Made by a program: the position numbers and the translations under genes. A stretch of 64,000 nucleotides of DNA, taken from the NCBI RefSeq assembly GCF_011761985.1, contig NZ_JAASQT010000001.1:434001-498000 (forward strand). The letters are read 5' to 3'. Of this stretch, positions 1 through 64,000 are shown one piece after another. The stretch comes from Brevundimonas terrae (GTDB lineage Bacteria; Pseudomonadota; Alphaproteobacteria; Caulobacterales; Caulobacteraceae). Within the stretch, counting starts at the first letter, position 1. The number at the start of each line of letters is the position of its first letter. The notes beneath the pieces were generated by a model. That model did not search any database. It saw only the letters and a program-made list of their open reading frames with translations, and was not told where the DNA came from.

Positions 1-33
1 CCAAGTGATGTTTTTTGATTTATAGGCGCTATC

Positions 34-375
34 ATGAAGCGGTTTTTGACTTTCCGTCGCCTGTCCATGATTTTCGCAGCCCTGTTTGCGGTTGCAATGT
101 GTGGCCTGTTCATCCTGCAGCATTTCTGGGTGGAGCCGGGCGAGAAGTGCGCCCGCGAAGGTCGCTGGTACGATATGGAAACCCGTATCTGTGCCCAGCC
201 CATCTATATTCCGGACATTACGGGCCGCCCCGAAGGCACCACCCGCGCCGAGGCGTCGGCAGGCATGAACAAGGATCTGGTGGACAAGGAAGCCCAGCTG
301 GCTGCCTATAACCGCGCTCGCAAAGCCGCCACCGATGCTGAACGCGCCCGCGTCGAAGCGCTCAACGCCAAATAA
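34..375 (+). CDS. Small single-pass membrane protein, unknown function
   Basis: Product of 113 residues that I cannot assign to a family. It has a basic N-terminus (MKRFLTFRR) followed by one hydrophobic stretch at about residues 10-30, so it is probably an inner-membrane anchored protein or carries an uncleaved signal. The rest is polar: two cysteines in a conserved-looking segment (residues 39-52, KCAREGRWYDMETRIC) could form a periplasmic disulfide, and the C-terminal 35 residues are an Ala/Arg/Glu-rich probable helix. It stands alone, with a hairpin directly after the stop and the next gene convergent. Function is not inferable from sequence alone. Confidence 0.7.
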   Translation: MKRFLTFRRLSMIFAALFAVAMCGLFILQHFWVEPGEKCAREGRWYDMETRICAQPIYIPDITGRPEGTTRAEASAGMNKDLVDKEAQLAAYNRARKAATDAERARVEALNAK

Positions 376-376
376 A

Positions 377-399
377 AAGGGCGCGATTATCGCGCCCTT
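377..399 (-). terminator. Hairpin terminator between convergent genes
   Basis: A perfect 9-bp stem (AAGGGCGCG / CGCGCCCTT) with loop ATTAT. Read on the minus strand it is followed by TTTTTATT, so it is a good intrinsic terminator for the cobalamin adenosyltransferase gene. On the plus strand the T-run is missing, so it may only weakly end the small membrane protein transcript. Confidence 0.75.
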
Positions 400-467
400 C
401 CAAACAGTCTGTCGTTCAAAGTGTCCTAGCGCGTGCCGGCTCTTAGGCTTTTTGCGTTACCGCGCTG

Positions 468-1040
468 TTAGCGCGTCCCGCCGGGTACCCACTTGATGTC
501 GTCCGCACCATTGGCATTGGCGCGGCGTGCCGCCACGAACAGGTGGTCGGACAGGCGGTTGAGATAGCGCAGCGCCTCGTTATTGACGACCTCGCCCGCC
601 TCGATCATCGCCACGGTGTCACGCTCTGCACGACGGCAGATGGTGCGGGCCACATGCAGATAGGTCGAGAGCGGCGAACCACCCGGCAGGATGAAGCTGT
701 CGAGAGGCTTCAGGCTCTCGTTCATCCAGTCGATTTCCTGCTCCAGACGCTCGACCTGCGATGCGACAATCCGCAGCGCCTCCCATTTGGGTGCAGGCTC
801 CAGCGGTGTGGCCAGATCGGCCCCCAGATCGAACAACTCGTTCTGGATACGTCCCAGCTTGGCATCGATACGGTCGTTCTGGGCGCTGTGCAGACGGGCA
901 ATACCGATAATGGCGTTCAGTTCGTCCACGGCCCCATAGGCCGAGACGCGGTGGCTGGTCTTGGACACTTCCTGACCCGTGGCCAGCCGCGTCGTGCCCT
1001 TGTCCCCGGTGCGCGTGTAGATCTTGTTGAGCGTAACCAT
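468..1040 (-). CDS. pduO: Cob(I)alamin adenosyltransferase, PduO type
   Basis: Transfers the adenosyl group of ATP to cob(I)alamin to form adenosylcobalamin in the cytoplasm. The 190-residue length is normal for the PduO/ATR family. The N-terminal ATP-binding signature YTRTGDKGTT (about residues 8-17) is present, followed by YGAVDELNA (about 35-43), the ARTICRRAER helix motif (about 131-140) and the C-terminal NRLSDHLFVAAR segment. The ATG start has a good ribosome binding site (AAACGGAG). It lies 37 bp downstream of the HIG1-like gene on the same strand and is probably cotranscribed with it. Family assignment is firm; whether it serves de novo synthesis or salvage cannot be seen here. Confidence 0.93.
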   Translation of the reverse strand: MVTLNKIYTRTGDKGTTRLATGQEVSKTSHRVSAYGAVDELNAIIGIARLHSAQNDRIDAKLGRIQNELFDLGADLATPLEPAPKWEALRIVASQVERLEQEIDWMNESLKPLDSFILPGGSPLSTYLHVARTICRRAERDTVAMIEAGEVVNNEALRYLNRLSDHLFVAARRANANGADDIKWVPGGTR

Positions 1041-1077
1041 CGGGAACTCCGTTTAAAACTGGACGAGCAGAAAGGCC

Positions 1078-1281
1078 TTAGCCTGCGTGGTATTTCTTGA
1101 TGGCCACACCGACCACAAGCAGCACAATGGCCACAGCCTGAAAAATCACCCGCATGCGCATCAGCTTGTTCGAGCGCATGCTGTCCTTCTCGCTGCTGCG
1201 ATAAAGGTTGGCGATACCCAGAACCAGGCTCGCGACCACGCCGATCAGGGCAATGACAATCAGGATATCGATCACGTTCAT
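1078..1281 (-). CDS. HIG1-domain twin transmembrane protein
   Basis: A 67-residue inner-membrane protein with two hydrophobic segments (about residues 5-25 and 46-62) joined by a charged loop carrying RSNKLMRMRVIFQAVAIVL, which resembles the HIG1 signature of the family related to mitochondrial respiratory supercomplex factors. In alphaproteobacteria such small twin-TM proteins are widespread and are thought to associate with respiratory complexes; that role is inferred from the family. It is the first gene of a two-gene minus-strand unit with the cobalamin adenosyltransferase and is divergent from the TonB receptor. Confidence 0.8.
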   Translation of the reverse strand: MNVIDILIVIALIGVVASLVLGIANLYRSSEKDSMRSNKLMRMRVIFQAVAIVLLVVGVAIKKYHAG

Positions 1282-1382
1282 GCCCTCCTTCTAATGCGGG
1301 GCCCTTTAGGACGCCAGCCTCAATGACGACCTCGTGTCCGGCCCAAAACTGCGGCAGTCTGTCGCAGTACATAGAGTCGTTA

Positions 1383-1399
1383 TTGCAAATCGTTTGCAA
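1383..1399. promoter_or_regulatory. Fur-like operator palindrome upstream of TonB receptor
   Basis: A perfect 7-3-7 inverted repeat, TTGCAAA-TCG-TTTGCAA, lies 39 bp before the receptor start, in promoter position. AT-rich TTGC/GCAA palindromes are typical of alphaproteobacterial Fur/Irr-family operators, and the downstream gene looks like a siderophore or metal-complex receptor, so iron control is the likeliest reading. The exact regulator is inferred. Confidence 0.55.
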
Positions 1400-1438
1400 A
1401 GGGAGTTGAGAAGCACTCGCAAATGAAACGGGGCTCCC

Positions 1439-3652
1439 ATGGCTATCCAGAACACTTCTCGTCGCGCGCAATATTTGGCCGCATCCGCACTCGGCGCAGG
1501 ACTTCTGTCCTTTGGTGCCGGCGCGCATGCCGAGACGGTGATTGTGGATCAAAACACGCCCACCCGCGTCAGCGACGTCGTCGTGACGGCAGGCGGTTTC
1601 GAGCAAAAAATTGAACAGGCTCCCGCTTCAATCAGCGTCCTGACCCGCGAGGAATTGTCTTCCGAGCGCCACCAGAGTCTGGCCGAAGCGCTGGCCAATG
1701 TTGAGGGCATCGATGTGGGTGCCTCGGCGGGCAAGACCGGCGGTCTGAACATCTCGATCCGCGGTATGCCCAGCGACTACACCCTGATTTTGATCGACGG
1801 CCGTCGCCAGAATGCTGCGGGCAACATCACGCCGAACGGCTTTGGCGAAACCTCGACCAGCTTTATCCCGCCCATGTCGGCCATCGACCGCATCGAGGTG
1901 GTACGTGGTCCGGTCTCGACCCTTTACGGGTCGGATGCCATGGGCGGTGTGGTCAACATCATCACCCGCAAGGTCGGAACCGAATGGGCTGGCTCGTTCA
2001 GCGCCGACGCGACCCTGCAAGGCGACGACCAGTTCGGCAATATCTACAGCGCCAGCGCCTATGCACAGGGACCTCTGGTTCCCGACCTGCTGGGTCTGGC
2101 CCTGCGCGGCCGTTATTCCCAGCGCGAAGCGTCCAGCCTGACCTATGAAAAGGATGACGGCGGCGCGGTCATCATCAGCCAGCGCGGCCCCAGCCCGGTC
2201 GAGAACGAAATCTGGTCCATCGGTGGCCGCTTGAACCTGACGGCCCATGCCGACCACGACCTCTATGTGGATGTGGACCTGCAACGCCAGTGGTACGACA
2301 ACTCTACCGCCCAGCTGGGTACGCTGGGCCTGCGTGGCTATGGTCCCTCGCAAGAGTTCAACCAGAACGAATATGTCGTCGCCCACAACTGGCGCCTGCC
2401 GTTTGGTGAGCTGCAATCCACCCTGTCGCATTCGACGCGCGAGACACTGGGCCGCATCCTGCCCGACGACGTGCCCGATACCGACCGCAAGGCCGGTGAT
2501 GCGCGCACGCTGGAAGCGACCAACACCATCTTCGACACCAAGTTGCTGTCGCAGTGGCGCAACCACACCTTCACCGTCGGCGGCCAGTACTGGGATGCCG
2601 AAATGGTCGATGGCGTGGCCCCCGCCCCCTATACCCACCAGCAATGGGCCCTGTTTGCCGAAGACGAATGGCGTCTGGCCGACAATCTGGCTCTGACGCT
2701 GGGCGTCCGCTACGACGATCACAATGTGTTCGGCGACCACTTCAGCCCGCGCGCCTATCTGGTGTGGAACGCGACCGAGAACTGGACCCTGAAGGGTGGT
2801 GTCAGCCAGGGCTTCAAGACCCCGCGTCTGGACCAGATCGCCCCCGGCATCACCGGCTTCACCGGACAGGGCACGCGCCCGACCATCGGCACGCCGACCC
2901 TGAAGCCGGAAACCTCGACCTCGACCGAGTTCGCCGTCTTCTATGACAACCGCGACAATTTCCGCGCCAACTTCGTCGTCTTCCACAACGAGTTCACCGA
3001 CAAGATCACCAGCGGCAACGGCCTGCTGAACTGTTCGTTCGCGCCCATCATCGATAACGGCCCGCCCGTCATCCGTGACGAGACGCAGAACAACCGTCCC
3101 GGCTGCGTCGATTACGGCTACTGGCCCGATGTCGATCAGTTCAGCCAGTCGGTAAACGTCGACGAGGCCGTAACGCAGGGTGTGGAAGCCGCCTTCCGCT
3201 GGAACTTTGCGGACGCATGGTCGCTGAACGGCAACTACACCTATACGGACAGCGAGCAGAAGAGCGGTCCCGAGATCGGCCTGCCCCTCTACAACACGCC
3301 CGAACATATGCTGAATGCCGCCGTGCGCTGGGATGTGAACGACAAGCTGAACCTGTGGCTGCGCGGCGAATATCGCAGCGACCGCTTCCGCGATCCCGAC
3401 ACCGCCACCAGCACGGCCAAGGCCACCTGGGGCGACTACCGCGCCTATGAGGTCTTCCACCTTGGCGGTTCGTACAAGCTGAACGAGCGCGTTACCTTTA
3501 ACGGTGCCATCTACAACCTGCTGGACAAGGATTTCGTCTCGTACGGTGCCTATGTCAGCAACACCAATACCAATGCCGTCAGCTATACCAACCTGTACGC
3601 CAACAATCAGGAGCCGCGCCGTCTCTGGGTGTCGGTGACCACCAGCTTCTAA
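1439..3652 (+). CDS. TonB-dependent siderophore-type receptor
   Basis: Outer-membrane gated channel of 737 residues that would import a metal chelate with energy from TonB/ExbBD. A signal peptide ends at about residue 31 (after GAHA). A TonB-box-like segment (SDVVVTAGG) follows, then the plug domain (about 55-175) with the motifs VLTREEL, LIDGRR and IEVVRGPVSTLYGSDAMGG, then a 22-strand-type barrel ending in the usual terminal Phe (VSVTTSF). It resembles the FepA/CirA/BfrA branch. The Fur-like palindrome just upstream supports iron-regulated siderophore uptake. The substrate cannot be named. No inner-membrane transporter or siderophore genes are nearby. Confidence 0.92.
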   Translation: MAIQNTSRRAQYLAASALGAGLLSFGAGAHAETVIVDQNTPTRVSDVVVTAGGFEQKIEQAPASISVLTREELSSERHQSLAEALANVEGIDVGASAGKTGGLNISIRGMPSDYTLILIDGRRQNAAGNITPNGFGETSTSFIPPMSAIDRIEVVRGPVSTLYGSDAMGGVVNIITRKVGTEWAGSFSADATLQGDDQFGNIYSASAYAQGPLVPDLLGLALRGRYSQREASSLTYEKDDGGAVIISQRGPSPVENEIWSIGGRLNLTAHADHDLYVDVDLQRQWYDNSTAQLGTLGLRGYGPSQEFNQNEYVVAHNWRLPFGELQSTLSHSTRETLGRILPDDVPDTDRKAGDARTLEATNTIFDTKLLSQWRNHTFTVGGQYWDAEMVDGVAPAPYTHQQWALFAEDEWRLADNLALTLGVRYDDHNVFGDHFSPRAYLVWNATENWTLKGGVSQGFKTPRLDQIAPGITGFTGQGTRPTIGTPTLKPETSTSTEFAVFYDNRDNFRANFVVFHNEFTDKITSGNGLLNCSFAPIIDNGPPVIRDETQNNRPGCVDYGYWPDVDQFSQSVNVDEAVTQGVEAAFRWNFADAWSLNGNYTYTDSEQKSGPEIGLPLYNTPEHMLNAAVRWDVNDKLNLWLRGEYRSDRFRDPDTATSTAKATWGDYRAYEVFHLGGSYKLNERVTFNGAIYNLLDKDFVSYGAYVSNTNTNAVSYTNLYANNQEPRRLWVSVTTSF

Positions 3653-3676
3653 ACGGCACAGCCTTTAAGTTCAGTC

Positions 3677-3700
3677 AGGGCCACCCCGTCGGGTGGCCCT
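3677..3700 (+). terminator. Intrinsic terminator of TonB receptor gene
   Basis: A perfect 10-bp GC-rich stem (AGGGCCACCC / GGGTGGCCCT) with loop CGTC, followed by TATTGTTTGT. It sits 24 bp after the receptor stop codon. Confidence 0.85.
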
Positions 3701-3770
3701 TATTGTTTGTATTCGACAAAAGTCGTGACAGCTAAGTCCTTGGTCATATTTCGACGCCATTAATGCCCGC

Positions 3771-4892
3771 ATGACTGATCGCGCCATTCGAAATCTTGAA
3801 CATCTGCGGCGTTCCGCCTCGACCGCACGCGTGCTGAACCTGCTCAAGGTTGCCGACGATCACGGCCATACCGACGATTGGGCCGAGCGGCCTATGTTCC
3901 AGACGCCGTCACTGAATACGTCGCTGATCATCAAGCATCGTCTGCGTCGCAACGAGACGGACAGCTTCCCCGGTCGCCGTCAGGTCGCCACCAAGCTGGT
4001 GCTGCCGATCGATGTGAATGACCTGAAGACCGGCGGGCGCTTTGTGTTCGTCAACCAGATCGGTTTCGAGCGGGTGATGCTGGAGGCCTTTGGCCTGCCG
4101 CCCGAACACCCTGACATCCGCACCCTGCGCCTGATGGACCAGCTTCCTTCGCTGGACCCGTTCCTGTTGCGCGAGCAGCTGCGCCGTGGCGGCGTGGATG
4201 CCGCGCCTTGCTATTTCGCCATTTCCGAAGCGGACCTCGCCAGGATGTCGGCCTTTGTGGAACGCGAAGTCGAACCTCTGGTGCGTATGAGCATCGGGGC
4301 CGATCAGGATGCCTCGCATTCTTCGGCACGGATGGCCAACAAGATCCTGTCCAATACGCCCGGCGACCGTCTGGAAGCCCTGCGCCTGACCCTGCGGCTA
4401 GAGCCTGAACAGTATCAGGAGGGCGTCTTCTGCTGGAAAGGCTTCCTCTATTACAAATGGGCGCTCAGCAGCCTGACGCAGGACATTGCCAAGGTCGCCG
4501 ACGAGGTCGCCAGCATCACGCCGCATGGGCCGGTCGATGCCTCGTCCAAGGAATATATCCGTCGCGGGCGCAGCGTCCTTCGCAGTAACATCGTCCAGAC
4601 CTGCGACAAGGTCAGCCAGACCCTGCGCTATTATGACGAGGCCTATGCGGGCCTTACCACGCGCGGCGAACCGCTGGCCTTCCGCGACTTCCTTTTGGAG
4701 GCACCGCATCTGTTTACCCGTCTGGGTGACCAGTTGGGGGCGATCCAGCACATTGTCAGCTTCTGGCGCTTCCGCTTCAGCCCGCAAAGCGCACCGGTTC
4801 AGGTCGACGAACTGATCGACATCTTCATGGATTTCGAGACCGGCCTGATGGGGCGAAATCTGGAAGACCTCGCCGCCGAGTTTCAGGTCTGA
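3771..4892 (+). CDS. Conserved-looking cytoplasmic protein, unknown function
   Basis: Product of 373 residues that I do not recognise. It has no signal peptide, membrane segment, nucleotide-binding loop or zinc motif. It is rich in Arg, Leu and acidic residues and appears mainly helical. A middle segment (about 55-150, with KHRLRRNETDSFPGRRQVATKLVLP then GGRFVFVNQIGFERVM) looks more structured than the rest. It is monocistronic, between two terminators and convergent with ahcY. Codon use and GC look like its neighbours, so recent transfer is not suggested. Confidence 0.75.
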   Translation: MTDRAIRNLEHLRRSASTARVLNLLKVADDHGHTDDWAERPMFQTPSLNTSLIIKHRLRRNETDSFPGRRQVATKLVLPIDVNDLKTGGRFVFVNQIGFERVMLEAFGLPPEHPDIRTLRLMDQLPSLDPFLLREQLRRGGVDAAPCYFAISEADLARMSAFVEREVEPLVRMSIGADQDASHSSARMANKILSNTPGDRLEALRLTLRLEPEQYQEGVFCWKGFLYYKWALSSLTQDIAKVADEVASITPHGPVDASSKEYIRRGRSVLRSNIVQTCDKVSQTLRYYDEAYAGLTTRGEPLAFRDFLLEAPHLFTRLGDQLGAIQHIVSFWRFRFSPQSAPVQVDELIDIFMDFETGLMGRNLEDLAAEFQV

Positions 4893-4904
4893 TTGTACAA
4901 AGAA

Positions 4905-4932
4905 AAAGGGCCAGCGTTTCCGCTGGCCCTTT
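4905..4932. terminator. Bidirectional terminator
   Basis: A perfect 12-bp stem (AAAGGGCCAGCG / CGCTGGCCCTTT) with loop TTTC, flanked by A-rich sequence on the left and T-rich sequence on the right. It can terminate both the unknown 373-residue gene and the convergent ahcY. Confidence 0.88.
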
Positions 4933-4955
4933 CGCATTTTGACAGTGACTGCCGC

Positions 4956-6347
4956 TTAGTAGCGGTAGTGCTCCGGCTTGAACGGGCCTTCGACCGGCAC
5001 GTTGATATAGTCGGCCTGTTCCTTGTTCAGGACGGTCAGTTTCGCGCCCAGCTTTTCGAGGTGCAGGAAGGCGACCTTCTCGTCGAGGTGCTTGGGCAGG
5101 GTGTAGACCGAGTTCTCGTACGACTTGGCATTGGTCCACAGTTCGATCTGGGCCAGAGTCTGGTTGGTGAACGAAGCCGACATCACGAACGACGGGTGGC
5201 CGGTCGCGTTGCCGAGGTTCACCAGACGGCCTTCCGACAGCAGGATGATCTTCTTGCCGTCCGGGAATTCGATGTGGTGGACCTGCGGCTTGATCTCGTC
5301 CCACTTGAAGTTCTTCAGGCCAGCGACCTGAATCTCCGAGTCGAAGTGACCGATGTTGCAGACGATGGCGTTGTTACGCATCGCACGCATGTGCTCGACG
5401 CGGATAACGTCCTTGTTGCCGGTCGTGGTGACGAAGATGTCGGCCTTGTCGGCAACGTCTTCGAGGGTCTGGACCTCATAGCCTTCCATCGCCGCTTGCA
5501 GGGCGCAGATCGGGTCGATTTCGGTGACGATCACGCGTGCGCCGCCATTACGGAGCGAAGCGGCCGAGCCCTTGCCCACGTCGCCATAACCGCAAACCAC
5601 AGCAACCTTGCCCGACAGCATGACGTCGGTGCCGCGACGGATCGCATCCACCAGCGATTCACGGCAGCCATACAGGTTGTCGAATTTCGACTTGGTGACG
5701 CTGTCATTGACGTTGATGGCCGGGAACGGCAGTTCGCCGCGCTCTGCCATCTGGTACAGGCGGTGAACGCCGGTGGTGGTTTCTTCCGACACGCCGCCGA
5801 TGGCGTCACGGATGGCCGAATAGAAGCCCGGCTTTTCAGCGATGTAACGCTTCATGACCTTGAAGAGAGCTTCTTCTTCTTCGTTCTGCGGGTTCGACAG
5901 GACCGAGATGTCCTTCTCGGCCTTCGGGCCAAGCACGCACAGCAGGGTGGCGTCGCCACCGTCGTCGAGGATCAGGTTCGGATAGCCACCGTCAGCCCAT
6001 TCGAAGATCTTGTGGGCATAGTCCCAGTACTCTTCGAGGGTTTCACCCTTCAGAGCGAAGACCGGCGTGCCCGAAGCGGCGATGGCCGCAGCGGCGTGGT
6101 CCTGCGTCGAGAAGATGTTGCACGAGGCCCAGCGCACTTCGGCACCCAGCGCTTCCAGCGTCTGGATCAGAACGGCAGTCTGGATGGTCATGTGCAGGCT
6201 GCCGGCGATGCGGGCACCCTTCAGCGGTTGCGCGGCACCGTATTCCGCACGCAGCGCCATCAGGCCCGGCATTTCGGTTTCGGCGATGGCGATTTCCTTG
6301 TTGCCAAAGTCGGCAAGCGAGATGTCGCGAACGATATAATCGGTCAT
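4956..6347 (-). CDS. ahcY: S-adenosylhomocysteine hydrolase
   Basis: NAD-dependent enzyme that splits S-adenosylhomocysteine into adenosine and homocysteine, completing the activated methyl cycle. The 463-residue length fits bacterial AhcY. Visible signatures are [12 protein letters not shown] and the [15 protein letters not shown] segment near the N-terminus, [11 protein letters not shown], the Rossmann nucleotide loop GYGDVGKG at about residue 250, and the family-typical C-terminus PEHYRY. The start ATG is followed by the usual [13 protein letters not shown]. It is monocistronic with a strong terminator. A near-perfect palindrome about 100 bp upstream resembles operators of SAH-responsive ArsR-type regulators. 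Confidence 0.97.
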
Positions 6348-6447
6348 GCGGAGGGGTCTCTTAATGTCTAGGCCCGCAGGCGAAGTGGCATGGATGGCAG
6401 TTTAACTTGCACTGCCTATACCGCGCGCCGGTCCACAGGGCAATCAT

Positions 6448-6469
6448 CATATAAGGATATCTTTATATG
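6448..6469. promoter_or_regulatory. 22-bp ArsR/SahR-like palindrome upstream of ahcY
   Basis: A 22-bp AT-rich palindrome, CATATAAGGAT joined to ATCTTTATATG, pairs at 10 of 11 positions; only one G:T position breaks symmetry. It lies between ahcY and the divergent chemoreceptor gene. ArsR-family SahR regulators of S-adenosylhomocysteine recycling bind palindromes of this general kind, so an ahcY operator is the likely role; regulator identity is inference. Confidence 0.6.
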
Positions 6470-6602
6470 AATCCCTCCACCGGACTTTGATCCAGATTAA
6501 GGTTCCGTTTGGCTTCACCCCTTATGGACAAGCTTGGCCATCCCCCATGATCAGTATGTTGTCGGTGCCGGGCCTGCATCTGCACAGGAGTTTTGTACGC
6601 GT

Positions 6603-8096
6603 ATGTCGGTTCAAACGCTGGAACACCGTATGAATTTCATGGGCTTAAACGGCACGACTGCCAGCTACCGCGCCATGGGGTCGATCATCGAGACCGCCCT
6701 TCCCAAGGCACTGGATGCGTTTTACGACCGCGCCCGCGCCGAGCCGGAAACGATGCGCTTCTTCCGTGATGAAGCTCATATCCAGACCGCCCATGCCGCC
6801 CAGCAGCAACACTGGAAATCCATCATCGAAGGCCGCGCCGATGCGGAATATGGCGCATCCGTGCGCACCATCGGCAGGGTCCATGCCCGCATCGGCCTAG
6901 AGCCGCGTTGGTATATCGGTGGCTACAGCATCATCCTGGCCTATCTGACGCGCGCGATCGCCCTGCGCCCGCGCAAGATGTTCGCCAATAAAAAGGCCCA
7001 TGACCGCGTCACCGCCGAGGCCATTGCCGAGCTGAACCAGCGCGTCATGCTGGATATGGACATGGCCATCAGCGTCTATCTGGACACACTGGCCGAGGCC
7101 CGCAACAAGGCCCAACAGCAACAACTCGAGGCCGAAGCCCGCCAGAACGAAGTCGTTGCCGCCCTCGGCAAGGCCCTGCACGGTCTGGCCGAGAGCGATC
7201 TTTCGACCACGATCAACGGCAATTTCCCTGAAGAATACCGCTCGTTGCAGCATGACTTCCATGCCGCCACCCGCGCCCTTCGCACCACGGTTCGCGCCGT
7301 GGCCGACAGTGTCGAGAGCCTGAGCGCAGGCTCCAGCCAACTGGCCGTGGCCTCCGAAGATCTGGCCACGCGCACCGAACGTCAGGCCGCCAATCTGGAG
7401 CGCACCGTCAACGAGACCGACGCCATCGCCACTCAGGTCAGCACCTCTGCCGAAGGCGCGCGCCAGACGGCGGCGGCTGTGGCAGAGGCCCGCGCCGATG
7501 TGTTGGACACCACCTCGGTCGTGGCCGATGCCGTCCACGCCATCCACGCCATTGCCGAATCCTCGGCCGAGATTGCCCGCTTCACCAGCCTGATCGACGA
7601 GATTGCCTTCCAGACCAACCTGCTGGCCCTGAATGCCAGTGTCGAAGCCGCCCGCGCGGGCGATGCCGGTCGTGGCTTCTCGGTCGTGGCGCAGGAAGTG
7701 CGGGCACTGGCCCAGCGTTCGGCAGCGGCTTCGGGCGAAATCCGGGGTCTGATCTCGACCTCCAGCGCCCATGTCGCCAAGGGCGTTGATCTGGTCGAGA
7801 AGACCGGCGAAGCGCTGGAACGCATTGGCTCCAAGGTGGTCGCCGTTGATGCTCTGGCCGGCAGTATTGCCATGTCGGCACAGGAACAGGCCGAGGGCCT
7901 TGCCCGCGTGCGCCGCGCCATGGGCGAGATGGACGACATCACCCAGCAGAACGCCGCCATGACCGAAGAGGCCACCGCTGCGGCCCGTCAATTGGCCAAC
8001 GAAGCCCACGGCCTGAACCAGCAGGTCAGCCGCTTCAAGCTGGATCATAACGAGCCGCCCGTGCGTCTGGCTGTCAGCAATACCCACGTCGCGTAA
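6603..8096 (+). CDS. Globin-coupled soluble chemoreceptor (HemAT-like)
   Basis: Cytoplasmic chemotaxis transducer of 497 residues, probably sensing oxygen or another diatomic gas through heme. The N-terminal ~165 residues form a protoglobin sensor with the proximal-His region [17 protein letters not shown] short linker/HAMP-like stretch ([15 protein letters not shown]) follows, then a methyl-accepting signalling domain with the conserved hairpin tip around [23 protein letters not shown]. There are no transmembrane segments. I chose the ATG with AGGAG 12 bp upstream; an in-frame TTG at 6534 would add 23 unconvincing residues. No chemotaxis genes are adjacent. Confidence 0.9.
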
Positions 8097-8120
8097 AACC
8101 CGACTTATCGATTATCGATG

Positions 8121-8138
8121 GCGATTTTTCGAAATCGC
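8121..8138 (+). terminator. Possible weak terminator after chemoreceptor gene
   Basis: A 7-bp stem GCGATTT / AAATCGC with the stable tetraloop TTCG, 24 bp after the chemoreceptor stop. It is followed by TCTTGGG rather than a clear T-run, so termination is uncertain. Confidence 0.4.
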
Positions 8139-8198
8139 TCTTGGGACTGAAGCGGTCGGCGTCTAGTTGGTTTGCCCTGTTTTGACAGGAGCCAGACC

Positions 8199-9221
8199 AT
8201 GCCAGACGATTCACGCGCCGACCGCCCCCACCCCGCCGCTGCGGGCATTCCGCGTCACGACTGGACGCTGGACGAGGTCGAGGCCCTGTTCGCCCTGCCC
8301 TTTATGGAACTGGTCTATCAGGCCGCCAGCGTCCACCGCCAAAGCTTTGATCCCAGCGAGGTCCAGAAAAGCCAGCTTCTGTCGATCAAGACCGGCGGCT
8401 GCGCCGAGAACTGTGGCTATTGCTCGCAATCGGCCAGTTTCAAAACCGGCCTGAAAGCCGAAAAGCTGATGGTCCCTACCGATGTCATCGCCGAGGCCAT
8501 GGCCGCCAAGGCAGGCGGGGCCAGCCGGTTCTGCATGGGTGCCGCATGGCGCGAACTGAAAGACCGCGACACGCCCAAGCTGGCGGCGATGATTTCAGGC
8601 GTCAAAGCGCTGGGATTGGAAACCTGCGCCACGCTGGGCATGTTGAATGCCGATCAGGCCCGCCAACTCAAAGAGGCCGGTCTGGACTATTATAACCACA
8701 ACCTCGACACCGGACCCGACTACTACGATCAGGTGGTGACCACCCGCTCCTATCAGGACCGTCTCGACACCCTGCAGCATGTGCGCGATGCCGGTATGAG
8801 CACCTGCTGCGGCGGTATTGTCGGCATGGGCGAGAGCCGCCGCGACCGTGCAGGCCTGTTGCAGCAACTGGCCACCCTGCCCGTCCATCCCGACAGTCTG
8901 CCGGTCAATGCTCTGGTGCCGGTTGGCGGCACGCCGCTGGGCGAGAGGGTGCTCAAGGAAGGCGAGATTCATCCGATCGAGTTCGTGCGCACGGTCGCCG
9001 TCGCGCGTCTGGTCTGCCCCAAATCCATGGTGAGGCTGTCGGCAGGTCGCGAGGGCATGAGCGCAGAAATGCAGGCCTTGTGCTTCCTTGCCGGTGCCAA
9101 TTCCATCTTTGTCGGCGGCAAGCTTTTAACCACGCCGAACCCCGAGGAAGATCACGATACGGCGCTGTTCCGTATGCTGGACCTGCGGCCCATGCCTTTG
9201 AGGGAAGCTGTGTCGGCCTAG
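8199..9221 (+). CDS. bioB: Biotin synthase
   Basis: Radical-SAM enzyme that inserts sulfur into dethiobiotin, the last step of biotin synthesis. The 340-residue product carries the [4Fe-4S]/SAM motif CAENCGYC and the family segments [21 protein letters not shown] and [13 protein letters not shown]-terminal residues [26 protein letters not shown] match the family. The ATG was chosen because GACAGGAG stands 8 bp upstream; a TTG at 8172 would only add a short unlikely leader. It is isolated from other bio genes. Its TAG stop overlaps the stop of the convergent deacetylase gene inside one CTAG. Confidence 0.96.
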
Positions 9222-10402
9222 GCCGAACGACGGCGGGTCATGGCCGAGGCCGGAGCCAGTTGCAGACCGCGTTGCTCCAGTCCGGCCACCCAGCGCGAGG
9301 CCACCTCGATGGTCACCGGATAGCTGAAGCCCGAGCCAAAGGCCGCACCGTCGGTCTTGGCTTGGATCTCCAGCGCATGAAGCTGGCGCAGGATAGCCGC
9401 CGGTGACTGTTCCTCATCGACGATACGGTCCGCCGATGCACGGGCAAAGGCCCCCGGGCGGCCCTGCAGGCTGCCGTCATCGACAAAGGCCAGACCGCGT
9501 TGGCGCAACTGGCCCATCAGGGCCGAGGTCGCCGTATCGGAGGTGGCAAAGCGGTCGCCCAGATAGTTGCTGACCCCGTAAAAGCCCACGGCCCGCGACA
9601 GCAGCCAGTCAAGCTTGACCGAGACATCCTCGGCGCTGCTGCTGGCCAAAAGCGTATAGGGACCGGGGTCATTGTTCGGATAGCCGGTCGGCTCCATCGG
9701 CAGTTCGATCAGAACCTCGTGGCCATAGGAGCGGGCCATATCCACCCAGCGCTGCAAGCCCTCGGCATAGGGCACGAAGCTGAGCGTCACATCGGCAGGC
9801 AGGCGTTCAATCGCCGCGCGCGTTGTCACAGCGTTCAGCCCCAGACCGCCTACCACCAGCGAAACTGTCGGCTTGCCATTGGCGCGGAACGGACGGGCAT
9901 AGGCCTGTGCCGGAACGCGGCCATCGGCGGCGATGCGCGGCAGTGGCCCTTCCGGCCCCGGCTGGTGCAGACCCGCCATGGGGGCGGCAGGTAGGGGATC
10001 AGGCTGGCGCACTGGGGCGGTGAAACTGCCGGTGGCCGATACGCTGGCCCCTTCGGGCAGGGTGATCAGGGCGTCACCAAAACCGCCCGCACCTTCGGCA
10101 TCCAGACCTTCGTTATCGAGGGTCTGGTAGAGGTCCATTCCCGCATAGCCGAAGACGTCTTCGCCGCTGGCCAGTTCGGCTGTGGGCTTGTCGGCTTCCA
10201 GACGCGCACCGGCAGAGGGCATGGCCGCACGCGGATCACCCGTCAGGGCGATAAACAGAGCCGCAGCCCCCACAACGCACAGACCCGCCGCTCCCACAAT
10301 CACCTGCGGCTTGGCCAGTATGGCGCGGTTCAACCGCTCGCGCGCAGAGGCCGAGGGCATTCCCGCCGCAGCGGCAAGAGCAGATTGTCTCTTTGCGAAC
10401 AT
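9218..10402 (-). CDS. Divergent polysaccharide deacetylase family protein (DUF610/YibQ-like)
   Basis: Probable periplasmic protein of 394 residues. After a basic N-terminus there is one membrane anchor (about residues 30-52), then a ~120-residue Ala/Gly/Pro-rich linker, then the C-terminal deacetylase-like fold beginning near [14 protein letters not shown] and including [30 protein letters not shown] and the segment ending FVDDGS. In this family the metal-site residues are often altered, so catalysis is not assured. It lies downstream of envC-like and ctpA-like genes, the usual alphaproteobacterial context, which suggests a role in envelope or peptidoglycan maintenance. The ATG was preferred over a GTG two codons upstream. 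Confidence 0.85.
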
Positions 10403-10529
10403 GGTCACAGCGAGGCTCGATCAATCCAGGGGGCAGTTGCCGCAAGACGGCAACCTTCACCTTGGATCAAGTCACGTCAGGGTTAAGAAACCCTAACGTT
10501 TGTTCACCACGTTGGACAAAAGCGCCGAT

Positions 10530-11888
10530 TTAGTCGGTGCTCTCTTCCTTGGCTGGCACTTCGGCTTCGGGATCGAAGACAATAATGCCCTCGGGCGGTG
10601 CCGCCACCTTGGACAGGTCGCCGCCGGCCTTCAGCACATCCAGCGCGCGCTGGAGCTGATAATCGGTGTCCTTGTCAAAGCCCTCGCCCGGTGCCTCGTG
10701 CGGCGTGTGCGGGCCACGGCGCTCAGCACCGATCGAGGAATCCAGAGCCGTGGCATAGGCCGCTTCGGAATAGATGAAGCTGGAGCGCGAAATCACCTTG
10801 GCTTCGGCTTCGGAGCGGGCGACCTCGAGGTCCGGCTCGATGCCGATCTTCTGGATCGAGCGTCCCGACGGCGTGTAGTAGCGGGCCGTGGTCAGCGAGA
10901 CCGCGCCATCCTGACCGCCACGCAGCGGAATCACGGTCTGGACCGAGCCCTTGCCGAAGCTGGTCAGGCCGACAATAGTGGCGCGTTCCTGATCCTTGAG
11001 CGCACCGGCCACGATTTCCGAAGCCGAGGCCGAGCCATAGTTGATCAGCACCACAACCGGCAGCCCGCCGGTCAGATCACCCGCCTTGGCCGACCAGCGC
11101 TCGATATCCTCGGGCTTACGGCCGCGCTGGCTGACGATTTCGCCTTGTTCCATAAAGCTGTCGGACACGGCCACAGCCGCATTCAGCAAGCCGCCGCCAT
11201 TATTGCGCAGGTCCAGCACATAGCCCTTCAGGCCCGGCTTTTCGGACTTCAGGCGAGCAATGGTTTCGTGCAGTTCGCGCTCGGTATTCTCGTTGAAGGT
11301 CGAGATGCGCAGATAGCCATAATCGCCTTCAAGACGACCGGTGACCGAGTTCACCTTGATGACTTCGCGGGTCAACTCGACCTCGCGCGGGTCTTCGCCG
11401 TCGCGCAGGAAGGTGACCTTGATCGAGGTGCCCGCCGCACCGCGCAGCTTGTCCGACACGTCACTGACGGTCATGCCCGCCGTGCTTTGGCCGTTGATGG
11501 CGCTGATGACATCGCCCGCCTGAACACCGGCACGGGCCGAGGGGCTTTCATCCATCGGCGAGACGACCTTGATCAGCGCACCGTCCGCCGAAATGGTCAG
11601 GCCGACGCCCGAATACTGACCCTCGGTGCGTTCACGCAGATCGCCATAAGCCTTAGGGGCCAGATAGTTCGAATGCGGGTCCAGCGCCGTCATCATGCCC
11701 GACAGCGCCGCCTCGATCAGCTTCTTGTTATCGACCGGCACCACATAGACCTGCTCGACAATGCCCATGACATCGCCAAACAGTTCCAGCATGCGGAAGG
11801 TCTCGTTGCGCGGGGTCTGGCTGGCCACAGCCGCGGCCGACCCGCCCAAGACCAGGGCGGCACAGCCCACGAGAAGCAGTTTACGCAT
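10530..11888 (-). CDS. ctpA: C-terminal processing peptidase, S41 family
   Basis: Periplasmic serine protease of 452 residues that trims C-termini of envelope proteins. A signal peptide is visible (MRKLLLVGCAALVLGG, cut near AVAS). A PDZ domain follows (core YSGVGLTISADG to GDVISAINGQ), then the S41 catalytic domain with the nucleophile region NYGSASASEI and the general-base Lys in SFGKGSVQ. The start was set at the ATG preceded by AGGAAAGAG rather than 15 codons upstream. It sits between envC-like (upstream) and the deacetylase (downstream), suggesting joint action on peptidoglycan hydrolases or their activators. Confidence 0.92.
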   Translation of the reverse strand: MRKLLLVGCAALVLGGSAAAVASQTPRNETFRMLELFGDVMGIVEQVYVVPVDNKKLIEAALSGMMTALDPHSNYLAPKAYGDLRERTEGQYSGVGLTISADGALIKVVSPMDESPSARAGVQAGDVISAINGQSTAGMTVSDVSDKLRGAAGTSIKVTFLRDGEDPREVELTREVIKVNSVTGRLEGDYGYLRISTFNENTERELHETIARLKSEKPGLKGYVLDLRNNGGGLLNAAVAVSDSFMEQGEIVSQRGRKPEDIERWSAKAGDLTGGLPVVVLINYGSASASEIVAGALKDQERATIVGLTSFGKGSVQTVIPLRGGQDGAVSLTTARYYTPSGRSIQKIGIEPDLEVARSEAEAKVISRSSFIYSEAAYATALDSSIGAERRGPHTPHEAPGEGFDKDTDYQLQRALDVLKAGGDLSKVAAPPEGIIVFDPEAEVPAKEESTD

Positions 11889-12062
11889 TCGTTCTCTTTC
11901 CTGCGGCCACCGTGTTCGGCGACCGATATCCATTCGCCCGATCCTTACGCGCTATAGACGCAGATACAATCGGTAGGCCTCGGATTTTTTAAGGCAATCC
12001 CGTCTCAGAGGGCCATCTGGCGACTTTGTGAAGAGATCAGACCAGCCCTCAATCCAGCCCTG

Positions 12063-13151
12063 TCAATCTAGCCAAGGTGCCGGATCAATCGGATGCTCGC
12101 CGCGACGCAGCTCGAAATAGGCTTCGCCATCCTCGGCCGTATGGCCAAGGGTCTGACCTTCGCTGACGCGCTGGCCAACCTCGACATCGACGCGGTCCAT
12201 ACCCGCCATCACGGCGCGCCAGCCCGGTCCGAGGTCCAGAATGACGATCTCGCCCCATTCCTTCATCGGACCGGCAAACAGCACACGCCCCGCCGCAGGT
12301 GCCCCCACCGGAGCCTTGCTGGCATGCCAGCGCCAGCCCACAGAACCCGCACCATAGGTCTGGGCCGGAAGTCCCGATACCGGCCGCGCCAACCGGTCGC
12401 GGCCCGCAGGGTTGCGACTGACCGCCTCAGAGGTCTGGCCGTCAACCGCAGGCAGACGCCCGCCGACATCACGGATGCGGGCCTCCAGTGCATTGGTCGC
12501 GCGTTCGGCACGGGCCGCCTCGGCCCGCAACACACTGCGAAGGGCCATTTTGCGGGTGGTCAGGTTTTCGATCTCGGCCCGACGCTGGTTCTGGGCGCTT
12601 TCGACCGTAAACAGGCGCTCGCTCGACATGGCGGCCAGTCGGCGGATGCGGTTGATCTCTTCCTGCCGCTCGACCAGAACCGCGGTGCGCTTGTGGATTT
12701 CCGGCGTCATGGCGCGGATCATAATATTGGCGCGCACCGTATCGCGGGCCCGCTCGGCGGGCACCAGCAATGGCGGCGGTGGTTTGCGCGACATCATCTG
12801 CAAGGCCGAGAGCAAACGCCCCTGCGCGGCCCCCTCGCGCGACATCTGCGACATCAGGGACGCCTCGCGCTCGCCCAGTTCCTTCAGGCGCGCCCGCTGG
12901 GCATCCATTTGCAGGTCGTCGCTGGCCTGCTCACCGCGCAGGTCCGATAATTGTGCATCCAGCTTGACCAGATCTTCGGCCGCCTGTGCCGCCTCGGCCC
13001 GCAGACGGCGCGCGCGGGCCATCTCGTCACGGTACTCGACATTCAGCCGCGCCAGTTCTTCGTTCGGAGACGGACGCTGTCCAACCGCCGGTCCGGTGGC
13101 CAGCAGCATCAGGGCGGTCGAGGTCGCCAGTATGAGGACGGGGCGTTGCAT
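12063..13151 (-). CDS. EnvC-like murein hydrolase activator (degenerate LytM)
   Basis: Periplasmic protein of 362 residues that probably activates amidases during cell separation. It has a signal peptide (MQRPVLILATSTALMLLATG, cut near AVG), long coiled-coil regions rich in Arg, Ala and Glu (about 30-240), and a C-terminal M23/LytM domain (GRVLFAGPMKEWGEIVILDLG to GEAYFELRRG). The zinc-ligand histidines of active M23 enzymes are missing: where LHFEIR is expected it reads AYFELR, as in EnvC-type activators. Its start ATG overlaps the rlmH stop by one base (TGATG), implying translational coupling. Confidence 0.88.
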   Translation of the reverse strand: MQRPVLILATSTALMLLATGPAVGQRPSPNEELARLNVEYRDEMARARRLRAEAAQAAEDLVKLDAQLSDLRGEQASDDLQMDAQRARLKELGEREASLMSQMSREGAAQGRLLSALQMMSRKPPPPLLVPAERARDTVRANIMIRAMTPEIHKRTAVLVERQEEINRIRRLAAMSSERLFTVESAQNQRRAEIENLTTRKMALRSVLRAEAARAERATNALEARIRDVGGRLPAVDGQTSEAVSRNPAGRDRLARPVSGLPAQTYGAGSVGWRWHASKAPVGAPAAGRVLFAGPMKEWGEIVILDLGPGWRAVMAGMDRVDVEVGQRVSEGQTLGHTAEDGEAYFELRRGEHPIDPAPWLD

Positions 13152-13615
13152 CAGTCCCGATGATAAGGTGATCCGGCCATGATCGTCACGGCCCTGTAAA
13201 CCTGTTCGGCCAGCATGGCCCGCGCCAGTGCATGGGGCCATGTCTGCGGACCGAAGGCCAGAGTCGAGCGGGCCACATCGCGCACCCGCGCATCCAGCCC
13301 GTCTGCGCCGCCGATCACAAAGACCAGCTTGCGCTCGCCCTGATCGCGCAGGGTGGCAATATGTTCGGCAAAGGCGCGGCTGGAATAGGCTTTTCCGCGC
13401 TCGTCACAGGCGATCAGGTGTGCACCCTCGGCGGCGGCCAGCAACAGGTCCGCTTCCGGCCCCTTACCGCTCTTGCGCGGTTCGAGATCGATCAGTTCCA
13501 GTGGCCCCAAACCTAAAGGGCGACCCGCAAGGGTCGCCCGTCGGGCATAATCGTCTGCCAGTTCCGCCTCGGGGCCACGGCCCGGTTTACCGATCGCCGC
13601 AATCGCCAGCTTCAT
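13151..13615 (-). CDS. rlmH: 23S rRNA pseudouridine-1915 N3-methyltransferase
   Basis: SPOUT methyltransferase that modifies pseudouridine 1915 of 23S rRNA in helix 69 on assembled ribosomes. The 154-residue length is typical. Family features are the N-terminal MKLAIAAIGKP, the ACDERGKAYSS segment, KLVFVIGGADG in the knotted SAM site, and the C-terminal EQVYRAVTIMAGSPYHR. It lies 26 bp after rsfS, the usual ribosome-associated gene pair, and overlaps the envC-like start. Confidence 0.96.
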   Translation of the reverse strand: MKLAIAAIGKPGRGPEAELADDYARRATLAGRPLGLGPLELIDLEPRKSGKGPEADLLLAAAEGAHLIACDERGKAYSSRAFAEHIATLRDQGERKLVFVIGGADGLDARVRDVARSTLAFGPQTWPHALARAMLAEQVYRAVTIMAGSPYHRD

Positions 13616-13641
13616 CGAGACAGTCCGTCAGATAAAAAGGA

Positions 13642-13977
13642 TCAGTTGCGACCGAAGCCACGGTGGGCGCTGTCGACAGCCCAGATCTTTTCGATGTTGT
13701 AGAAGGTACGCACTTCCGGACGGAACAGGTGAACGATGACGTCACCGGCATCCAGCAGCACCCAGTCACAGTGCGGCAAACCTTCGACCTTCACCTTGCC
13801 CAGACCCATTTCCTTAAACAGGCGCAGCAGGTGGTCGGCCAAGGCACCGACGTGACGGTGCGAGCGGCCCGAAGCCACGATCATGGCGTCGGACATCGGG
13901 CTCTTGCCACGCAGGTCGATCAGGACCATGTCCTGCGCCTTGTCAAAATCCAGTTTGGCCAGAATGGCGTTTTCCAA
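13642..13977 (-). CDS. rsfS: Ribosomal silencing factor RsfS
   Basis: Binds ribosomal protein uL14 and blocks joining of ribosomal subunits during nutrient limitation. Family motifs are clear: DMVLIDLRGKS, ASGRSHRHV, EGLPHCDWVLLDAGDVIVHLFRPEVR and FYNIEKIW. The start is uncertain. The only conventional candidate is the TTG used here (111 residues); no ATG or GTG lies upstream in frame, yet the frame stays open for about 67 more codons, to a stop just below position 14190, with only a CTG as a further candidate. It lies downstream of nadD, the common bacterial arrangement. Confidence 0.9.
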   Translation of the reverse strand: MENAILAKLDFDKAQDMVLIDLRGKSPMSDAMIVASGRSHRHVGALADHLLRLFKEMGLGKVKVEGLPHCDWVLLDAGDVIVHLFRPEVRTFYNIEKIWAVDSAHRGFGRN

Positions 13978-14199
13978 CTCGGTCTGGCCGGTCGGCAGCG
14001 GCTGGTTGTCACCAGCGTCATTCTGAAGGGACTCGTCGTCAAACTCGTCCGCTACCGAATGGAGGGGATCGAGGACGTCCGTGTCACGCTCTGCCGATTG
14101 GGCAGCGACGTCATGCGCATCGTGCGCGGGGTGGGGGCTCAGCGGAGGGCTCCGATAGGGTTTACCAAAAGACCACTATAGCACCTATCGCTGAAAACG

Positions 14200-14874
14200 T
14201 CACCCGTCCTCGGTGGAACGGTTTCGTGCTGTGCGAATTGCGCTCGAAGAACGCGGATTCAAAGGGGCCACGATATAGGTCCAGGCCGGAGCCTGAAGGC
14301 TGGGCAACAAGCCCGCCTGCTCTGCCGGAACACGCGCCTTCGAGAACCGCACCGCAGCAGGCGCAGATCGGCTGTCCATCAGGCTTCCGGGGCGGGCGAT
14401 CACCGCCATCGGCATCAGCCGCATGATGTCGGTCCAGCCCCTCCAGCGGTGGAACCCCGCCAGATTGTCGGAGCCCATCAACCACACGAATTTCACCCCG
14501 GGGTGGCGTGCGACCAAAGTTCTAAGCGTATCGACCGTCCACTGGGTGCCCATACGCGTCTCGACATCCGAGACAATCATGCGGGGACCGACCATGCGGG
14601 CCATGTCGCGCGCCGAGCGCAGCCGCTCGTCCAGTGGGGCCATCTCATGCGTGGATTTCAGCGGATTTTGCGGGGAGACCAGCCAGACCACACGGTCCAG
14701 CCCGAGGCGACGCATCGCAGTTTCGGCCACATGGGCATGACCGTCATGGGCCGGATTAAACGAGCCGCCAAACAGGCCCACCTTCATCCCCGGTGTCAGG
14801 TGCAACCCATCCCTCAGCGCTCCGGAACGGAGGCCGCTGCCTTTGGGTGCAGGTCCGGCATGGAAGAAGGACAA
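14200..14874 (-). CDS. nadD: Nicotinate-nucleotide adenylyltransferase
   Basis: Makes nicotinate adenine dinucleotide from nicotinate mononucleotide and ATP in NAD synthesis. The nucleotidyltransferase signature GGSFNPAHDGH is near the N-terminus, and the C-terminal SSSAIR corresponds to the ISSTxIR motif. The segments WLVSPQNPLK and FVWLMGSDNLAGFHRW are typical. The start is ambiguous: a TTG at 14874 gives 224 residues and keeps an N-terminal extension seen in some relatives, while an ATG at 14787 would begin right at the fold (MKVGLFGG). Neither has a strong ribosome binding site. Confidence 0.92.
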   Translation of the reverse strand: MSFFHAGPAPKGSGLRSGALRDGLHLTPGMKVGLFGGSFNPAHDGHAHVAETAMRRLGLDRVVWLVSPQNPLKSTHEMAPLDERLRSARDMARMVGPRMIVSDVETRMGTQWTVDTLRTLVARHPGVKFVWLMGSDNLAGFHRWRGWTDIMRLMPMAVIARPGSLMDSRSAPAAVRFSKARVPAEQAGLLPSLQAPAWTYIVAPLNPRSSSAIRTARNRSTEDG

Positions 14875-15009
14875 GGGCGTTCAGTTACGGCTTTGAGGTG
14901 ACAGTAGGGTGCTTTTGCTCATGGCTGCCCTAACATGCGGTTTACGGCCTGTCTCGACGAAACCCGACACGGGGCCAAAACGTCTGGATACGGCCAGTTT
15001 TATGAGCGA

Positions 15010-15627
15010 TCAGAACTCGCGCCAGCTCGATCCCGGATCACGCTCGCCCGGTTGTGCCAGTTGCTGGCCCCAGGTGATCATCATCAGCGCCTTGTGGCTG
15101 CGGATCTTGTACTGGCCGATCATCGGGGTGACTGCGCCCAACGGCATGCCGGTGCGGGTGTCATAGATAAAGCCCGAAAACTCGGCCACGCCCATCCGAT
15201 CACGGTTCGAATAGATCGAAACCTCGGGGATGGAGACGACATTCAACGCGTCATTGATCGGCACACGCATGTCGGGGATACCGAATACGCGGCGCATCTG
15301 TTCCAACGACAGGGCGGCAGCGCGAACCTCGAATACCGCATCGCTTTCGCCGCGCTCACGCACCAGCGCATAGCCCGCTTCTGACAGGGCGGCGCGAATG
15401 GCGCTCAGCGCAAAACGGGCATTCTCGGCCTGAAAATAGGTTTCATCGACATAGACCCGCGCCCCTTGCGGGATCGGCAGCATCAAGCCTTCGACCGCAC
15501 GCTCGGCGGCACGGTTGACCAGCAGCATGTCCGTTGCCGTCCGTGCCGGATTGGTTTCGGTCACCGAGGCACAGGCTGTCGCCAGCAAGGCCAGCGACAA
15601 AACCGGAAGAAGGCGTGCGGCCCCCAT
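15010..15627 (-). CDS. Outer-membrane-type lipoprotein, unknown function
   Basis: A 205-residue lipoprotein. The signal peptide MGAARLLPVLSLALLATAC ends in a lipobox with Cys at about residue 19; residue +2 is Ala, which favours outer-membrane sorting. The mature part has a repeated alpha/beta character (YVDETYFQAENARFALSAIRAAL, VFEVRAAAL, EVSIYSNRDRMGVAEFSGFIYD), reminiscent of periplasmic assembly lipoproteins, but I cannot assign a family. The start ATG is just 1 bp after the gloA stop, so it is probably translated in the same operon as gloA. Confidence 0.75.
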   Translation of the reverse strand: MGAARLLPVLSLALLATACASVTETNPARTATDMLLVNRAAERAVEGLMLPIPQGARVYVDETYFQAENARFALSAIRAALSEAGYALVRERGESDAVFEVRAAALSLEQMRRVFGIPDMRVPINDALNVVSIPEVSIYSNRDRMGVAEFSGFIYDTRTGMPLGAVTPMIGQYKIRSHKALMMITWGQQLAQPGERDPGSSWREF

Positions 15628-15628
15628 C

Positions 15629-16069
15629 TTACCAGTGACCCGTATTGGGCATCGAAGCCCACGGTTCGGCGGGCGCAAGACGCTCGCCCTTTTGCAGCAG
15701 TTCGATCGAGATATTGTCCGGCGAGCGGATAAAGGCCATCCAGCCGTCACGCGGCGGGCGGTTGATCACCACACCGCCAGCGGCAAGTTTTTCACAGGCG
15801 GCATAGACATCATCGACCTCGAAGGCGAGGTGGCCGAAATTACGACCGCCATCATAGTCTTCGGTGTCCCAATTATAGGTCAACTCGACTTCGGGCTGGT
15901 GCTCGGTACGCGCACGGTCCGCATCCATCGGTGCCGCCAGATAGACCAGCGTAAAGCGGCCCGCCTCGTTTTCTATACGGCGGGTTTCCACCAGACCCAG
16001 CAGGTCACAGTAGAAACGCAGCGACGCCTCGAGGTCTTTCACCCGAACCATGGTGTGTAAATAACGCAT
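15629..16069 (-). CDS. gloA: Lactoylglutathione lyase (glyoxalase I)
   Basis: Isomerises the methylglyoxal-glutathione hemithioacetal to S-lactoylglutathione. The 146-residue protein has two VOC-fold repeats, the opening [22 protein letters not shown], the central [27 protein letters not shown] and the closing [16 protein letters not shown]. His, Glu, His and Glu metal ligands appear in these segments. It is first in a minus-strand unit with the lipoprotein gene 1 bp downstream. Confidence 0.95.
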
Positions 16070-16144
16070 GAGAGCTACCTTACCCCGAACAACGACCTAA
16101 ATGTGACAAACCAAAGGCCCGCATTTCTGCGAGCCTTGCTGGCC

Positions 16145-16384
16145 TTAGTGGGATTCTGGCGGGCGGGCTGCCGGATCCACATAGTGGCTGTCGTCATGGG
16201 CCGAGGCTGCCAGTACGAAGCGGCGGTCGCAATAGGTGCACTCGACGGAGTCGTCTTCACCCATTTCCAGATAGACCAGCGGGTGACCGAGGGCACCGCC
16301 ACCGCCGTCACAGGCCACGCGCTTTTGCGAGACCAGAACTTCTTCGGCTTGGGGAACAGGGGCGTCGAGGTGGCGCGGCGGCAT
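16145..16384 (-). CDS. CHCC-type zinc-finger protein (NDUFS6-like)
   Basis: A 79-residue soluble protein of the zf-CHCC family, related to the zinc subunit NDUFS6 of mitochondrial complex I. The ligands are visible: Cys25 in VACDGG, His34 in LGHPLVYL, and Cys49/Cys52 in CTYC. The product might be an accessory of respiratory complex I, as inferred for the family; direct evidence is lacking. It is on the minus strand upstream of gloA with a 75-bp gap. Confidence 0.88.
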   Translation of the reverse strand: MPPRHLDAPVPQAEEVLVSQKRVACDGGGGALGHPLVYLEMGEDDSVECTYCDRRFVLAASAHDDSHYVDPAARPPESH

Positions 16385-16475
16385 GGATCAATCCTCAGAT
16401 AGGCGTTTGCGCCTTCCTAGGCGTCTGCCGTCATCAGGTCAAACCCTTGCCGCCCGCGTCTTGGCTGGCTCCGGC

Positions 16476-16784
16476 TCAGGACTTTGAGGAAAAGGCCGAC
16501 TTCATCCGGCCAAAGAAGCGGGCCACACGGTCACGACGGCGGGCATAGAAGCTCAGACCCAGACTGGCCGCCCCGATCCACAGTCCGGCCTCGCCGACAA
16601 TGGCAAAGACACCGGCTATGGCAAGGCCCGTAGTCATGGCGATCATTTCGGCCTTGATCGCAAACACGCTGGCCACAAAACCGGCATAGCCGAGGGCGCA
16701 GAATCCGAGAGCGACAAAACCGATCGTGCGCAGTTTCAGCGAACGTTTTTTCGGGGCTTCGATGGCGGTGGTGGCTTGGGTCAT
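16476..16784 (-). CDS. Small two-TM membrane protein, unknown
   Basis: A 102-residue membrane protein that I do not recognise. A basic N-terminal tail (KKRSLKLR) precedes two hydrophobic segments (about residues 20-43 and 50-78), and the C-terminus is strongly basic (ARRRDRVARFFGRMK), suggesting both termini are cytoplasmic. Its upstream region holds helically phased CTTGTC repeats, so its promoter may be regulated. It is divergent from the ABC ATPase gene. Confidence 0.7.
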   Translation of the reverse strand: MTQATTAIEAPKKRSLKLRTIGFVALGFCALGYAGFVASVFAIKAEMIAMTTGLAIAGVFAIVGEAGLWIGAASLGLSFYARRRDRVARFFGRMKSAFSSKS

Positions 16785-16795
16785 TTGCTGTGTCC

Positions 16796-16860
16796 AGATA
16801 CCTTGTCGTTATGTAAAGATAACTTGTCCTATCTGTTTTGCGATGTCAAGCACACTTGTC
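16796..16860. promoter_or_regulatory. Phased CTTGTC repeats in divergent promoter region
   Basis: CTTGTC occurs three times, at 16802-16807, 16823-16828 and 16855-16860, spaced 21 and 32 bp apart, close to two and three helical turns. The first two sit in a longer match, AGATAMCTTGTCS, and the second is flanked by AGATA and TATCT as an inverted pair. This is consistent with a regulator binding one DNA face between the small membrane protein gene and the ABC ATPase gene. The regulator is unknown. Confidence 0.4.
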
Positions 16861-16948
16861 TGATGTTTTTTCTACCATGCCTTGGCTAAGGCCGACATCA
16901 TCCCTACCTATGGCCCAGCTGTTCCTCTTTGATATGCAAAGCCCGCGC

Positions 16949-17938
16949 ATGACTGCTTCCACTGCCTCGACACCCTCGATCCTGCCTGAAAACGCCATCG
17001 AGGTTCTCGGTCTGAAAAAGACCTATAAGGGCAATGGCAAGGCCCCACCCAAGGTGGCGTTGCGCGGCGTGGATCTGACGGTCAAGCGCGGCTCGATGTT
17101 CGGCCTTCTGGGTCCGAACGGTGCGGGCAAGTCCACCCTCATCAACATCATTGCCGGCGTGGTGAACAAGTCCGAGGGTACGGTCAAAATCTGGGACCGC
17201 GACATCGACACCCACAGCCGTGATGCCCGTTCGGCACTGGGTGTGGTGCCGCAGGAAATCGTCGCCGACGTGTTCTTCACCCCGCGCGAATCCCTGGAGG
17301 TTCAGGCCGGTTTCTATGGCGTGCCTGCCGACGAACGTCGCTCCGATGAGTTGCTGGCCGCTCTTGGCCTGTCGGACAAGGCCAATGCCTATGTGCGCTC
17401 GCTGTCGGGTGGCATGAAGCGCCGCCTGATGGTGGCCAAGGCGCTGGTGCATAATCCGCCGGTACTGATCCTCGACGAGCCGACTGCCGGTGTGGATGTG
17501 GAACTGCGCCGCCAACTCTGGGACTATGTCCGCAAGATCAACGAGGAAGGCGTCACGGTTATCCTGACGACCCACTATCTCGAAGAAGCGCAGGAACTGT
17601 GTGACACCATCGCCATCGTCAATCGCGGCGAGGTCATTACCTGCGAGCCAACCGAGCAGTTGCTGCGCCGTCTGGACACGCGCAATGTGGTGGTCACGCC
17701 CGAGACGCCCGTCACCACCCTGCCCGTCCTCAACGGATTTAGCGTTACGTCGCGGGCCAATGGGGCCTTTGCCGTCACCTATCGCACGGGCGAGGCCAGT
17801 GTAGAGCAGGTGCTGGCCGCTGTGCGTGGCGCGGGTATTTCCATTCACGACATCACGACCGAAGACCCCGATCTGGAAGACGTCTTCCTCGCCCTGACCT
17901 ATGGCGATACCAGCCGTCCCGATCCGACCAAGGACTAG
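16949..17938 (+). CDS. ABC transporter ATP-binding protein (ABC-2/YadG type)
   Basis: Cytoplasmic ATPase of 329 residues that would power an ABC-2 exporter. It shows Walker A (GPNGAGKST), the Q-loop (VVPQEI), the ABC signature LSGGMKRR, Walker B (VLILDEPTAGVD) and the switch His (TTHYLEE), with a C-terminal extension of about 90 residues. It resembles E. coli YadG, whose partner permease is adjacent; here the downstream gene is convergent and no permease gene is near, so the partner must be elsewhere. The start is uncertain: ATGs at 16838 and 16910 are in frame but none has a clear ribosome binding site. Confidence 0.88.
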   Translation: MTASTASTPSILPENAIEVLGLKKTYKGNGKAPPKVALRGVDLTVKRGSMFGLLGPNGAGKSTLINIIAGVVNKSEGTVKIWDRDIDTHSRDARSALGVVPQEIVADVFFTPRESLEVQAGFYGVPADERRSDELLAALGLSDKANAYVRSLSGGMKRRLMVAKALVHNPPVLILDEPTAGVDVELRRQLWDYVRKINEEGVTVILTTHYLEEAQELCDTIAIVNRGEVITCEPTEQLLRRLDTRNVVVTPETPVTTLPVLNGFSVTSRANGAFAVTYRTGEASVEQVLAAVRGAGISIHDITTEDPDLEDVFLALTYGDTSRPDPTKD

Positions 17939-17939
17939 G

Positions 17940-18335
17940 TCAGGTCACCATAACCGTGCCCAGCATGACGCGGGCACCCGTCCGGCCCAGAACGCGGTCG
18001 GCGGCACGCTGCAAGGCCCGCGTCAGGGATTCTACATCCGGCAGGGCCCCTGCAAGCAGATGCGTCGCTTCGGAGCGTACAGCCTCGTTAAAAGCGGCAT
18101 TCAGACGCGGGCGTGACAGCTTGGCATGTTCCAGCAGAGCCCCGTCTGTGAAGACCAGCGTGCTTTCGACAGACATGACGCCGCGCCGCCCATGCGTACG
18201 CAGCACCGTAGCCGTGGCCAGCGGCATGGGCATTTCGCCACCGCCAGACTTAGCCTCGCCCTTGGGGCTGGCCAGGGCCGGTTTCGGGGCCATAGAGGCC
18301 ACCAGCATGAACATAAGTAGGGCGCGACGATCCAT
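17940..18335 (-). CDS. Putative exported protein (Tat-pathway-signal type), unknown
   Basis: A 131-residue protein with an N-terminal export signal (MDRRALLMFMLVASMAPKPALA). The mature part, around GRRGVMSVESTLVFTDGALLEHAKLSRPRLNAAFNEAV and ending DRVLGRTGARVMLGTVMV, resembles a conserved alphaproteobacterial family with a FliL-like pattern of a short strand pair and a helix. The specific role is unknown. It ends 1 bp beyond the convergent ABC gene stop and is divergent from rppH. Confidence 0.7.
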   Translation of the reverse strand: MDRRALLMFMLVASMAPKPALASPKGEAKSGGGEMPMPLATATVLRTHGRRGVMSVESTLVFTDGALLEHAKLSRPRLNAAFNEAVRSEATHLLAGALPDVESLTRALQRAADRVLGRTGARVMLGTVMVT

Positions 18336-18412
18336 GCCCCCAGTCTGCACCCTGACTTTTTAAAGTCCCGTTACGTCTAGCCCTTGGCTGAACCTCGGTT
18401 TAGCGTGGCGAT

Positions 18413-18889
18413 ATGACGTTTGATCCCAGAGATTACCGGCCCAATGTGGGGGTCGTTTTGTTCAACGAAGCTGGCAAGGTGTGGCTGGGCCGACGCGCCA
18501 ATACGCCCCCGCCCTATAATTGGCAGTTCCCTCAAGGCGGCGTCGATGACGGCGAAGACCTTGAAGCCGCCGCCCGCCGCGAGCTGAAAGAGGAAACCGG
18601 CGTCAGCAATGTCGCGTTTCTGGCCCGCACCCAGTCATGGGTCTATTACGACTTTCCCGACCATGCGCAGGGCCCAAAAGCGTGGCGCGGGTTCAAGGGC
18701 CAGCGCCAGATGTGGTTTGCGTTTCGCCTGACGGGTCCCGACAGCGAGATTGACCTGTTTGCCGATGACGAGGTCGAGTTTGAAGAATGGCGCTGGGCCG
18801 ATCTTCACGAGGCGCTGGACCTGATCGTGCCGTTCAAGCGCCCCGCCTATACAACCGTGGTCGAGGCCTTCAAACATCTGGCAGCTTAA
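18413..18889 (+). CDS. rppH: RNA pyrophosphohydrolase
   Basis: Nudix hydrolase that removes pyrophosphate from mRNA 5' ends and so triggers RNase E decay. The 158-residue protein starts DYRPNVGVVLFN, typical of RppH, and has the complete Nudix box (residues 42-63, GGVDDGEDLEAAARRELKEE then TG), followed by WRFKGQ-like WRGFKGQRQMWF and the VPFKRPAYTTVV C-terminus. A strong bidirectional terminator separates it from atpC. Confidence 0.95.
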   Translation: MTFDPRDYRPNVGVVLFNEAGKVWLGRRANTPPPYNWQFPQGGVDDGEDLEAAARRELKEETGVSNVAFLARTQSWVYYDFPDHAQGPKAWRGFKGQRQMWFAFRLTGPDSEIDLFADDEVEFEEWRWADLHEALDLIVPFKRPAYTTVVEAFKHLAA

Positions 18890-18911
18890 GGGCCGCCAAT
18901 AGGCAAAAAGA

Positions 18912-18941
18912 AAGGCTCCCGACATCGCTGTCGGGAGCCTT
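18912..18941. terminator. Bidirectional terminator between rppH and atpC
   Basis: A perfect 13-bp stem (AAGGCTCCCGACA / TGTCGGGAGCCTT) with loop TCGC, preceded by AAAAAGA and followed by GATCTTTTG. It is suited to end both rppH and the ATP synthase operon. Confidence 0.88.
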
Positions 18942-18964
18942 GATCTTTTGTCCGGTTATCCCGC

Positions 18965-19231
18965 TTAGGCGGTGATTTCCGAAGCCTCTTCGGCGAGGAT
19001 CGTCAAACCCTCACCGTTGACGTCGGCGAAACCGCCTTTGACGTCGAAGCGACGACGGGCATTGCCTTCGTAGATCGTGATCACGCCTTCACGCAGCGTG
19101 GTCATGAACGGGGCGTGGCCCGGCAGGACGCCGAAGTCGCCCTCGACACCCGGCGCGTCGACCTGATCGACCTGGCCCGCGAAGATTTCGCGTTCCGGGG
19201 CAACGAGGGAGAAGTTCAGCTTACCGGTCAT
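18965..19231 (-). CDS. atpC: ATP synthase F1 epsilon subunit
   Basis: An 88-residue epsilon subunit of F1, part of the central stalk. It carries the N-terminal beta-sandwich ([38 protein letters not shown]), complete for this domain. It ends soon after [11 protein letters not shown], so the C-terminal helical hairpin found in E. coli epsilon is absent; short epsilon subunits of this size are normal in alphaproteobacteria. It is the last gene of the cluster, 3 bp after atpD. Confidence 0.95.
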
Positions 19232-19234
19232 GGA

Positions 19235-21669
<2,435 letters not shown>

Positions 21670-21694
21670 CCGGCGTTACTCTCGCTTGCTTCGA

Positions 21695-23293
<1,599 letters not shown>

Positions 23294-23848
23294 TTAGGCG
23301 CGTTTCAGCGCAAAGGTCATCTGGTCGAGTTTGGTCTTCAGCGAGGCATCGAACAGTTTCGAGCCCACCTTGACCTTCAGCCCCCCCAGGATCGACGGAT
23401 CGATACGGGTGGTCAGTTCCGGATCACGCCCCAGTGCGGTGCGCAGCTCCGATTGAATCTTTTTGGACTGGGCTGCGGTCAACTCTACGGCCGAAATGAT
23501 TTCGGCAGCGACCACGCCCGTCTTCTTGGCATAAAGCGCCTCGAAACCGGCGATCACGCCCGGTAGATCGACGGCACGGCCATTCTTGGCAACCAGACCC
23601 AGCAGATTGCAGGTCACAGCATTAAATTTGGCCTTGTCGGCAATGGCCAGCAAGCCCTTGGCTTGATCGTCAGCAGAAATGACAGGCGAGGTGGCCAGAC
23701 GGCGCAAGTCCGCACTGTCCTTCCAGGCTGCCTTCAGCGACGCCATATCGGCGCGCACGGCGTCAAGAGCGCCCTTGTCTTCTGCGAGTTCGAACAGTGC
23801 CTGAGCATACCGTTCACCGACTTGCGTCGTCCTGAAATCGTCCGCCAC
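23294..23848 (-). CDS. atpH: ATP synthase F1 delta subunit
   Basis: Connects F1 to the peripheral stalk. The 184-residue protein starts from a GTG (MADDFRTTQVGERYAQALFELAED) and carries the family C-terminal segment AEIISAVELTAAQSKKIQSEL with DPSILGGLKVKVGSKLFDASLK. It is the first gene of the atpHAGDC cluster. Operon expression would start in the ~360-bp region upstream, where no standard promoter is obvious to me. Confidence 0.95.
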   Translation of the reverse strand: MADDFRTTQVGERYAQALFELAEDKGALDAVRADMASLKAAWKDSADLRRLATSPVISADDQAKGLLAIADKAKFNAVTCNLLGLVAKNGRAVDLPGVIAGFEALYAKKTGVVAAEIISAVELTAAQSKKIQSELRTALGRDPELTTRIDPSILGGLKVKVGSKLFDASLKTKLDQMTFALKRA

Positions 23849-24211
23849 TTATGTTTGGTCCGCATCTTAGCGTTTGCGTCAAAACCGGCCGCAGTTACCC
23901 ACGCCGATCAAGGGTTTGATATGCTTGTAAAAAGCAATCCGGGGACGCATCTTTCGATACGCCCTTCGTCAAAGCCGCGCGGCCAATACCATGCAAGGCC
24001 GAAAGTCGCAACCAATGCGTAAGGAACGTTATCCCCGTAACCGCACTCTCTTAGCCAGATTGACGTCTTAAGCGAGCCGTCTCGACCTTGGTCTAGGGCG
24101 GGACGGGGTTATTTCTGTCAGGGGGGTGCGACGACACGGAACCCTGTACCCTCTTGATACGCGTTCACGCTGGCGTTACCGAAAACGCTTCACATAAACT
24201 CAGGAACTTCG
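23849..24211. other. Intergenic region between atpH and terC
   Basis: A 363-bp stretch between divergent genes that must hold both promoters. I see no convincing gene: the open frames crossing it have no ribosome binding site or familiar protein sequence. A weak sigma70-like pair (TTGATA, 17 bp, TACCGA) lies near 24154-24182 facing terC, and CAGGG/CCCTG can pair near 24119-24147. I looked for a yybP-ykoY manganese riboswitch, often found before terC-type genes, and did not find its conserved core. Confidence 0.5.
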
Positions 24212-25021
24212 ATGCTCGATAGCATAACCCCCTTGTTGACCGACCCAGCCGCATGGGCGGCCCTCGTGACCCTAGTGGTCATGGAAGTCGTCCTCGGCAT
24301 CGACAACCTGATCTTCATTTCGATCCTGTCGAACAAGCTGCCGCCGGAACACCGCCAGCGCACGCGCCGTATCGGTATCGGTCTGGCACTGATCATGCGC
24401 CTTGGCCTTCTGGCCACCATCGGCTGGATTGTCGGCCTGACCGCACCGGTCTTTGATCTGGGCATCCACGGTGAAACCTTCGACACCGCCTTCTCGTGGC
24501 GTGACCTGATCCTGATTGCCGGTGGCCTGTTCCTGGTGTGGAAAGCCACCAAGGAAATCCACCACGCTGTCGATACGACGCCGTCGAACGACCACCTGCT
24601 TGAAAAAGACAAGAAGGATGTCGTCATCAACAATGTCGGCTCGGCCATTGTTCAGATCATCCTGCTGGACCTGGTCTTCTCGATCGACTCGATCCTGACC
24701 GCCGTGGGCATGACCGACCATGTGCCGATCATGATGGTGGCTGTGATCATCGCCGTGATTGCCATGCTGGTGGCCTCTGATCCGCTGGCCAATTTCATCG
24801 ACAAGAACCCGACCGTCGTCATGCTGGCTCTGGGCTTCCTGCTGATGATCGGTGCTGTGCTGATCGCCGACGGCTTCGGCGTCCATGTGCCCAAGGGCTA
24901 TATCTATGCCGCCATGGCCTTCTCGGCACTGGTGGAAGGCCTCAACATGATGTCGCGTAATGCGCGAATGAAAAAAGACGCCGCCGAGGCGGCTATCGCC
25001 GATAAGGGCGCGGATATCTAA
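24212..25021 (+). CDS. TerC-family integral membrane protein
   Basis: A 269-residue inner-membrane protein of the TerC family, members of which export manganese or are linked to metal and tellurite tolerance. Seven or so hydrophobic segments are visible. The family signatures [19 protein letters not shown] near the N-terminus and [16 protein letters not shown] in the second half contain the paired acidic residues of the ion site. The C-terminus is a short charged tail. It is monocistronic with a strong terminator, inserted between atpH and priA. Substrate is inferred only from the family. Confidence 0.9.
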
Positions 25022-25044
25022 CGCTGTCCGAAACCTGAAAATCG

Positions 25045-25068
25045 GGGCGCTGTGGAAACACAGCGCCC
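25045..25068 (+). terminator. Strong intrinsic terminator after terC
   Basis: A perfect 10-bp stem (GGGCGCTGTG / CACAGCGCCC) capped by the GNRA tetraloop GAAA and followed by TTTTTCTT. It ends terC; on the other strand it may also weakly end priA. Confidence 0.9.
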
Positions 25069-25081
25069 TTTTTCTTGACCG

Positions 25082-27244
25082 CTACAGGAAGCTGTAGGGG
25101 TCTACATCCACGGTCAGGCGTACCGAGGCCGGTATCTTTATCCGCCCCAGCCATGCCCGCAAAAAGGCCTGCATATTCACGTCGCGGTCGGCCCTGACCA
25201 GCAAGCGTTTACGCCTGCGACCGCGCACCAGCGCCAGAGGCGCATCGGCCGGACCATAGACTTCCAGCCGCTCGGCATTGGGAATGGCCGCCGCCAGTTC
25301 ACGCGCGGTTTTTTCCAGCGCCTGTGCGTTCTCACTGGACAGGATCAGCGCCGTCAGACGGCCATAGGGCGGCAGACTGCCCAGTTCGCGCTCGGCCATT
25401 TCCGCCGCCACAAATGCCTCGCGTTCATTGGCCGCCAAGGCTTCCAGCACGGGGTGTTCGGGCGTCCATGTCTGCAAGAAGGCCCGCCCCGGCTTGTCGG
25501 CACGCCCTGCCCGCCCCGTCGCCTGCGCCAAGAGTTGATAGGTGCGCTCCGCTGCCCGCAGATCACCACCGCGCAGGCCAAGATCGGCATCCACAACCCC
25601 CACCAGTGTCAGGCGTGGGAAGTTGTGGCCTTTGGCCGCAGCCTGTGTGGCCACCAGAATATCGATCTCGCCCTCGGCCATGGCTGTGATCATGGCGCGC
25701 GCGGCCTCGGCATCCGGTACAGTGTCGGACGAAAAGACCGCCGTGCGGGCTTCGGGGAAAAGCTGTCGCACCTCTTCTTCGACGCGCTCGACGCCCGGCC
25801 CGACCGAGACCAGCGTGTCTTCGGTTCCACAGGCCGGACAGGCCTTGGGTTTGGGCATGGAAAAGCCGGTCAGGTGACACACCAGTCGCCCGCTATAGCG
25901 ATGCTCGACCAGCCATGAATCCGTATCGGGCGAGGTCAGGCGGTGCCCACAGGCACGGCACAGCACCACCGGTGCATAGCCACGCCGGTTCAGAAACAGA
26001 AGGCTCTGCTCGCCCTTGGCCAGATTGGCCCCGATTTCCTCGCGCAGGGTTTGCGACAGCCAAGTTTGCGGATCGGGCGGATTTTGGCGCAGGTCCACCA
26101 GCGCAATATCGGGCAGAACCGCGACACCGTGTCGCGTCCGCAGCTTCAGCCAGCGATACCGCCCCTGCTGGGCATTCCACAATGTCTCCAGCGACGGCGT
26201 CGCCGAGGCCAGCACCACCGTGGCCCCTTCAATGCGCCCCCGCGCCACAGCCAGATCGCGCCCGTGATAAACAAGGCCCTCTTCCTGCTTGTAGGAACCG
26301 TCGTGCTCTTCATCGACGACGATCATCGCCAGATCGGGATAGGGCAGGAACAAAGCCGAACGGGCCCCCACCACAATATTACAGCGCCCTGCCCTGACCG
26401 CTTCCCAGACCTGACGACGGCGCGGCGGGGTCACACCCGAATGCCATTCCGCCGGAGCAGACCCGAAACGGCGGGTGATTCGCTCGATCAGGGCCTGTGT
26501 CAGGGCGATTTCCGGCAACAGGATCAGGACCTGAGCGTCCGGCTTTGCCGCCAGAAGCTCAGCGGCCGCTTCCAGATAGGTTTCCGTCTTGCCCGAGCCG
26601 GTAATCCCGTCCAGCAAGAAGGGCGCAAAGCCGCCCGTGATAGCCGCTCCGGCCATCGCCTTGGCCGAGGCCGCCTGATCGGGGTTCAGAACGGCGGGGG
26701 CATGGTCGGGGCGCGGGCGGTCGAATGCGGCCACGGCCTCGACCTCGAAAACTTCCAGTACACCCTCGTCCACCAATCCCTTGACCACGCCGGTCGAGAC
26801 CGTTGCTGCCCGCGCAAGGTCTGCCGCCGTCATGCTGCGGTCCTGCAGGGCCTCCAGCACCGCCGTTCGCGCTGTTGTCGCTCGCTGGGGCTGGCGCATG
26901 CCGATACGGCGCACACGACGTTCAGGCTTGGGGCGCGGCGCGCGAAGGCCGCGCAAGGCCCGCGAGGCCATTTCCCCCGGCGGATTCAGCGTCCAGCGCG
27001 CCGCCCATTCGACAAAATCGACCGTCCCCAGCGGCAAGGACGGATCACTGGCTTTGCGCTCGATGGATTTCAGCTTGCGGTTCGATCCGGTCGTCTCGAA
27101 GACATCCGACACGATCCCGCGCAGGAAACGCGGCCCCAGCGGCACATCCACCTGATCGCCGCGCGACAAATCCATGCCGTCGGGCACGGCATAGTCAAAG
27201 GCTTCCTGCACCGGCAGGGGGACGAGCACAGATGCGACTTTCAC
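25082..27244 (-). CDS. priA: Primosomal protein N' (replication restart helicase)
   Basis: DEAH-type 3'-5' helicase that reloads the replisome at stalled forks. The 720 residues show the N-terminal DNA-binding domain, Walker A ITGSGKT (214-220), DEEHD (311-315) and late helicase motifs (ATQAAAKGHNFPRL, QATGRAGRADKPG). The zinc region is unusual. The outer Cys pairs C429/C432 and C469/C472 are present, but three of the four inner ligands are replaced (Ser438, Thr441, Thr459; only Cys456 remains), so one of the two zinc sites of characterised PriA should be lost. The start is GTG. Only 30 bp separates it from the divergent fsa start. Confidence 0.95.
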   Translation of the reverse strand: MKVASVLVPLPVQEAFDYAVPDGMDLSRGDQVDVPLGPRFLRGIVSDVFETTGSNRKLKSIERKASDPSLPLGTVDFVEWAARWTLNPPGEMASRALRGLRAPRPKPERRVRRIGMRQPQRATTARTAVLEALQDRSMTAADLARAATVSTGVVKGLVDEGVLEVFEVEAVAAFDRPRPDHAPAVLNPDQAASAKAMAGAAITGGFAPFLLDGITGSGKTETYLEAAAELLAAKPDAQVLILLPEIALTQALIERITRRFGSAPAEWHSGVTPPRRRQVWEAVRAGRCNIVVGARSALFLPYPDLAMIVVDEEHDGSYKQEEGLVYHGRDLAVARGRIEGATVVLASATPSLETLWNAQQGRYRWLKLRTRHGVAVLPDIALVDLRQNPPDPQTWLSQTLREEIGANLAKGEQSLLFLNRRGYAPVVLCRACGHRLTSPDTDSWLVEHRYSGRLVCHLTGFSMPKPKACPACGTEDTLVSVGPGVERVEEEVRQLFPEARTAVFSSDTVPDAEAARAMITAMAEGEIDILVATQAAAKGHNFPRLTLVGVVDADLGLRGGDLRAAERTYQLLAQATGRAGRADKPGRAFLQTWTPEHPVLEALAANEREAFVAAEMAERELGSLPPYGRLTALILSSENAQALEKTARELAAAIPNAERLEVYGPADAPLALVRGRRRKRLLVRADRDVNMQAFLRAWLGRIKIPASVRLTVDVDPYSFL

Positions 27245-27274
27245 GAATACTCCACCCGCGCTAGGACTTGAGGC

Positions 27275-27928
27275 ATGAAAATCTTCCTCGATACCGCCGA
27301 CGTCAACGTCATCAAGGACATCCTGCCCACCGGTATGGTGGACGGGGTTACCACCAATCCGTCCCTTATTGCCAAATCAGGTCGAAACATTGCCGAGGTC
27401 ATTGCCGAGATTTGCGCCCTCGTCGAGGGGCCGATTTCGGCAGAGGCCGTCGCCACCGACTATGAGACCATGGTCAAGGAAGGCGAAAAGCTGGCCGCGA
27501 TCCACAAGAATGTGGTGGTGAAGCTGCCGCTGACCTGGGACGGCCTGCGCGCCACCCGCACCTTTAGCGACCGTGGCATCAAGACCAATGTGACCCTGTG
27601 CTTCTCGGTCGCCCAGGCCATGCTGGCCGCCAAGGCCGGTGCGACCTTTATTTCCCCGTTTGTCGGCCGTCTGGACGACCACGGTGCCGATGGCAGTCTT
27701 CTGATCGAAGAAATCCGCGCCCTTTATGACATGCAGGATTTCCAGACCGAAATCCTCGCCGCCAGCCTGCGCAACACCGCCCATGTCGAGGCCGCAGCCA
27801 TTGCCGGTGCCAATGCCGCCACCCTGCCGCCGGAAGTTTTGAAGGCTCTGGTAAAGCACCCGTTAACCGACAAGGGGCTTGATGCGTTTCTTGCGGACTG
27901 GGGCAAGACCGGCCAGTCCATCCTGTAA
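27275..27928 (+). CDS. fsa: Fructose-6-phosphate aldolase / transaldolase-like
   Basis: A class I aldolase of the small transaldolase family, 217 residues, acting on fructose 6-phosphate or sedoheptulose 7-phosphate. It starts [16 protein letters not shown], contains [11 protein letters not shown], the Schiff-base lysine in [13 protein letters not shown], and [13 protein letters not shown]. Sequence alone does not separate true transaldolase from fructose-6-phosphate aldolase. It is divergent from priA with almost no intergenic space, and is followed at 29 bp by the DUF484 gene. Confidence 0.93.
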
Positions 27929-27957
27929 AGCCTGACCCAATATGGAGCGGTCCGAAC

Positions 27958-28686
27958 GTGTCTCAATCAATGGATCACTCCGAGCTAGGTAACCTTGCCA
28001 TGACTGCCGAACTTCAATCCGATCTGCATTGGCCTGAAGTTCGGCTATGGCTGGAAAGCCACGGCCAGCACCTGCTGGACGACCGCGAACTGCTAGAACA
28101 GCTTGGCCTGAAGATCAGCGAGGCCAATGTCGTCGATTTTGGCCGCGCCGCCGTCAGCAAGATGGAAGCCAATGCCCAGCGCGAAGCGGGCGCCCGCCGC
28201 CTGATCGAAGAAATCTCGCGCACTAATTTTGCCGCCCAGACCCAGACCCATGTGGCGTCTCTGGACCTGATGGAGGCCACCGGCCTGATCGAACTGTCGC
28301 GCCAGTTGGATATGAGCACACAGGCCCGATTCGGTCTGGCGGGTGCCGCTGTCGCCATCGAAAAGCCCGGCACGATCCCGTTTGGCTGGAAGGCGCTGGA
28401 ACCGGGCCGTGTCGATGCCCTTCTGGGCGAGGATGGCCGCAACTGGCTGGGTCCGAACTTTACCGGCCTTGATCTCTTTGGGCCTGCCGATGGCGAGGTC
28501 AAATCGGTCGCCCTTGTGCGAATGAACCTGCGCTTCCCCGATCAGGACGAGCCACGCCCTGCCCTGTGTGCCTTTGGCTCGACCGAAGACGAGGGCTTTA
28601 CCCCCGCCATGGGTGGCGAACTGATTGCCTATGTCGCGCGCGTGTTTGAACGGATGGCCGGACGATGGCCGCTTCAGGAAGCCTGA
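27958..28686 (+). CDS. DUF484 family protein
   Basis: A cytoplasmic GAF-like protein of about 242 residues from a GTG start (GGAG 11 bp upstream); an ATG 12 bp later is possible. The N-terminal helical part (LHWPEVRLWLESHGQHLLDDRELLEQLGL) and the C-terminal GLDLFGPADGEVKSVALVRM match DUF484. In many proteobacteria this gene stands directly before xerC, and here it overlaps xerC by 22 bp, so the two are translationally linked. Its biochemical role is not known to me. Confidence 0.9.
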   Translation: MSQSMDHSELGNLAMTAELQSDLHWPEVRLWLESHGQHLLDDRELLEQLGLKISEANVVDFGRAAVSKMEANAQREAGARRLIEEISRTNFAAQTQTHVASLDLMEATGLIELSRQLDMSTQARFGLAGAAVAIEKPGTIPFGWKALEPGRVDALLGEDGRNWLGPNFTGLDLFGPADGEVKSVALVRMNLRFPDQDEPRPALCAFGSTEDEGFTPAMGGELIAYVARVFERMAGRWPLQEA

Positions 28687-29597
28687 ACGCCGACCAGTTG
28701 CTGATGGCGTGGCTGGGCCATCTGGCCCATGAGCGCCGCCTGTCGGAGCGCACGCTGGAAGCCTATGGCCATATTGGCCGCCTCTATGTCGGGTTTATGG
28801 AACGCCATCGTGGCGAGACGCTGATGCTGTCCGATATGGGCACCATTTCGGCGGCCGAACTGCGCGCCCATCTGGCCGAACGGCGCAGCGGCGACAAACC
28901 GTTGAATGCGCGCTCACTGGCCCAGACTCTGGCGGCAATCCGCAGCTTTCATAACTATCTGGATCGTCGCTGTGGCGTGGATGCGCCGCAACTGGCGCTG
29001 GTGCGCGGGCCGCGCGTTAAACCGTCCCTGCCGCGCCCTGTGACCGAAGATCAGGCCATGGGCCTGCTGCAGGAACCCGACGCCGATCCCGATATGGAGC
29101 CATGGGAGGCGGCACGTGATCGTGCCGTCCTAACTCTGCTTTATGGCTGTGGCCTGCGGATTTCCGAGGGCCTGTCGCTGAAACGCAGTGATGCGCCGCT
29201 GGGTGAAAGCCTGAGAATTACCGGCAAGGGGGCCAAGACCCGTATTGTTCCGGTGCTGCCGCAGGTAATCGAGGCCGTGGACGACTATGTGCGCCTTTGC
29301 CCGTGGCCGCTGGCCCCCGAGCAGGCCCTGTTCAGAGCCAAACGCGGCGGGCCCTTATCGCCCCGTCAAGTTCAGGCCACCGTACAGCGGCTGCGCGGAC
29401 GGCTGGGCCTGCCGGCCTCAGCCACCCCCCATGCCCTGCGTCACAGTTTTGCGACCCACCTTCTGGGAGCGGGGGCAGACCTGCGCTCCATTCAAGAGCT
29501 TTTGGGCCATGCCAGCCTCTCAACCACGCAGAAATATACGCAGGTCGATGCCGCCGCCCTGCTCAAGGCCTATGAAGCCGCCCATCCGCGCCGTTAG
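28665..29597 (+). CDS. xerC: Tyrosine recombinase XerC
   Basis: Resolves chromosome dimers at dif together with XerD. The 310-residue protein has an N-terminal SAM-like core-binding domain and the catalytic set Arg165 (GLRISE), Lys188 (GKGAK), His256 and Arg259 (HALRHSFATH), His282 (LGHAS) and Tyr291 (TQKYTQ). It is tightly coupled to DUF484. It is a chromosomal XerC rather than a phage integrase: length and context are housekeeping, and no attachment site or mobile genes are near. Confidence 0.94.
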   Translation: MAASGSLNADQLLMAWLGHLAHERRLSERTLEAYGHIGRLYVGFMERHRGETLMLSDMGTISAAELRAHLAERRSGDKPLNARSLAQTLAAIRSFHNYLDRRCGVDAPQLALVRGPRVKPSLPRPVTEDQAMGLLQEPDADPDMEPWEAARDRAVLTLLYGCGLRISEGLSLKRSDAPLGESLRITGKGAKTRIVPVLPQVIEAVDDYVRLCPWPLAPEQALFRAKRGGPLSPRQVQATVQRLRGRLGLPASATPHALRHSFATHLLGAGADLRSIQELLGHASLSTTQKYTQVDAAALLKAYEAAHPRR

Positions 29598-29615
29598 GGC
29601 GGGAACCGCCCCTAA
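29594..29615 (+). terminator. Weak terminator hairpin at xerC end
   Basis: TTAGGGCGG pairs with CCGCCCCTAA with one bulged C and a GAA loop. The xerC stop codon lies inside the stem. It is followed by ATAACATCG, with no real T-run, so efficiency is doubtful. Confidence 0.4.
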
Positions 29616-29664
29616 ATAACATCGTTCAGCCTGTGGTGATTTCTCCAAGGAGAGGCCCGCCGCC

Positions 29665-30648
29665 ATGCCTGAACCCTCCGGCCCGACTGCACTATGCCGC
29701 CGCACCTGTCTGGCCGGTATGGGCGGGTTTGCGGGTCTGGCCCTGCATAACGGGATCGCCCTTGCCGCCCAGTCGGAAGCCTCCGCTCTTCCCGAAATTC
29801 CGCTGGCCCTGAATCTGTTCACCCGCCTTGCCGCCCGGGTCCAGTTGGAGCCGCGCCGTGTCTGTCTGTTTGTACTGGATACAGGCGCACAGGCCACGTC
29901 GCTGTCGGACCGTCTGGTCGAGGAAATGGGTCTGTCTCGCGGCCCCGACGTGCTGGTCCACAGCGTCACAACCTCCAGTCTGGTGCCCAGTGCCCGTCTG
30001 CCGCGCCTGAAACTGCAAGGCGAAAGCTTCGACAATGTGATTGCCCCCGTTTTTCCCTTTGCCCAGTTGGGAGCGGAGGGCTTGTTGGGTCTCAACCACC
30101 TTCAGGCCTTCAGCCTGCTGTTGGATATCCGGCGTCAACAGGCCACGCTCAACCCGTCACAGTCACGCGGTGTCAGTTTCAATTTCGGCGACAGCACAAA
30201 TGCCACCCGCATTGAGCGCCTTATGTCGTCCGTCCCCAGTCAGCGCAGCGACGGCTTGCTCTTGATGAGCGTCACTGTGGGGCCGGTCGAGGCCGTCGCC
30301 TTTCTTGACACCGGTTCCCAATATTCGGTGGCCAATCTGAACCTGCTCGCAGCCCTTGGTTATCGCCCCGACCAGACACAGATGCGGACCCTCTTTGGTG
30401 TCAGTGGCCCGCCCATACCGGTGCATACAGGCCCTGCCCCCTCGCTCACACTGGGGGTCAAACGCATACCGCAAGCGCCTTTGTTGTTTGCGGACCTGCA
30501 CATTTTTGGGGTGCTGGGCCTGTTATCGCGACCGGCCCTGATGATCGGTGCGGACATACTGGGCCGGTTTGATCGCGTCGGTATCGATTACCGTACCAAC
30601 CGCGTCACTCTGGGCGACGTCATGCGCCACAGGCTTCCGCGTCCCTAG
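29665..30648 (+). CDS. Exported tandem retropepsin-like aspartic protease
   Basis: A 327-residue probably periplasmic protease. The N-terminus has a twin-arginine-like signal (CRRTCLAGMGGFAGLAL, cut near IALAA). It contains two complete retropepsin-like lobes: DTG at 72-74 (FVLDTGAQATSL) with GLLGLNHLQAF, and DTG at 215-217 (AFLDTGSQYSVANL) with LMIGADILGRFDRVGIDY. With both lobes on one chain it could form a pepsin-like active site without dimerising. The ribosome binding site is AAGGAGAGG. Its TAG stop shares a CTAG with the convergent hydrolase stop. The substrate is unknown. Confidence 0.82.
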   Translation: MPEPSGPTALCRRTCLAGMGGFAGLALHNGIALAAQSEASALPEIPLALNLFTRLAARVQLEPRRVCLFVLDTGAQATSLSDRLVEEMGLSRGPDVLVHSVTTSSLVPSARLPRLKLQGESFDNVIAPVFPFAQLGAEGLLGLNHLQAFSLLLDIRRQQATLNPSQSRGVSFNFGDSTNATRIERLMSSVPSQRSDGLLLMSVTVGPVEAVAFLDTGSQYSVANLNLLAALGYRPDQTQMRTLFGVSGPPIPVHTGPAPSLTLGVKRIPQAPLLFADLHIFGVLGLLSRPALMIGADILGRFDRVGIDYRTNRVTLGDVMRHRLPRP

Positions 30649-31658
30649 GCTGGACAAAGCTGGGCAGGACGCGAGGCGTGCAACGACAATCCCCACAGGA
30701 AGGACAATATGGCCTGTGTCACGATCTCGGGCTTTTCCTGCTGCACCCAGTGGCCTGCCCCCGGCACCACCGTGACGGCATGCAGATCGGTCAGCCATTC
30801 GGAAAGCTCGCCCTCGAAATGTCCGGCATAGTTTCGCACCGGATCGCGCTCTCCGACCAAGAACGCGGCAGGGACCGTAATCTTGCACCCCTGTAGCCAG
30901 CGGGTGCGCGCCCAGTTGGCGTCGATTTTGCGATACCAGTGAACCGCGCGCTCAAACCCTGTCTGGCGAAAAGCCGCGACATACTGCTCGAAATGGGTCT
31001 GTGACATCCACGCAGGCAAGGTCGCGCGATCGGATATCAAATCAAGCATATCGCGCCCTGCCGGAATACGGCCTGTGGCCTGATCGCTCTGCGGTGTGGC
31101 CCCGTCAAAGGCCCAGAACATTTTACGCAAAGCCGCTTCAGGATCGGCATCCATAGCCAGATGGGCATCAGGGGCCGCAAAGGCCGCCAGATACAGCTGA
31201 TCCTCGCCGTTCTTTTGCGCCAGATAGTTCATCACCGTCGTTGGCGGGCCTTGTTTACGACGTGGCTGGAACGGCACCGACATTCCCATCACCGCGTGGA
31301 ACATGTCGGGGCGCAGCAGGGCACAGTGCCACGCAACGGCTGCACCCCAGTCGTGGCCCACAATCACGGCCTGTTCGTATCCCAGCGCCTCGACCAGCGC
31401 GACCAGATCGCCCACCATCGAGAATATGGAATAGGCCTCGGCCTGTGACGGTCCGCCCGTGCCGCCATAGCCGCGCATATCGGGGGCCACCGCATGATAG
31501 CCCGCCGCCGCCAGTCCTTCGATCTGGTGATGCCAGGCCAGTGACAGGTCGGGAAAGCCGTGGATCAGCAAAACCAGTGGCCCTTCGCCCGCGCGACGAA
31601 TCTGTATCGGCAGCTCTTCGGTTTTGACCGTTTTCACTTCCACCGCGCACTCCACCAT
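30645..31658 (-). CDS. Alpha/beta hydrolase, epoxide hydrolase family
   Basis: A 337-residue cytoplasmic hydrolase. The oxyanion motif HGFPDLSLAW, the nucleophile elbow VGHDWGAAV with Asp (as in epoxide hydrolases and dehalogenases rather than Ser), the lid region, the acid in GERDPVRNY and the catalytic His in GAGHWVQQEKP are all present. These favour soluble epoxide hydrolase over dehalogenase, though substrates are not deducible. The start was set at the ATG, 4 codons inside a longer TTG frame. Confidence 0.9.
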   Translation of the reverse strand: MVECAVEVKTVKTEELPIQIRRAGEGPLVLLIHGFPDLSLAWHHQIEGLAAAGYHAVAPDMRGYGGTGGPSQAEAYSIFSMVGDLVALVEALGYEQAVIVGHDWGAAVAWHCALLRPDMFHAVMGMSVPFQPRRKQGPPTTVMNYLAQKNGEDQLYLAAFAAPDAHLAMDADPEAALRKMFWAFDGATPQSDQATGRIPAGRDMLDLISDRATLPAWMSQTHFEQYVAAFRQTGFERAVHWYRKIDANWARTRWLQGCKITVPAAFLVGERDPVRNYAGHFEGELSEWLTDLHAVTVVPGAGHWVQQEKPEIVTQAILSFLWGLSLHASRPAQLCPA

Positions 31659-31798
31659 GAAAAGAGACAACTCTAGGTGGACAAAAAGCTATAAATTTCT
31701 CCGAGGCAACGCGAACATATCAATGTTACACAAATTTAGCCGTCTTTAAGCGAGGTGTTTCCTTTTCGTTTCGCTCGCAGGTTGACTATGTTTAGCGG

Positions 31799-34642
31799 GT
31801 GAGCACCGCCAACACCTCTTCCTCCACTGCTGTCGAGCTGAAAATCGACCTGCCACCCGCCTTGGCGACACCGCCGGGTGCCGGTGCCGTATGCGATGAC
31901 GAAGGGGCACGAAAAATCGGGCGCGGTGCTGCCGAAGGGTTGTTACTGGGCGGACCGGTTATTGTCGCCCATGCCAGCATCACCGCCCGCCGTTTAGGGC
32001 TGGAAGCTCCACAACGCTCACACGATATTCTCGATGCACTGGAACTGTTCGCCTTTGTCAGGCCTGCACGTTTCTGTGCGCCTTCGCCGACAGGTCTGGC
32101 GCTGGCGCTTGGTCGCGCCGAGCCCAAGGGGGCCGAGGCGCAAGCCGTGGCCCTGCGCGAAGCCGCGGGCGAACTTTTGAAAGAACTGGCCGCCCCCGCC
32201 TATCCCAACCGCGAAGAGGCTTATGGTCTGGCCCTGACGCTGGATCGCGCCGGATGGAGCTGGGGCGGGCGCGTCATCAATGCACTCGAAGCGGGCGGTA
32301 TTCGCCAGCGCACCTCGCGCGGCTCGGGTCTGGATGTCTGGGCCCGCCTGCCGGAATGGGAGGATGAGGCCCCGCGCGGAGAAGCGGGTTCTGCGCCTGT
32401 CGATAGCGAGAGCGCCCGTATCCGGCTGGAAAAACTGTTGCAGGCCTCGGGTCTGGACGAAACCCGTCCGGCCCAGTCCGACTATGCGTCCGAAGCCGCC
32501 TATGCCTTTTCGCCCCGCAGCGAGGAAGGCCGTCCGCGCATGTTGCTGGCCGAGGCGGGCACCGGCACCGGCAAGACCATGGGCTATCTGGCCCCTGCCT
32601 CCTTGTGGGCCGAGCGCAACCACGGGGCCGCGTGGATTTCCACCTATACCCGCGCCCTACAGCGCCAGATCGATCGCGAGAGCAAGGCTCTGTGGCCGGA
32701 CGAGGCTGAGCGCCGTCGAAAGACGGTCGTGCGCAAGGGACGCGAAAACTATCTGTGCCTGCTGAACCTTCAGGACATGGTGCAGGCTGCGCAGTTGGGG
32801 AATGGCGATCTGATCGGCATGGCGCTGGCCACCCGCTGGGCCGCCCATAGCCGCGATGGCGACATGACCGGCGGCGACTATCCCGGCTGGCTGTCGGGCC
32901 TGTTTGCCGTCGCCCCCGCCCATCAGGCCAGCCCCGCCAATCTGGTGGATCGTCGCGGCGAGTGCGTCCATGCCGCCTGCCCGCACTATCGCCTGTGCTT
33001 TGTCGAAAAGACCATTCGCGCCAGCCGCCGCGCCGATCTGGTCGTGGCCAACCATGCTCTGGTGATGACACAGGCTGCCTTTGATGGCTCTCGTACCGCA
33101 CGCGGCCTGAAGCAGGATGGCGAGACGGCGGCCCTGAAACGCATCGTCTTTGACGAGGGCCACCATCTGTTCGATGCCGCCGACAGCGCGTTTTCAGCCA
33201 GCCTGTCAGGACAGGAAGCCGCCGAGTTGCGGCGCTGGGTGCGGGGTCCCGAAGGGCGCGGGCGTCGCGGGCGCGGACTGGAACTGCGCCTTGGCGACCT
33301 GTGCGCCGACAACGAAGCGGCCCGAAAATCCCTGACCGATGCACTGGCCGCCGCCGCCCAACTTCCGGGTGAGGGTGTATCCGGCCGTATTGCGCCTGCA
33401 TCCGGTGAAGTGAATCCCATCGGGCCGATCGAGCGGTTTTTAGCCGCCGCCCTCGAGCAGCTTCGCGCCCGCGCGTCTGAAAATGGCGGCACCGAGTTCG
33501 GGCTGGAATGCGCCCTTCGCCCCGTAACCGAATCCGTTGTCGAGACGGCGCGCGCTGCGGCCAAGGCCTTGGCCGATATCGAAGCGCCGCTATTGGCGCT
33601 GGCCCGTCACCTCGAAGATATTCTCGACGAAGAGGCTTCCGAGCTGGACCCGTCCGCCCGTGCCCGTATCGAGGGGGCCTTGCGGGGGCTCGATCGCCGT
33701 GCGCGCATGACCCTGCCCGGCTGGCGCTCCATGCTGTCGGCGCTGGACGAAGCCGATAGCGAACCGGACCCCGACTATGTGGACTGGCTGTCGGCCGAGG
33801 CTGCATTCGGTCGCATCCACGATGTCGCCCTGCGCCGTCACTGGATCGACCCGACCATTCCGCTGGAAGCGGCGGTCATCATGCCGTCCCACGGCGTGCT
33901 GGTGACCAGTGCCACCTTGTCAGATCCGTCGGCCAGTGATCCGTTCGATATGGCGCGCATGCGCTCGGGTGCTGCACGACTGATTGAACCGGCCCGCACC
34001 CTGAAGGTCGAAAGCCCGTTCGACTATGCCAATCACAGCCGCATCATTGTGGTCAACGACCTGACCAAGGACGATCCGCGCCAGACGGCGGCGGCCATGC
34101 GCGAACTGTTTCTGGCGGCGGGCGGCGGCGGCGTAGGCCTGTTCACCGCTATCCGGCGTCTGAAGTCCGTTTATGAGCGGTTGGGGCCGGAACTGGCCCG
34201 TGCGGGCATCCCGCTCTATGCCCAGCACGTCGATCCCTTAGAGGTCGGCGCTCTGGTCGATGTGTTCAGGGCCGAAAACGATTCCTGCCTGCTGGGCACC
34301 GATGCGGTGCGCGACGGGGTGGACGTTCCAGGTCGCTCGCTGAGAATTCTGGCCTTTGACCGCGTGCCGTGGCCGCGCCCCGACCTCTTGCACAAGGCAC
34401 GGCGCGAGCGTTTCGGCACCGGCCATGGCGGTCGCTCCTATGACGATGCCCTCGCCAGAGGCCGTATCGCGCAGGCCTTTGGCCGCCTGATCCGCCGTGC
34501 CGATGACAAGGGTGTGTTTGTGATGCTGGATGCGGCCTGTCCGACGCGGCTGTTCTCGGCCCTGCCCGAGGGCACAGAAGTCATGCGAATGGGGCTGGCC
34601 GACGCTGTCGATCTGACCCGCGAATTCCTGAAGGTCGAATAG
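31799..34642 (+). CDS. DinG-like ATP-dependent DNA helicase (XPD family)
   Basis: Superfamily 2 iron-sulfur helicase of 947 residues from a GTG start. An N-terminal ~230-residue region of unknown function, with the segment VIVAHASITARRLGL, precedes the helicase. Walker A is EAGTGTGKT (252-260). Four cysteines for the [4Fe-4S] cluster are visible (Cys320, 389, 394, 400), as is the DEAH-type box DEGHH (452-456). The C-terminal motifs LGTDAVRDGVDVPG and IAQAFGRLIRRADD fit DinG/XPD proteins. It probably unwinds R-loops or damaged forks. It is the first gene of a run with ybaK 1 bp downstream. Confidence 0.92.
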   Translation: MSTANTSSSTAVELKIDLPPALATPPGAGAVCDDEGARKIGRGAAEGLLLGGPVIVAHASITARRLGLEAPQRSHDILDALELFAFVRPARFCAPSPTGLALALGRAEPKGAEAQAVALREAAGELLKELAAPAYPNREEAYGLALTLDRAGWSWGGRVINALEAGGIRQRTSRGSGLDVWARLPEWEDEAPRGEAGSAPVDSESARIRLEKLLQASGLDETRPAQSDYASEAAYAFSPRSEEGRPRMLLAEAGTGTGKTMGYLAPASLWAERNHGAAWISTYTRALQRQIDRESKALWPDEAERRRKTVVRKGRENYLCLLNLQDMVQAAQLGNGDLIGMALATRWAAHSRDGDMTGGDYPGWLSGLFAVAPAHQASPANLVDRRGECVHAACPHYRLCFVEKTIRASRRADLVVANHALVMTQAAFDGSRTARGLKQDGETAALKRIVFDEGHHLFDAADSAFSASLSGQEAAELRRWVRGPEGRGRRGRGLELRLGDLCADNEAARKSLTDALAAAAQLPGEGVSGRIAPASGEVNPIGPIERFLAAALEQLRARASENGGTEFGLECALRPVTESVVETARAAAKALADIEAPLLALARHLEDILDEEASELDPSARARIEGALRGLDRRARMTLPGWRSMLSALDEADSEPDPDYVDWLSAEAAFGRIHDVALRRHWIDPTIPLEAAVIMPSHGVLVTSATLSDPSASDPFDMARMRSGAARLIEPARTLKVESPFDYANHSRIIVVNDLTKDDPRQTAAAMRELFLAAGGGGVGLFTAIRRLKSVYERLGPELARAGIPLYAQHVDPLEVGALVDVFRAENDSCLLGTDAVRDGVDVPGRSLRILAFDRVPWPRPDLLHKARRERFGTGHGGRSYDDALARGRIAQAFGRLIRRADDKGVFVMLDAACPTRLFSALPEGTEVMRMGLADAVDLTREFLKVE

Positions 34643-34643
34643 T

Positions 34644-35117
34644 ATGGCCAAGACCACCCCAGCTACTCTGGCCCTGTCCAAGGCCGGCGTCGGTTTCGAA
34701 CTGCATCCCTATGACTATGATCCCGATGCACCGCGTGTCGGGCTTCAGGCCGCCGAGGCCCTGGGCATAGCGCCCGAACAGGTCTTCAAGAGCCTGATGG
34801 TTCTGGTGGATGACAAACCCGCCTGTGTGGTTCTGCCGTCCGACTGTGAGGTCAGCATGAAGAAGTTGGCCGCATGTCTGGGAGGAAAATCCGCCCAGAT
34901 GATGAAGCCCGCCGATGCCGAACGCCTGACCGGATACAAGGTCGGCGGGGTCAGCCCCTTTGGCCAACGCAAGGCCGTGCCCACCGTCATCGACGAAACC
35001 GCACAACTGTTCGACACCATCCTGATCAATGGTGGGCAGAGAGGTCTGTTGCTAGGCCTGTCACCCGACGGGGCGCGGCTGGCGGCCAATGCCACATGGT
35101 CCGACATTACCGCCTGA
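34644..35117 (+). CDS. ybaK: Cys-tRNA(Pro)/Cys-tRNA(Cys) deacylase YbaK
   Basis: Trans-editing enzyme of 157 residues that hydrolyses mischarged Cys-tRNA(Pro). Features are the opening PATLALSKAGVGFELHPYDYD, the catalytic-pocket Lys in QVFKSLMVLVDD, GYKVGGVSPFGQRKAVPTVID and the closing NGGQRGLLLGLSP. It starts 1 bp after the helicase stop, so it is almost certainly cotranscribed and coupled. Confidence 0.93.
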   Translation: MAKTTPATLALSKAGVGFELHPYDYDPDAPRVGLQAAEALGIAPEQVFKSLMVLVDDKPACVVLPSDCEVSMKKLAACLGGKSAQMMKPADAERLTGYKVGGVSPFGQRKAVPTVIDETAQLFDTILINGGQRGLLLGLSPDGARLAANATWSDITA

Positions 35118-35161
35118 TCTCGACACAAGACGTTCGCAAATGGCTGATCTATAAGCGCCCC

Positions 35162-36241
35162 ATGACCACGCAATCTTCGACAGTTTCCGAGCCTGCACCG
35201 CGCCACAGCCGCCGCGCCCTGTATGTGCCCTTTATTATTTTCGGCATCATTCTGGCGATCTGGACCGTCTGGTGGTTCTGGCTGGCCCATGAGGTCAAGA
35301 GCGAGCTTCACAGCCGTCTGGAGCGGCTGGAAAAAGCGGGCTGGAGCATCGAGTACAGCAAGGTTTCCACGCGTGGCTGGCCGTTACATACGCGCATCGG
35401 CCTGCACGATCTGCATGTTCTGGCTCCGTCGGGCCACGGTCTGCGCGCACCCGAAATCATTGCCGAGGCCAATAGCTATAATCCGCTGCGCTGGGTGGTT
35501 GGTGCATCGAACGGCGTGACGCTGATCCGTGCCGAAAAGGGCGAGACACAGGTACAGGCCGAAGCCATCCGCATGAGCCTGTCCGGTCTTCGCCAGCGCT
35601 GGCCCAATGTCGCCTTCGAGGCCGTCAAACCGCGCTTCACCGCCGCAGAAGGGGCCGCGCCCTTCCCGCTGGCCGATGCCGCGCTGATCCAGCTCTATAT
35701 GCGCCCGCACATTACCGCCCGTACCGAGGCCGGTGACGATGTCGATATTCTGGTGCGCCTGATCGAGGCCAAGGGTCGCGAGGGTGGTCCGGTTCAAGGT
35801 TTTACCCAGAATGACCAACTGACCTTGCAGGTAGAAGCCGTTGTCGAAAAGGCCTCCGCGCTTCGCCAGCCTGCGACGGCTGCGGGTCTGCTGTCGGCAT
35901 GGACCGCCGCCGGTGGGCGCTTCACCGACATCAAGGGCGAGATGAAGGCGGGCGAAACCCATGCCCTTTTGACCAGCCCGCTGCTGACGGCCAATGACAA
36001 GGGCCAGCTTGAGGGCGAGGTCACGTTCAAGGCCGAGAAACCTCTGGCCGCTCTGGTTGGACTGGCGGGCAGCCATCAGGGCACCCCCGCCGACCGCGCC
36101 GCAGCGGCCCGCGCGGCTGCCAGCACCCCGCAAGGGGCCGAGGAAGAAGGCGAGCAAAAGGTCGAACTGAGCGTCATGTTCCGCAAGGGCCGCACCTATC
36201 TTGGCCCGTTCGCGCTGGCTCCGGCACCGCAGTTGTTCTGA
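35162..36241 (+). CDS. DUF2125 domain protein
   Basis: A 359-residue inner-membrane anchored protein with a cytoplasmic N-terminus, one TM segment (about residues 20-44, ending WFWLAHEVK) and a large periplasmic part. The pattern KAGWSIEYSKVSTRGWPLHTRIGL and the long beta-rich body match DUF2125, a family that looks like repeated beta-helical or lipid-transfer-type scaffolds; function is unproven. The start ATG was chosen because the longer open frame upstream lies inside ybaK. It overlaps the next gene by 1 bp (TGATG). Confidence 0.87.
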   Translation: MTTQSSTVSEPAPRHSRRALYVPFIIFGIILAIWTVWWFWLAHEVKSELHSRLERLEKAGWSIEYSKVSTRGWPLHTRIGLHDLHVLAPSGHGLRAPEIIAEANSYNPLRWVVGASNGVTLIRAEKGETQVQAEAIRMSLSGLRQRWPNVAFEAVKPRFTAAEGAAPFPLADAALIQLYMRPHITARTEAGDDVDILVRLIEAKGREGGPVQGFTQNDQLTLQVEAVVEKASALRQPATAAGLLSAWTAAGGRFTDIKGEMKAGETHALLTSPLLTANDKGQLEGEVTFKAEKPLAALVGLAGSHQGTPADRAAAARAAASTPQGAEEEGEQKVELSVMFRKGRTYLGPFALAPAPQLF

Positions 36242-36921
36242 TGCTTGAAGCCCCGTCCGAAGACCCCCACCGCCTGTCGCTGGATCAGGCCATCGCCAAG
36301 GCCGTCATGGAACGTCAGGCGGCGGGTGCGCGGGCGCGCCCCGATGCTGATGCTCTGGCCCTGCGCCACATCCTGAAAGATATGCACCCGACGCAAAGAT
36401 CGGCGGTACGGGCGGTTCTGGGGCGGATGGAGGCAGGCCTCGGTCGACAGGTCATGGCCTGTGGCGGCGTTTCGCAACTGTTGGCCGCCGACCGATGGGG
36501 ACCGTTTGCCCGCCCGTTGGCCGAACCGGAACAGGCCATAGAAGCCGCCCAGAAAGGCGCGCGTGTGCTGGTCGATATCGGTACGCGTCCGTGGTGGGCT
36601 AAACTGCTGGCAACGCCCGATATACGGGTCATTGCCGCCCTGCCCGATGATGCCCGCGCGCGTCCGCGCAGCCTGATGATCTCGAACGAAACCAGCGGCC
36701 CTACCGGGGATGACCGCACCTTCTGGGTGACCGACAGCCCGATGACCGATGCCGCCATCATCCAGAGCCTGTCGACCAATGGTCTGGCCGCCGAGACTTT
36801 GGCACAGTCAGGTGCCTTGAAGCTGTTCGTGCTAAGCGGTTATGTGCAGGCAGAAGACGGGAGACTTCAGGGCGCTCCCGGCCAACTCAGCGGCATCATC
36901 GGTGCGGCTCCCATATTCTAG
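36241..36921 (+). CDS. Degenerate chorismate mutase-like protein upstream of hisC
   Basis: A 226-residue protein. The N-terminal 70 residues are helical with REAQILRRL-like positions (ADALALRHILKDMHPTQRSAVRAVLGRME), as in AroQ-type chorismate mutases, but the catalytic Arg/Lys/Glu set is not recognisable. The C-terminal half (QAIEAAQKGARVLVDIG, RPWWAKLLA, IRVIAALPDD, GDDRTFWV) resembles the domain fused to AroQ in related alphaproteobacterial proteins encoded just before hisC. I therefore read it as a chorismate mutase homologue that may be inactive or regulatory. It is coupled to DUF2125 by TGATG and lies 18 bp before hisC. Confidence 0.6.
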   Translation: MLEAPSEDPHRLSLDQAIAKAVMERQAAGARARPDADALALRHILKDMHPTQRSAVRAVLGRMEAGLGRQVMACGGVSQLLAADRWGPFARPLAEPEQAIEAAQKGARVLVDIGTRPWWAKLLATPDIRVIAALPDDARARPRSLMISNETSGPTGDDRTFWVTDSPMTDAAIIQSLSTNGLAAETLAQSGALKLFVLSGYVQAEDGRLQGAPGQLSGIIGAAPIF

Positions 36922-36939
36922 ACGATCGAGGAAGCGTCC

Positions 36940-38040
36940 ATGACCGAAGTCCGTCACTCCGCCCCGCGCCCCAAACCGGGTATTCTCGATATCGCGCCCT
37001 ATGTCGGCGGAACGGGCGCTCTGAGCGGTGTGGCCGAGCCGATGAAGCTGTCCTCGAACGAGAACCCGCTGGGGGCCGGTCCCAAGGCCCGCGAGGCCTT
37101 TGCCTCGGTGCTGGACAAGATCCACATCTATCCGGACGGCCATGCCGGCAAGCTGCGCACCGCCGTCGCGGACCTGCACGGCATCGAGGAAGACCGGCTG
37201 GTCTTCGGCAATGGCTCGGACGAGGTTTTCGCCCTGCTGAACCAGACCTATCTGAGCGCAGGCGATAACATCGTCACCGGCGAGTACGCCTTCCTCGCCT
37301 ATCGTATTTCGGCGCTGGGCTGCGAGGCCCAGGTCAAGCTGGCCCTCGAGCCCGGCTATAAGGCCGAGGTGGAGGACTTGGTGGCGCAGGTCGATGAACG
37401 CACCAAGATTGTCTATCTCTCCAACCCGTCGAACCCGACCGGAAGCTGGCACAACGGCGAGGAAATCCGTCGTCTGCATGCCGCCCTGCCCGCCCACATT
37501 ATTCTGGTCATTGACGAAGCCTATGCGGAATATGTCGTCGAGCCGGAATGGGAAAGCGCCATTGATCTGGCGCGTACCGCCGAAAACATTGTCGTCACCC
37601 GCACCTTCTCCAAGCTTCACGGACTGGGCGGCCTGCGTATCGGTTATGGCTATATGCCCAAGGCCATGGCCGAGGCGATGGACCGTATCCGCCTGCCGTT
37701 CAATGTCTCGGTGCCCGGTCTTGCCGCCGCCATCGCCGCTCTGGGGGATGAGGACCACCAGAAGGCCTCGCGTGATCTGGTGCTGGAATGGCGCCCGCGC
37801 CTGACACAGGCCATCAAGGGCTTTGGCTATGATGTGCTGCCATCGGTCGGCAACTTCATTCTGGTGATGTTCAAAGACCCTGCCGAGGCCAATGCCGCCA
37901 GCGAGTATCTGAACCAGAAGGGTATCATCGTGCGCGGCGTCGGTGGGTATGGCCTGCCGCAAGGGCTGCGGATCACCATCGGCACGCCGGACCAGAACCG
38001 CGCCGTCGCCGATGCGCTCAGCGAGTTTGCAGCCCGCTAA
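36940..38040 (+). CDS. hisC: Histidinol-phosphate / aromatic aminotransferase
   Basis: PLP enzyme of 366 residues. It contains the substrate-loop SSNENPLG (38-45), SNPSNPTG (161-168), IDEAYAEY, and the PLP lysine Lys225 in TFSKLHGLGGLRIGYG. HisC-family enzymes in organisms with this neighbourhood often also transaminate phenylpyruvate and hydroxyphenylpyruvate, and the chorismate mutase-like gene immediately upstream supports a broader aromatic role; this is inference. A GAGGAAG ribosome binding site precedes the ATG. Confidence 0.93.
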   Translation: MTEVRHSAPRPKPGILDIAPYVGGTGALSGVAEPMKLSSNENPLGAGPKAREAFASVLDKIHIYPDGHAGKLRTAVADLHGIEEDRLVFGNGSDEVFALLNQTYLSAGDNIVTGEYAFLAYRISALGCEAQVKLALEPGYKAEVEDLVAQVDERTKIVYLSNPSNPTGSWHNGEEIRRLHAALPAHIILVIDEAYAEYVVEPEWESAIDLARTAENIVVTRTFSKLHGLGGLRIGYGYMPKAMAEAMDRIRLPFNVSVPGLAAAIAALGDEDHQKASRDLVLEWRPRLTQAIKGFGYDVLPSVGNFILVMFKDPAEANAASEYLNQKGIIVRGVGGYGLPQGLRITIGTPDQNRAVADALSEFAAR

Positions 38041-38061
38041 AAACGCATACTGCCATAAAAC

Positions 38062-38097
38062 ACAAAGGCCGCGCTCCTTTCGGGGCGCGGCCTTTGT
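38062..38097. terminator. Terminator between hisC and the OmpV-like gene
   Basis: A 13-bp perfect stem (ACAAAGGCCGCGC / GCGCGGCCTTTGT) with a 10-nt loop that itself contains CC and GG able to extend it. It is symmetrical, so it can serve both convergent genes; T-runs are short. Confidence 0.8.
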
Positions 38098-38112
38098 CAT
38101 TTCTGCGTTGGC

Positions 38113-38895
38113 CTACATCCCGTTAAAGCGGGCCACACCAATAATACCGGCACGCCAGATATGCGGTTCGTCCAACAGCGGGCTGTTACGGGTATCACCC
38201 ATATATTCTTCGTAGTTCACAAAGGCACCGACGCCGTAGCGCGTGCCGATCGGCACCGCCAGCACCGCCGACGCCCCTAGCGCGGACAAGCCGCCATCAC
38301 TTTCAAACTGACGGTATCCGCTGGATACGGCCTCGTCGGCGGTCACACCGAAATAGCGGTTCAGCCGGTCAGAATCCCCGCCGCGGCCATAGGCCATAAC
38401 CTGTAGCAGTCCGACCCGCGTAATACGCTGGTGCCCGATCTGGGCATTCCAGGTCATACCCGCATCATCGCCCGTCACGTCCTGCGAGACACGCCCGCCC
38501 ACGACCACATTGCCCGGCAGGCGCTTGAACGCATAAAGGGTGGCATCGGCTCCCAGTTCGGGGCGATTGTCGAACCCTTCGAGGTCGCCTGCCGAAAAGC
38601 GCGGACGCAGTTGTACACCGGCGCGGAAGTCGTCGCGTTTAATGGCGTTCCAGCCGATCCCGTCCAGCCCGTTGGCATAGACGACGTCCTTGTAGGAAGC
38701 CGAACCCCAGAAGGTCCAGTTCACATCCTTGCTGTCGTCACCCGTGGCGCTGAAGCCGCGCACGAAACCGCCGCCGACATCGACCTTCCAGGTCTTGGCA
38801 TCCTCGACCTGTTCATAGGGCTGGGATTGAGCAAGGGCCTGTCCGGCCAAAAGCGATACAGCCGAGAATACGAGCACAGCCAGATTACGCGACAC
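38113..38895 (-). CDS. MipA/OmpV-family outer-membrane protein
   Basis: A 260-residue outer-membrane beta-barrel. The signal peptide is SRNLAVLVFSAVSLLAGQALA. Family-type segments are RAGVQLRPRF, the barrel half around VVGGRVSQDVTGDDAG, NRYFGVTADEAVSSGYRQF and GAFVNYEEYMGDTRNSPLL, close to the MipA/OmpV pattern. The GTG start was chosen because AGGAG lies 6 bp upstream, whereas an ATG 9 codons earlier would spoil the signal peptide. It could scaffold murein enzymes (MipA) or be a pore; the sequence does not decide. Confidence 0.8.
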   Translation of the reverse strand: MSRNLAVLVFSAVSLLAGQALAQSQPYEQVEDAKTWKVDVGGGFVRGFSATGDDSKDVNWTFWGSASYKDVVYANGLDGIGWNAIKRDDFRAGVQLRPRFSAGDLEGFDNRPELGADATLYAFKRLPGNVVVGGRVSQDVTGDDAGMTWNAQIGHQRITRVGLLQVMAYGRGGDSDRLNRYFGVTADEAVSSGYRQFESDGGLSALGASAVLAVPIGTRYGVGAFVNYEEYMGDTRNSPLLDEPHIWRAGIIGVARFNGM

Positions 38896-38989
38896 ATGAA
38901 GCTCCTGTTCGGAAAACGCCACAACGCTTTCGCGCCATGGGCAGCAGCTTCAGTGCAAAGACGAATTTTAAGGCTTCAACATGCCCCGA

Positions 38990-39700
38990 TCACGACTGCA
39001 AAAGGGCAATCGATGCTGTTTCAATTCGATCCTGCATCAATTTCATCATTTCGCCGCGCTTCAGACCGGCCTCGACCGGAGGCAGGAACTCGAACACCAC
39101 CGTGCCCGGCTTGAAGCCCATCACGCCCTTGGCCGGCCAGTGCTGGCCGGAATTGGTCGCCATCAGATGGCAGGCGCTATCCACGTCGCGATAGATGGCT
39201 GCCACCCCCGGCTTATAGGTGCCCGCCGCACCGGGCTGGGTACGGGTGCCTTCGGGAAAAATCATGATCTGGCGTCCGTCCTTCAAGCGCGCACTGGTGT
39301 GCTCCACCATGGCCTTGAGCGCCTTGGCATGGGCTTCGCGATCCACAGGGATCATCTTGGTCTTCCATGCGAACCAGCCAAAGAAGGGCAGCGACATCAG
39401 CTCTTTTTTCAGCACGAAGCACGGGTCGTCCATGAGGATGAACGGCACCACGACGTCCAGCATGCTCTGGTGCTTGGCTGCCACCAGAGTCCCGCCCGTC
39501 GGCCGGTATTCCAGACCGCGTATCTCGACCTTGATCCCAGCAATCCAGCGTAGACCAAACAGCACCATCCGCGCCCAAAACTTGATCACGCCCATGGCGA
39601 AGCCATGCGGCATCAACAGCGCCGGAGACAGGCCCACCGCACAAACGAATATTGTGAGATAGAGCCACAGCGAGAACAGCAGGGAACGGATAGGGTGCAT
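38990..39700 (-). CDS. plsC: 1-acyl-sn-glycerol-3-phosphate acyltransferase
   Basis: Inner-membrane acyltransferase that makes phosphatidic acid from lysophosphatidic acid. The 236-residue protein has an N-terminal TM segment, the catalytic HX4D box at His77-Asp82 (AKHQSMLD), the phosphate-binding FPEGTR (148-153) and KPGVAAIYRD. It is the last gene of the ftsE-ftsX-ydcF-plsC run, 5 bp after the ydcF-like gene. Confidence 0.93.
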   Translation of the reverse strand: MHPIRSLLFSLWLYLTIFVCAVGLSPALLMPHGFAMGVIKFWARMVLFGLRWIAGIKVEIRGLEYRPTGGTLVAAKHQSMLDVVVPFILMDDPCFVLKKELMSLPFFGWFAWKTKMIPVDREAHAKALKAMVEHTSARLKDGRQIMIFPEGTRTQPGAAGTYKPGVAAIYRDVDSACHLMATNSGQHWPAKGVMGFKPGTVVFEFLPPVEAGLKRGEMMKLMQDRIETASIALLQS

Positions 39701-39705
39701 TCAGA

Positions 39706-40353
39706 TCAAGCCTTGTCAGCTTCGGTGCCGGTCGCCTTTTCCACCAGTTCGGCGGGGCGTTCAGGATGGAAACCGCGCAGCTTGTGCCACGCTTCGCGGC
39801 CCAGTACCGCCAGATATTTCATGTATTCGAGCGTCATGCGGCGGGCCGACTGTTCATGTCGCCACCAGTCCGGGCGATCCAGCGTCGGGGTTCCAACCGC
39901 ATAGGGCACCATCACCACCCCCGGCAGGGCACTGCGGACCTCCAGCAGGCTGCGTGGCATGTGATAGTCGGATGTGACCACGATCAGCTTGCTATACTTG
40001 TTGCGGCGCGCCCATTCGGCGATCTCGCTGGCATTGCCCACCGTGTCCTCGGCCTCGAAGCCCAGATCGACACAGCAGTTGAACAGCTTGTTGGAACCGG
40101 GCGTCAGGGCCCGCAATTCCTTGCGGCGGACCTCGCGGTTCACCCCCGAGATCAGCAGCCGGTCACCCTTGTCCTGTTCCAACAGCCGGATCGCCGCATT
40201 GACCCGCTCGGCCGAAGGGCCGGTCAGGGCCACAACCGCATCGGCGCGATCCGGCTCTGTAGCGGGCGTGAAGTCCTGCACCCGTCCGGCAAAGACGAAC
40301 AGGCCAACCAGCCACATCAGCACAATTGCCGCAATGAGGGTGATGAATCTCAT
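39706..40353 (-). CDS. YdcF/SanA family membrane protein (DUF218)
   Basis: A 215-residue protein with one N-terminal TM segment (residues 3-23) and a periplasmic DUF218 domain: ADAVVALTGPSAERVNAAIRLLEQ, DRLLISGVN, the central EDTVGNASEIAEWA and LIVVTSDYHMPRSL. Family members (ElyC, SanA) influence envelope and peptidoglycan or lipid-carrier metabolism, so the position between ftsX and plsC is apt. The exact role is unknown. It is spaced 9 bp after ftsX. Confidence 0.9.
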   Translation of the reverse strand: MRFITLIAAIVLMWLVGLFVFAGRVQDFTPATEPDRADAVVALTGPSAERVNAAIRLLEQDKGDRLLISGVNREVRRKELRALTPGSNKLFNCCVDLGFEAEDTVGNASEIAEWARRNKYSKLIVVTSDYHMPRSLLEVRSALPGVVMVPYAVGTPTLDRPDWWRHEQSARRMTLEYMKYLAVLGREAWHKLRGFHPERPAELVEKATGTEADKA

Positions 40354-40362
40354 GGGACTCTA

Positions 40363-41262
40363 CTACCCACGACCCGACAGCTTCGCCAGTGCTGTGAAAC
40401 GTGCCGCCAGAATGGCCGTGACCGCAGCCAGAACCGGGCAGACCACAATCGCCAGCAGATCGCTAAAACGGACCGGAAGGGCGGGGGTCAAACCCGCCTC
40501 GCCGCCCAGCAATCGCAACAGCGCCATGGCCAGACCGGCCATCACCGCCCCTGCCACCCCTGCGCTCAAGGCCAGCTTGCCGAAGCGTGCCTGATAAAGC
40601 CCCGCCACATGCCCATCCGAAGCGCCGTTCAAGCTCAGGGTTTCGATAATATCGGCCTGTGCCGCCATGCCTGCGCGCGTGGCATAGGCAATCACCGCTG
40701 CCGTCGCCCCTGCAATCAGCACAAAGGCGGCGATCGCCAGCACGGTCACAATCCCTGCCGCCCGCTCGACCTCGCCCCGCCACAGGCTGTGGTCATCCAC
40801 CGAGGCATCCAGTCCGGCCTCGGCCAGAGCGCGGCTGAGGGTCGGTGCGCTGGCGGGGTGTTTTTCGTCCAGACGCACCACCACCAGATGCGGCAATGGC
40901 AGATCGGGCAGCACCGCCTCGCCCACCCACGGGGCCAACAGGCGTTCCGATGCCTTGCGGTCCAGCGCATAGGCTTCTTCGACACCCTGAACCGCAGACA
41001 GGGTTTCGGCTGCCCGCGCTGCCGCCGTGGGACCGCTTTCATCTACGCGCGGGCGTACCTGTACGGTCGCCTCGCCACGCAGCTCTCCCGCCCAGCCATG
41101 GGCGGCGCGATCCGCCGCCAAGGCACCGATGGCCGATAGCGTCGCCAGAAAACACAGCACGGCAATCACCGCCGCCAGCCAGCGCTCGCCCGACCGCTCG
41201 CGCGGCAGCAAGGTGCCCGGCACCGGCAGCGGTTTGCGAATCACCGAAGGGTTCGCGCTCAT
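40363..41262 (-). CDS. ftsX: Cell division protein FtsX
   Basis: Permease partner of FtsE in the divisome, controlling periplasmic peptidoglycan hydrolases. The 299 residues show an N-terminal cytoplasmic tail, TM1 (about 30-48), a periplasmic domain of ~110 residues (ATVQVRPRVDES to LWRGEVERA) and three further TM segments in the C-terminal half, as expected for FtsX. Its ATG overlaps the ftsE stop by 4 bp. Activators of the EnvC type, one of which is encoded at 12-13 kb in this window, are the known FtsEX partners. Confidence 0.92.
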   Translation of the reverse strand: MSANPSVIRKPLPVPGTLLPRERSGERWLAAVIAVLCFLATLSAIGALAADRAAHGWAGELRGEATVQVRPRVDESGPTAAARAAETLSAVQGVEEAYALDRKASERLLAPWVGEAVLPDLPLPHLVVVRLDEKHPASAPTLSRALAEAGLDASVDDHSLWRGEVERAAGIVTVLAIAAFVLIAGATAAVIAYATRAGMAAQADIIETLSLNGASDGHVAGLYQARFGKLALSAGVAGAVMAGLAMALLRLLGGEAGLTPALPVRFSDLLAIVVCPVLAAVTAILAARFTALAKLSGRG

Positions 41263-42017
41263 ACGGCGGCTCCTTCCGGGTGCGGCTGATGCTCTGGCGG
41301 GCGCTGTGACGGCACCAACTGGCGCAGATAGCCATCCTCCAGTCGCAGCAAACCTGCGCCATAGCGTTCAGCCATGTCTTCATCGTGGGTCGCAATCAAT
41401 ATGGTCGCTCCCAGCTTGTTGAGCGACACAAACAACCGCATCAGCTTTTCACCCATAGCGCGGTCCACACTGCCGGTCGGCTCGTCGGCCAGAATCAGGC
41501 GCGGACGGGTAATCACGGCGCGGGCAATGGCCAGACGCTGTTTCTCGCCGCCCGAAAGGGATGGCGGCAGGGCCTCGAAGCGCCCGCCCAGTCCGACCCA
41601 GCGCAGCATCTCGGCCACATCCTGCACATAGTCGCGCGGACGCTCGCCATTCAACCGCAAGGGCAGGGCCACATTGTCGAAGGCCGACAAGTGGTCCAGC
41701 AGCCTGAATTCCTGAAACACGACGCCCATTCTCTGACGCATGGCCGGAATGGCCGAACGCGGAATCTGGGTTACATCCTGTCCGAACAGGCTGATCCGGC
41801 CTGTTTGTGGTCTCTCACCCAGCGTCATCAGGCGCAAAAGCGTTGACTTTCCCGCGCCGGACGGTCCGGTAAGGAAATGGAAAGAGCCATGAGGCAGGAT
41901 AAGGTTAACATCGCGCAGAACCGAAGGCCGGTCATCATAACCGAACCCTAGGCCTCTGAGGCGGACGACATCGATATCTTTGTTGGGTGCCGTAGGGCGA
42001 CGTTCTTGGATTGGCAT
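41259..42017 (-). CDS. ftsE: Cell division ATP-binding protein FtsE
   Basis: ABC ATPase of the FtsEX complex. The 252 residues contain Walker A GPSGAGKST, Q-loop VVFQEFRLLDHLSAFDNVALPL (a family-typical stretch), signature LSGGEKQR, Walker B LILADEPTGSVD and switch His ATHDEDMAERY. A C-terminal tail of ~25 residues extends past the usual end. It is the first gene of a four-gene minus-strand operon and is divergent from the zinc-ribbon gene with 74 bp between starts. Confidence 0.95.
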   Translation of the reverse strand: MPIQERRPTAPNKDIDVVRLRGLGFGYDDRPSVLRDVNLILPHGSFHFLTGPSGAGKSTLLRLMTLGERPQTGRISLFGQDVTQIPRSAIPAMRQRMGVVFQEFRLLDHLSAFDNVALPLRLNGERPRDYVQDVAEMLRWVGLGGRFEALPPSLSGGEKQRLAIARAVITRPRLILADEPTGSVDRAMGEKLMRLFVSLNKLGATILIATHDEDMAERYGAGLLRLEDGYLRQLVPSQRPPEHQPHPEGAAV

Positions 42018-42091
42018 AGGGTGTTTTCGTTTTGGACCGGGGCGCGTTCGCCCTCGACAGGAGGGGGCGTAACGCCTCTTAGCCGCCGCCT

Positions 42092-43033
42092 ATGATACTG
42101 ACCTGCCCCGCTTGCGCCACCAGCTATTTTGTATCCGATGCGGCAATCGGCCCTTTGGGCCGTCGCGTGCGCTGCAAAGCCTGCGGTCACGACTGGCGCG
42201 CCATGCCCGAAGATGCCCCGCTGGAACTGGATGAGGGTGTTGCCGAAGCTGTCGCGCCCGCCTTGGCAAAGCCTGCCGTCCAGTCCGAAGCCGCTGCCGA
42301 GGATGATGTTACCACGGCCCCTCTGACCCAGGCCTTCCGCGCCCGTGCAGAACAAAAACGCCGTACTCGTCAGGCTGTCCGTCAGGGGCTGGCCTGGGGT
42401 TTGATGATTGTGCTGATGCTGGTCGGTTTTATGGCGGCCTATATCTGGCGCGACACTATCGTCGCCAAGGTGCCCAAGCTGGCCAGCGCCTATCAGTTGG
42501 TGGGCATCGAAACCAACCCCATCGGGCTGGACTTCGAAGCCATTTCTACCGGATTTGCCCGTAACGATATCAGCCAGATCTATGTCTCCGGCGCCTTACG
42601 CAATCTGCGCGCCCGCGAGATTGTGGCCCCGCCTATTCGTATTGCCCTGCTGGATCGCACGGGTCGTGAATACGACCATCATATCCTGCGCCTCGAAGGC
42701 GCGCCGGTTCTTCCCGGTGGTGTGCGTGGCTTTGCGGTGATCCTGCCCAATCCCGACGGACGCTTTGCCGAAACCCGTCTGCGTCTTGTGCCGGACGAGG
42801 CCGCGGTAAAGCCGCAACCGCGCGCCGCCGCCGCACCTGCGCGCAAGGTCCAGCCTGAAACCGCCCCTGCCATAACCCAGACGCCGAAAGCCTCGGCACC
42901 GCAAACCAAGACCACCGATGCTGTCGATACCGATGGCTTGCGCCGAATCAGCCAACTGACCCCTTCATCGGCAATTGGTCGATCTGATCTCGACACCGGA
43001 CCGTTTGAGGGGGTATCGGCTGGGCATGGCTGA
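42092..43033 (+). CDS. MJ0042-type zinc-ribbon membrane protein (DUF3426-like)
   Basis: A 313-residue membrane protein. The N-terminal zinc ribbon has Cys5, Cys8, Cys28 and Cys31 (CPACATSYFV, CKACGHDW). A TM segment lies at about 105-125, then a domain resembling DUF3426 (AISTGFARNDISQIYVSGALRN to GFAVILPNPDG), and a low-complexity Pro/Ala tail. Such proteins often stand beside ftsE/ftsX in alphaproteobacteria. The function is unknown. Its end overlaps the hpt start by 8 bp. Confidence 0.88.
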   Translation: MILTCPACATSYFVSDAAIGPLGRRVRCKACGHDWRAMPEDAPLELDEGVAEAVAPALAKPAVQSEAAAEDDVTTAPLTQAFRARAEQKRRTRQAVRQGLAWGLMIVLMLVGFMAAYIWRDTIVAKVPKLASAYQLVGIETNPIGLDFEAISTGFARNDISQIYVSGALRNLRAREIVAPPIRIALLDRTGREYDHHILRLEGAPVLPGGVRGFAVILPNPDGRFAETRLRLVPDEAAVKPQPRAAAAPARKVQPETAPAITQTPKASAPQTKTTDAVDTDGLRRISQLTPSSAIGRSDLDTGPFEGVSAGHG

Positions 43034-43559
43034 TCCCTCCCCCCTTGCGCCGACCGTCCTGCTCTCACAGAGCGAAATCAACCGCATCAATGCCGAGCTG
43101 GCGCGCCAGATTGCGCCGCTGATCGATGATGACACTGTGGCGGCGGTGCTGTTGACCGGAGGGCTGTGGTTCGGGTCCGACCTGACCCGCGCTCTTTATC
43201 GCGAAGGCCGCAACGTCAAGTTCGATGCCGTGTGGATGTCGTCCTATGGCGACGACAAGCAAAGCCGCGGCAAGGTCACTGTGCGCGCGCCCTTCCAGCG
43301 CTCGATGGAAGGCAAGACTGTTCTTCTGATCGACGATGTTCTGGATACCGGCCTGTCGCTGGTCGAGGCCATCCGCATCACCAAGGAAGCCGGTGCCGCA
43401 CGCGTCCTGACCTGTGTGTTTGCCCGCAAGCCTTGCGAGCACGAACGCATGACGCCGGACTTTGTCGGCTGGGAAGCCCCCGCGCGCTTCCTCGTCGGTT
43501 ATGGGCTGGATCATCAGGGCGGCATGCGCGGCCTGCCCGATATCTGCGCCCTCGACTAA
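43026..43559 (+). CDS. hpt: Hypoxanthine-guanine phosphoribosyltransferase
   Basis: Purine salvage enzyme of 177 residues that joins hypoxanthine or guanine to PRPP. The PRPP-binding motif VLLIDDVLDTG is intact, with LLTGGLWFGSDLTRAL and the SSYGDDKQSRGKV loop. Closing residues FLVGYGLDHQGGMRGLPDI match the family. The start at 43026 is preferred over an in-frame upstream start inside the zinc-ribbon gene; it is translationally coupled to that gene. Confidence 0.93.
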   Translation: MADPSPLAPTVLLSQSEINRINAELARQIAPLIDDDTVAAVLLTGGLWFGSDLTRALYREGRNVKFDAVWMSSYGDDKQSRGKVTVRAPFQRSMEGKTVLLIDDVLDTGLSLVEAIRITKEAGAARVLTCVFARKPCEHERMTPDFVGWEAPARFLVGYGLDHQGGMRGLPDICALD

Positions 43560-43562
43560 GAC

Positions 43563-43590
43563 AAAAGGCCCCTCAAACGAGGGGCCTTTT
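43563..43590. terminator. Bidirectional terminator between hpt and lysA
   Basis: A perfect 12-bp stem (AAAAGGCCCCTC / GAGGGGCCTTTT) with loop AAAC, followed on the plus strand by TCTTTAC. It is symmetrical in A and T runs. Confidence 0.9.
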
Positions 43591-43593
43591 TCT

Positions 43594-44868
43594 TTACAGC
43601 CAGTCCGCGATCGGCTCGCGGGCGAACATCTCGTCATAGGTCGGGCGCGGGCGGATCACGGCCCATTTGTCGCCATCCGCCAGAACCTCGGCAGCCAACG
43701 GGCGGGTATTGTATTCGCCGCTCATCACCGCGCCATAGGCACCAGCCGACATGAAGGCCACCAGATCGCCGGCTTGCAGAGGGGTCAGATTGCGATCACG
43801 GGCAAAGGTATCACCCGTCTCGCAGACAGGGCCGACCACATCGTGCGGGATGGCCTCACCGCCCTTGGGACGGACCGGCTTGATGTCGTGGAAGGCATCA
43901 TAGAGGGCCGGACGCATCAGGTCGTTCATGGCCGCATCCAGCACGAGGAAGCGGCGACCGTCCGTGCGCTCGTTCATGTGCACGACGCGGCTGAGCAGGA
44001 TACCGGCATTGGCCGCCATCAGGCGTCCCGGTTCGAAGGCGGCCTCGACGCCGAGGCCTTCCAGCACACCGGCGACCATGGCGATATACGCCGAAGGCGG
44101 CGGGGTATTGGTCTCGCCATAATAGGGCACGCCCAGACCGCCGCCCAGATCAAGGCGCGTTACCGACATGCCCTGTTCGCGCAGGGTTTCGGTCATCTGG
44201 CGCAGCACTTTGAAGGCGCTTTCCAGCGGGGTCAGATCGGTGATCTGGCTGCCGATATGGCAGGCCAGACCGACAGGGTTCACATGCGCAGAGCGTGATG
44301 CCACGGCATAGAGGTCCATGGCCTCTTCAACCGGCACGCCGAACTTGTCGCCTGCGCCACCCGTGGTGATCTTGGCATGGCCACCCGCGCCGATTTTCGG
44401 GTTCACGCGGATGGCGATGTCGGGCTTGGCGTCCATGGAGGCCGCAACCGCGATCAGGCGTTCAAGCTCGGTCGAGCTTTCGACATTGATCTGGCGCACG
44501 CCTTCACGGATGGCAAAGGCCAGCTCGGCGTCGGTCTTGCCCACGCCCGAGAAGATGATCTTGGAGGCCGGAATGCCAGCCTTGAGGGCACGACGGATTT
44601 CCCCCTCGGACACCGTATCGGCACCGCAGCCCAGTTGCCCCAGCACTTTCAGCACCGAAATATTGGAGTTGGCCTTTACCGCAAAAGCGATCAGCGCATC
44701 GCCCAGTGCGCCCTTATGGGCGTCACAGGCTTCGCGCATCAGGCCATAATGGCGGCGTAGCGTGGCTGCCGAATAGACATAGGTGGGCGTGCCCACCTCG
44801 GCGGCCAAGGTTTCCAGATTGACGCCCTCGGCATGGAGGACGCCGTCTTTCAGATCAAAATAATGCAC
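43594..44868 (-). CDS. lysA: Diaminopimelate decarboxylase
   Basis: PLP enzyme that makes lysine from meso-diaminopimelate. The 424-residue protein begins MHYFDLKDGVLHAEGVN and shows the PLP lysine in FAVKANSN, HIGSQI, the phosphate-binding GGGLG, EPGRLMAANAG and the catalytic Cys in PVCETGDTFA. It is downstream of argH and lptM, spaced 15 bp from lptM, the usual arrangement in proteobacteria. Confidence 0.96.
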   Translation of the reverse strand: MHYFDLKDGVLHAEGVNLETLAAEVGTPTYVYSAATLRRHYGLMREACDAHKGALGDALIAFAVKANSNISVLKVLGQLGCGADTVSEGEIRRALKAGIPASKIIFSGVGKTDAELAFAIREGVRQINVESSTELERLIAVAASMDAKPDIAIRVNPKIGAGGHAKITTGGAGDKFGVPVEEAMDLYAVASRSAHVNPVGLACHIGSQITDLTPLESAFKVLRQMTETLREQGMSVTRLDLGGGLGVPYYGETNTPPPSAYIAMVAGVLEGLGVEAAFEPGRLMAANAGILLSRVVHMNERTDGRRFLVLDAAMNDLMRPALYDAFHDIKPVRPKGGEAIPHDVVGPVCETGDTFARDRNLTPLQAGDLVAFMSAGAYGAVMSGEYNTRPLAAEVLADGDKWAVIRPRPTYDEMFAREPIADWL

Positions 44869-44883
44869 GGGGCCTACAGGGGC

Positions 44884-45096
44884 TTAGAAGTCGGGACGAC
44901 GGCCCGTCGGATCAGCAGCACCACCGTCGATGGGGTTGTTGCTGGACGGGGAAAGGACCGTGGCCGGTTCGCGGTTGCGCTCGGTCCATTTGGAGTTCGA
45001 GCGGGCGCTGGGCGCTTCCAGATCGGCCATCTTGCCGCAGGCCGAAAGGGTCACAGCCGAGGCCAGAACCATGGACAGGATCAGGGTCTTTTTCAT
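44884..45096 (-). CDS. lptM: Small lipoprotein LptM-like
   Basis: A 70-residue lipoprotein with signal MKKTLILSMVLASAVTLSAC; the lipobox Cys is at residue 20. The short polar tail ends NNPIDGGAADPTGRRPDF. It lies between argH and lysA, where LptM (YifL), a lipoprotein that assists LptD maturation, is encoded in many proteobacteria. Assignment rests on position, size and lipobox rather than on a long sequence match. It is spaced 14 bp from argH. Confidence 0.75.
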   Translation of the reverse strand: MKKTLILSMVLASAVTLSACGKMADLEAPSARSNSKWTERNREPATVLSPSSNNPIDGGAADPTGRRPDF

Positions 45097-45110
45097 AGGG
45101 TTTCCTTGGA

Positions 45111-46514
45111 TCACAGGCGTTGTCTCCAGTCTGCGATACGGGCGCGGACCTGATCGGGGGCCGTACCGCCGAAGGACTGGCGGCTGGCGCACGAGGCCTG
45201 CGGAGTCAGGACAGCATAGACACCGTCATGGATGCGCTCGTCCAGCGCCTTCAATTCGGCAATCGGCAACTGGCCCAGATCAAGGCCCAGCTGCTCGGCG
45301 CGTTTCACGGCGGCACCGGTCACATGGTGGGCTTGGCGGAACGGCAGGTTCAGTTCACGCACCAGCCAGTCGGCCAGATCGGTCGCGGTCGAGAAACCGG
45401 CACCGGCAGCGGCGGCCATTTTTTCCGTGTTCGGACGGAAGGCCGCGATCATGGCGGTCATCGAGCTGAGCGCGAGGTTCAGAGCATCAAAGGCCTCGAA
45501 CACCGGCGGCTTGTCTTCCTGCATGTCCTTGGAATAGGCCAGCGGCAGACCCTTCATCACCGTCGTCAGGGCAATGAAGGCCCCGTTGATACGGCCGGTC
45601 TTGGCACGCACCAGTTCGGCGGCGTCCGGGTTGCGCTTTTGCGGCATGATCGACGAGCCGGTCGTCAGATCATCCGGCAGGGTGATGAAGCCGAACATCG
45701 GCGTCATCCACACCACAATCTCTTCGGCCAGACGCGACAGGTGACCGGCGGCAATCGAGGCATCGGCCAGACATTCCAGCGCGAAGTCGCGGTCGGAAAC
45801 GGCATCGAGGCTGTTGCCCATCGGGCGGTCGAAGCCGAGCGCCTGTGCGGTAGCATGGCGGTCAATCGGGAAGGGCGAACCAGCCAGAGCCGCAGCGCCC
45901 AGCGGGTTTTCGTTCATACGGGCACGGGCATCGGCAAAGCGGCTGGCATCGCGGCCAAACATTTCGACATAGGCCATCAGGTGGTGGCCCAGCGTCACCG
46001 GCTGTGCGGTTTGCAGGTGCGTGAAGCCCGGCATCAGATCGCCTGCGTGTTGTTCGGCGCGGTCCAGCAGGGCGCGTTGCAGGTCTTTGAGTTGTTCAAT
46101 CGTGCGGTCGGCAGCGTCGCGGACCCACAGGCGGAAATCGGTGGCCACCTGATCGTTGCGCGAACGGGCGGTGTGCAGACGGCCCGACGGTTCGCCGATC
46201 AGTTCAGACAGGCGCATTTCCACGTTCATGTGGATGTCTTCATAGGCATCGCGGAACGGGAAGGTGCCGTCCTTGATCTCGCCCTCGATCACATCCAGAC
46301 CGCCGAGGATGGCGTCGGCATCGGCCTGCTGGATGATGCCCTGCTTGGCCAGCATGCGGCAATGTGCCCGCGATCCGGCCAAGTCCTGTGCCCACAGGCG
46401 TTTATCAACGCCGATAGAGACGTTAATGGCCTGCATGATATCTGCGGGCTTGGCGCTGAAGCGGCCACCCCATAGAGACTGACCCTGAGGGGTTTTCGAA
46501 GGCGTATCGGACAT
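45111..46514 (-). CDS. argH: Argininosuccinate lyase
   Basis: Last step of arginine synthesis, splitting argininosuccinate into arginine and fumarate. The 467 residues begin [19 protein letters not shown] and include [28 protein letters not shown], and the superfamily signature [12 protein letters not shown]. The start ATG chosen overlaps the tlpA start by two bases within CATG on the opposite strand. A longer frame upstream is likely noncoding because it runs into tlpA. Confidence 0.96.
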
Positions 46515-47130
46515 GAGCGGCTCTAAACGGACTAAGGCGATCGGCATAGGCGTGATTGCAACAGTGGCGGCAATCGGCGGTGCGGCCCTGCTATACGTCA
46601 ATCAGGACGGCGGGAGCAAAGGTTCTGATGCCGCTTCGACGAATAGCGGTGCTTTTGCCGCCCATGCCAAGGGTCCGTTGGCGCGATTGCAGTCGCCGGA
46701 GCCTGTCCCTGCCCCCGATTATGCGTTTCAGGATGCGGACGGAAATCCGGTCACCTTTGCCGATTTCAAGGGCAAGGTGACGGTGGTGAATCTGTGGGCG
46801 ACATGGTGCGCGCCGTGCAAGATCGAGATGCCGACGCTGGCGGCGCTGGCCAAGCGCTATGAGGGGCGCGAGGACTTTGCGGTAGCGGTTATCAGCATGG
46901 ATACCGACCGTGCACAGGAGGCGGCCAAGGCCTTTATCGCCGAGAATGCGCCGCTGAAATATTATGCCGATCCAAAATTTCAGCTGGCCTTCGAGTTCCC
47001 CGGCAAGGGGGCCATGCCGCAAACCATGATCCTTGATCGCGAGGGTCGGGTGGTGGCGGTGATGGTGGGCGAAGCCGACTGGAACGGGCCGCAAGCGGTG
47101 GCCTTGATCGAAGACATTTTAAAACAATAA
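46513..47130 (+). CDS. TlpA-type thiol:disulfide oxidoreductase
   Basis: A membrane-anchored periplasmic thioredoxin-like reductant of 205 residues. The N-terminus has one anchor (about residues 8-28), then an Ala/Ser linker and the thioredoxin fold with the active site WCAPC at 98-102 (Cys99, Cys102), cis-Pro in GAMPQTMIL and typical [11 protein letters not shown]. It could reduce cytochrome c heme-binding cysteines or the CuA site as described for TlpA/CcmG-type proteins. It is divergent from argH with overlapping start codons. Confidence 0.9.
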
Positions 47131-47133
47131 AGA

Positions 47134-47147
47134 CTGCCCGAAGGCAG
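47134..47147 (+). terminator. Weak terminator after tlpA
   Basis: A 5-bp stem CTGCC / GGCAG with loop CGAA, followed by CCTGTTTTC. It is short, but the structured repeats that follow may add to termination. Confidence 0.4.
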
Positions 47148-47160
47148 CCTGTTTTCAGCT

Positions 47161-47319
47161 TGCCCTACCGCAAGCCGCCCGGCGGCTCGCTGCTTGAGGG
47201 CAGAAGCCCGCGTCGGGTCGGGAGGTCCCGAAGGGCCGACGAACGCGGGCCACTTATATTTTAAGTGCCCCTACCGCTCGCCGCACGGCGGCTCGCTGTT
47301 TGAGGGGCAGAAGCCCGCG
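47161..47319 (+). repeat. Direct repeat pair with hairpin potential (copies A and B)
   Basis: Copy A (47161-47212) and copy B (47266-47319) share a 52-54 bp unit beginning TGCCC(C)TACCGC and ending CAGAAGCCCGCG, with about four substitutions. The unit folds: the outer arms are TGCCCT/AGGGCA in A and TGCCCCT/AGGGGCA in B, where an inserted C is matched by an inserted G. A core GCCGCC/GGCGGC hairpin is present in A. Copy starts are 105 bp apart. The following hairpin AGCCCGCG/CGCGGGCT (47312-47338) closes copy B. Confidence 0.75.
47206..47250. repeat. Nested-hairpin repeat, copy A module
   Basis: A triple nested palindrome: outer GCCCGCG/CGCGGGC (47206-47212, 47244-47250), middle GTCGG/CCGAC and inner TCGGGA/TCCCGA. 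Its reverse complement reappears at 47814-47859, so this is a dispersed structured repeat of REP-like character. Confidence 0.7.
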
Positions 47320-47338
47320 CCGGATTTCAGCGCGGGCT
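47312..47338 (-). terminator. Hairpin after the Ala-rich lipoprotein gene
   Basis: An 8-bp perfect stem AGCCCGCG / CGCGGGCT with an 11-nt loop, 10 bp downstream of the lipoprotein stop (minus strand). It is part of repeat copy B; termination is plausible though the minus-strand T-run is missing. Confidence 0.45.
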
Positions 47339-47348
47339 ATTAAACCAC

Positions 47349-47678
47349 TTAGTGTTTTTCGAGCTTGGCGCGGGCTTCGGCGGCAGCCTTTTCAGTGGCG
47401 GCAGCGGCGTCAACAGCGCCATCCTTGATGGCAGTGCCAGCCTTGTCGGCAGCGTTCGAGGTGGCGGCAGCAGCGTCGGTCGCGGCAGCAGCCGTGGCGT
47501 CAGCAGCGCTGTCTACGGCCGTTGCGGCAGCGTCACCGGCATGTTCGGCAGCAGCCGTTGCATCGGCAGCCGCGGCAGAAGCATCGGCCTCGGCCTTGTT
47601 TTGTTCGGCTTGGGTGCAGGCAGCGGCACCGAGAGCCAGAACAGCGGCAGCAGCGATGGAAAGCGAACGAATACGCAT
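47349..47678 (-). CDS. Alanine-rich lipoprotein, unknown function
   Basis: A 109-residue lipoprotein. The signal MRIRSLSIAAAAVLALGAAAC has its lipobox Cys at residue 21. The mature region is almost entirely Ala, Asp, Thr, Glu and Lys, with a heptad-like spacing that suggests one long helix or coiled coil (ATAAAEHAGDAAATAVDSAADATAAA-type repeats, not reproduced in full). Such proteins are sometimes annotated as entericidin-like or spacer lipoproteins; no function can be assigned. It is flanked by structured repeats on both sides. Confidence 0.7.
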   Translation of the reverse strand: MRIRSLSIAAAAVLALGAAACTQAEQNKAEADASAAAADATAAAEHAGDAAATAVDSAADATAAAATDAAAATSNAADKAGTAIKDGAVDAAAATEKAAAEARAKLEKH

Positions 47679-48326
47679 GGGATCATCCCCCTCGAGGTTC
47701 TTGAAAACGGCCAACGCCAAGCTGGCCATTCCGCATAACGCCGTCGTGAGAGACTGGTTGCGAAAACGTGATCAGGAAAATTGGAACCACGGCTTTTTCC
47801 GTAAATTCTTAGCGGGCCGCGGTCGTCGGCCCTACGGGACCTCCCGACACGACGCGGCCTGTCACCTCGCGCGGGAAGTTATTCACGCGCTAGAGGCAGG
47901 CACCGTTGTTTGCGGTTACCCTCTGCGCCCGTGGCGGGCAGCTTTCGCAGACGACGAAAGCTGGAACGGTCCGAGTATCCACCTCGACCCTTGCCGGAAC
48001 CTCTTCGTCCAAGCGCATTGCGCCGACAGGCTCCACCGGCGTCATGCGTGCGCATGACCCCCGCTCTTCTCGCTCCCGCCGCCGCATCGGATCGCCGGCC
48101 GAGCGAGCCCTCCCCTGCGACGGGACACAGAGGATTATGCGGCAGGGCTCAGGTAGGACGCGTCGATGGGGGCCAATGCGCCGGTGGGCGTTGATTTCAT
48201 ACGGGTTATTGGCGTGGACTGTGGTGGCTGTGGCCTTATACCTAGCGGGTTTTGCGAGATGTGCGCCCTGCTCTGCTTGTCCGAAACGAAAGGAAGGTAG
48301 AGTTTTGCGCCAAACAGGAGGCCGTC
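47679..48326. other. Long intergenic region with a repeat copy
   Basis: About 650 bp between the divergent lipoprotein gene and the YCII-like gene. It holds repeat copy C (47814-47859). I find no convincing gene. The open frames here are Arg/Pro-rich and lack ribosome binding sites. The best is a short one from 48176 that begins with a hydrophobic stretch (WALISYGLLAWTVVAVAL) and then CAPCSAC before running into the next gene. Confidence 0.5.
47814..47859. repeat. Nested-hairpin repeat, copy C (inverted)
   Basis: The 46-bp match to the reverse complement of 47205-47250 is 41/46 by eye. The outer stem GGCCGCG/CGCGGCC is kept although bases changed on both sides: the C-G pair at stem position 2 in one copy is a G-C pair in the other. 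With copy A it brackets the Ala-rich lipoprotein gene in inverted orientation. Confidence 0.7.
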
Positions 48327-48677
48327 ATGAGTGCCGACTATCTGGCTATTTTCACCAGCGACAAGACCGGTCCCAAATGGCGGGCATGGCGCGCGATGAG
48401 CGAGGCCGAGCAGGCCGAAACGGCGCGTATCGGCGTTGCCGCCGTGGCGGCATGGGAAGAGGCCCATCGTGACGCCATCGTCTATAAGGGCGGCCCGCTG
48501 GGCCCGACCAAGCGCATCGGTGACGACGGAGTTGTGACGGATGTGGTCAATCTGCTGACCGTTTTTATGGTCGTGCGCGCCGACAGCTTTGATGCCGCGG
48601 CAAGGCTGTTCGAGGACCACCCGCATATGAACCCCTTCCCCTGCGACGGTGTGGAGGTGATGCCGGTTTTGGGGTGA
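48327..48677 (+). CDS. YCII-related domain protein
   Basis: A 116-residue cytoplasmic protein starting from an ATG behind ACAGGAGG. The pattern of an N-terminal strand (DYLAIFTSD), an acidic middle (KWRAWRAMSEAEQAETARIG), GGPLGPTKRIG, and a C-terminal FMVVRADSFDAAARLFEDHPHMNPFPCDGVEVMPV fits the YCII/DGPF ferredoxin-like family. YCII proteins are small possible enzymes of unknown substrate. It lies in the accessory-looking segment and is followed by the GIY-YIG element. Confidence 0.8.
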   Translation: MSADYLAIFTSDKTGPKWRAWRAMSEAEQAETARIGVAAVAAWEEAHRDAIVYKGGPLGPTKRIGDDGVVTDVVNLLTVFMVVRADSFDAAARLFEDHPHMNPFPCDGVEVMPVLG

Positions 48678-48727
48678 GGTTTGGACGGTATCGCATGGTG
48701 ACGCAGTTTTCGCGCTGACGCGCGCCG

Positions 48728-48774
48728 CTGGCTCCCCGATCTGCGCCGCCAAGGCGGCTTGTCGGAGGATGACG
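48728..48774 (-). repeat. Palindromic repeat copy L, left of the GIY-YIG gene
   Basis: Read on the minus strand it begins CGTCATCCTCCGAC, has a central GCCGCC-TT-GGCGGC hairpin and ends AGATCGGGGAGCCAG. Both ends match copy R1 at 49151-49191 (13/14, and 15-16 positions with one gap and one mismatch), in opposite orientation. It ends 5 bp from the nuclease stop codon. Confidence 0.75.
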
Positions 48775-48779
48775 TTAGG

Positions 48780-49121
48780 TTAGTCGGTTGGGGTTGGGGG
48801 TGACCATGCGGGGTCATGGGTGGGGTACCAGTCGGCGGCGAGGTCGTGCCAATCGGGGTTCTCGCGCTCGATGAGGGCGAGTTTCCATGCGCGGAGCCAT
48901 TTCTTGATGCGGCATTCGCGGTGGATGGCTTGGGCGATCAAGGCGTGGTGTTCGAACCAGACGAGGTTGATGCAGTCGTAGGTGTCTGTGAAGCCGGTGA
49001 GGCTGTGGGACTTGTGCTGCCAGACGCGGGCCGGAAGGTTCGAGGTGGAGCCGGTGTAGAGAGTGCCGTTTCGTTCGCTGGCCATGATGTAGGTGGCGAT
49101 GAAGGGGCGGCGCGGGTCCAT
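48780..49121 (-). CDS. Single-domain GIY-YIG nuclease
   Basis: A 113-residue protein made almost entirely of one GIY-YIG domain. Expected active-site residues are visible: Tyr11 (ATYIMAS), Tyr22 in LYTGSTS, Arg32 and His36 (ARVWQHK), Glu69 (HRECRIKKW) and Asn88 (ENPDW). A proline-rich tail (THDPAWSPPTPTD) ends it. Relatives in alphaproteobacteria are commonly annotated as UvrC-like or UPF0213 proteins and can occur in several copies per genome. It lies between inverted palindromic repeats, which hints at a mobile or repeat-processing role. Its codon and base usage looks more G-rich and irregular than its neighbours. Confidence 0.88.
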   Translation of the reverse strand: MDPRRPFIATYIMASERNGTLYTGSTSNLPARVWQHKSHSLTGFTDTYDCINLVWFEHHALIAQAIHRECRIKKWLRAWKLALIERENPDWHDLAADWYPTHDPAWSPPTPTD

Positions 49122-49150
49122 AGTGTGACGCTATCGCTCATTTCGGTTTT

Positions 49151-49191
49151 CGTCATCCTTCGACGAAGCGTAGCGAGATCGGGGGATCCAG
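49151..49191 (+). repeat. Palindromic repeat copy R1, right of the GIY-YIG gene
   Basis: Starts CGTCATCCTTCGAC and ends AGATCGGGGGATCCAG, with a short different middle (GAAGCGTAGCG). It is the inverted partner of copy L across the nuclease gene and begins 29 bp upstream of the nuclease start. Confidence 0.75.
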
Positions 49192-49216
49192 AAATGTGCA
49201 GGTGGGTGCGCGGGTA

Positions 49217-49248
49217 TCTGGATCCTCCGGTCAAGCCGGAGGATGACG
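49217..49248 (-). repeat. Palindromic repeat copy R2
   Basis: Minus-strand reading CGTCATCCTCCGG-CTTGA-CCGGAGGATCCAGA: a 9-bp perfect stem ATCCTCCGG/CCGGAGGAT around a 5-nt loop. It faces copy R1, so that GTCATCC/GGATGAC and GGATCCAGA/TCTGGATCC form concentric inverted pairs over 49152-49247. Confidence 0.75.
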
Positions 49249-49272
49249 GAGAACGAAGGCTGGTACGAAAGA

Positions 49273-49301
49273 AAAAGGGCGGCCTGTGGGGCCGCCCTTT
49301 T
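49273..49301 (-). terminator. Intrinsic terminator of clpB
   Basis: A perfect 12-bp stem (AAAAGGGCGGCC / GGCCGCCCTTTT) with a 5-nt loop, immediately after the clpB stop on the minus strand and followed there by TCTTTCG. Confidence 0.85.
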
Positions 49302-49304
49302 GGG

Positions 49305-51893
49305 TTAGTGGACTTGGGGTTTGCCGATGACGAGGCCGTCTTCGCCGGCGGTGACGTGGACGACACTGCCGTCCTCGAACTCGCCTTGCAGGAGTTTACG
49401 GGCCATGGGGTCGACCAGTTGTTTCTGGATGACCCGTTTCAGCGGGCGGGCGCCATAGACGGGGTCGTAGCCCTTGTCGGCGAGCCAGCTGAGGGCGCTG
49501 TCGTCGAGGTCCAGAGACAGGCGGCGTTCGGCCATGAGGGCTTCGAGGCGCTTGAGCTGGATGCGGACAATGCCGCCCATCTGTTCGCGGCCGAGGCGTT
49601 TGAACAGGATGATCTCGTCGATGCGGTTCAGGAATTCGGGACGGAAGTGGCTGCGGACAGAGCCCATGACCAGTTCGCGTACATCCTCGACATCGTCGCC
49701 CTCGCCTTGGTTGGCAAGGAATTCGGACCCCATATTGGAGGTCATGATGATGAGGGTGTTCTTGAAGTCGATCGTGCGGCCCTGACCGTCGGTCAGGCGA
49801 CCGTCGTCCAAGACTTGCAACAGGATGTTGAACACATCGGGGTGGGCCTTTTCGACCTCGTCGAACAGGATGACCTGATACGGGCGACGGCGAACGGCCT
49901 CGGTGAGGGCACCGCCTTCATCGTAACCGACATAGCCCGGAGGCGCGCCGATCAGGCGGCTGACCGAGTGTTTTTCCATATATTCGGACATGTCGATGCG
50001 CGTGATGGCGCTGTCGTCATCGAACAGGAACTCGGCCAGAGCCTTGGTCAGCTCGGTCTTGCCCACGCCCGTCGGGCCGAGGAACAGGAAGGAGCCGATG
50101 GGCTTGTTCGGGTCGTTCAGGCCCGCACGCGCACGGCGCACGGCATCGGACACGGCTTGTAGAGCTGGTTCCTGACCCACGACGCGACCGCGCAGGGCGT
50201 CTTCCATGACGAGCAGTTTTTCGCGCTCGCCTTCCAGCATCTTGTCGACAGGCACGCCGGTCCAGCGCGACACCACCGCCGCGATCTGTTCGGCATCGAC
50301 CACCTCGGCCGCGAGGGTCGAGGCTTTTTCTTCCTCGTTCGCCTGTGCTTCTTCGAGCTGGCGTTCCAGTTGCGGGATCTGGCCGTAAGCGATTTCAGAC
50401 GCGCGGGCGAGATCACCCGAACGCTGGGCATTGGTCAGTTCCAGACGCAGGCGGTCCAGCGTTTCGCGCAGTTGGGCGGACTGGCCGACCTTGTCCTTGG
50501 CGGCGCGCCATTGCGAGGTCATGTCGTCGGACTGGGCCTCGAGGTCGATGATCTCGTCTTCCAGTTTTTCGAGGCGATGGCGCGAGGCGTCGTCGTCCTC
50601 TTTTTTGAGGGCTTCGCGCTCGATCTTGAGCTGAACCAGACGGCGGTCGATTTCATCCAGAGCCTCGGGCTTGGAATCCACGGCCATACGCACGCGCGAC
50701 GCGGCTTCATCGACGAGGTCGATGGCCTTATCGGGCAGGAAGCGGTCGGTGATGTAGCGGTTCGACAAGGTGGCGGCGGCCACGATGGCGCTGTCGGAGA
50801 TACGCACGCCGTGGTGGACTTCGTATTTTTCCTTCAGGCCGCGCAGGATCGAGACGGTGTCTTCGACCGTCGGTTCGCTGACCATGACCGGCTGGAAGCG
50901 ACGGGCAAGGGCCGCGTCTTTTTCAACGTGCTTGCGGTATTCGTCCAGCGTGGTGGCGCCGACGCAGTGAAGCTCGCCACGGGCCAGAGCAGGCTTGAGC
51001 AGATTCGACGCGTCCATCGCGCCATCGCCCTTGCCCGCGCCAACCAGCGTGTGCATTTCGTCGATGAAGAGGATGATCTGGCCCTCGGCGGCACCGACCT
51101 CGTTGAGGACCGCTTTCAGGCGTTCCTCGAACTCGCCACGGTATTTGGCACCAGCGATCAGCGCGCCCATGTCGAGCGACAGGACACGTTTGTCTTTCAG
51201 GCTTTCGGGCACATCGCCATTGACGATGCGCTGGGCCAGACCTTCTACAATGGCGGTCTTGCCCACGCCCGGTTCACCGATGAGGACGGGGTTGTTCTTG
51301 GTACGGCGGGCAAGGACTTGGATCGTGCGCCGGATTTCTTCGTCGCGGCCGATGACCGGATCGACCTTGCCGTCGGACGCGGCCAGAGTCAGGTCGCGGG
51401 CATAGCGTTTGAGCGCGTCATAGCCGTCTTCGGCACTGGCGCTGTCGGCGGTTTGACCCTTGCGGATTTCATTGATGGCAGCGTCCATCTTGGCGGGGGT
51501 CACGCCCACGCCTTTCAGGACAGCGGCGGCCACACCGCCCTCGCGGGCCAGAGCGGCAAGAATACGCTCGGTCGTGACGAAGGCGTCACCGGCGGCCTTG
51601 GCATCGTCCTCGGCCTTGGCGAAGACGCGGGCGGTGTCGCCATCCATGTAGAGCTGGCCGGAGCCGCCCGAGACTTGAGCGCGTTTTTTGAGCGCCGTTT
51701 CGGTGTCGGTTACGGCCTTGGCGGGATCGCCACCGGCTTGGGTAATCAGATTGCGGGCAAGGCCGTCACGCTCTTCCAGCAACACCTTGAGGATGTGCTC
51801 GGGAGCAAATTGCTGGTGGCGGCGGGCCAGTGCCAGAGACTGGGCCGACTGGATCGCCTGTTTGGCGCGGTCGGAATAGAGTTCGATATTCAT
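49305..51893 (-). CDS. clpB: ATP-dependent disaggregase ClpB
   Basis: Hsp100 chaperone of 862 residues that dissolves protein aggregates with DnaK. It shows the N-domain ([20 protein letters not shown]), first AAA+ module with Walker A GEPGVGKT and DEMHTLVG, the coiled-coil M-domain (about 400-530, rich in Glu/Arg), and the second AAA+ module with [14 protein letters not shown] and [22 protein letters not shown]. No ClpP-binding loop is expected in ClpB. It is monocistronic. The 130 bp upstream is the likely heat-shock promoter region, but I cannot match a clean RpoH consensus. Confidence 0.97.
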
Positions 51894-52022
51894 ATGGGCA
51901 TCCCCTGAGAGGCGGATTTGGGGGTCGCGTCCTTCAGTTGAAGCAACGCAACCCCGATACCGATCAGTTGGGAATGCCGACGTTACCCCGCAAGGGGAAA
52001 CATCAACGAAATCAGCTCGTGT

Positions 52023-54257
52023 TTAGCTTCCGGTCGGGCCGCTCGAGAAGTCGAACTGCTCGGGCTGACGACGCGGGCTGGAGCCCAGCTGCCAGCTGAG
52101 GCCGATATAGAAGGCGCGCAGATTGATTTTCTGCTCGTTCAGCTCGCGGAAGGCGGGCGTGTCGTAGCGCACTGTATTGTCGAACGAGTTGAACAGGTCG
52201 CGGCCCGTGACGTTTAGCGACAGCTTGTCGGTCAGCTTGCGACGGTAGCCGAGATTGACCATGCCGCCCGCCTCGCGGGTGCCCTGGGCCAGCAGGCTCT
52301 CGCCCTGCCAGAAGCCGGTGAGCTGGATGAAGTCCTTGTCGTTCGGCTGCCAGTTCAGGCTGAGACGGCCACTGACCATGGTGCCTTCGCGGTCGCGTCC
52401 GCCCGCAATACCGGCAGCGTCGATCTTTTGCTGGAAGACATTGGCACTGGCCCCGTAGCGCAGGGTCGGGAGCAGACGCCCATTAGCGCTGAGTTCCAGA
52501 CCCAGATCGCTGCGCGAGCCGAGGTTTTCGGGACGGGTCAGGATGATGCCGTTGCCGATGTCGCTGGCGACGTCGGTGAAGGCCTTGTTGGTGTCGCGGT
52601 AATAGGCGGTCGCCTGATAGAAGGACTGGCCATGGCGCATCTGCCACATGGCCTCGAACGCGTCGGTTTCCTGCGGCTCCAGATCGGGATTGCCCGAGTT
52701 GCGGCGCATGGGGTCCTGATAGGACACGAACGGGTTCAACTGGGACAGTTGCGGGCGCTGGATGCGGCGCGAATAGCTGGCGCGCAGGGTCTGGGCCTCG
52801 GTTAGCTGGTATTGCAGGTGGCCGGTCGGATAGGCGCGGAAATAGTCCTGCGAAGCGGACAGACCACCGGTCAGGTCATCGATTTCAATCTCGGCCTGTT
52901 CCAGACGCAAACCCGCCTGTGCGGACAGTTTGGGGGTCAGGGCGCGCTCATAGGTCGAGTAGAGGGCGTGAACCGTCTGCGACCCTTCGAAACGGTTGCT
53001 GAGGCTGGGTACGAGAACAAGGCCGGCCTCGGAGGGGCCACGGCGGAACTGGGTGTCCTGATCGGGCGACGTATAGGTCAGCTCGTAGCCGAGGCGCAGT
53101 TTCTCGCCTTCGGCCATCGGGCGCACATAGGCACTGGTGAAACCGACAGTCTTGGTATCGACCGTGGTGTTCATGCGCTCATAGGTGTCGGGGCTTACCG
53201 GCTGGGCAAAGCGGGTATGCAACAGAAACTCGTTGTCATTGCCCTGTTTGTCATAGCGCACTTCATTGGACCATTCGTGGCCCTCGGTGTCGAAGCGGTG
53301 AAGCAAACGGGCGGTCGCGCCGATATTGTCGATGGTGATATTGCCGCCGGTCGACAGCGTATAGGCATTGGTCACATTGTCATTGGCATCACGGGTTTCA
53401 TAAAGGCCGCCATTACGCGGATCGATATCGAACACCATGGCACGGACTTCGCCGGTCAACTGGGTGCGGTCGGTCAGCTTGTATTCCGCCGAGAAGCGGC
53501 CAAAACCGCCCGACTGTTCGGTGTCCGAGCTCTGGTCGACTGTGGTGGTGCTAGTCACATTACCGGCAGCGTCCAGCAGTTCACGACGCGAGGGGAAGGT
53601 GAACTCGTTGGCATCCGAACGGTAGCTGAGGTCGCCTGAAAGGGTCAGCTTGTCTTTCTGGTACGAGCCACTGACACCGGTATTCCAGCGGCCATTGTCG
53701 CCCACATTCACACGGACAGAGCCGGTGGTCTGAACACCCGGACGCGGGGCGGTCGGTTTGGTGATCAGGTTGATGACGCCGCCACCGCCCTCGGGGCTAT
53801 AGGCCGCCGAAGGATTGGTCATCACCTCGATGCGCGCATATTGATCGGCAGGCAGTTGCTGGATGGCCTGTGCGCGGCCTTCGCCACTAAGGATGCCGGA
53901 CGGGCGGCCATCCACCAGAATGGTGACGCTGGAATTACCACGCAGCGAGACATTGCCCTGCGGGTCGACATCGACCGACGGAACATTGCGAAGGGCGTCG
54001 GCCAGCGAGCCGGTGGTCGCCTGAAGGTCGTTGGCGAGGATGTAGCTGATACTGTCGATCGAGGTGCGGATGCCGTTGGTCTGGGCGCTGACGACGACCT
54101 CTTCGACCTTGGCCGGTTCTTCCTGCGTGTCCTTGGATGGCGCAGGTGTCTGGGTCGGCGTTTGGGGTGGGGTCTGGGTGGAGCTTTGGGCCCAGGCCGG
54201 CGTGCTGATCGCAACGAGGGCGGCACCTGTGAGGAGCGTCGTTTTCAGGCGGTTCAT
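52023..54257 (-). CDS. TonB-dependent receptor, OMP_b-brl_3-type barrel
   Basis: An outer-membrane receptor of about 744 residues. The signal peptide MNRLKTTLLTGAALVAISTPAWA is followed by a Thr/Pro/Gln-rich spacer, a TonB-box-like EEVVVSAQ, a plug (SLADALRNVPSVDVDPQGNVSLRGNSSVTILVDGRP-type features, ending GGGGVINLITK) and a barrel of the outer-membrane beta-barrel 3 family. It does not end in a conserved Phe but in a polar tail (QFDFSSGPTGS). The substrate is unknown. A perfect palindrome sits 25-40 bp upstream of the start, suggesting repression by a regulator encoded elsewhere. Confidence 0.9.
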   Translation of the reverse strand: MNRLKTTLLTGAALVAISTPAWAQSSTQTPPQTPTQTPAPSKDTQEEPAKVEEVVVSAQTNGIRTSIDSISYILANDLQATTGSLADALRNVPSVDVDPQGNVSLRGNSSVTILVDGRPSGILSGEGRAQAIQQLPADQYARIEVMTNPSAAYSPEGGGGVINLITKPTAPRPGVQTTGSVRVNVGDNGRWNTGVSGSYQKDKLTLSGDLSYRSDANEFTFPSRRELLDAAGNVTSTTTVDQSSDTEQSGGFGRFSAEYKLTDRTQLTGEVRAMVFDIDPRNGGLYETRDANDNVTNAYTLSTGGNITIDNIGATARLLHRFDTEGHEWSNEVRYDKQGNDNEFLLHTRFAQPVSPDTYERMNTTVDTKTVGFTSAYVRPMAEGEKLRLGYELTYTSPDQDTQFRRGPSEAGLVLVPSLSNRFEGSQTVHALYSTYERALTPKLSAQAGLRLEQAEIEIDDLTGGLSASQDYFRAYPTGHLQYQLTEAQTLRASYSRRIQRPQLSQLNPFVSYQDPMRRNSGNPDLEPQETDAFEAMWQMRHGQSFYQATAYYRDTNKAFTDVASDIGNGIILTRPENLGSRSDLGLELSANGRLLPTLRYGASANVFQQKIDAAGIAGGRDREGTMVSGRLSLNWQPNDKDFIQLTGFWQGESLLAQGTREAGGMVNLGYRRKLTDKLSLNVTGRDLFNSFDNTVRYDTPAFRELNEQKINLRAFYIGLSWQLGSSPRRQPEQFDFSSGPTGS

Positions 54258-54281
54258 GATCGGTCTCGATGACAATAACTT

Positions 54282-54297
54282 GTAAAGCACGCTTTAC
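54282..54297. promoter_or_regulatory. 16-bp operator-like palindrome before TonB receptor
   Basis: GTAAAGC-AC-GCTTTAC, a perfect 7-bp inverted repeat with a 2-bp centre, located 25-40 bp upstream of the receptor ATG. The size and position fit a TetR- or MarR-type operator overlapping the core promoter. No such regulator gene is nearby. Assignment is inference. Confidence 0.5.
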
Positions 54298-54501
54298 TAC
54301 ATGGCCCATAGCCGTGAAAGTTACATCGAAGCAATGTTGTTTTATTTCATATCCTTACATGGATTTAATCTTGGCGAGCGGCCTGATAAATTTTCATAAC
54401 GCCGCATTTTCAATCTGTTGCAGCTTGACCAAATACCGTTCGGATAGTGGCAACATGCCGAAACAGGGGAACCCTGACACAAAAAAGCCGTTACCTCTGA
54501 C

Positions 54502-56409
54502 ATGCTTGCATCCATCAATGCCCGCACCTTTTGGGGTGCGAGTGCGATCATTGGCGTTTTGCTGTTGGTCACACTCATCATTCCGGACACCGCTGCCAGC
54601 GTGTTCGGATCGGCCCAGAACTGGACCATCGAAAATTTTGGCTGGTTTTATGTGACGGCAGTGGCCGTCTTTTTTGTTTTATTGCTGGTTATCGCCTTTG
54701 GTCCCATGGGGCGTTTGAAACTGGGACCGGACGATTCCGAACCGGATTTCCCGTTCCTGTCATGGGTGGCCATGCTGTTCGCGGCGGGCATGGGGATCGG
54801 CCTGATGTATTTCGGCGTGGCCGAGCCCGTTCAGCACTATGTCAATCCGCCCGATGTCACGCCCGAGACCATGGAAGCCGCGCGCGAGGCCATGGCCATC
54901 ACCTATACCCACTGGGGTTTCCACGGCTGGGCCATCTATGGTCTGGTGGGACTGGCGCTGGGATATTTCGCGCACCGCAAGGGTCTGCCTCTGGCCATGC
55001 GCTCGGCCTTCCATCCGCTGATCGGGGACCGCATCTATGGTCCCATCGGTGATCTGATCGACATCTTTGCGATTTGCGGCACCCTGTTCGGGATCGCCAC
55101 CTCGCTGGGACTGGGTGTCAGCCAGATTGTCAGCGGATTGAATGCCGTGTTCGGCCTGCCCGCAACGCCGTGGATGCAGGTGGTCCTGATTGTCGCGGTG
55201 GTGGGACTGGCCACGATTTCGGTGCTGTCGGGCGTCGGCAAGGGCGTGCGCCGCCTGTCGGAACTGAATCTGATTATGGCGGTCTGCCTGATGCTGTTCA
55301 TCATGCTGGCAGGGCCGACCCTGTTCCTGATCCGCGCCTATGTGCAGAATTTCGGTCTGTATCTGGATCACTTCATCGTCCGCAGCTTTACGCTTTATGC
55401 CTATGAGCCGCGCGCCTGGCTGGCGGACTGGACGCTGTTCTACTGGTCATGGTGGATCGCATGGTCACCGTTTGTCGGCCTGTTTATCGCGCGCATTTCA
55501 CGCGGGCGTTCGGTGCGTGAATTTGTCGTCAGCGTGCTGACCGTACCGACAGCCTTTACGTTCCTGTGGATGACCGTATTCGGCAACTCGGCCATGGCGC
55601 TGGATATGGGGATTTCCCAAGGTGCCATCTCGGACGCCGTACGGACCGATCTGTCGACCGCCCTGTTCCGCTTCCTCGACTATTTCCCGCTGTCGACCGT
55701 CACCTCCATCCTCGCCATTGCGCTGGTGATGGTGTTCTTTGTCACCTCGGCGGATTCCGGTGCGCTGATCTTGGCCAACCTGTCCTCGGCCCATAATGAC
55801 GAGGATGCCCCCGGCTGGATGCGGGTCTACTGGGCGGTATTGCTGGCTCTGGTTTCGTCGGCCCTGTTGCTGGCGGGCGGATTGTCGGCCTTGCAGACGG
55901 CCACTTTGCTGGCGGCCCTACCCTTTGGCATCATCCTGTTGCTGATGGGGGCCGGTCTGGTGCGCCAGATGAATGCCGACCTGCATGGCGAGGTGATCGA
56001 ACAGGCCGCGCCGCATCTGGGCGCACGTCTGCGCTTTATCTTTGCGCCGGCCAGCCGCGAACAGATTATCCGCCAGATCAACCAGACGGCCTGTCCGGCA
56101 CTGGAAGAGGTCTATGCCGCGCTCAGCGCCAATGCCGAGTTCGCCAATCTGGACCGGCAGGAGGACGAGATCACCCTGACCATCGACAATGAAAAGGGCA
56201 CCTCCTTCTTCTATCGCGTCGCCCCCCGTTCAAGGCCGCGCATCGCCCTGACGGCATCCGAGGCGCGTCAAAACCGTCGCCTGAACGAGTGGCGCATGGC
56301 CGCCAACAGCAGTGACGGCAAGCGCGCCCGCGACATTACCGGCTTTACCCGCGAACAGATTGTCTCGGATGTGCTGGAGCATCTGCAAAGATGGCGGGCG
56401 GCGCTGTAA
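54502..56409 (+). CDS. BCCT-family transporter (betaine/choline/carnitine type)
   Basis: An inner-membrane transporter of 635 residues for a quaternary-amine osmolyte or nutrient, driven by Na+ or H+. Twelve hydrophobic segments are visible. The BCCT signature tryptophan cluster FYWSWWIAWSPFVGLFIARISRGR (residues reported in part) and AGMGIGLMYFGVAEPVQHY match the family. A C-terminal cytoplasmic domain of ~130 residues, as in BetT, may set osmotic regulation. No bet genes are adjacent, so choline, betaine or another substrate cannot be chosen. The start ATG has no strong ribosome binding site. Confidence 0.93.
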   Translation: MLASINARTFWGASAIIGVLLLVTLIIPDTAASVFGSAQNWTIENFGWFYVTAVAVFFVLLLVIAFGPMGRLKLGPDDSEPDFPFLSWVAMLFAAGMGIGLMYFGVAEPVQHYVNPPDVTPETMEAAREAMAITYTHWGFHGWAIYGLVGLALGYFAHRKGLPLAMRSAFHPLIGDRIYGPIGDLIDIFAICGTLFGIATSLGLGVSQIVSGLNAVFGLPATPWMQVVLIVAVVGLATISVLSGVGKGVRRLSELNLIMAVCLMLFIMLAGPTLFLIRAYVQNFGLYLDHFIVRSFTLYAYEPRAWLADWTLFYWSWWIAWSPFVGLFIARISRGRSVREFVVSVLTVPTAFTFLWMTVFGNSAMALDMGISQGAISDAVRTDLSTALFRFLDYFPLSTVTSILAIALVMVFFVTSADSGALILANLSSAHNDEDAPGWMRVYWAVLLALVSSALLLAGGLSALQTATLLAALPFGIILLLMGAGLVRQMNADLHGEVIEQAAPHLGARLRFIFAPASREQIIRQINQTACPALEEVYAALSANAEFANLDRQEDEITLTIDNEKGTSFFYRVAPRSRPRIALTASEARQNRRLNEWRMAANSSDGKRARDITGFTREQIVSDVLEHLQRWRAAL

Positions 56410-56490
56410 GAGGCCAAACCGGCGTGCGCGATGCTGGCGCGGCAGCGGGAAGCAAGATAGCGTGGCCGCCGAGATTATACCGGAGCTGCC

Positions 56491-58140
56491 ATGTCCCTTC
56501 GTCTTTCCCGCCGCGCCGCACTACTGAGCGGTAGTGCCGCCGCGCTGACGACACGCCCTGCCTTTGCCTTTCAAGCCGCCAATGACGATGCCTCGCTGGT
56601 CGAGGCGTTCGATGCCTATGTGAAGCGCTGTCTGGCGGCATGGCCGGACCAGCCTGCGGTATCGGTGGCGCTGGTCAAGGACGGCCAGACCCTGCTGGCC
56701 AAGGGTTATGGCACGCGCATCAAGGGCCAGAACGCGCCTGCCAGCGACAATACCCTGTTTGCCATTGCCTCCAACTCCAAGAACGTCACCGCGGCCTGTC
56801 TGGGTATGCTGGTGGACGAGGGCAAGGTGAAATGGGACGAGCCGATCAAGACCTATCTGCCCGAGTTCACCCTGTCCGATCCGGTGATCGCGGAGCGTAT
56901 TACCGTGCGCGATACCCTGTCGCACCGTGCCGGTTTCGGGCTGGGTGCCGGTGATCTTCTGTTCTGGCCCAATAGCGACCGCTCGCGCGCCGATGTGCTG
57001 CGTCAGGCGGCCTTTGTGCCGATCGAGGACGGGTTCCGCGCCAACTATCATTATTGCAACCTGATGTTTGTCGTCGCCGGTGCCGTGATCGAGCGCGTCT
57101 CGGGTATGACCTGGGAAGACTTTGTCCAGACCCGCGTGTTCGACAAGCTGGGCATGACGGAAAGCGTGCCGCTGGCGCGTCTGGCAGACCCTGCGAAGTC
57201 GGCCCTGCCCCATGGCCGCGTCGGCCCGCCCCTGCGTTATCAGGGCGAGATGACCCAGATTGCGCGCTCGATTGCCGAGGTCTGGAACTGGGACAATGCG
57301 GCCGCTGCCGGTGGCATCTGTGCCAGCGCCCGTGACTGGGCCAAGTGGATGGCGCTGCGTCTGAACAACGGGGCACTACCCGATGGGACCCGCCTGTTCT
57401 CCGAGGCGGTGGCCAAAGAGATGTACCGTCCGAACATCATCGTCTCGTCGTCCGAGGGGCCGACGGCGGCCATGCCCAACCGTTCGATTGCCAATACCTA
57501 TGCCATGGGCTTGCAGGTGCAGGACTATCGCGGCGAGCGCATGGCCACCCATGGCGGCGGATCGCCGGGCGGTATCTCCTCGACCGTTCTTCTGACGGCG
57601 CGCAAGATCGGCATTTCGATCTTTACCAATGCCGAGGAGGGTCTGCTGTTGCGGGCGCTGCGTTCGGGTCTGACCGATCTGGCCATGGGCAAGGTGGATG
57701 TGGACTGGATTGCCGATTCCAAGCGCATCGAGGCCGAGGGGATCGAGAAGTCGCTGAAGGCCGCGGCCGAGATCGATGCCAAACAGGCCGCGGGCGCTCG
57801 TCCGCCGCTTCATCTGGCGGCCTATGAAGGCACATGGCGTGACCCGTGGTATGGCGACATCATCATCCGCGAGCAGGACTATGGCCGTGGCCAGCACCAC
57901 CGCCCCGGTCTGTGGGTGACCTTTACCCATACCCCCGCGCTGAAGGGCTGGCTGGAGCCGTATGACGGCAATACCTTCCGTACCCGCTTTACCGACAAGC
58001 GCGAGGAAGATGCGTTCTTCACCTTCGAGGTCGAAAACGGTCTGGCTGTCCGTGCGACCCTCAAGGGTGTCTCGCCCGATATCGACTTCTCGTATGACTA
58101 TCAGAACCTGCGTCTGACCAGGGTCCCGCGCAGCCGCTGA
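56491..58140 (+). CDS. Tat-exported serine hydrolase, beta-lactamase family
   Basis: A 549-residue periplasmic class-C-like hydrolase. The twin-arginine signal SRRAALLSGSAAALT leads, followed by the serine catalytic motif SxxK (Ser94-Asn-Ser-Lys97), the Tyr188-Cys-Asn190 motif and H354-Gly-Gly (HGGGSPG). The C-terminal ~140 residues resemble the DUF3471-like domain found behind such hydrolases. It could be a D-aminopeptidase, esterase or PBP4-like enzyme; true beta-lactamase activity is unlikely but not excluded. It lies 81 bp after the BCCT gene and ends in a strong bidirectional terminator. Confidence 0.88.
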   Translation: MSLRLSRRAALLSGSAAALTTRPAFAFQAANDDASLVEAFDAYVKRCLAAWPDQPAVSVALVKDGQTLLAKGYGTRIKGQNAPASDNTLFAIASNSKNVTAACLGMLVDEGKVKWDEPIKTYLPEFTLSDPVIAERITVRDTLSHRAGFGLGAGDLLFWPNSDRSRADVLRQAAFVPIEDGFRANYHYCNLMFVVAGAVIERVSGMTWEDFVQTRVFDKLGMTESVPLARLADPAKSALPHGRVGPPLRYQGEMTQIARSIAEVWNWDNAAAAGGICASARDWAKWMALRLNNGALPDGTRLFSEAVAKEMYRPNIIVSSSEGPTAAMPNRSIANTYAMGLQVQDYRGERMATHGGGSPGGISSTVLLTARKIGISIFTNAEEGLLLRALRSGLTDLAMGKVDVDWIADSKRIEAEGIEKSLKAAAEIDAKQAAGARPPLHLAAYEGTWRDPWYGDIIIREQDYGRGQHHRPGLWVTFTHTPALKGWLEPYDGNTFRTRFTDKREEDAFFTFEVENGLAVRATLKGVSPDIDFSYDYQNLRLTRVPRSR

Positions 58141-58145
58141 GAATA

Positions 58146-58177
58146 AAAAGGGCCGGATCAGATGATCCGGCCCTTTT
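58146..58177. terminator. Bidirectional terminator
   Basis: A perfect 14-bp stem (AAAAGGGCCGGATC / GATCCGGCCCTTTT) with loop AGAT, followed by GTTATT. It can end both the serine hydrolase and the convergent membrane protein gene. Confidence 0.9.
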
Positions 58178-58178
58178 G

Positions 58179-58592
58179 TTATTTCGCGTCGCGCTTGCCC
58201 GCTTCGAGGATGGGCATACCCGCCTCGGTGGGGATGTAGATGGTCTGGCGACCTTCCTTGCCCGCGGTTTCCTGAAGCATGTTGATATAGGACCAGCGCA
58301 GATAGTTTTCGGCACCGCCCAGCGCCTCGGCCATGATCCGGTTGGCCTCGTTGGCCCCCTTGGCGCGTTCGATCTCGGCCTGTGCGGTCAGCTTGGCGGC
58401 ATCGAGGGCGGCTTGCGCTTCCAGCACGCGGATGCGGCGGTTTTGCACGGCTTCTTCGTAGGCGGCGCGGCCCTGCATCTGTTTGGCATAGACGTTGTAG
58501 GTGGGCAGGCCCACCAGAACGATCGCCAGTACAGCCACAGCCGCTACAATCGTCCAGATCGTGGCCTTAAGTCCGTATTGCGGTTTGCTCAT
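58179..58592 (-). CDS. Membrane protein with a prohibitin-like tail but no SPFH core
   Basis: A 137-residue protein. One N-terminal TM (about residues 10-30) precedes a short linker and then a helical C-terminal half (RVLEAQAALDAAKLTAQAEIERAKGANEANRIMAEAL, given in pieces) that strongly resembles the coiled-coil tail of prohibitin/SPFH proteins, ending LRWSYINMLQETAGKEGRQTIYIPTEAG. The SPFH core domain, normally ~150 residues between TM and tail, is missing. It may form ring-like assemblies with full SPFH proteins; no such gene is adjacent. Function is unknown. Confidence 0.75.
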   Translation of the reverse strand: MSKPQYGLKATIWTIVAAVAVLAIVLVGLPTYNVYAKQMQGRAAYEEAVQNRRIRVLEAQAALDAAKLTAQAEIERAKGANEANRIMAEALGGAENYLRWSYINMLQETAGKEGRQTIYIPTEAGMPILEAGKRDAK

Positions 58593-58653
58593 TATGCCCT
58601 TCCTCTACAATATCAGGGCCATAATTCCGAAAAAGACGGGCCAGTGGCAAGCC

Positions 58654-59361
58654 TTATTCGGGGACCAGCTCCATCACGTCCAGATTGGATTCGTTGTGCG
58701 GCCACGGGGTGACCAGACGCCAGCGTTGCGGGCCGATACGTTCCAGCACCGCCACCGTGTCGCGGTCCGGTCGCGCGCCATAGGCCGGTGCGCGTACCTC
58801 GTTCGACAGGGCCATAGCCCCGAGCAGGACCATGTGTTTTTCGCTTTCGGGATAGAGCAGCCCCTGCACCCGTTGCGAGCCTGACAGCTTGGTCAGGAGC
58901 GTGCCCTGATCGGTGGCCTCGACGCGGCAACGGAACCAGCCATAGACCACATAGCCCAGACCGTCATACTCGGCCTGACTGCCCAATTTTACGGTGCGGC
59001 AACGGTAATGGCCGCTGGGCATGGCCGGATCGGGCAGACTGGCGGCGGGGTCAACCAGAGCGCCCAGAGACGCTAGATTGCCGCTGCCGCCCAGACGGTC
59101 GGCCTGTTCCAGCGCCACCTTCCATGCGGCCTCGCGGCGATCCAGACGGTCGCGGTCAAAGCGGGAGATCACGCCGCGCCAGTCAACCAGCACGGTACCG
59201 ACCGGCGGTGGCGGAGGCGGCGGCATGACGACATCGACGCGATCCGAACCGCTATTGACCGACGCGCACCCAGCCAGCACTGACAGGATTGCGCCTGTCA
59301 TCACTGTGGTACCCATCCATTTACGCGGTTTTGGACGCCAACAAGCCACACGGCTCTCCAT
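58654..59361 (-). CDS. Probable lipoprotein, DUF4893-like
   Basis: A 235-residue exported protein. The long N-terminus (about 30 residues, with RPKPRK) ends in a lipobox SVLAGC; an ATG at 59316 would give a shorter signal (MGTTVMTGAILSVLAGC). The mature part begins with a proline run and then DWRGVISRFDRDRLDRREAAWKVAL, SGHYRCRTVKLG, WFRCRV and ERIGPQRWRLVTPWPHNESNLDVMELVP, which fit DUF4893. The function is unknown. It lies on the minus strand between the GHKL-like gene upstream and the prohibitin-tail gene downstream. Confidence 0.78.
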   Translation of the reverse strand: MESRVACWRPKPRKWMGTTVMTGAILSVLAGCASVNSGSDRVDVVMPPPPPPPVGTVLVDWRGVISRFDRDRLDRREAAWKVALEQADRLGGSGNLASLGALVDPAASLPDPAMPSGHYRCRTVKLGSQAEYDGLGYVVYGWFRCRVEATDQGTLLTKLSGSQRVQGLLYPESEKHMVLLGAMALSNEVRAPAYGARPDRDTVAVLERIGPQRWRLVTPWPHNESNLDVMELVPE

Positions 59362-59414
59362 GTTTCGGGCACTACCCCACCTTGGGACTATTCGACGGCC
59401 TTAGAGCCGGTGCG

Positions 59415-60071
59415 TCAAGGGCGACGAGGGTGGTATCTTGCCCCAATCGGGACCGACAAGGGCCGATGCGGTTCATTAAGTGCCACAAGATGGCGGGTCC
59501 GGCGTTCGGGACCGAGGCACAGGGCCGCTGGAAACCGTAGCTCGACCACCACGCCTTCGCCCTCGAACACCGACACCCGCTGTTGTCCGCCCAGCCGGAT
59601 CACGTCCTGTTCCAGACGCGCGAGGTGTCGGTAGCGGCTGCTCCCTTCCCACCAGCCCATGGTCTGTCCGGTCACGCCACTGCTGTCCGAAATGCCGAGG
59701 CGCAGCCCCTGTGCGTCATAGCCAAGGTCGCAGATGACGGCCCCTTCGTGCCCGCAGGCGGTAATCGCGCCCCGCACCAGATCGGTCAGGACCGAGGTGA
59801 GCATGACTGCGTCCACGCAAAGCAGCGGCACGTCCCAGCGGTAACGCCGCATGACATCGACACGATAGAAAAAAGCCTCGTCACCCAGACTGAGTCCGAC
59901 CTGTCGCAAAATAGCTTGCGGGCAAATCGCGACAGCGGCGAGCGGCTCTGCGGGCGCGGCCAGAACAGACGCACGCGACGGGGAACGCATCAGGGCCGCC
60001 AAGCGCGAAAACTCGCTCAAGAACTGGCCCAGTAGATCGTTCAGGTGACGGGTAAAGCCGGGGGAAGCCAT
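59415..60071 (-). CDS. Divergent GHKL (histidine-kinase ATPase-like) protein
   Basis: A 218-residue cytoplasmic protein. Residues ~93-104 (SVLTDLVRGAIT) lie where a kinase N-box (NLLxNAxK) is expected, but the key Asn is replaced by Asp. Residues ~121-132 (QGLRLGISDSSG) resemble the DxGxG box and 158-180 (RLGGQQRVSVFEGEGVVVELRF) resemble the end of a HATPase_c domain. No phosphoacceptor His domain is evident upstream in the protein. It may be an anti-sigma-type or phosphotransfer-type protein, or a decayed kinase. The start ATG was chosen as MASPGFTRHLND; the open frame extends far upstream without meaning. Confidence 0.55.
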   Translation of the reverse strand: MASPGFTRHLNDLLGQFLSEFSRLAALMRSPSRASVLAAPAEPLAAVAICPQAILRQVGLSLGDEAFFYRVDVMRRYRWDVPLLCVDAVMLTSVLTDLVRGAITACGHEGAVICDLGYDAQGLRLGISDSSGVTGQTMGWWEGSSRYRHLARLEQDVIRLGGQQRVSVFEGEGVVVELRFPAALCLGPERRTRHLVALNEPHRPLSVPIGARYHPRRP

Positions 60072-60145
60072 GACATCATCTCTGCAATCAGGGACAGTCT
60101 TGGCTTTGAAATGAAAGTTTTGGTTACCGGACAGGCAAGCAAAAA

Positions 60146-60169
60146 CCCGCAGTATGCGAATACTGCGGG
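60146..60169 (-). terminator. Intrinsic terminator downstream of the DUF4167 gene
   Basis: A perfect 9-bp stem CCCGCAGTA / TACTGCGGG with a 6-nt loop. On the minus strand it is followed by TTTTTGCTTG. It ends the DUF4167 transcript and separates it from the GHKL-like gene. Confidence 0.85.
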
Positions 60170-60198
60170 CTTTCGTAGTCTTTACCGTTTCGGGGAAA

Positions 60199-61110
60199 TC
60201 AGTCCTCCGAAGTGGTTTCCTCGATCTTGCGGCGCGGCGCGCGGCGGCGCGGAGCCGGAGCCTCGTCGGGGGTATCTTCCAGAGCGACCGGACGGGTGAC
60301 AAAGCCCGGCAGGCTGGCCGCATCACGCGAGGTTTCTTCGCCAGCTTCGGTCGCCGGTTCTGCGTTACGCGGTGCCGATTCCGCACGCGGACGGCGGGTG
60401 CGCTGGGCGCGCGGTGCCGGTTCGGCCTGTTCGACCTCGACGGCCGCTACAGGCGGTTGGGCGACTTCGCCAGCACCGGTATCGGCCGGCGGCGTGTCGT
60501 TAGGGCTGTCTTCGCCCGAACCTTCCGTACCGTTATCGAAGCGGCGGTTGCGATCGTCACGACGACGTTCCCAACGCTCGCGGCGGCTTTCACGGCGGTT
60601 GCCTTCACGGGCTTCGAATTCGGCGTCGGTCTCGCCGCGTTCAGCGCGCTCGGCACGTTCACGCTCGCGCTGGGCTTCGCGCTCGGCGCGTTCGGCCTGA
60701 CGGCGGGCTTCGTCCTCGGCGCGACGTTCCTCAGCCTGCTGGGCAGCGATGATGGCCGCGGCCTGGGCACCGGATTCGTCTTCGAAGTCGATATCGAAAC
60801 CTTGGCCAGCCTGTTCGCGCTGGGAGATCTCGCTCACCGAACGCAGGGGCTGCAGGGCGCGCAGGACACGGAAATAGTGTTCGGCGTGCTGGGTGTAGTT
60901 TTCGGCCAGAACGCGGTCACCGGCAGCGGAAGCATCGCGCGCCAGCTGCATATAGCGTTCATAAACCGTCTGGGCATTACCTCGAACCTTGATGTTCTCG
61001 GGACCTTGCGAGTCCCACGAACGGTTCGGGTTGGTTGCATTGGCGTTGTTGCCACCGCTCGGCTTGCGATTGCGGCCGCGCTGACGCTTCATGCCCTTGA
61101 AATCTCTCAT
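60199..61110 (-). CDS. DUF4167 domain protein
   Basis: A 303-residue cytoplasmic protein. It begins MRDFKGMKRQRGRNRKP, very basic, and the conserved DUF4167 core follows: NRSWDSQGPENIKVRGNAQTVYERYMQLARDA-type segment through NYTQHAEHYFRVL. The rest is low-complexity Arg/Glu/Ala (over 150 residues). Its place after prmC and near clpB is typical in alphaproteobacteria. It could bind nucleic acid through its basic N-terminus; no role is established to my knowledge. Confidence 0.88.
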   Translation of the reverse strand: MRDFKGMKRQRGRNRKPSGGNNANATNPNRSWDSQGPENIKVRGNAQTVYERYMQLARDASAAGDRVLAENYTQHAEHYFRVLRALQPLRSVSEISQREQAGQGFDIDFEDESGAQAAAIIAAQQAEERRAEDEARRQAERAEREAQRERERAERAERGETDAEFEAREGNRRESRRERWERRRDDRNRRFDNGTEGSGEDSPNDTPPADTGAGEVAQPPVAAVEVEQAEPAPRAQRTRRPRAESAPRNAEPATEAGEETSRDAASLPGFVTRPVALEDTPDEAPAPRRRAPRRKIEETTSED

Positions 61111-61435
61111 CGAGGTTACCGTGCTGGTGTGGATCCGGCTGTCGCTGTGACAGTTTGGGCCCAAGTCCTGGTTCCGCGCTTTCGGGGCCAATCCCCGTTG
61201 CGATGTGTTCGGAAAAACAATTGTCGCCCTGTGGTCCGCCGCGCCCTCTCAGGCCCGACCGTCACATGCCCCGGACACACTGATGATGGCATAGGTAGCC
61301 GCATCCGCTGTGTTTTGGGTGGAGACAAGGTGGACTTAGCGCGTGATTAAGCCTTTTGCCAAGACCTATAATGCAAAAAGCGGCGACAGGCTTTTGACCT
61401 GCCGCCGCCAAATACCGTTTGGGCCTTGCGAAAAC
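61111..61435. other. Intergenic region between prmC and DUF4167 genes
   Basis: About 325 bp holding the DUF4167 promoter (minus strand) and the prmC terminator at 61380-61408. I see no gene or other repeat in the remaining ~270 bp. Confidence 0.5.
61380..61408 (-). terminator. Terminator of prmC
   Basis: An 11-bp stem GCGGCGACAGG / CCTGCCGCCGC with one mismatch and a 7-nt loop. On the minus strand a TTTTT run follows. Confidence 0.8.
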
Positions 61436-62341
61436 CTAGGCCTTGGGGCGCGGTGTGGTGTGCGGATCGGGACCATTGGTGACCACGCGATCGCGCTGTC
61501 CCAGATCCTTGACCACCTTCACATCGGCAAAGCCTTCCGCCTCGAACAAGGCCTTGACCTGCGGGCCCTGGTCCCAGCCGATCTCGACCGCGAAAATACC
61601 CTCGGGGCGCAACAGGCGCTTAATCTCGGGCGCCAGTACGCGGTACGGCTCAAGACCATCGGCACCGCCATCCAGAGCCAGATGCGGGTCGTGTTCGCGC
61701 ACTTCGGGATCAAGTCCGGCAATATCGCCCGACGGGATATAGGGCGGGTTGGACACCACCAGATCATAGCAATGATCGGCCAGACCCTTTGCCCAGTCGC
61801 CATGCGCGAAGGTGCAGCGGTTCGACAGGTCCAGCGTGGCGGCGTTCTCGCGGGCGACCTCGAGGGCCGCATTGGAGATATCGACACCCACACCGTGTGC
61901 GCGGGCGCGTTCGGCCAGTGTCGCCAGCAGGATGGCGCCCGAGCCTGTGCCCAGATCGGCCATCTCGAAGGCCTGATCCTCGGTAAAGGCCAGGGTGGCG
62001 ATATCGACGATCACCTCGGTATCGGCGCGCGGGCTGAGGACGTCGGGGGTGACGTTCAGCATGATCTTCCAGAAACCCTTCTTGCCGAGGATTTTGGAAA
62101 CCGGTTCACGGGCCAGACGGCGGACAACCATCTCTTCCATCGTCGAATTCTGTTCGGAGGTGACGACGCGATAGGGATCGGTCAGGATATCGACACGCCC
62201 CGCCCCCGTCGCCGCTTCCAGCAGGATGCGTGCGTCGATGGAGGGACTGTCGAGACCGGCGGCCTTGAAACGGGTCTGGGCATCCTTCCACAAGGTCAGG
62301 AGGGTGGCACCGGATGCGGGAGGGGTGGTGGTCGCGTTCAT
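61436..62341 (-). CDS. prmC: Peptide chain release factor N5-glutamine methyltransferase
   Basis: Methylates the Gln of the GGQ motif in release factors. The 301-residue protein has an N-terminal helical domain, the SAM site DLGTGSGAILL, and the catalytic NPPY motif (VVSNPPYIPSG). The conserved KGFWKIMLNVTPDVLSPRADTEVIVD segment is present. It is next to prfA, its substrate gene, but here a yihY gene on the opposite strand lies between them. The start ATG at 62341 is chosen; a further ATG seven codons upstream is possible. Confidence 0.95.
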   Translation of the reverse strand: MNATTTPPASGATLLTLWKDAQTRFKAAGLDSPSIDARILLEAATGAGRVDILTDPYRVVTSEQNSTMEEMVVRRLAREPVSKILGKKGFWKIMLNVTPDVLSPRADTEVIVDIATLAFTEDQAFEMADLGTGSGAILLATLAERARAHGVGVDISNAALEVARENAATLDLSNRCTFAHGDWAKGLADHCYDLVVSNPPYIPSGDIAGLDPEVREHDPHLALDGGADGLEPYRVLAPEIKRLLRPEGIFAVEIGWDQGPQVKALFEAEGFADVKVVKDLGQRDRVVTNGPDPHTTPRPKA

Positions 62342-62414
62342 GCGGATTGATTGGGGACTCATGTCAAAAAATTCAAGACGGAACAGGTCACAGGCAGGAT
62401 CGTTCTGAACCGCC

Positions 62415-63713
62415 ATGGGCAGAAATAAATCCACCGCAAAACGGTCGGGCGCATCGCGCACGGCTTTGAATCGCGTCACTGCACTGCTGGCCCCGCGTCC
62501 GTCCCAAGGGCGCAGTCGGGGCCGCACGCCCCTATGGTTGCGTTATCTGGGGGCTGCGGGCGGCGGGCTAGCGGCGGGGGCGACGGCGGCGCACCTGCTC
62601 TATACGCAAGGGCACAGGATCGGTCTGGACCTGCGCCAGTATCGTCCCGATGCCGTGGCCGACGACGAAAGCCCCGAAAGCTATGACCGCGCCGAGCCCG
62701 GTCGCGGGCGGTTGGCTACCTCGCCGCTGCAAATCCCGTTCAGGGGCTGGGTCGATATTCTGTGGCGTACCGGCGTCGGCTTTTTTGGCGACCGCGTTTC
62801 GTTTGTGGCGGGCGGGATCACCTTTTTCATGCTGCTGGCCCTGTTTCCGGCCATCGGTGCCTTTGTCACCATCTATGGCCTGTTCGCCAATCCGGCAGAC
62901 GCATGGGGGCGGCTGGACTTCATCTACGAGCTGCTGCCCGCCAATGTGGCCGAGTTTCTCGGCAATGAAATGGCGCGGCTGGCCAGCGGTTCGACCGGCC
63001 AGCTGACCTTTACCCTGATCTGGACGCTGTTGCTGTCGCTATGGGCGGCCAATGGCGGGGTGAAGACCCTGTTTTACGGGCTGAATCTTGCCTATCACGA
63101 GGTCGAAAAGCGCCACATCGTCAAGTACAACCTGCTGTGTATGGCCTGCACCATTTCGGCTCTGCTGGCGGTGATGCTGGTATCGTTGCTGGTGGTGGGT
63201 GTGCCGGTGGTGATTGCCCTGTTCGGTCTGCAGGAGGAGTGGGCGTTTTTGTCGCCGCTGCGCTGGCCGATCCTGTTTGTGCTGTATGTAGGGTTTCTCA
63301 ATCTGGTCTATCGCATCGGTCCCAGCCGGACCTCGCCGCGCTGGCGCTGGCTGACGCCGGGGGCGACGGTTGCAGCCATATTGGGACTGTTGGTGTCCTT
63401 GCTGTTCAGCTGGTTCCTGACCAATTTTGTCCGCACGGACTCCTATGGTCCGTTATCGGCGGCCATGGGTTTTCTACTGTGGACGTGGATTTCGCTGCAA
63501 GTCGTGCTGATGGGCGCGCGTCTGAATGCCGAGATCGAACACCAGACCGCGATGGACACCACGGTCGGCCCCGACAAGCCGATCGGCGAACGCGGGGCCG
63601 TGATGGCCGACAGTGTGGGCGCACGGAGGGGCAACCCTGCCGCGCTGGCCTTTACGCTGAAATATGCCGAGAGCATCGGATCGAAGGTGATCCGCCGCAG
63701 GAGACGGTCTTAG
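62415..63713 (+). CDS. YihY/BrkB family inner-membrane protein
   Basis: A 432-residue membrane protein. A basic N-terminus and a TM-like stretch near 43-62 precede the YihY core with about six TM segments. Family-type motifs are [25 protein letters not shown], the [25 protein letters not shown] stretch and the [18 protein letters not shown] region. A charged tail ends it. It is called ribonuclease BN in older annotation, wrongly. It is oriented against prmC and prfA, and its stop overlaps the prfA stop by 4 bp (TTAG). Confidence 0.9.
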
Positions 63714-64000
63714 CCGAACTCGGCCTCGAGGTCGGCAAGGCGGGCGGCCTGATCTTCGGCGATCAGGGCGTTCAGCATCGGGTCGAGGTCGCCTTCGAGG
63801 ATTTGCGGCAGGCTGTGCAGGGTCAGGCCGATACGGTGATCGGTCACGCGACCTTGCGGGAAGTTGTAGGTACGGATGCGTTCCGAACGGTCGCCCGAGC
63901 CGACCTGTGACTTGCGGGCGTCGGAGCGGGCATTGTCCTTGGCCTGACGCTGTTGGTCATACAGGCGGATACGCAGGTTCTTCATCGCCTTGTCGCGGTT
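63710..64000 (-). CDS. prfA: Peptide chain release factor 1, C-terminal part (runs off window)
   Basis: The final ~96 residues of RF1 are seen: [50 protein letters not shown]. The frame stays open to the window edge ([16 protein letters not shown]), so the gene begins beyond position 64000. The GGQ motif and stop-codon recognition domain lie outside. It is followed on the same strand, beyond yihY, by prmC. The stop overlaps the yihY stop. Confidence 0.95.

What the first reader, a model, noticed from the sequence alone, without database searches (positions are those of the whole stretch)
47161..47859. Second family of structured repeats with a compensatory base-pair swap
The nested hairpin at 47205-47250 recurs inverted at 47814-47859 (about 41/46 identical). 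Of the five differences, two occupy paired positions of the outer stem and exchange C-G for G-C, so structure is kept. Nearby copies A and B (47161-47212, 47266-47319) also differ by a paired insertion (TGCCCT/AGGGCA against TGCCCCT/AGGGGCA). Selection for the fold is the simplest explanation: a REP-like element, a recurring terminator or RNA module, or a protein-binding cruciform.
Basis: seen in the sequence. Interest (0 to 1): 0.6.

Follow-up and report, generated by a model that had tools for sequence, protein, structure and literature searches.

The report
Mobile hairpin repeats of Brevundimonas
The window carries copies of short DNA hairpins that have spread through the genomes of Brevundimonas bacteria and some phage-like contigs, keep their two arms matched as they diverge, and have no known enzyme that moves them.

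Summary
The window holds two unrelated palindrome families. Y (47161-47202, 47267-47308) has 39 model matches in this genome and occurs in 25 of 25 Brevundimonas genomes of one search, though G073 had none in another. X1 (47205-47257 and, inverted, 47808-47860) occurs in 14 of 41 genomes, all Brevundimonas. A third family, X2, lies elsewhere in the genome. In Y, 12 of 15 pairs change on both sides over 123 distinct copies. Y and X2 are insertions: of 30 fmt/truA loci, 19 are empty, 3 hold Y, 5 hold X2 and 3 were unreadable. Best reading: REP-like non-autonomous mobile hairpins kept by selection on the folded element. They lack GTAG and CGTC tags, often form head-to-tail arrays and share a one-sided A-rich tail. 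No RAYT-type transposase was found in this genome, and one in only 3 of 101 of the genus. They are not intrinsic terminators; the mover is unknown. The inverted X1 overlaps a separate structured element (about 47843-48070), absent from Rfam and found in 79 of 249 Caulobacteraceae genomes: the more novel by-product.

The parts
47161..47202 (+). Y element, copy A
   Evidence: model R1, 62.1 bits, E 7.1e-16; also a member of the training set
47205..47257 (+). X1 element with its A-rich side
   Evidence: model R2, 81.4 bits, E 1.4e-13; training member
47267..47308 (+). Y element, copy B
   Evidence: model R1, 59.4 bits, E 5.1e-15; training member
47808..47860 (-). X1 element, inverted copy
   Evidence: model R2, 78.2 bits, E 6.5e-13; training member
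47843..48070 (+). neighbouring structured element whose 5' part is overlapped or replaced by X1 here; the 3' end is uncertain
   Evidence: model R3 matches 47843-47996, 106.4 bits, not a training member; 47870-48070 is 88% identical to G024
46513..47130 (+). thioredoxin/TlpA-like gene that ends just before copy A
   Evidence: Pfam Redoxin, AhpC-TSA, Thioredoxin
47349..47729 (-). convergent lipoprotein-like ORF (lipobox seen by eye, no Pfam match)
   Evidence: ORF list, no family

Best explanation
Y, X1 and X2 are three families of REP-like, non-autonomous mobile hairpins of Brevundimonas (Y in weaker form also in three other Caulobacteraceae genera). Shown: many dispersed copies, empty and filled versions of the same sites (Y, X2), copies between genes of phage-like contigs (Y, X1), arms kept complementary through paired changes, head-to-tail arrays. 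Inferred: some enzyme recognises and moves a folded single strand (hairpin plus one-sided A-rich tail), so only copies that fold can spread, and copies settle mostly at gene ends and gene junctions. No RAYT/IS200-type Y1 transposase was found in this genome. Any host role (mRNA 3' protection, protein binding) is unproven.
For: Own genome: 39 Y matches at E up to 0.1. R1 in 25 of 25 Brevundimonas genomes. Covariation 12 of 15 pairs, 259 cells against 93 in shuffles, 0/500. Empty/filled sites: fmt/truA 19 empty, 3 Y, 5 X2, 3 unreadable of 30; tlpA junction filled here, without insert in G024; ABC-F upstream Y in 13 of 30 loci. Pairing kept at that fixed site: 91.0% of cells, score 0.228 against 0.105, 0/500. 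Phage-like contigs: 4 with Y, 9 with X1, phage-family proteins in 7 of 8 tested. One-sided tails. Convergent bias in own genome, 19 of 32 against 9 of 45 spaces.
Against: No mover identified and no movement seen within a species; no clear target duplication at fmt/truA (by eye). X1 and X2 covariation rests on few pairs and copies. Orthologous copies keeping their fold could mean host function as well as recent movement or gene conversion. Sites were collected with sequence patterns that favour well-kept copies. One Brevundimonas genome, G073, had no Y at E 1e-4. In the named loci the convergent bias is weak (29 of 137).
Confidence: 0.75

Rival explanations
1. The hairpins are mainly host-selected RNA modules (3' transcript stabilisers or attenuators) and their dispersal is secondary.
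For: Many lie close behind stop codons; Y orthologues keep their pairing at a fixed 5' site and, more weakly, inside a gene.
Against: No orientation bias: 29 same and 29 opposite in named loci, 5 and 7 in the own genome. G-U pairs no commoner than A-C, 28 and 34 of 2592 cells, a weak test. Presence varies between species at the sites read.
Confidence: 0.12
2. They are ordinary REPs moved by a RAYT that was lost from most genomes or is supplied in trans.
For: Layout like REPs: folded strand with conserved stem mismatches (passages of PMC8266576). Y1_Tnp matches exist in 3 of 101 genus genomes.
Against: 24 of the 25 genomes with Y have no Y1_Tnp match. No GTAG tag.
Confidence: 0.1
3. The repeats are intrinsic transcription terminators copied with gene ends.
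For: Convergent location in this genome.
Against: The T tract lies 5' of the Y hairpin; the other strand has an A-rich tail. The terminator scan hits only the separate hairpin at 47131-47150.
Confidence: 0.03

Closest known systems
GTAG-tagged REPs / REPINs with RAYT (TnpA-REP)
   Same: Short imperfect palindromes, many copies, near gene ends, some supply stop codons or lie inside genes, compensatory changes common (PMC3733652 parts 1, 2, 4; PMC3116915 passages)
   Different: No GTAG tag, no Y1 transposase here and few in the genus, close Y pairs mostly head-to-tail; [quoted passage not shown]
CGTC-tagged REPs of alphaproteobacteria
   Same: Palindromes without a known dedicated transposase, near gene ends
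   Different: No CGTC end tag and no AT-first stem in Y or X; a CGTC-like dimer sits separately at about 49151-49248 (seen by eye)
Rickettsia palindromic elements (RPE)
   Same: Palindromes that can lie in frame inside a gene; Y does so in an ABC-F gene
   Different: Unrelated host and layout as described in PMC3733652; no sequence comparison was made
Caulobacter CIR repeats
   Same: Intergenic repeats of the same order
   Different: CIRs are about 110 bp with a conserved GANTC (PMC2229807, passages); Y and X consensus have neither. The CIR paper itself is not held

Membership tests
GTAG REP / RAYT system | short multi-copy imperfect palindrome | tested here: met
GTAG REP / RAYT system | unpaired GTAG at one end | tested here: not met
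   no conserved tetranucleotide at either end of Y or X
GTAG REP / RAYT system | RAYT (Y1_Tnp, PF01797) in the genome | tested here: not met
   0 in own genome; 3 of 101 genus genomes
GTAG REP / RAYT system | cleavage and transfer of the folded strand | not testable with these tools
   needs biochemistry
CGTC REP | CGTC at one end, AT-first stem, CCA-like tail | tested here: not met
   alignments; X has an internal CGTC and a CCA-like flank but no AT-first stem
Caulobacter CIR | about 110 bp with conserved GANTC | tested here: not met
   Y and X consensus carry no GANTC and are shorter. The neighbouring structured element: GANTC in 6 of 20 printed segments, flanks included, 2 of them printed off the element, no shared position but +8 in two
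Intrinsic terminator | T tract directly 3' of the hairpin | tested here: not met
   T tract is 5' of Y; A-rich 3' of X1 and X2
Known RNA family | Rfam match at gathering score | tested here: not met
   0 matches in the window and L254; permissive scans gave only sub-threshold hits outside Y and X, and for the structured element none within it

The most novel reading that the evidence does not exclude
Y, X1 and X2, unlike in sequence (X1 and X2 share an outer stem) but alike in layout (hairpin plus one-sided A-rich tail), with Y and X2 able to use the same site, are moved by one machinery that is not a RAYT: a new class of bacterial hairpin mobile element, perhaps copied through a tailed single strand.
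Probability: 0.25. Interest if true: 0.75.

Novelty: new variant of a known kind. Interest (0 to 1): 0.5.

Why it matters
How REP-like repeats spread where no RAYT exists is open; the CGTC REP paper leaves it as a question (PMC3733652). Brevundimonas offers species with empty and filled versions of the same site and three families with one layout, which makes the search for the mover testable. The repeats also rewrite gene ends: Y supplies the last codons and stop of fmt in some species and an in-frame insert in an ABC-F gene in others.

Tried and rejected
Rejected: terminator; known Rfam RNA; a plasmid source (no match to 47130-47350 in the plasmid collection); Bordetella as a host (contig L106 is 91-93% identical over kilobases to a Brevundimonas contig, so very likely mis-binned); GTAG, CGTC and CIR membership. 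A strand test by G-U against A-C looked telling until its control: the structured neighbour shows the same balance (22 and 25) once the pairs whose commonest type is G-U are left out, so I treat it as weak. The X1 scan of the 80 named loci gave only 6 weak hits, those loci having been picked by Y. My first coordinate check was out of register by one base and was redone; the CGTC pattern missed the dimer that is visible by eye in its printout. Target-site duplications were looked for by eye only.

Results that do not exceed their shuffles: further pair types in Y, 41/500; X1 pairs with both-sided change, 31/500; X2, 101/500 for pairs and 459/500 for types; ABC-F upstream types 88/500; ABC-F internal pairs 61/500 and types 152/500; in the structured element the number of both-sided pairs, 21 against 18.7, 40/500. 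Shuffles ignore relatedness.

Limits: match counts per genome are lower bounds, since first-look candidates scored were capped at 150, 142, 54 and 12. E-values of my models are rough. The gene caller was a small script trained on this window. Locus tables used 30 of the 55 (ABC-F) and 30 of the 59 (TruA) matching genomes. Own-genome context uses 32 copies from 30 loci, of 39 matches. Among the 25 'genic' named copies several are pattern false positives, left in the counts.

Full report
What is there. The window is part of a 2.94 Mb genome. Exact Y sequences occur in 104 stretches of the species-level genome collection; the 80 listed carry the names Brevundimonas, Caulobacteraceae, Caulobacterales or unclassified bacteria or Alphaproteobacteria, plus one 'Bordetella' bin whose contig is 91-93% identical to a Brevundimonas contig. 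The genus is therefore taken to be Brevundimonas (inference).

The neighbouring copies A and B are another family. I call the 42-nt A/B family Y and the nested hairpin X1. A third family, X2, shares the X1 outer stem but has a different inner hairpin.

Copies and covariation. R1, a model built from 18 own-genome Y copies, finds 39 Y matches in this genome at E up to 0.1. Among 41 genomes it is positive in 25 of 25 of the genus and, weakly (best E about 2e-6), in 3 of 16 of other families of the order. In the family it is positive at E 1e-4 in 34 of 119 genomes and 4 of 22 genera: 16 of the own genus and 18 of three other genera with weaker scores; G073 of the own genus had none, and 65 negative genomes were not listed. 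R2 (X1) is positive at E 0.1 in 14 of 41 genomes, all of the genus; in two of them, G010 and G024, the best E is only about 0.004. Y covaries: 11 of 15 pairs change on both sides among 18 own copies and 12 of 15 among 123 distinct copies of named loci, 259 such cells against 93 in shuffles and 14-39 in slid controls. X1 and X2 rest on few copies and few changed pairs. An internal two-base mismatch of Y, GA opposite GA on the minus strand, is kept in 190 and 203 of 216 distinct copies found by a pattern, and likewise in the model alignment, while pairs around it change. Stem mismatches matter for recognition of E. coli REPs (PMC8266576, passages); that the minus strand is the folded one is inference.

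They are insertions. Between tlpA and the lipoprotein-like ORF the window has Y-X1-Y, whereas the closest match of that locus, G024, has a short spacer with only a terminator-like hairpin. At fmt/truA, where stop and start codons overlap in empty loci, 30 of 59 loci were read: 19 empty, 3 with Y, 5 with X2, 3 not readable as this junction. Y then supplies the fmt stop codon. Upstream of an ABC-F gene Y is found in 13 of 30 loci and inside the gene in 10 of 30, with a pattern that allowed up to 8 substitutions. In the upstream set pairing is retained (91.0% of cells, score 0.228 against 0.105, 0/500); inside the gene more weakly (score 0.147 against 0.067, 1/500), with two decayed copies. Four viral contigs hold exact Y and nine hold the exact X1 core. 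One protein from each of eight of these 13 contigs was tested: seven matched PHROGs families (baseplate, terminase, tail, connector, ParB-like) and one matched none, so the repeats have probably entered phage or prophage DNA. The plasmid collection had no match.

Layout. Over 244 distinct Y, T makes up 37-52% of the eight positions before the hairpin and 18-32% of those after it. X1 (44 copies) and X2 (40) are followed by five A-rich positions, 42-80% A. Read on one strand, all three are hairpin plus A-rich tail. [quoted passage not shown] The empty fmt/truA sites have no such tract, so the tail seems to come with the insert (by eye).

Context. In the own genome 19 of 32 classified Y lie between convergent genes, 12 unidirectional, 1 divergent, against 9, 25 and 11 of 45 window spaces (p 0.0007). 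In the named loci the skew is weak: 29 convergent, 58 unidirectional, 19 divergent, 25 genic (several false), 6 at contig edges, of 137. There is no orientation bias to genes: 29 and 29 in named loci, 5 and 7 in the own genome.

Mechanism. Shown: dispersal, insertion, paired change. Inferred: a mover that recognises the folded strand. PF01797 is absent here and present in 3 of 101 genus genomes, while the same search rang in 5 of 14 control genomes, Caulobacter vibrioides among them. Of the 25 genomes with Y, only G018 has a Y1_Tnp match. A G-U against A-C test gave 28 against 34 in Y, but its control showed low power, so DNA or RNA as the selected form stays open.

By-product. The inverted X1 overlaps the start of another element. 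Window 47870-48070 is 88% identical to G024, while the tlpA stretch is 75%. Related copies, nine each in G016 and G045 in that search, carry Y in one peripheral hairpin in 9 of the 16 copies printed; the second copy of this genome and one of G024 carry X2 in a loop. On 30 distinct copies 94.9% of cells pair (78.8% in shuffles), 186 cells change on both sides (53.7 in shuffles), score 0.423 against 0.135, 0/500, in an alignment fitted to the model; the number of changed pairs, 21 of 42, is not clearly above its shuffles (40/500). An earlier alignment not fitted to the model gave both-sided changes in 20 of 45 predicted pairs. Rfam has no match, and no tRNA or tmRNA was found. None was found in the 13 viral contigs. 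Whether it equals one of the Caulobacter CIR repeats could not be settled, since that paper is not held; a conserved GANTC is lacking.

Literature. Full-text searches on Brevundimonas with palindromic, REP, MITE and structured-RNA terms, on REP/RAYT with Caulobacter and on Caulobacter repeats listed no paper that, by title and abstract start, describes these families; only the best 5 to 20 papers were listed. A term look-up in PMC12306157 and PMC3733652 found no mention of Brevundimonas. Read: parts 1, 2 and 4 of 8 of PMC3733652; passages only of PMC3116915, PMC8266576, PMC2229807, PMC10969869 and PMC12306157. Most subscription journals are not in that library.

Noticed in passing
47843-48070 (+), paralogue at G000:C1:278970-279180 (-): A structured, multi-copy intergenic element without Rfam match, in 79 of 249 Caulobacteraceae genomes, covarying strongly; some copies elsewhere hold Y or X2 in a loop.
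   Followed up: partly
about 49151-49248: A dimer that looks like a CGTC-tagged REP pair (CGTCATCC...GGATCCA, inverted), seen by eye in the printout, next to a GIY-YIG gene at 48780-49121.
   Followed up: no
L118:634-672 and orthologues: Y lies in frame inside an ABC-F gene in 10 of 30 loci, two of them decayed.
   Followed up: partly
L106 (JAFKFS010000130.1): A contig binned as Bordetella that is 91-93% identical over kilobases to a Brevundimonas contig.
   Followed up: yes
L199-L201, L206, L211, downstream of tlpA: Other species hold a different inverted repeat there, like CCTTCTCCC...GGGAGAAGG (by eye).
   Followed up: no
G027, G035, G036: Weak R1 matches (126, 10 and 8; best E about 2e-6) in other families of the order, possibly a look-alike repeat family.
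   Followed up: no
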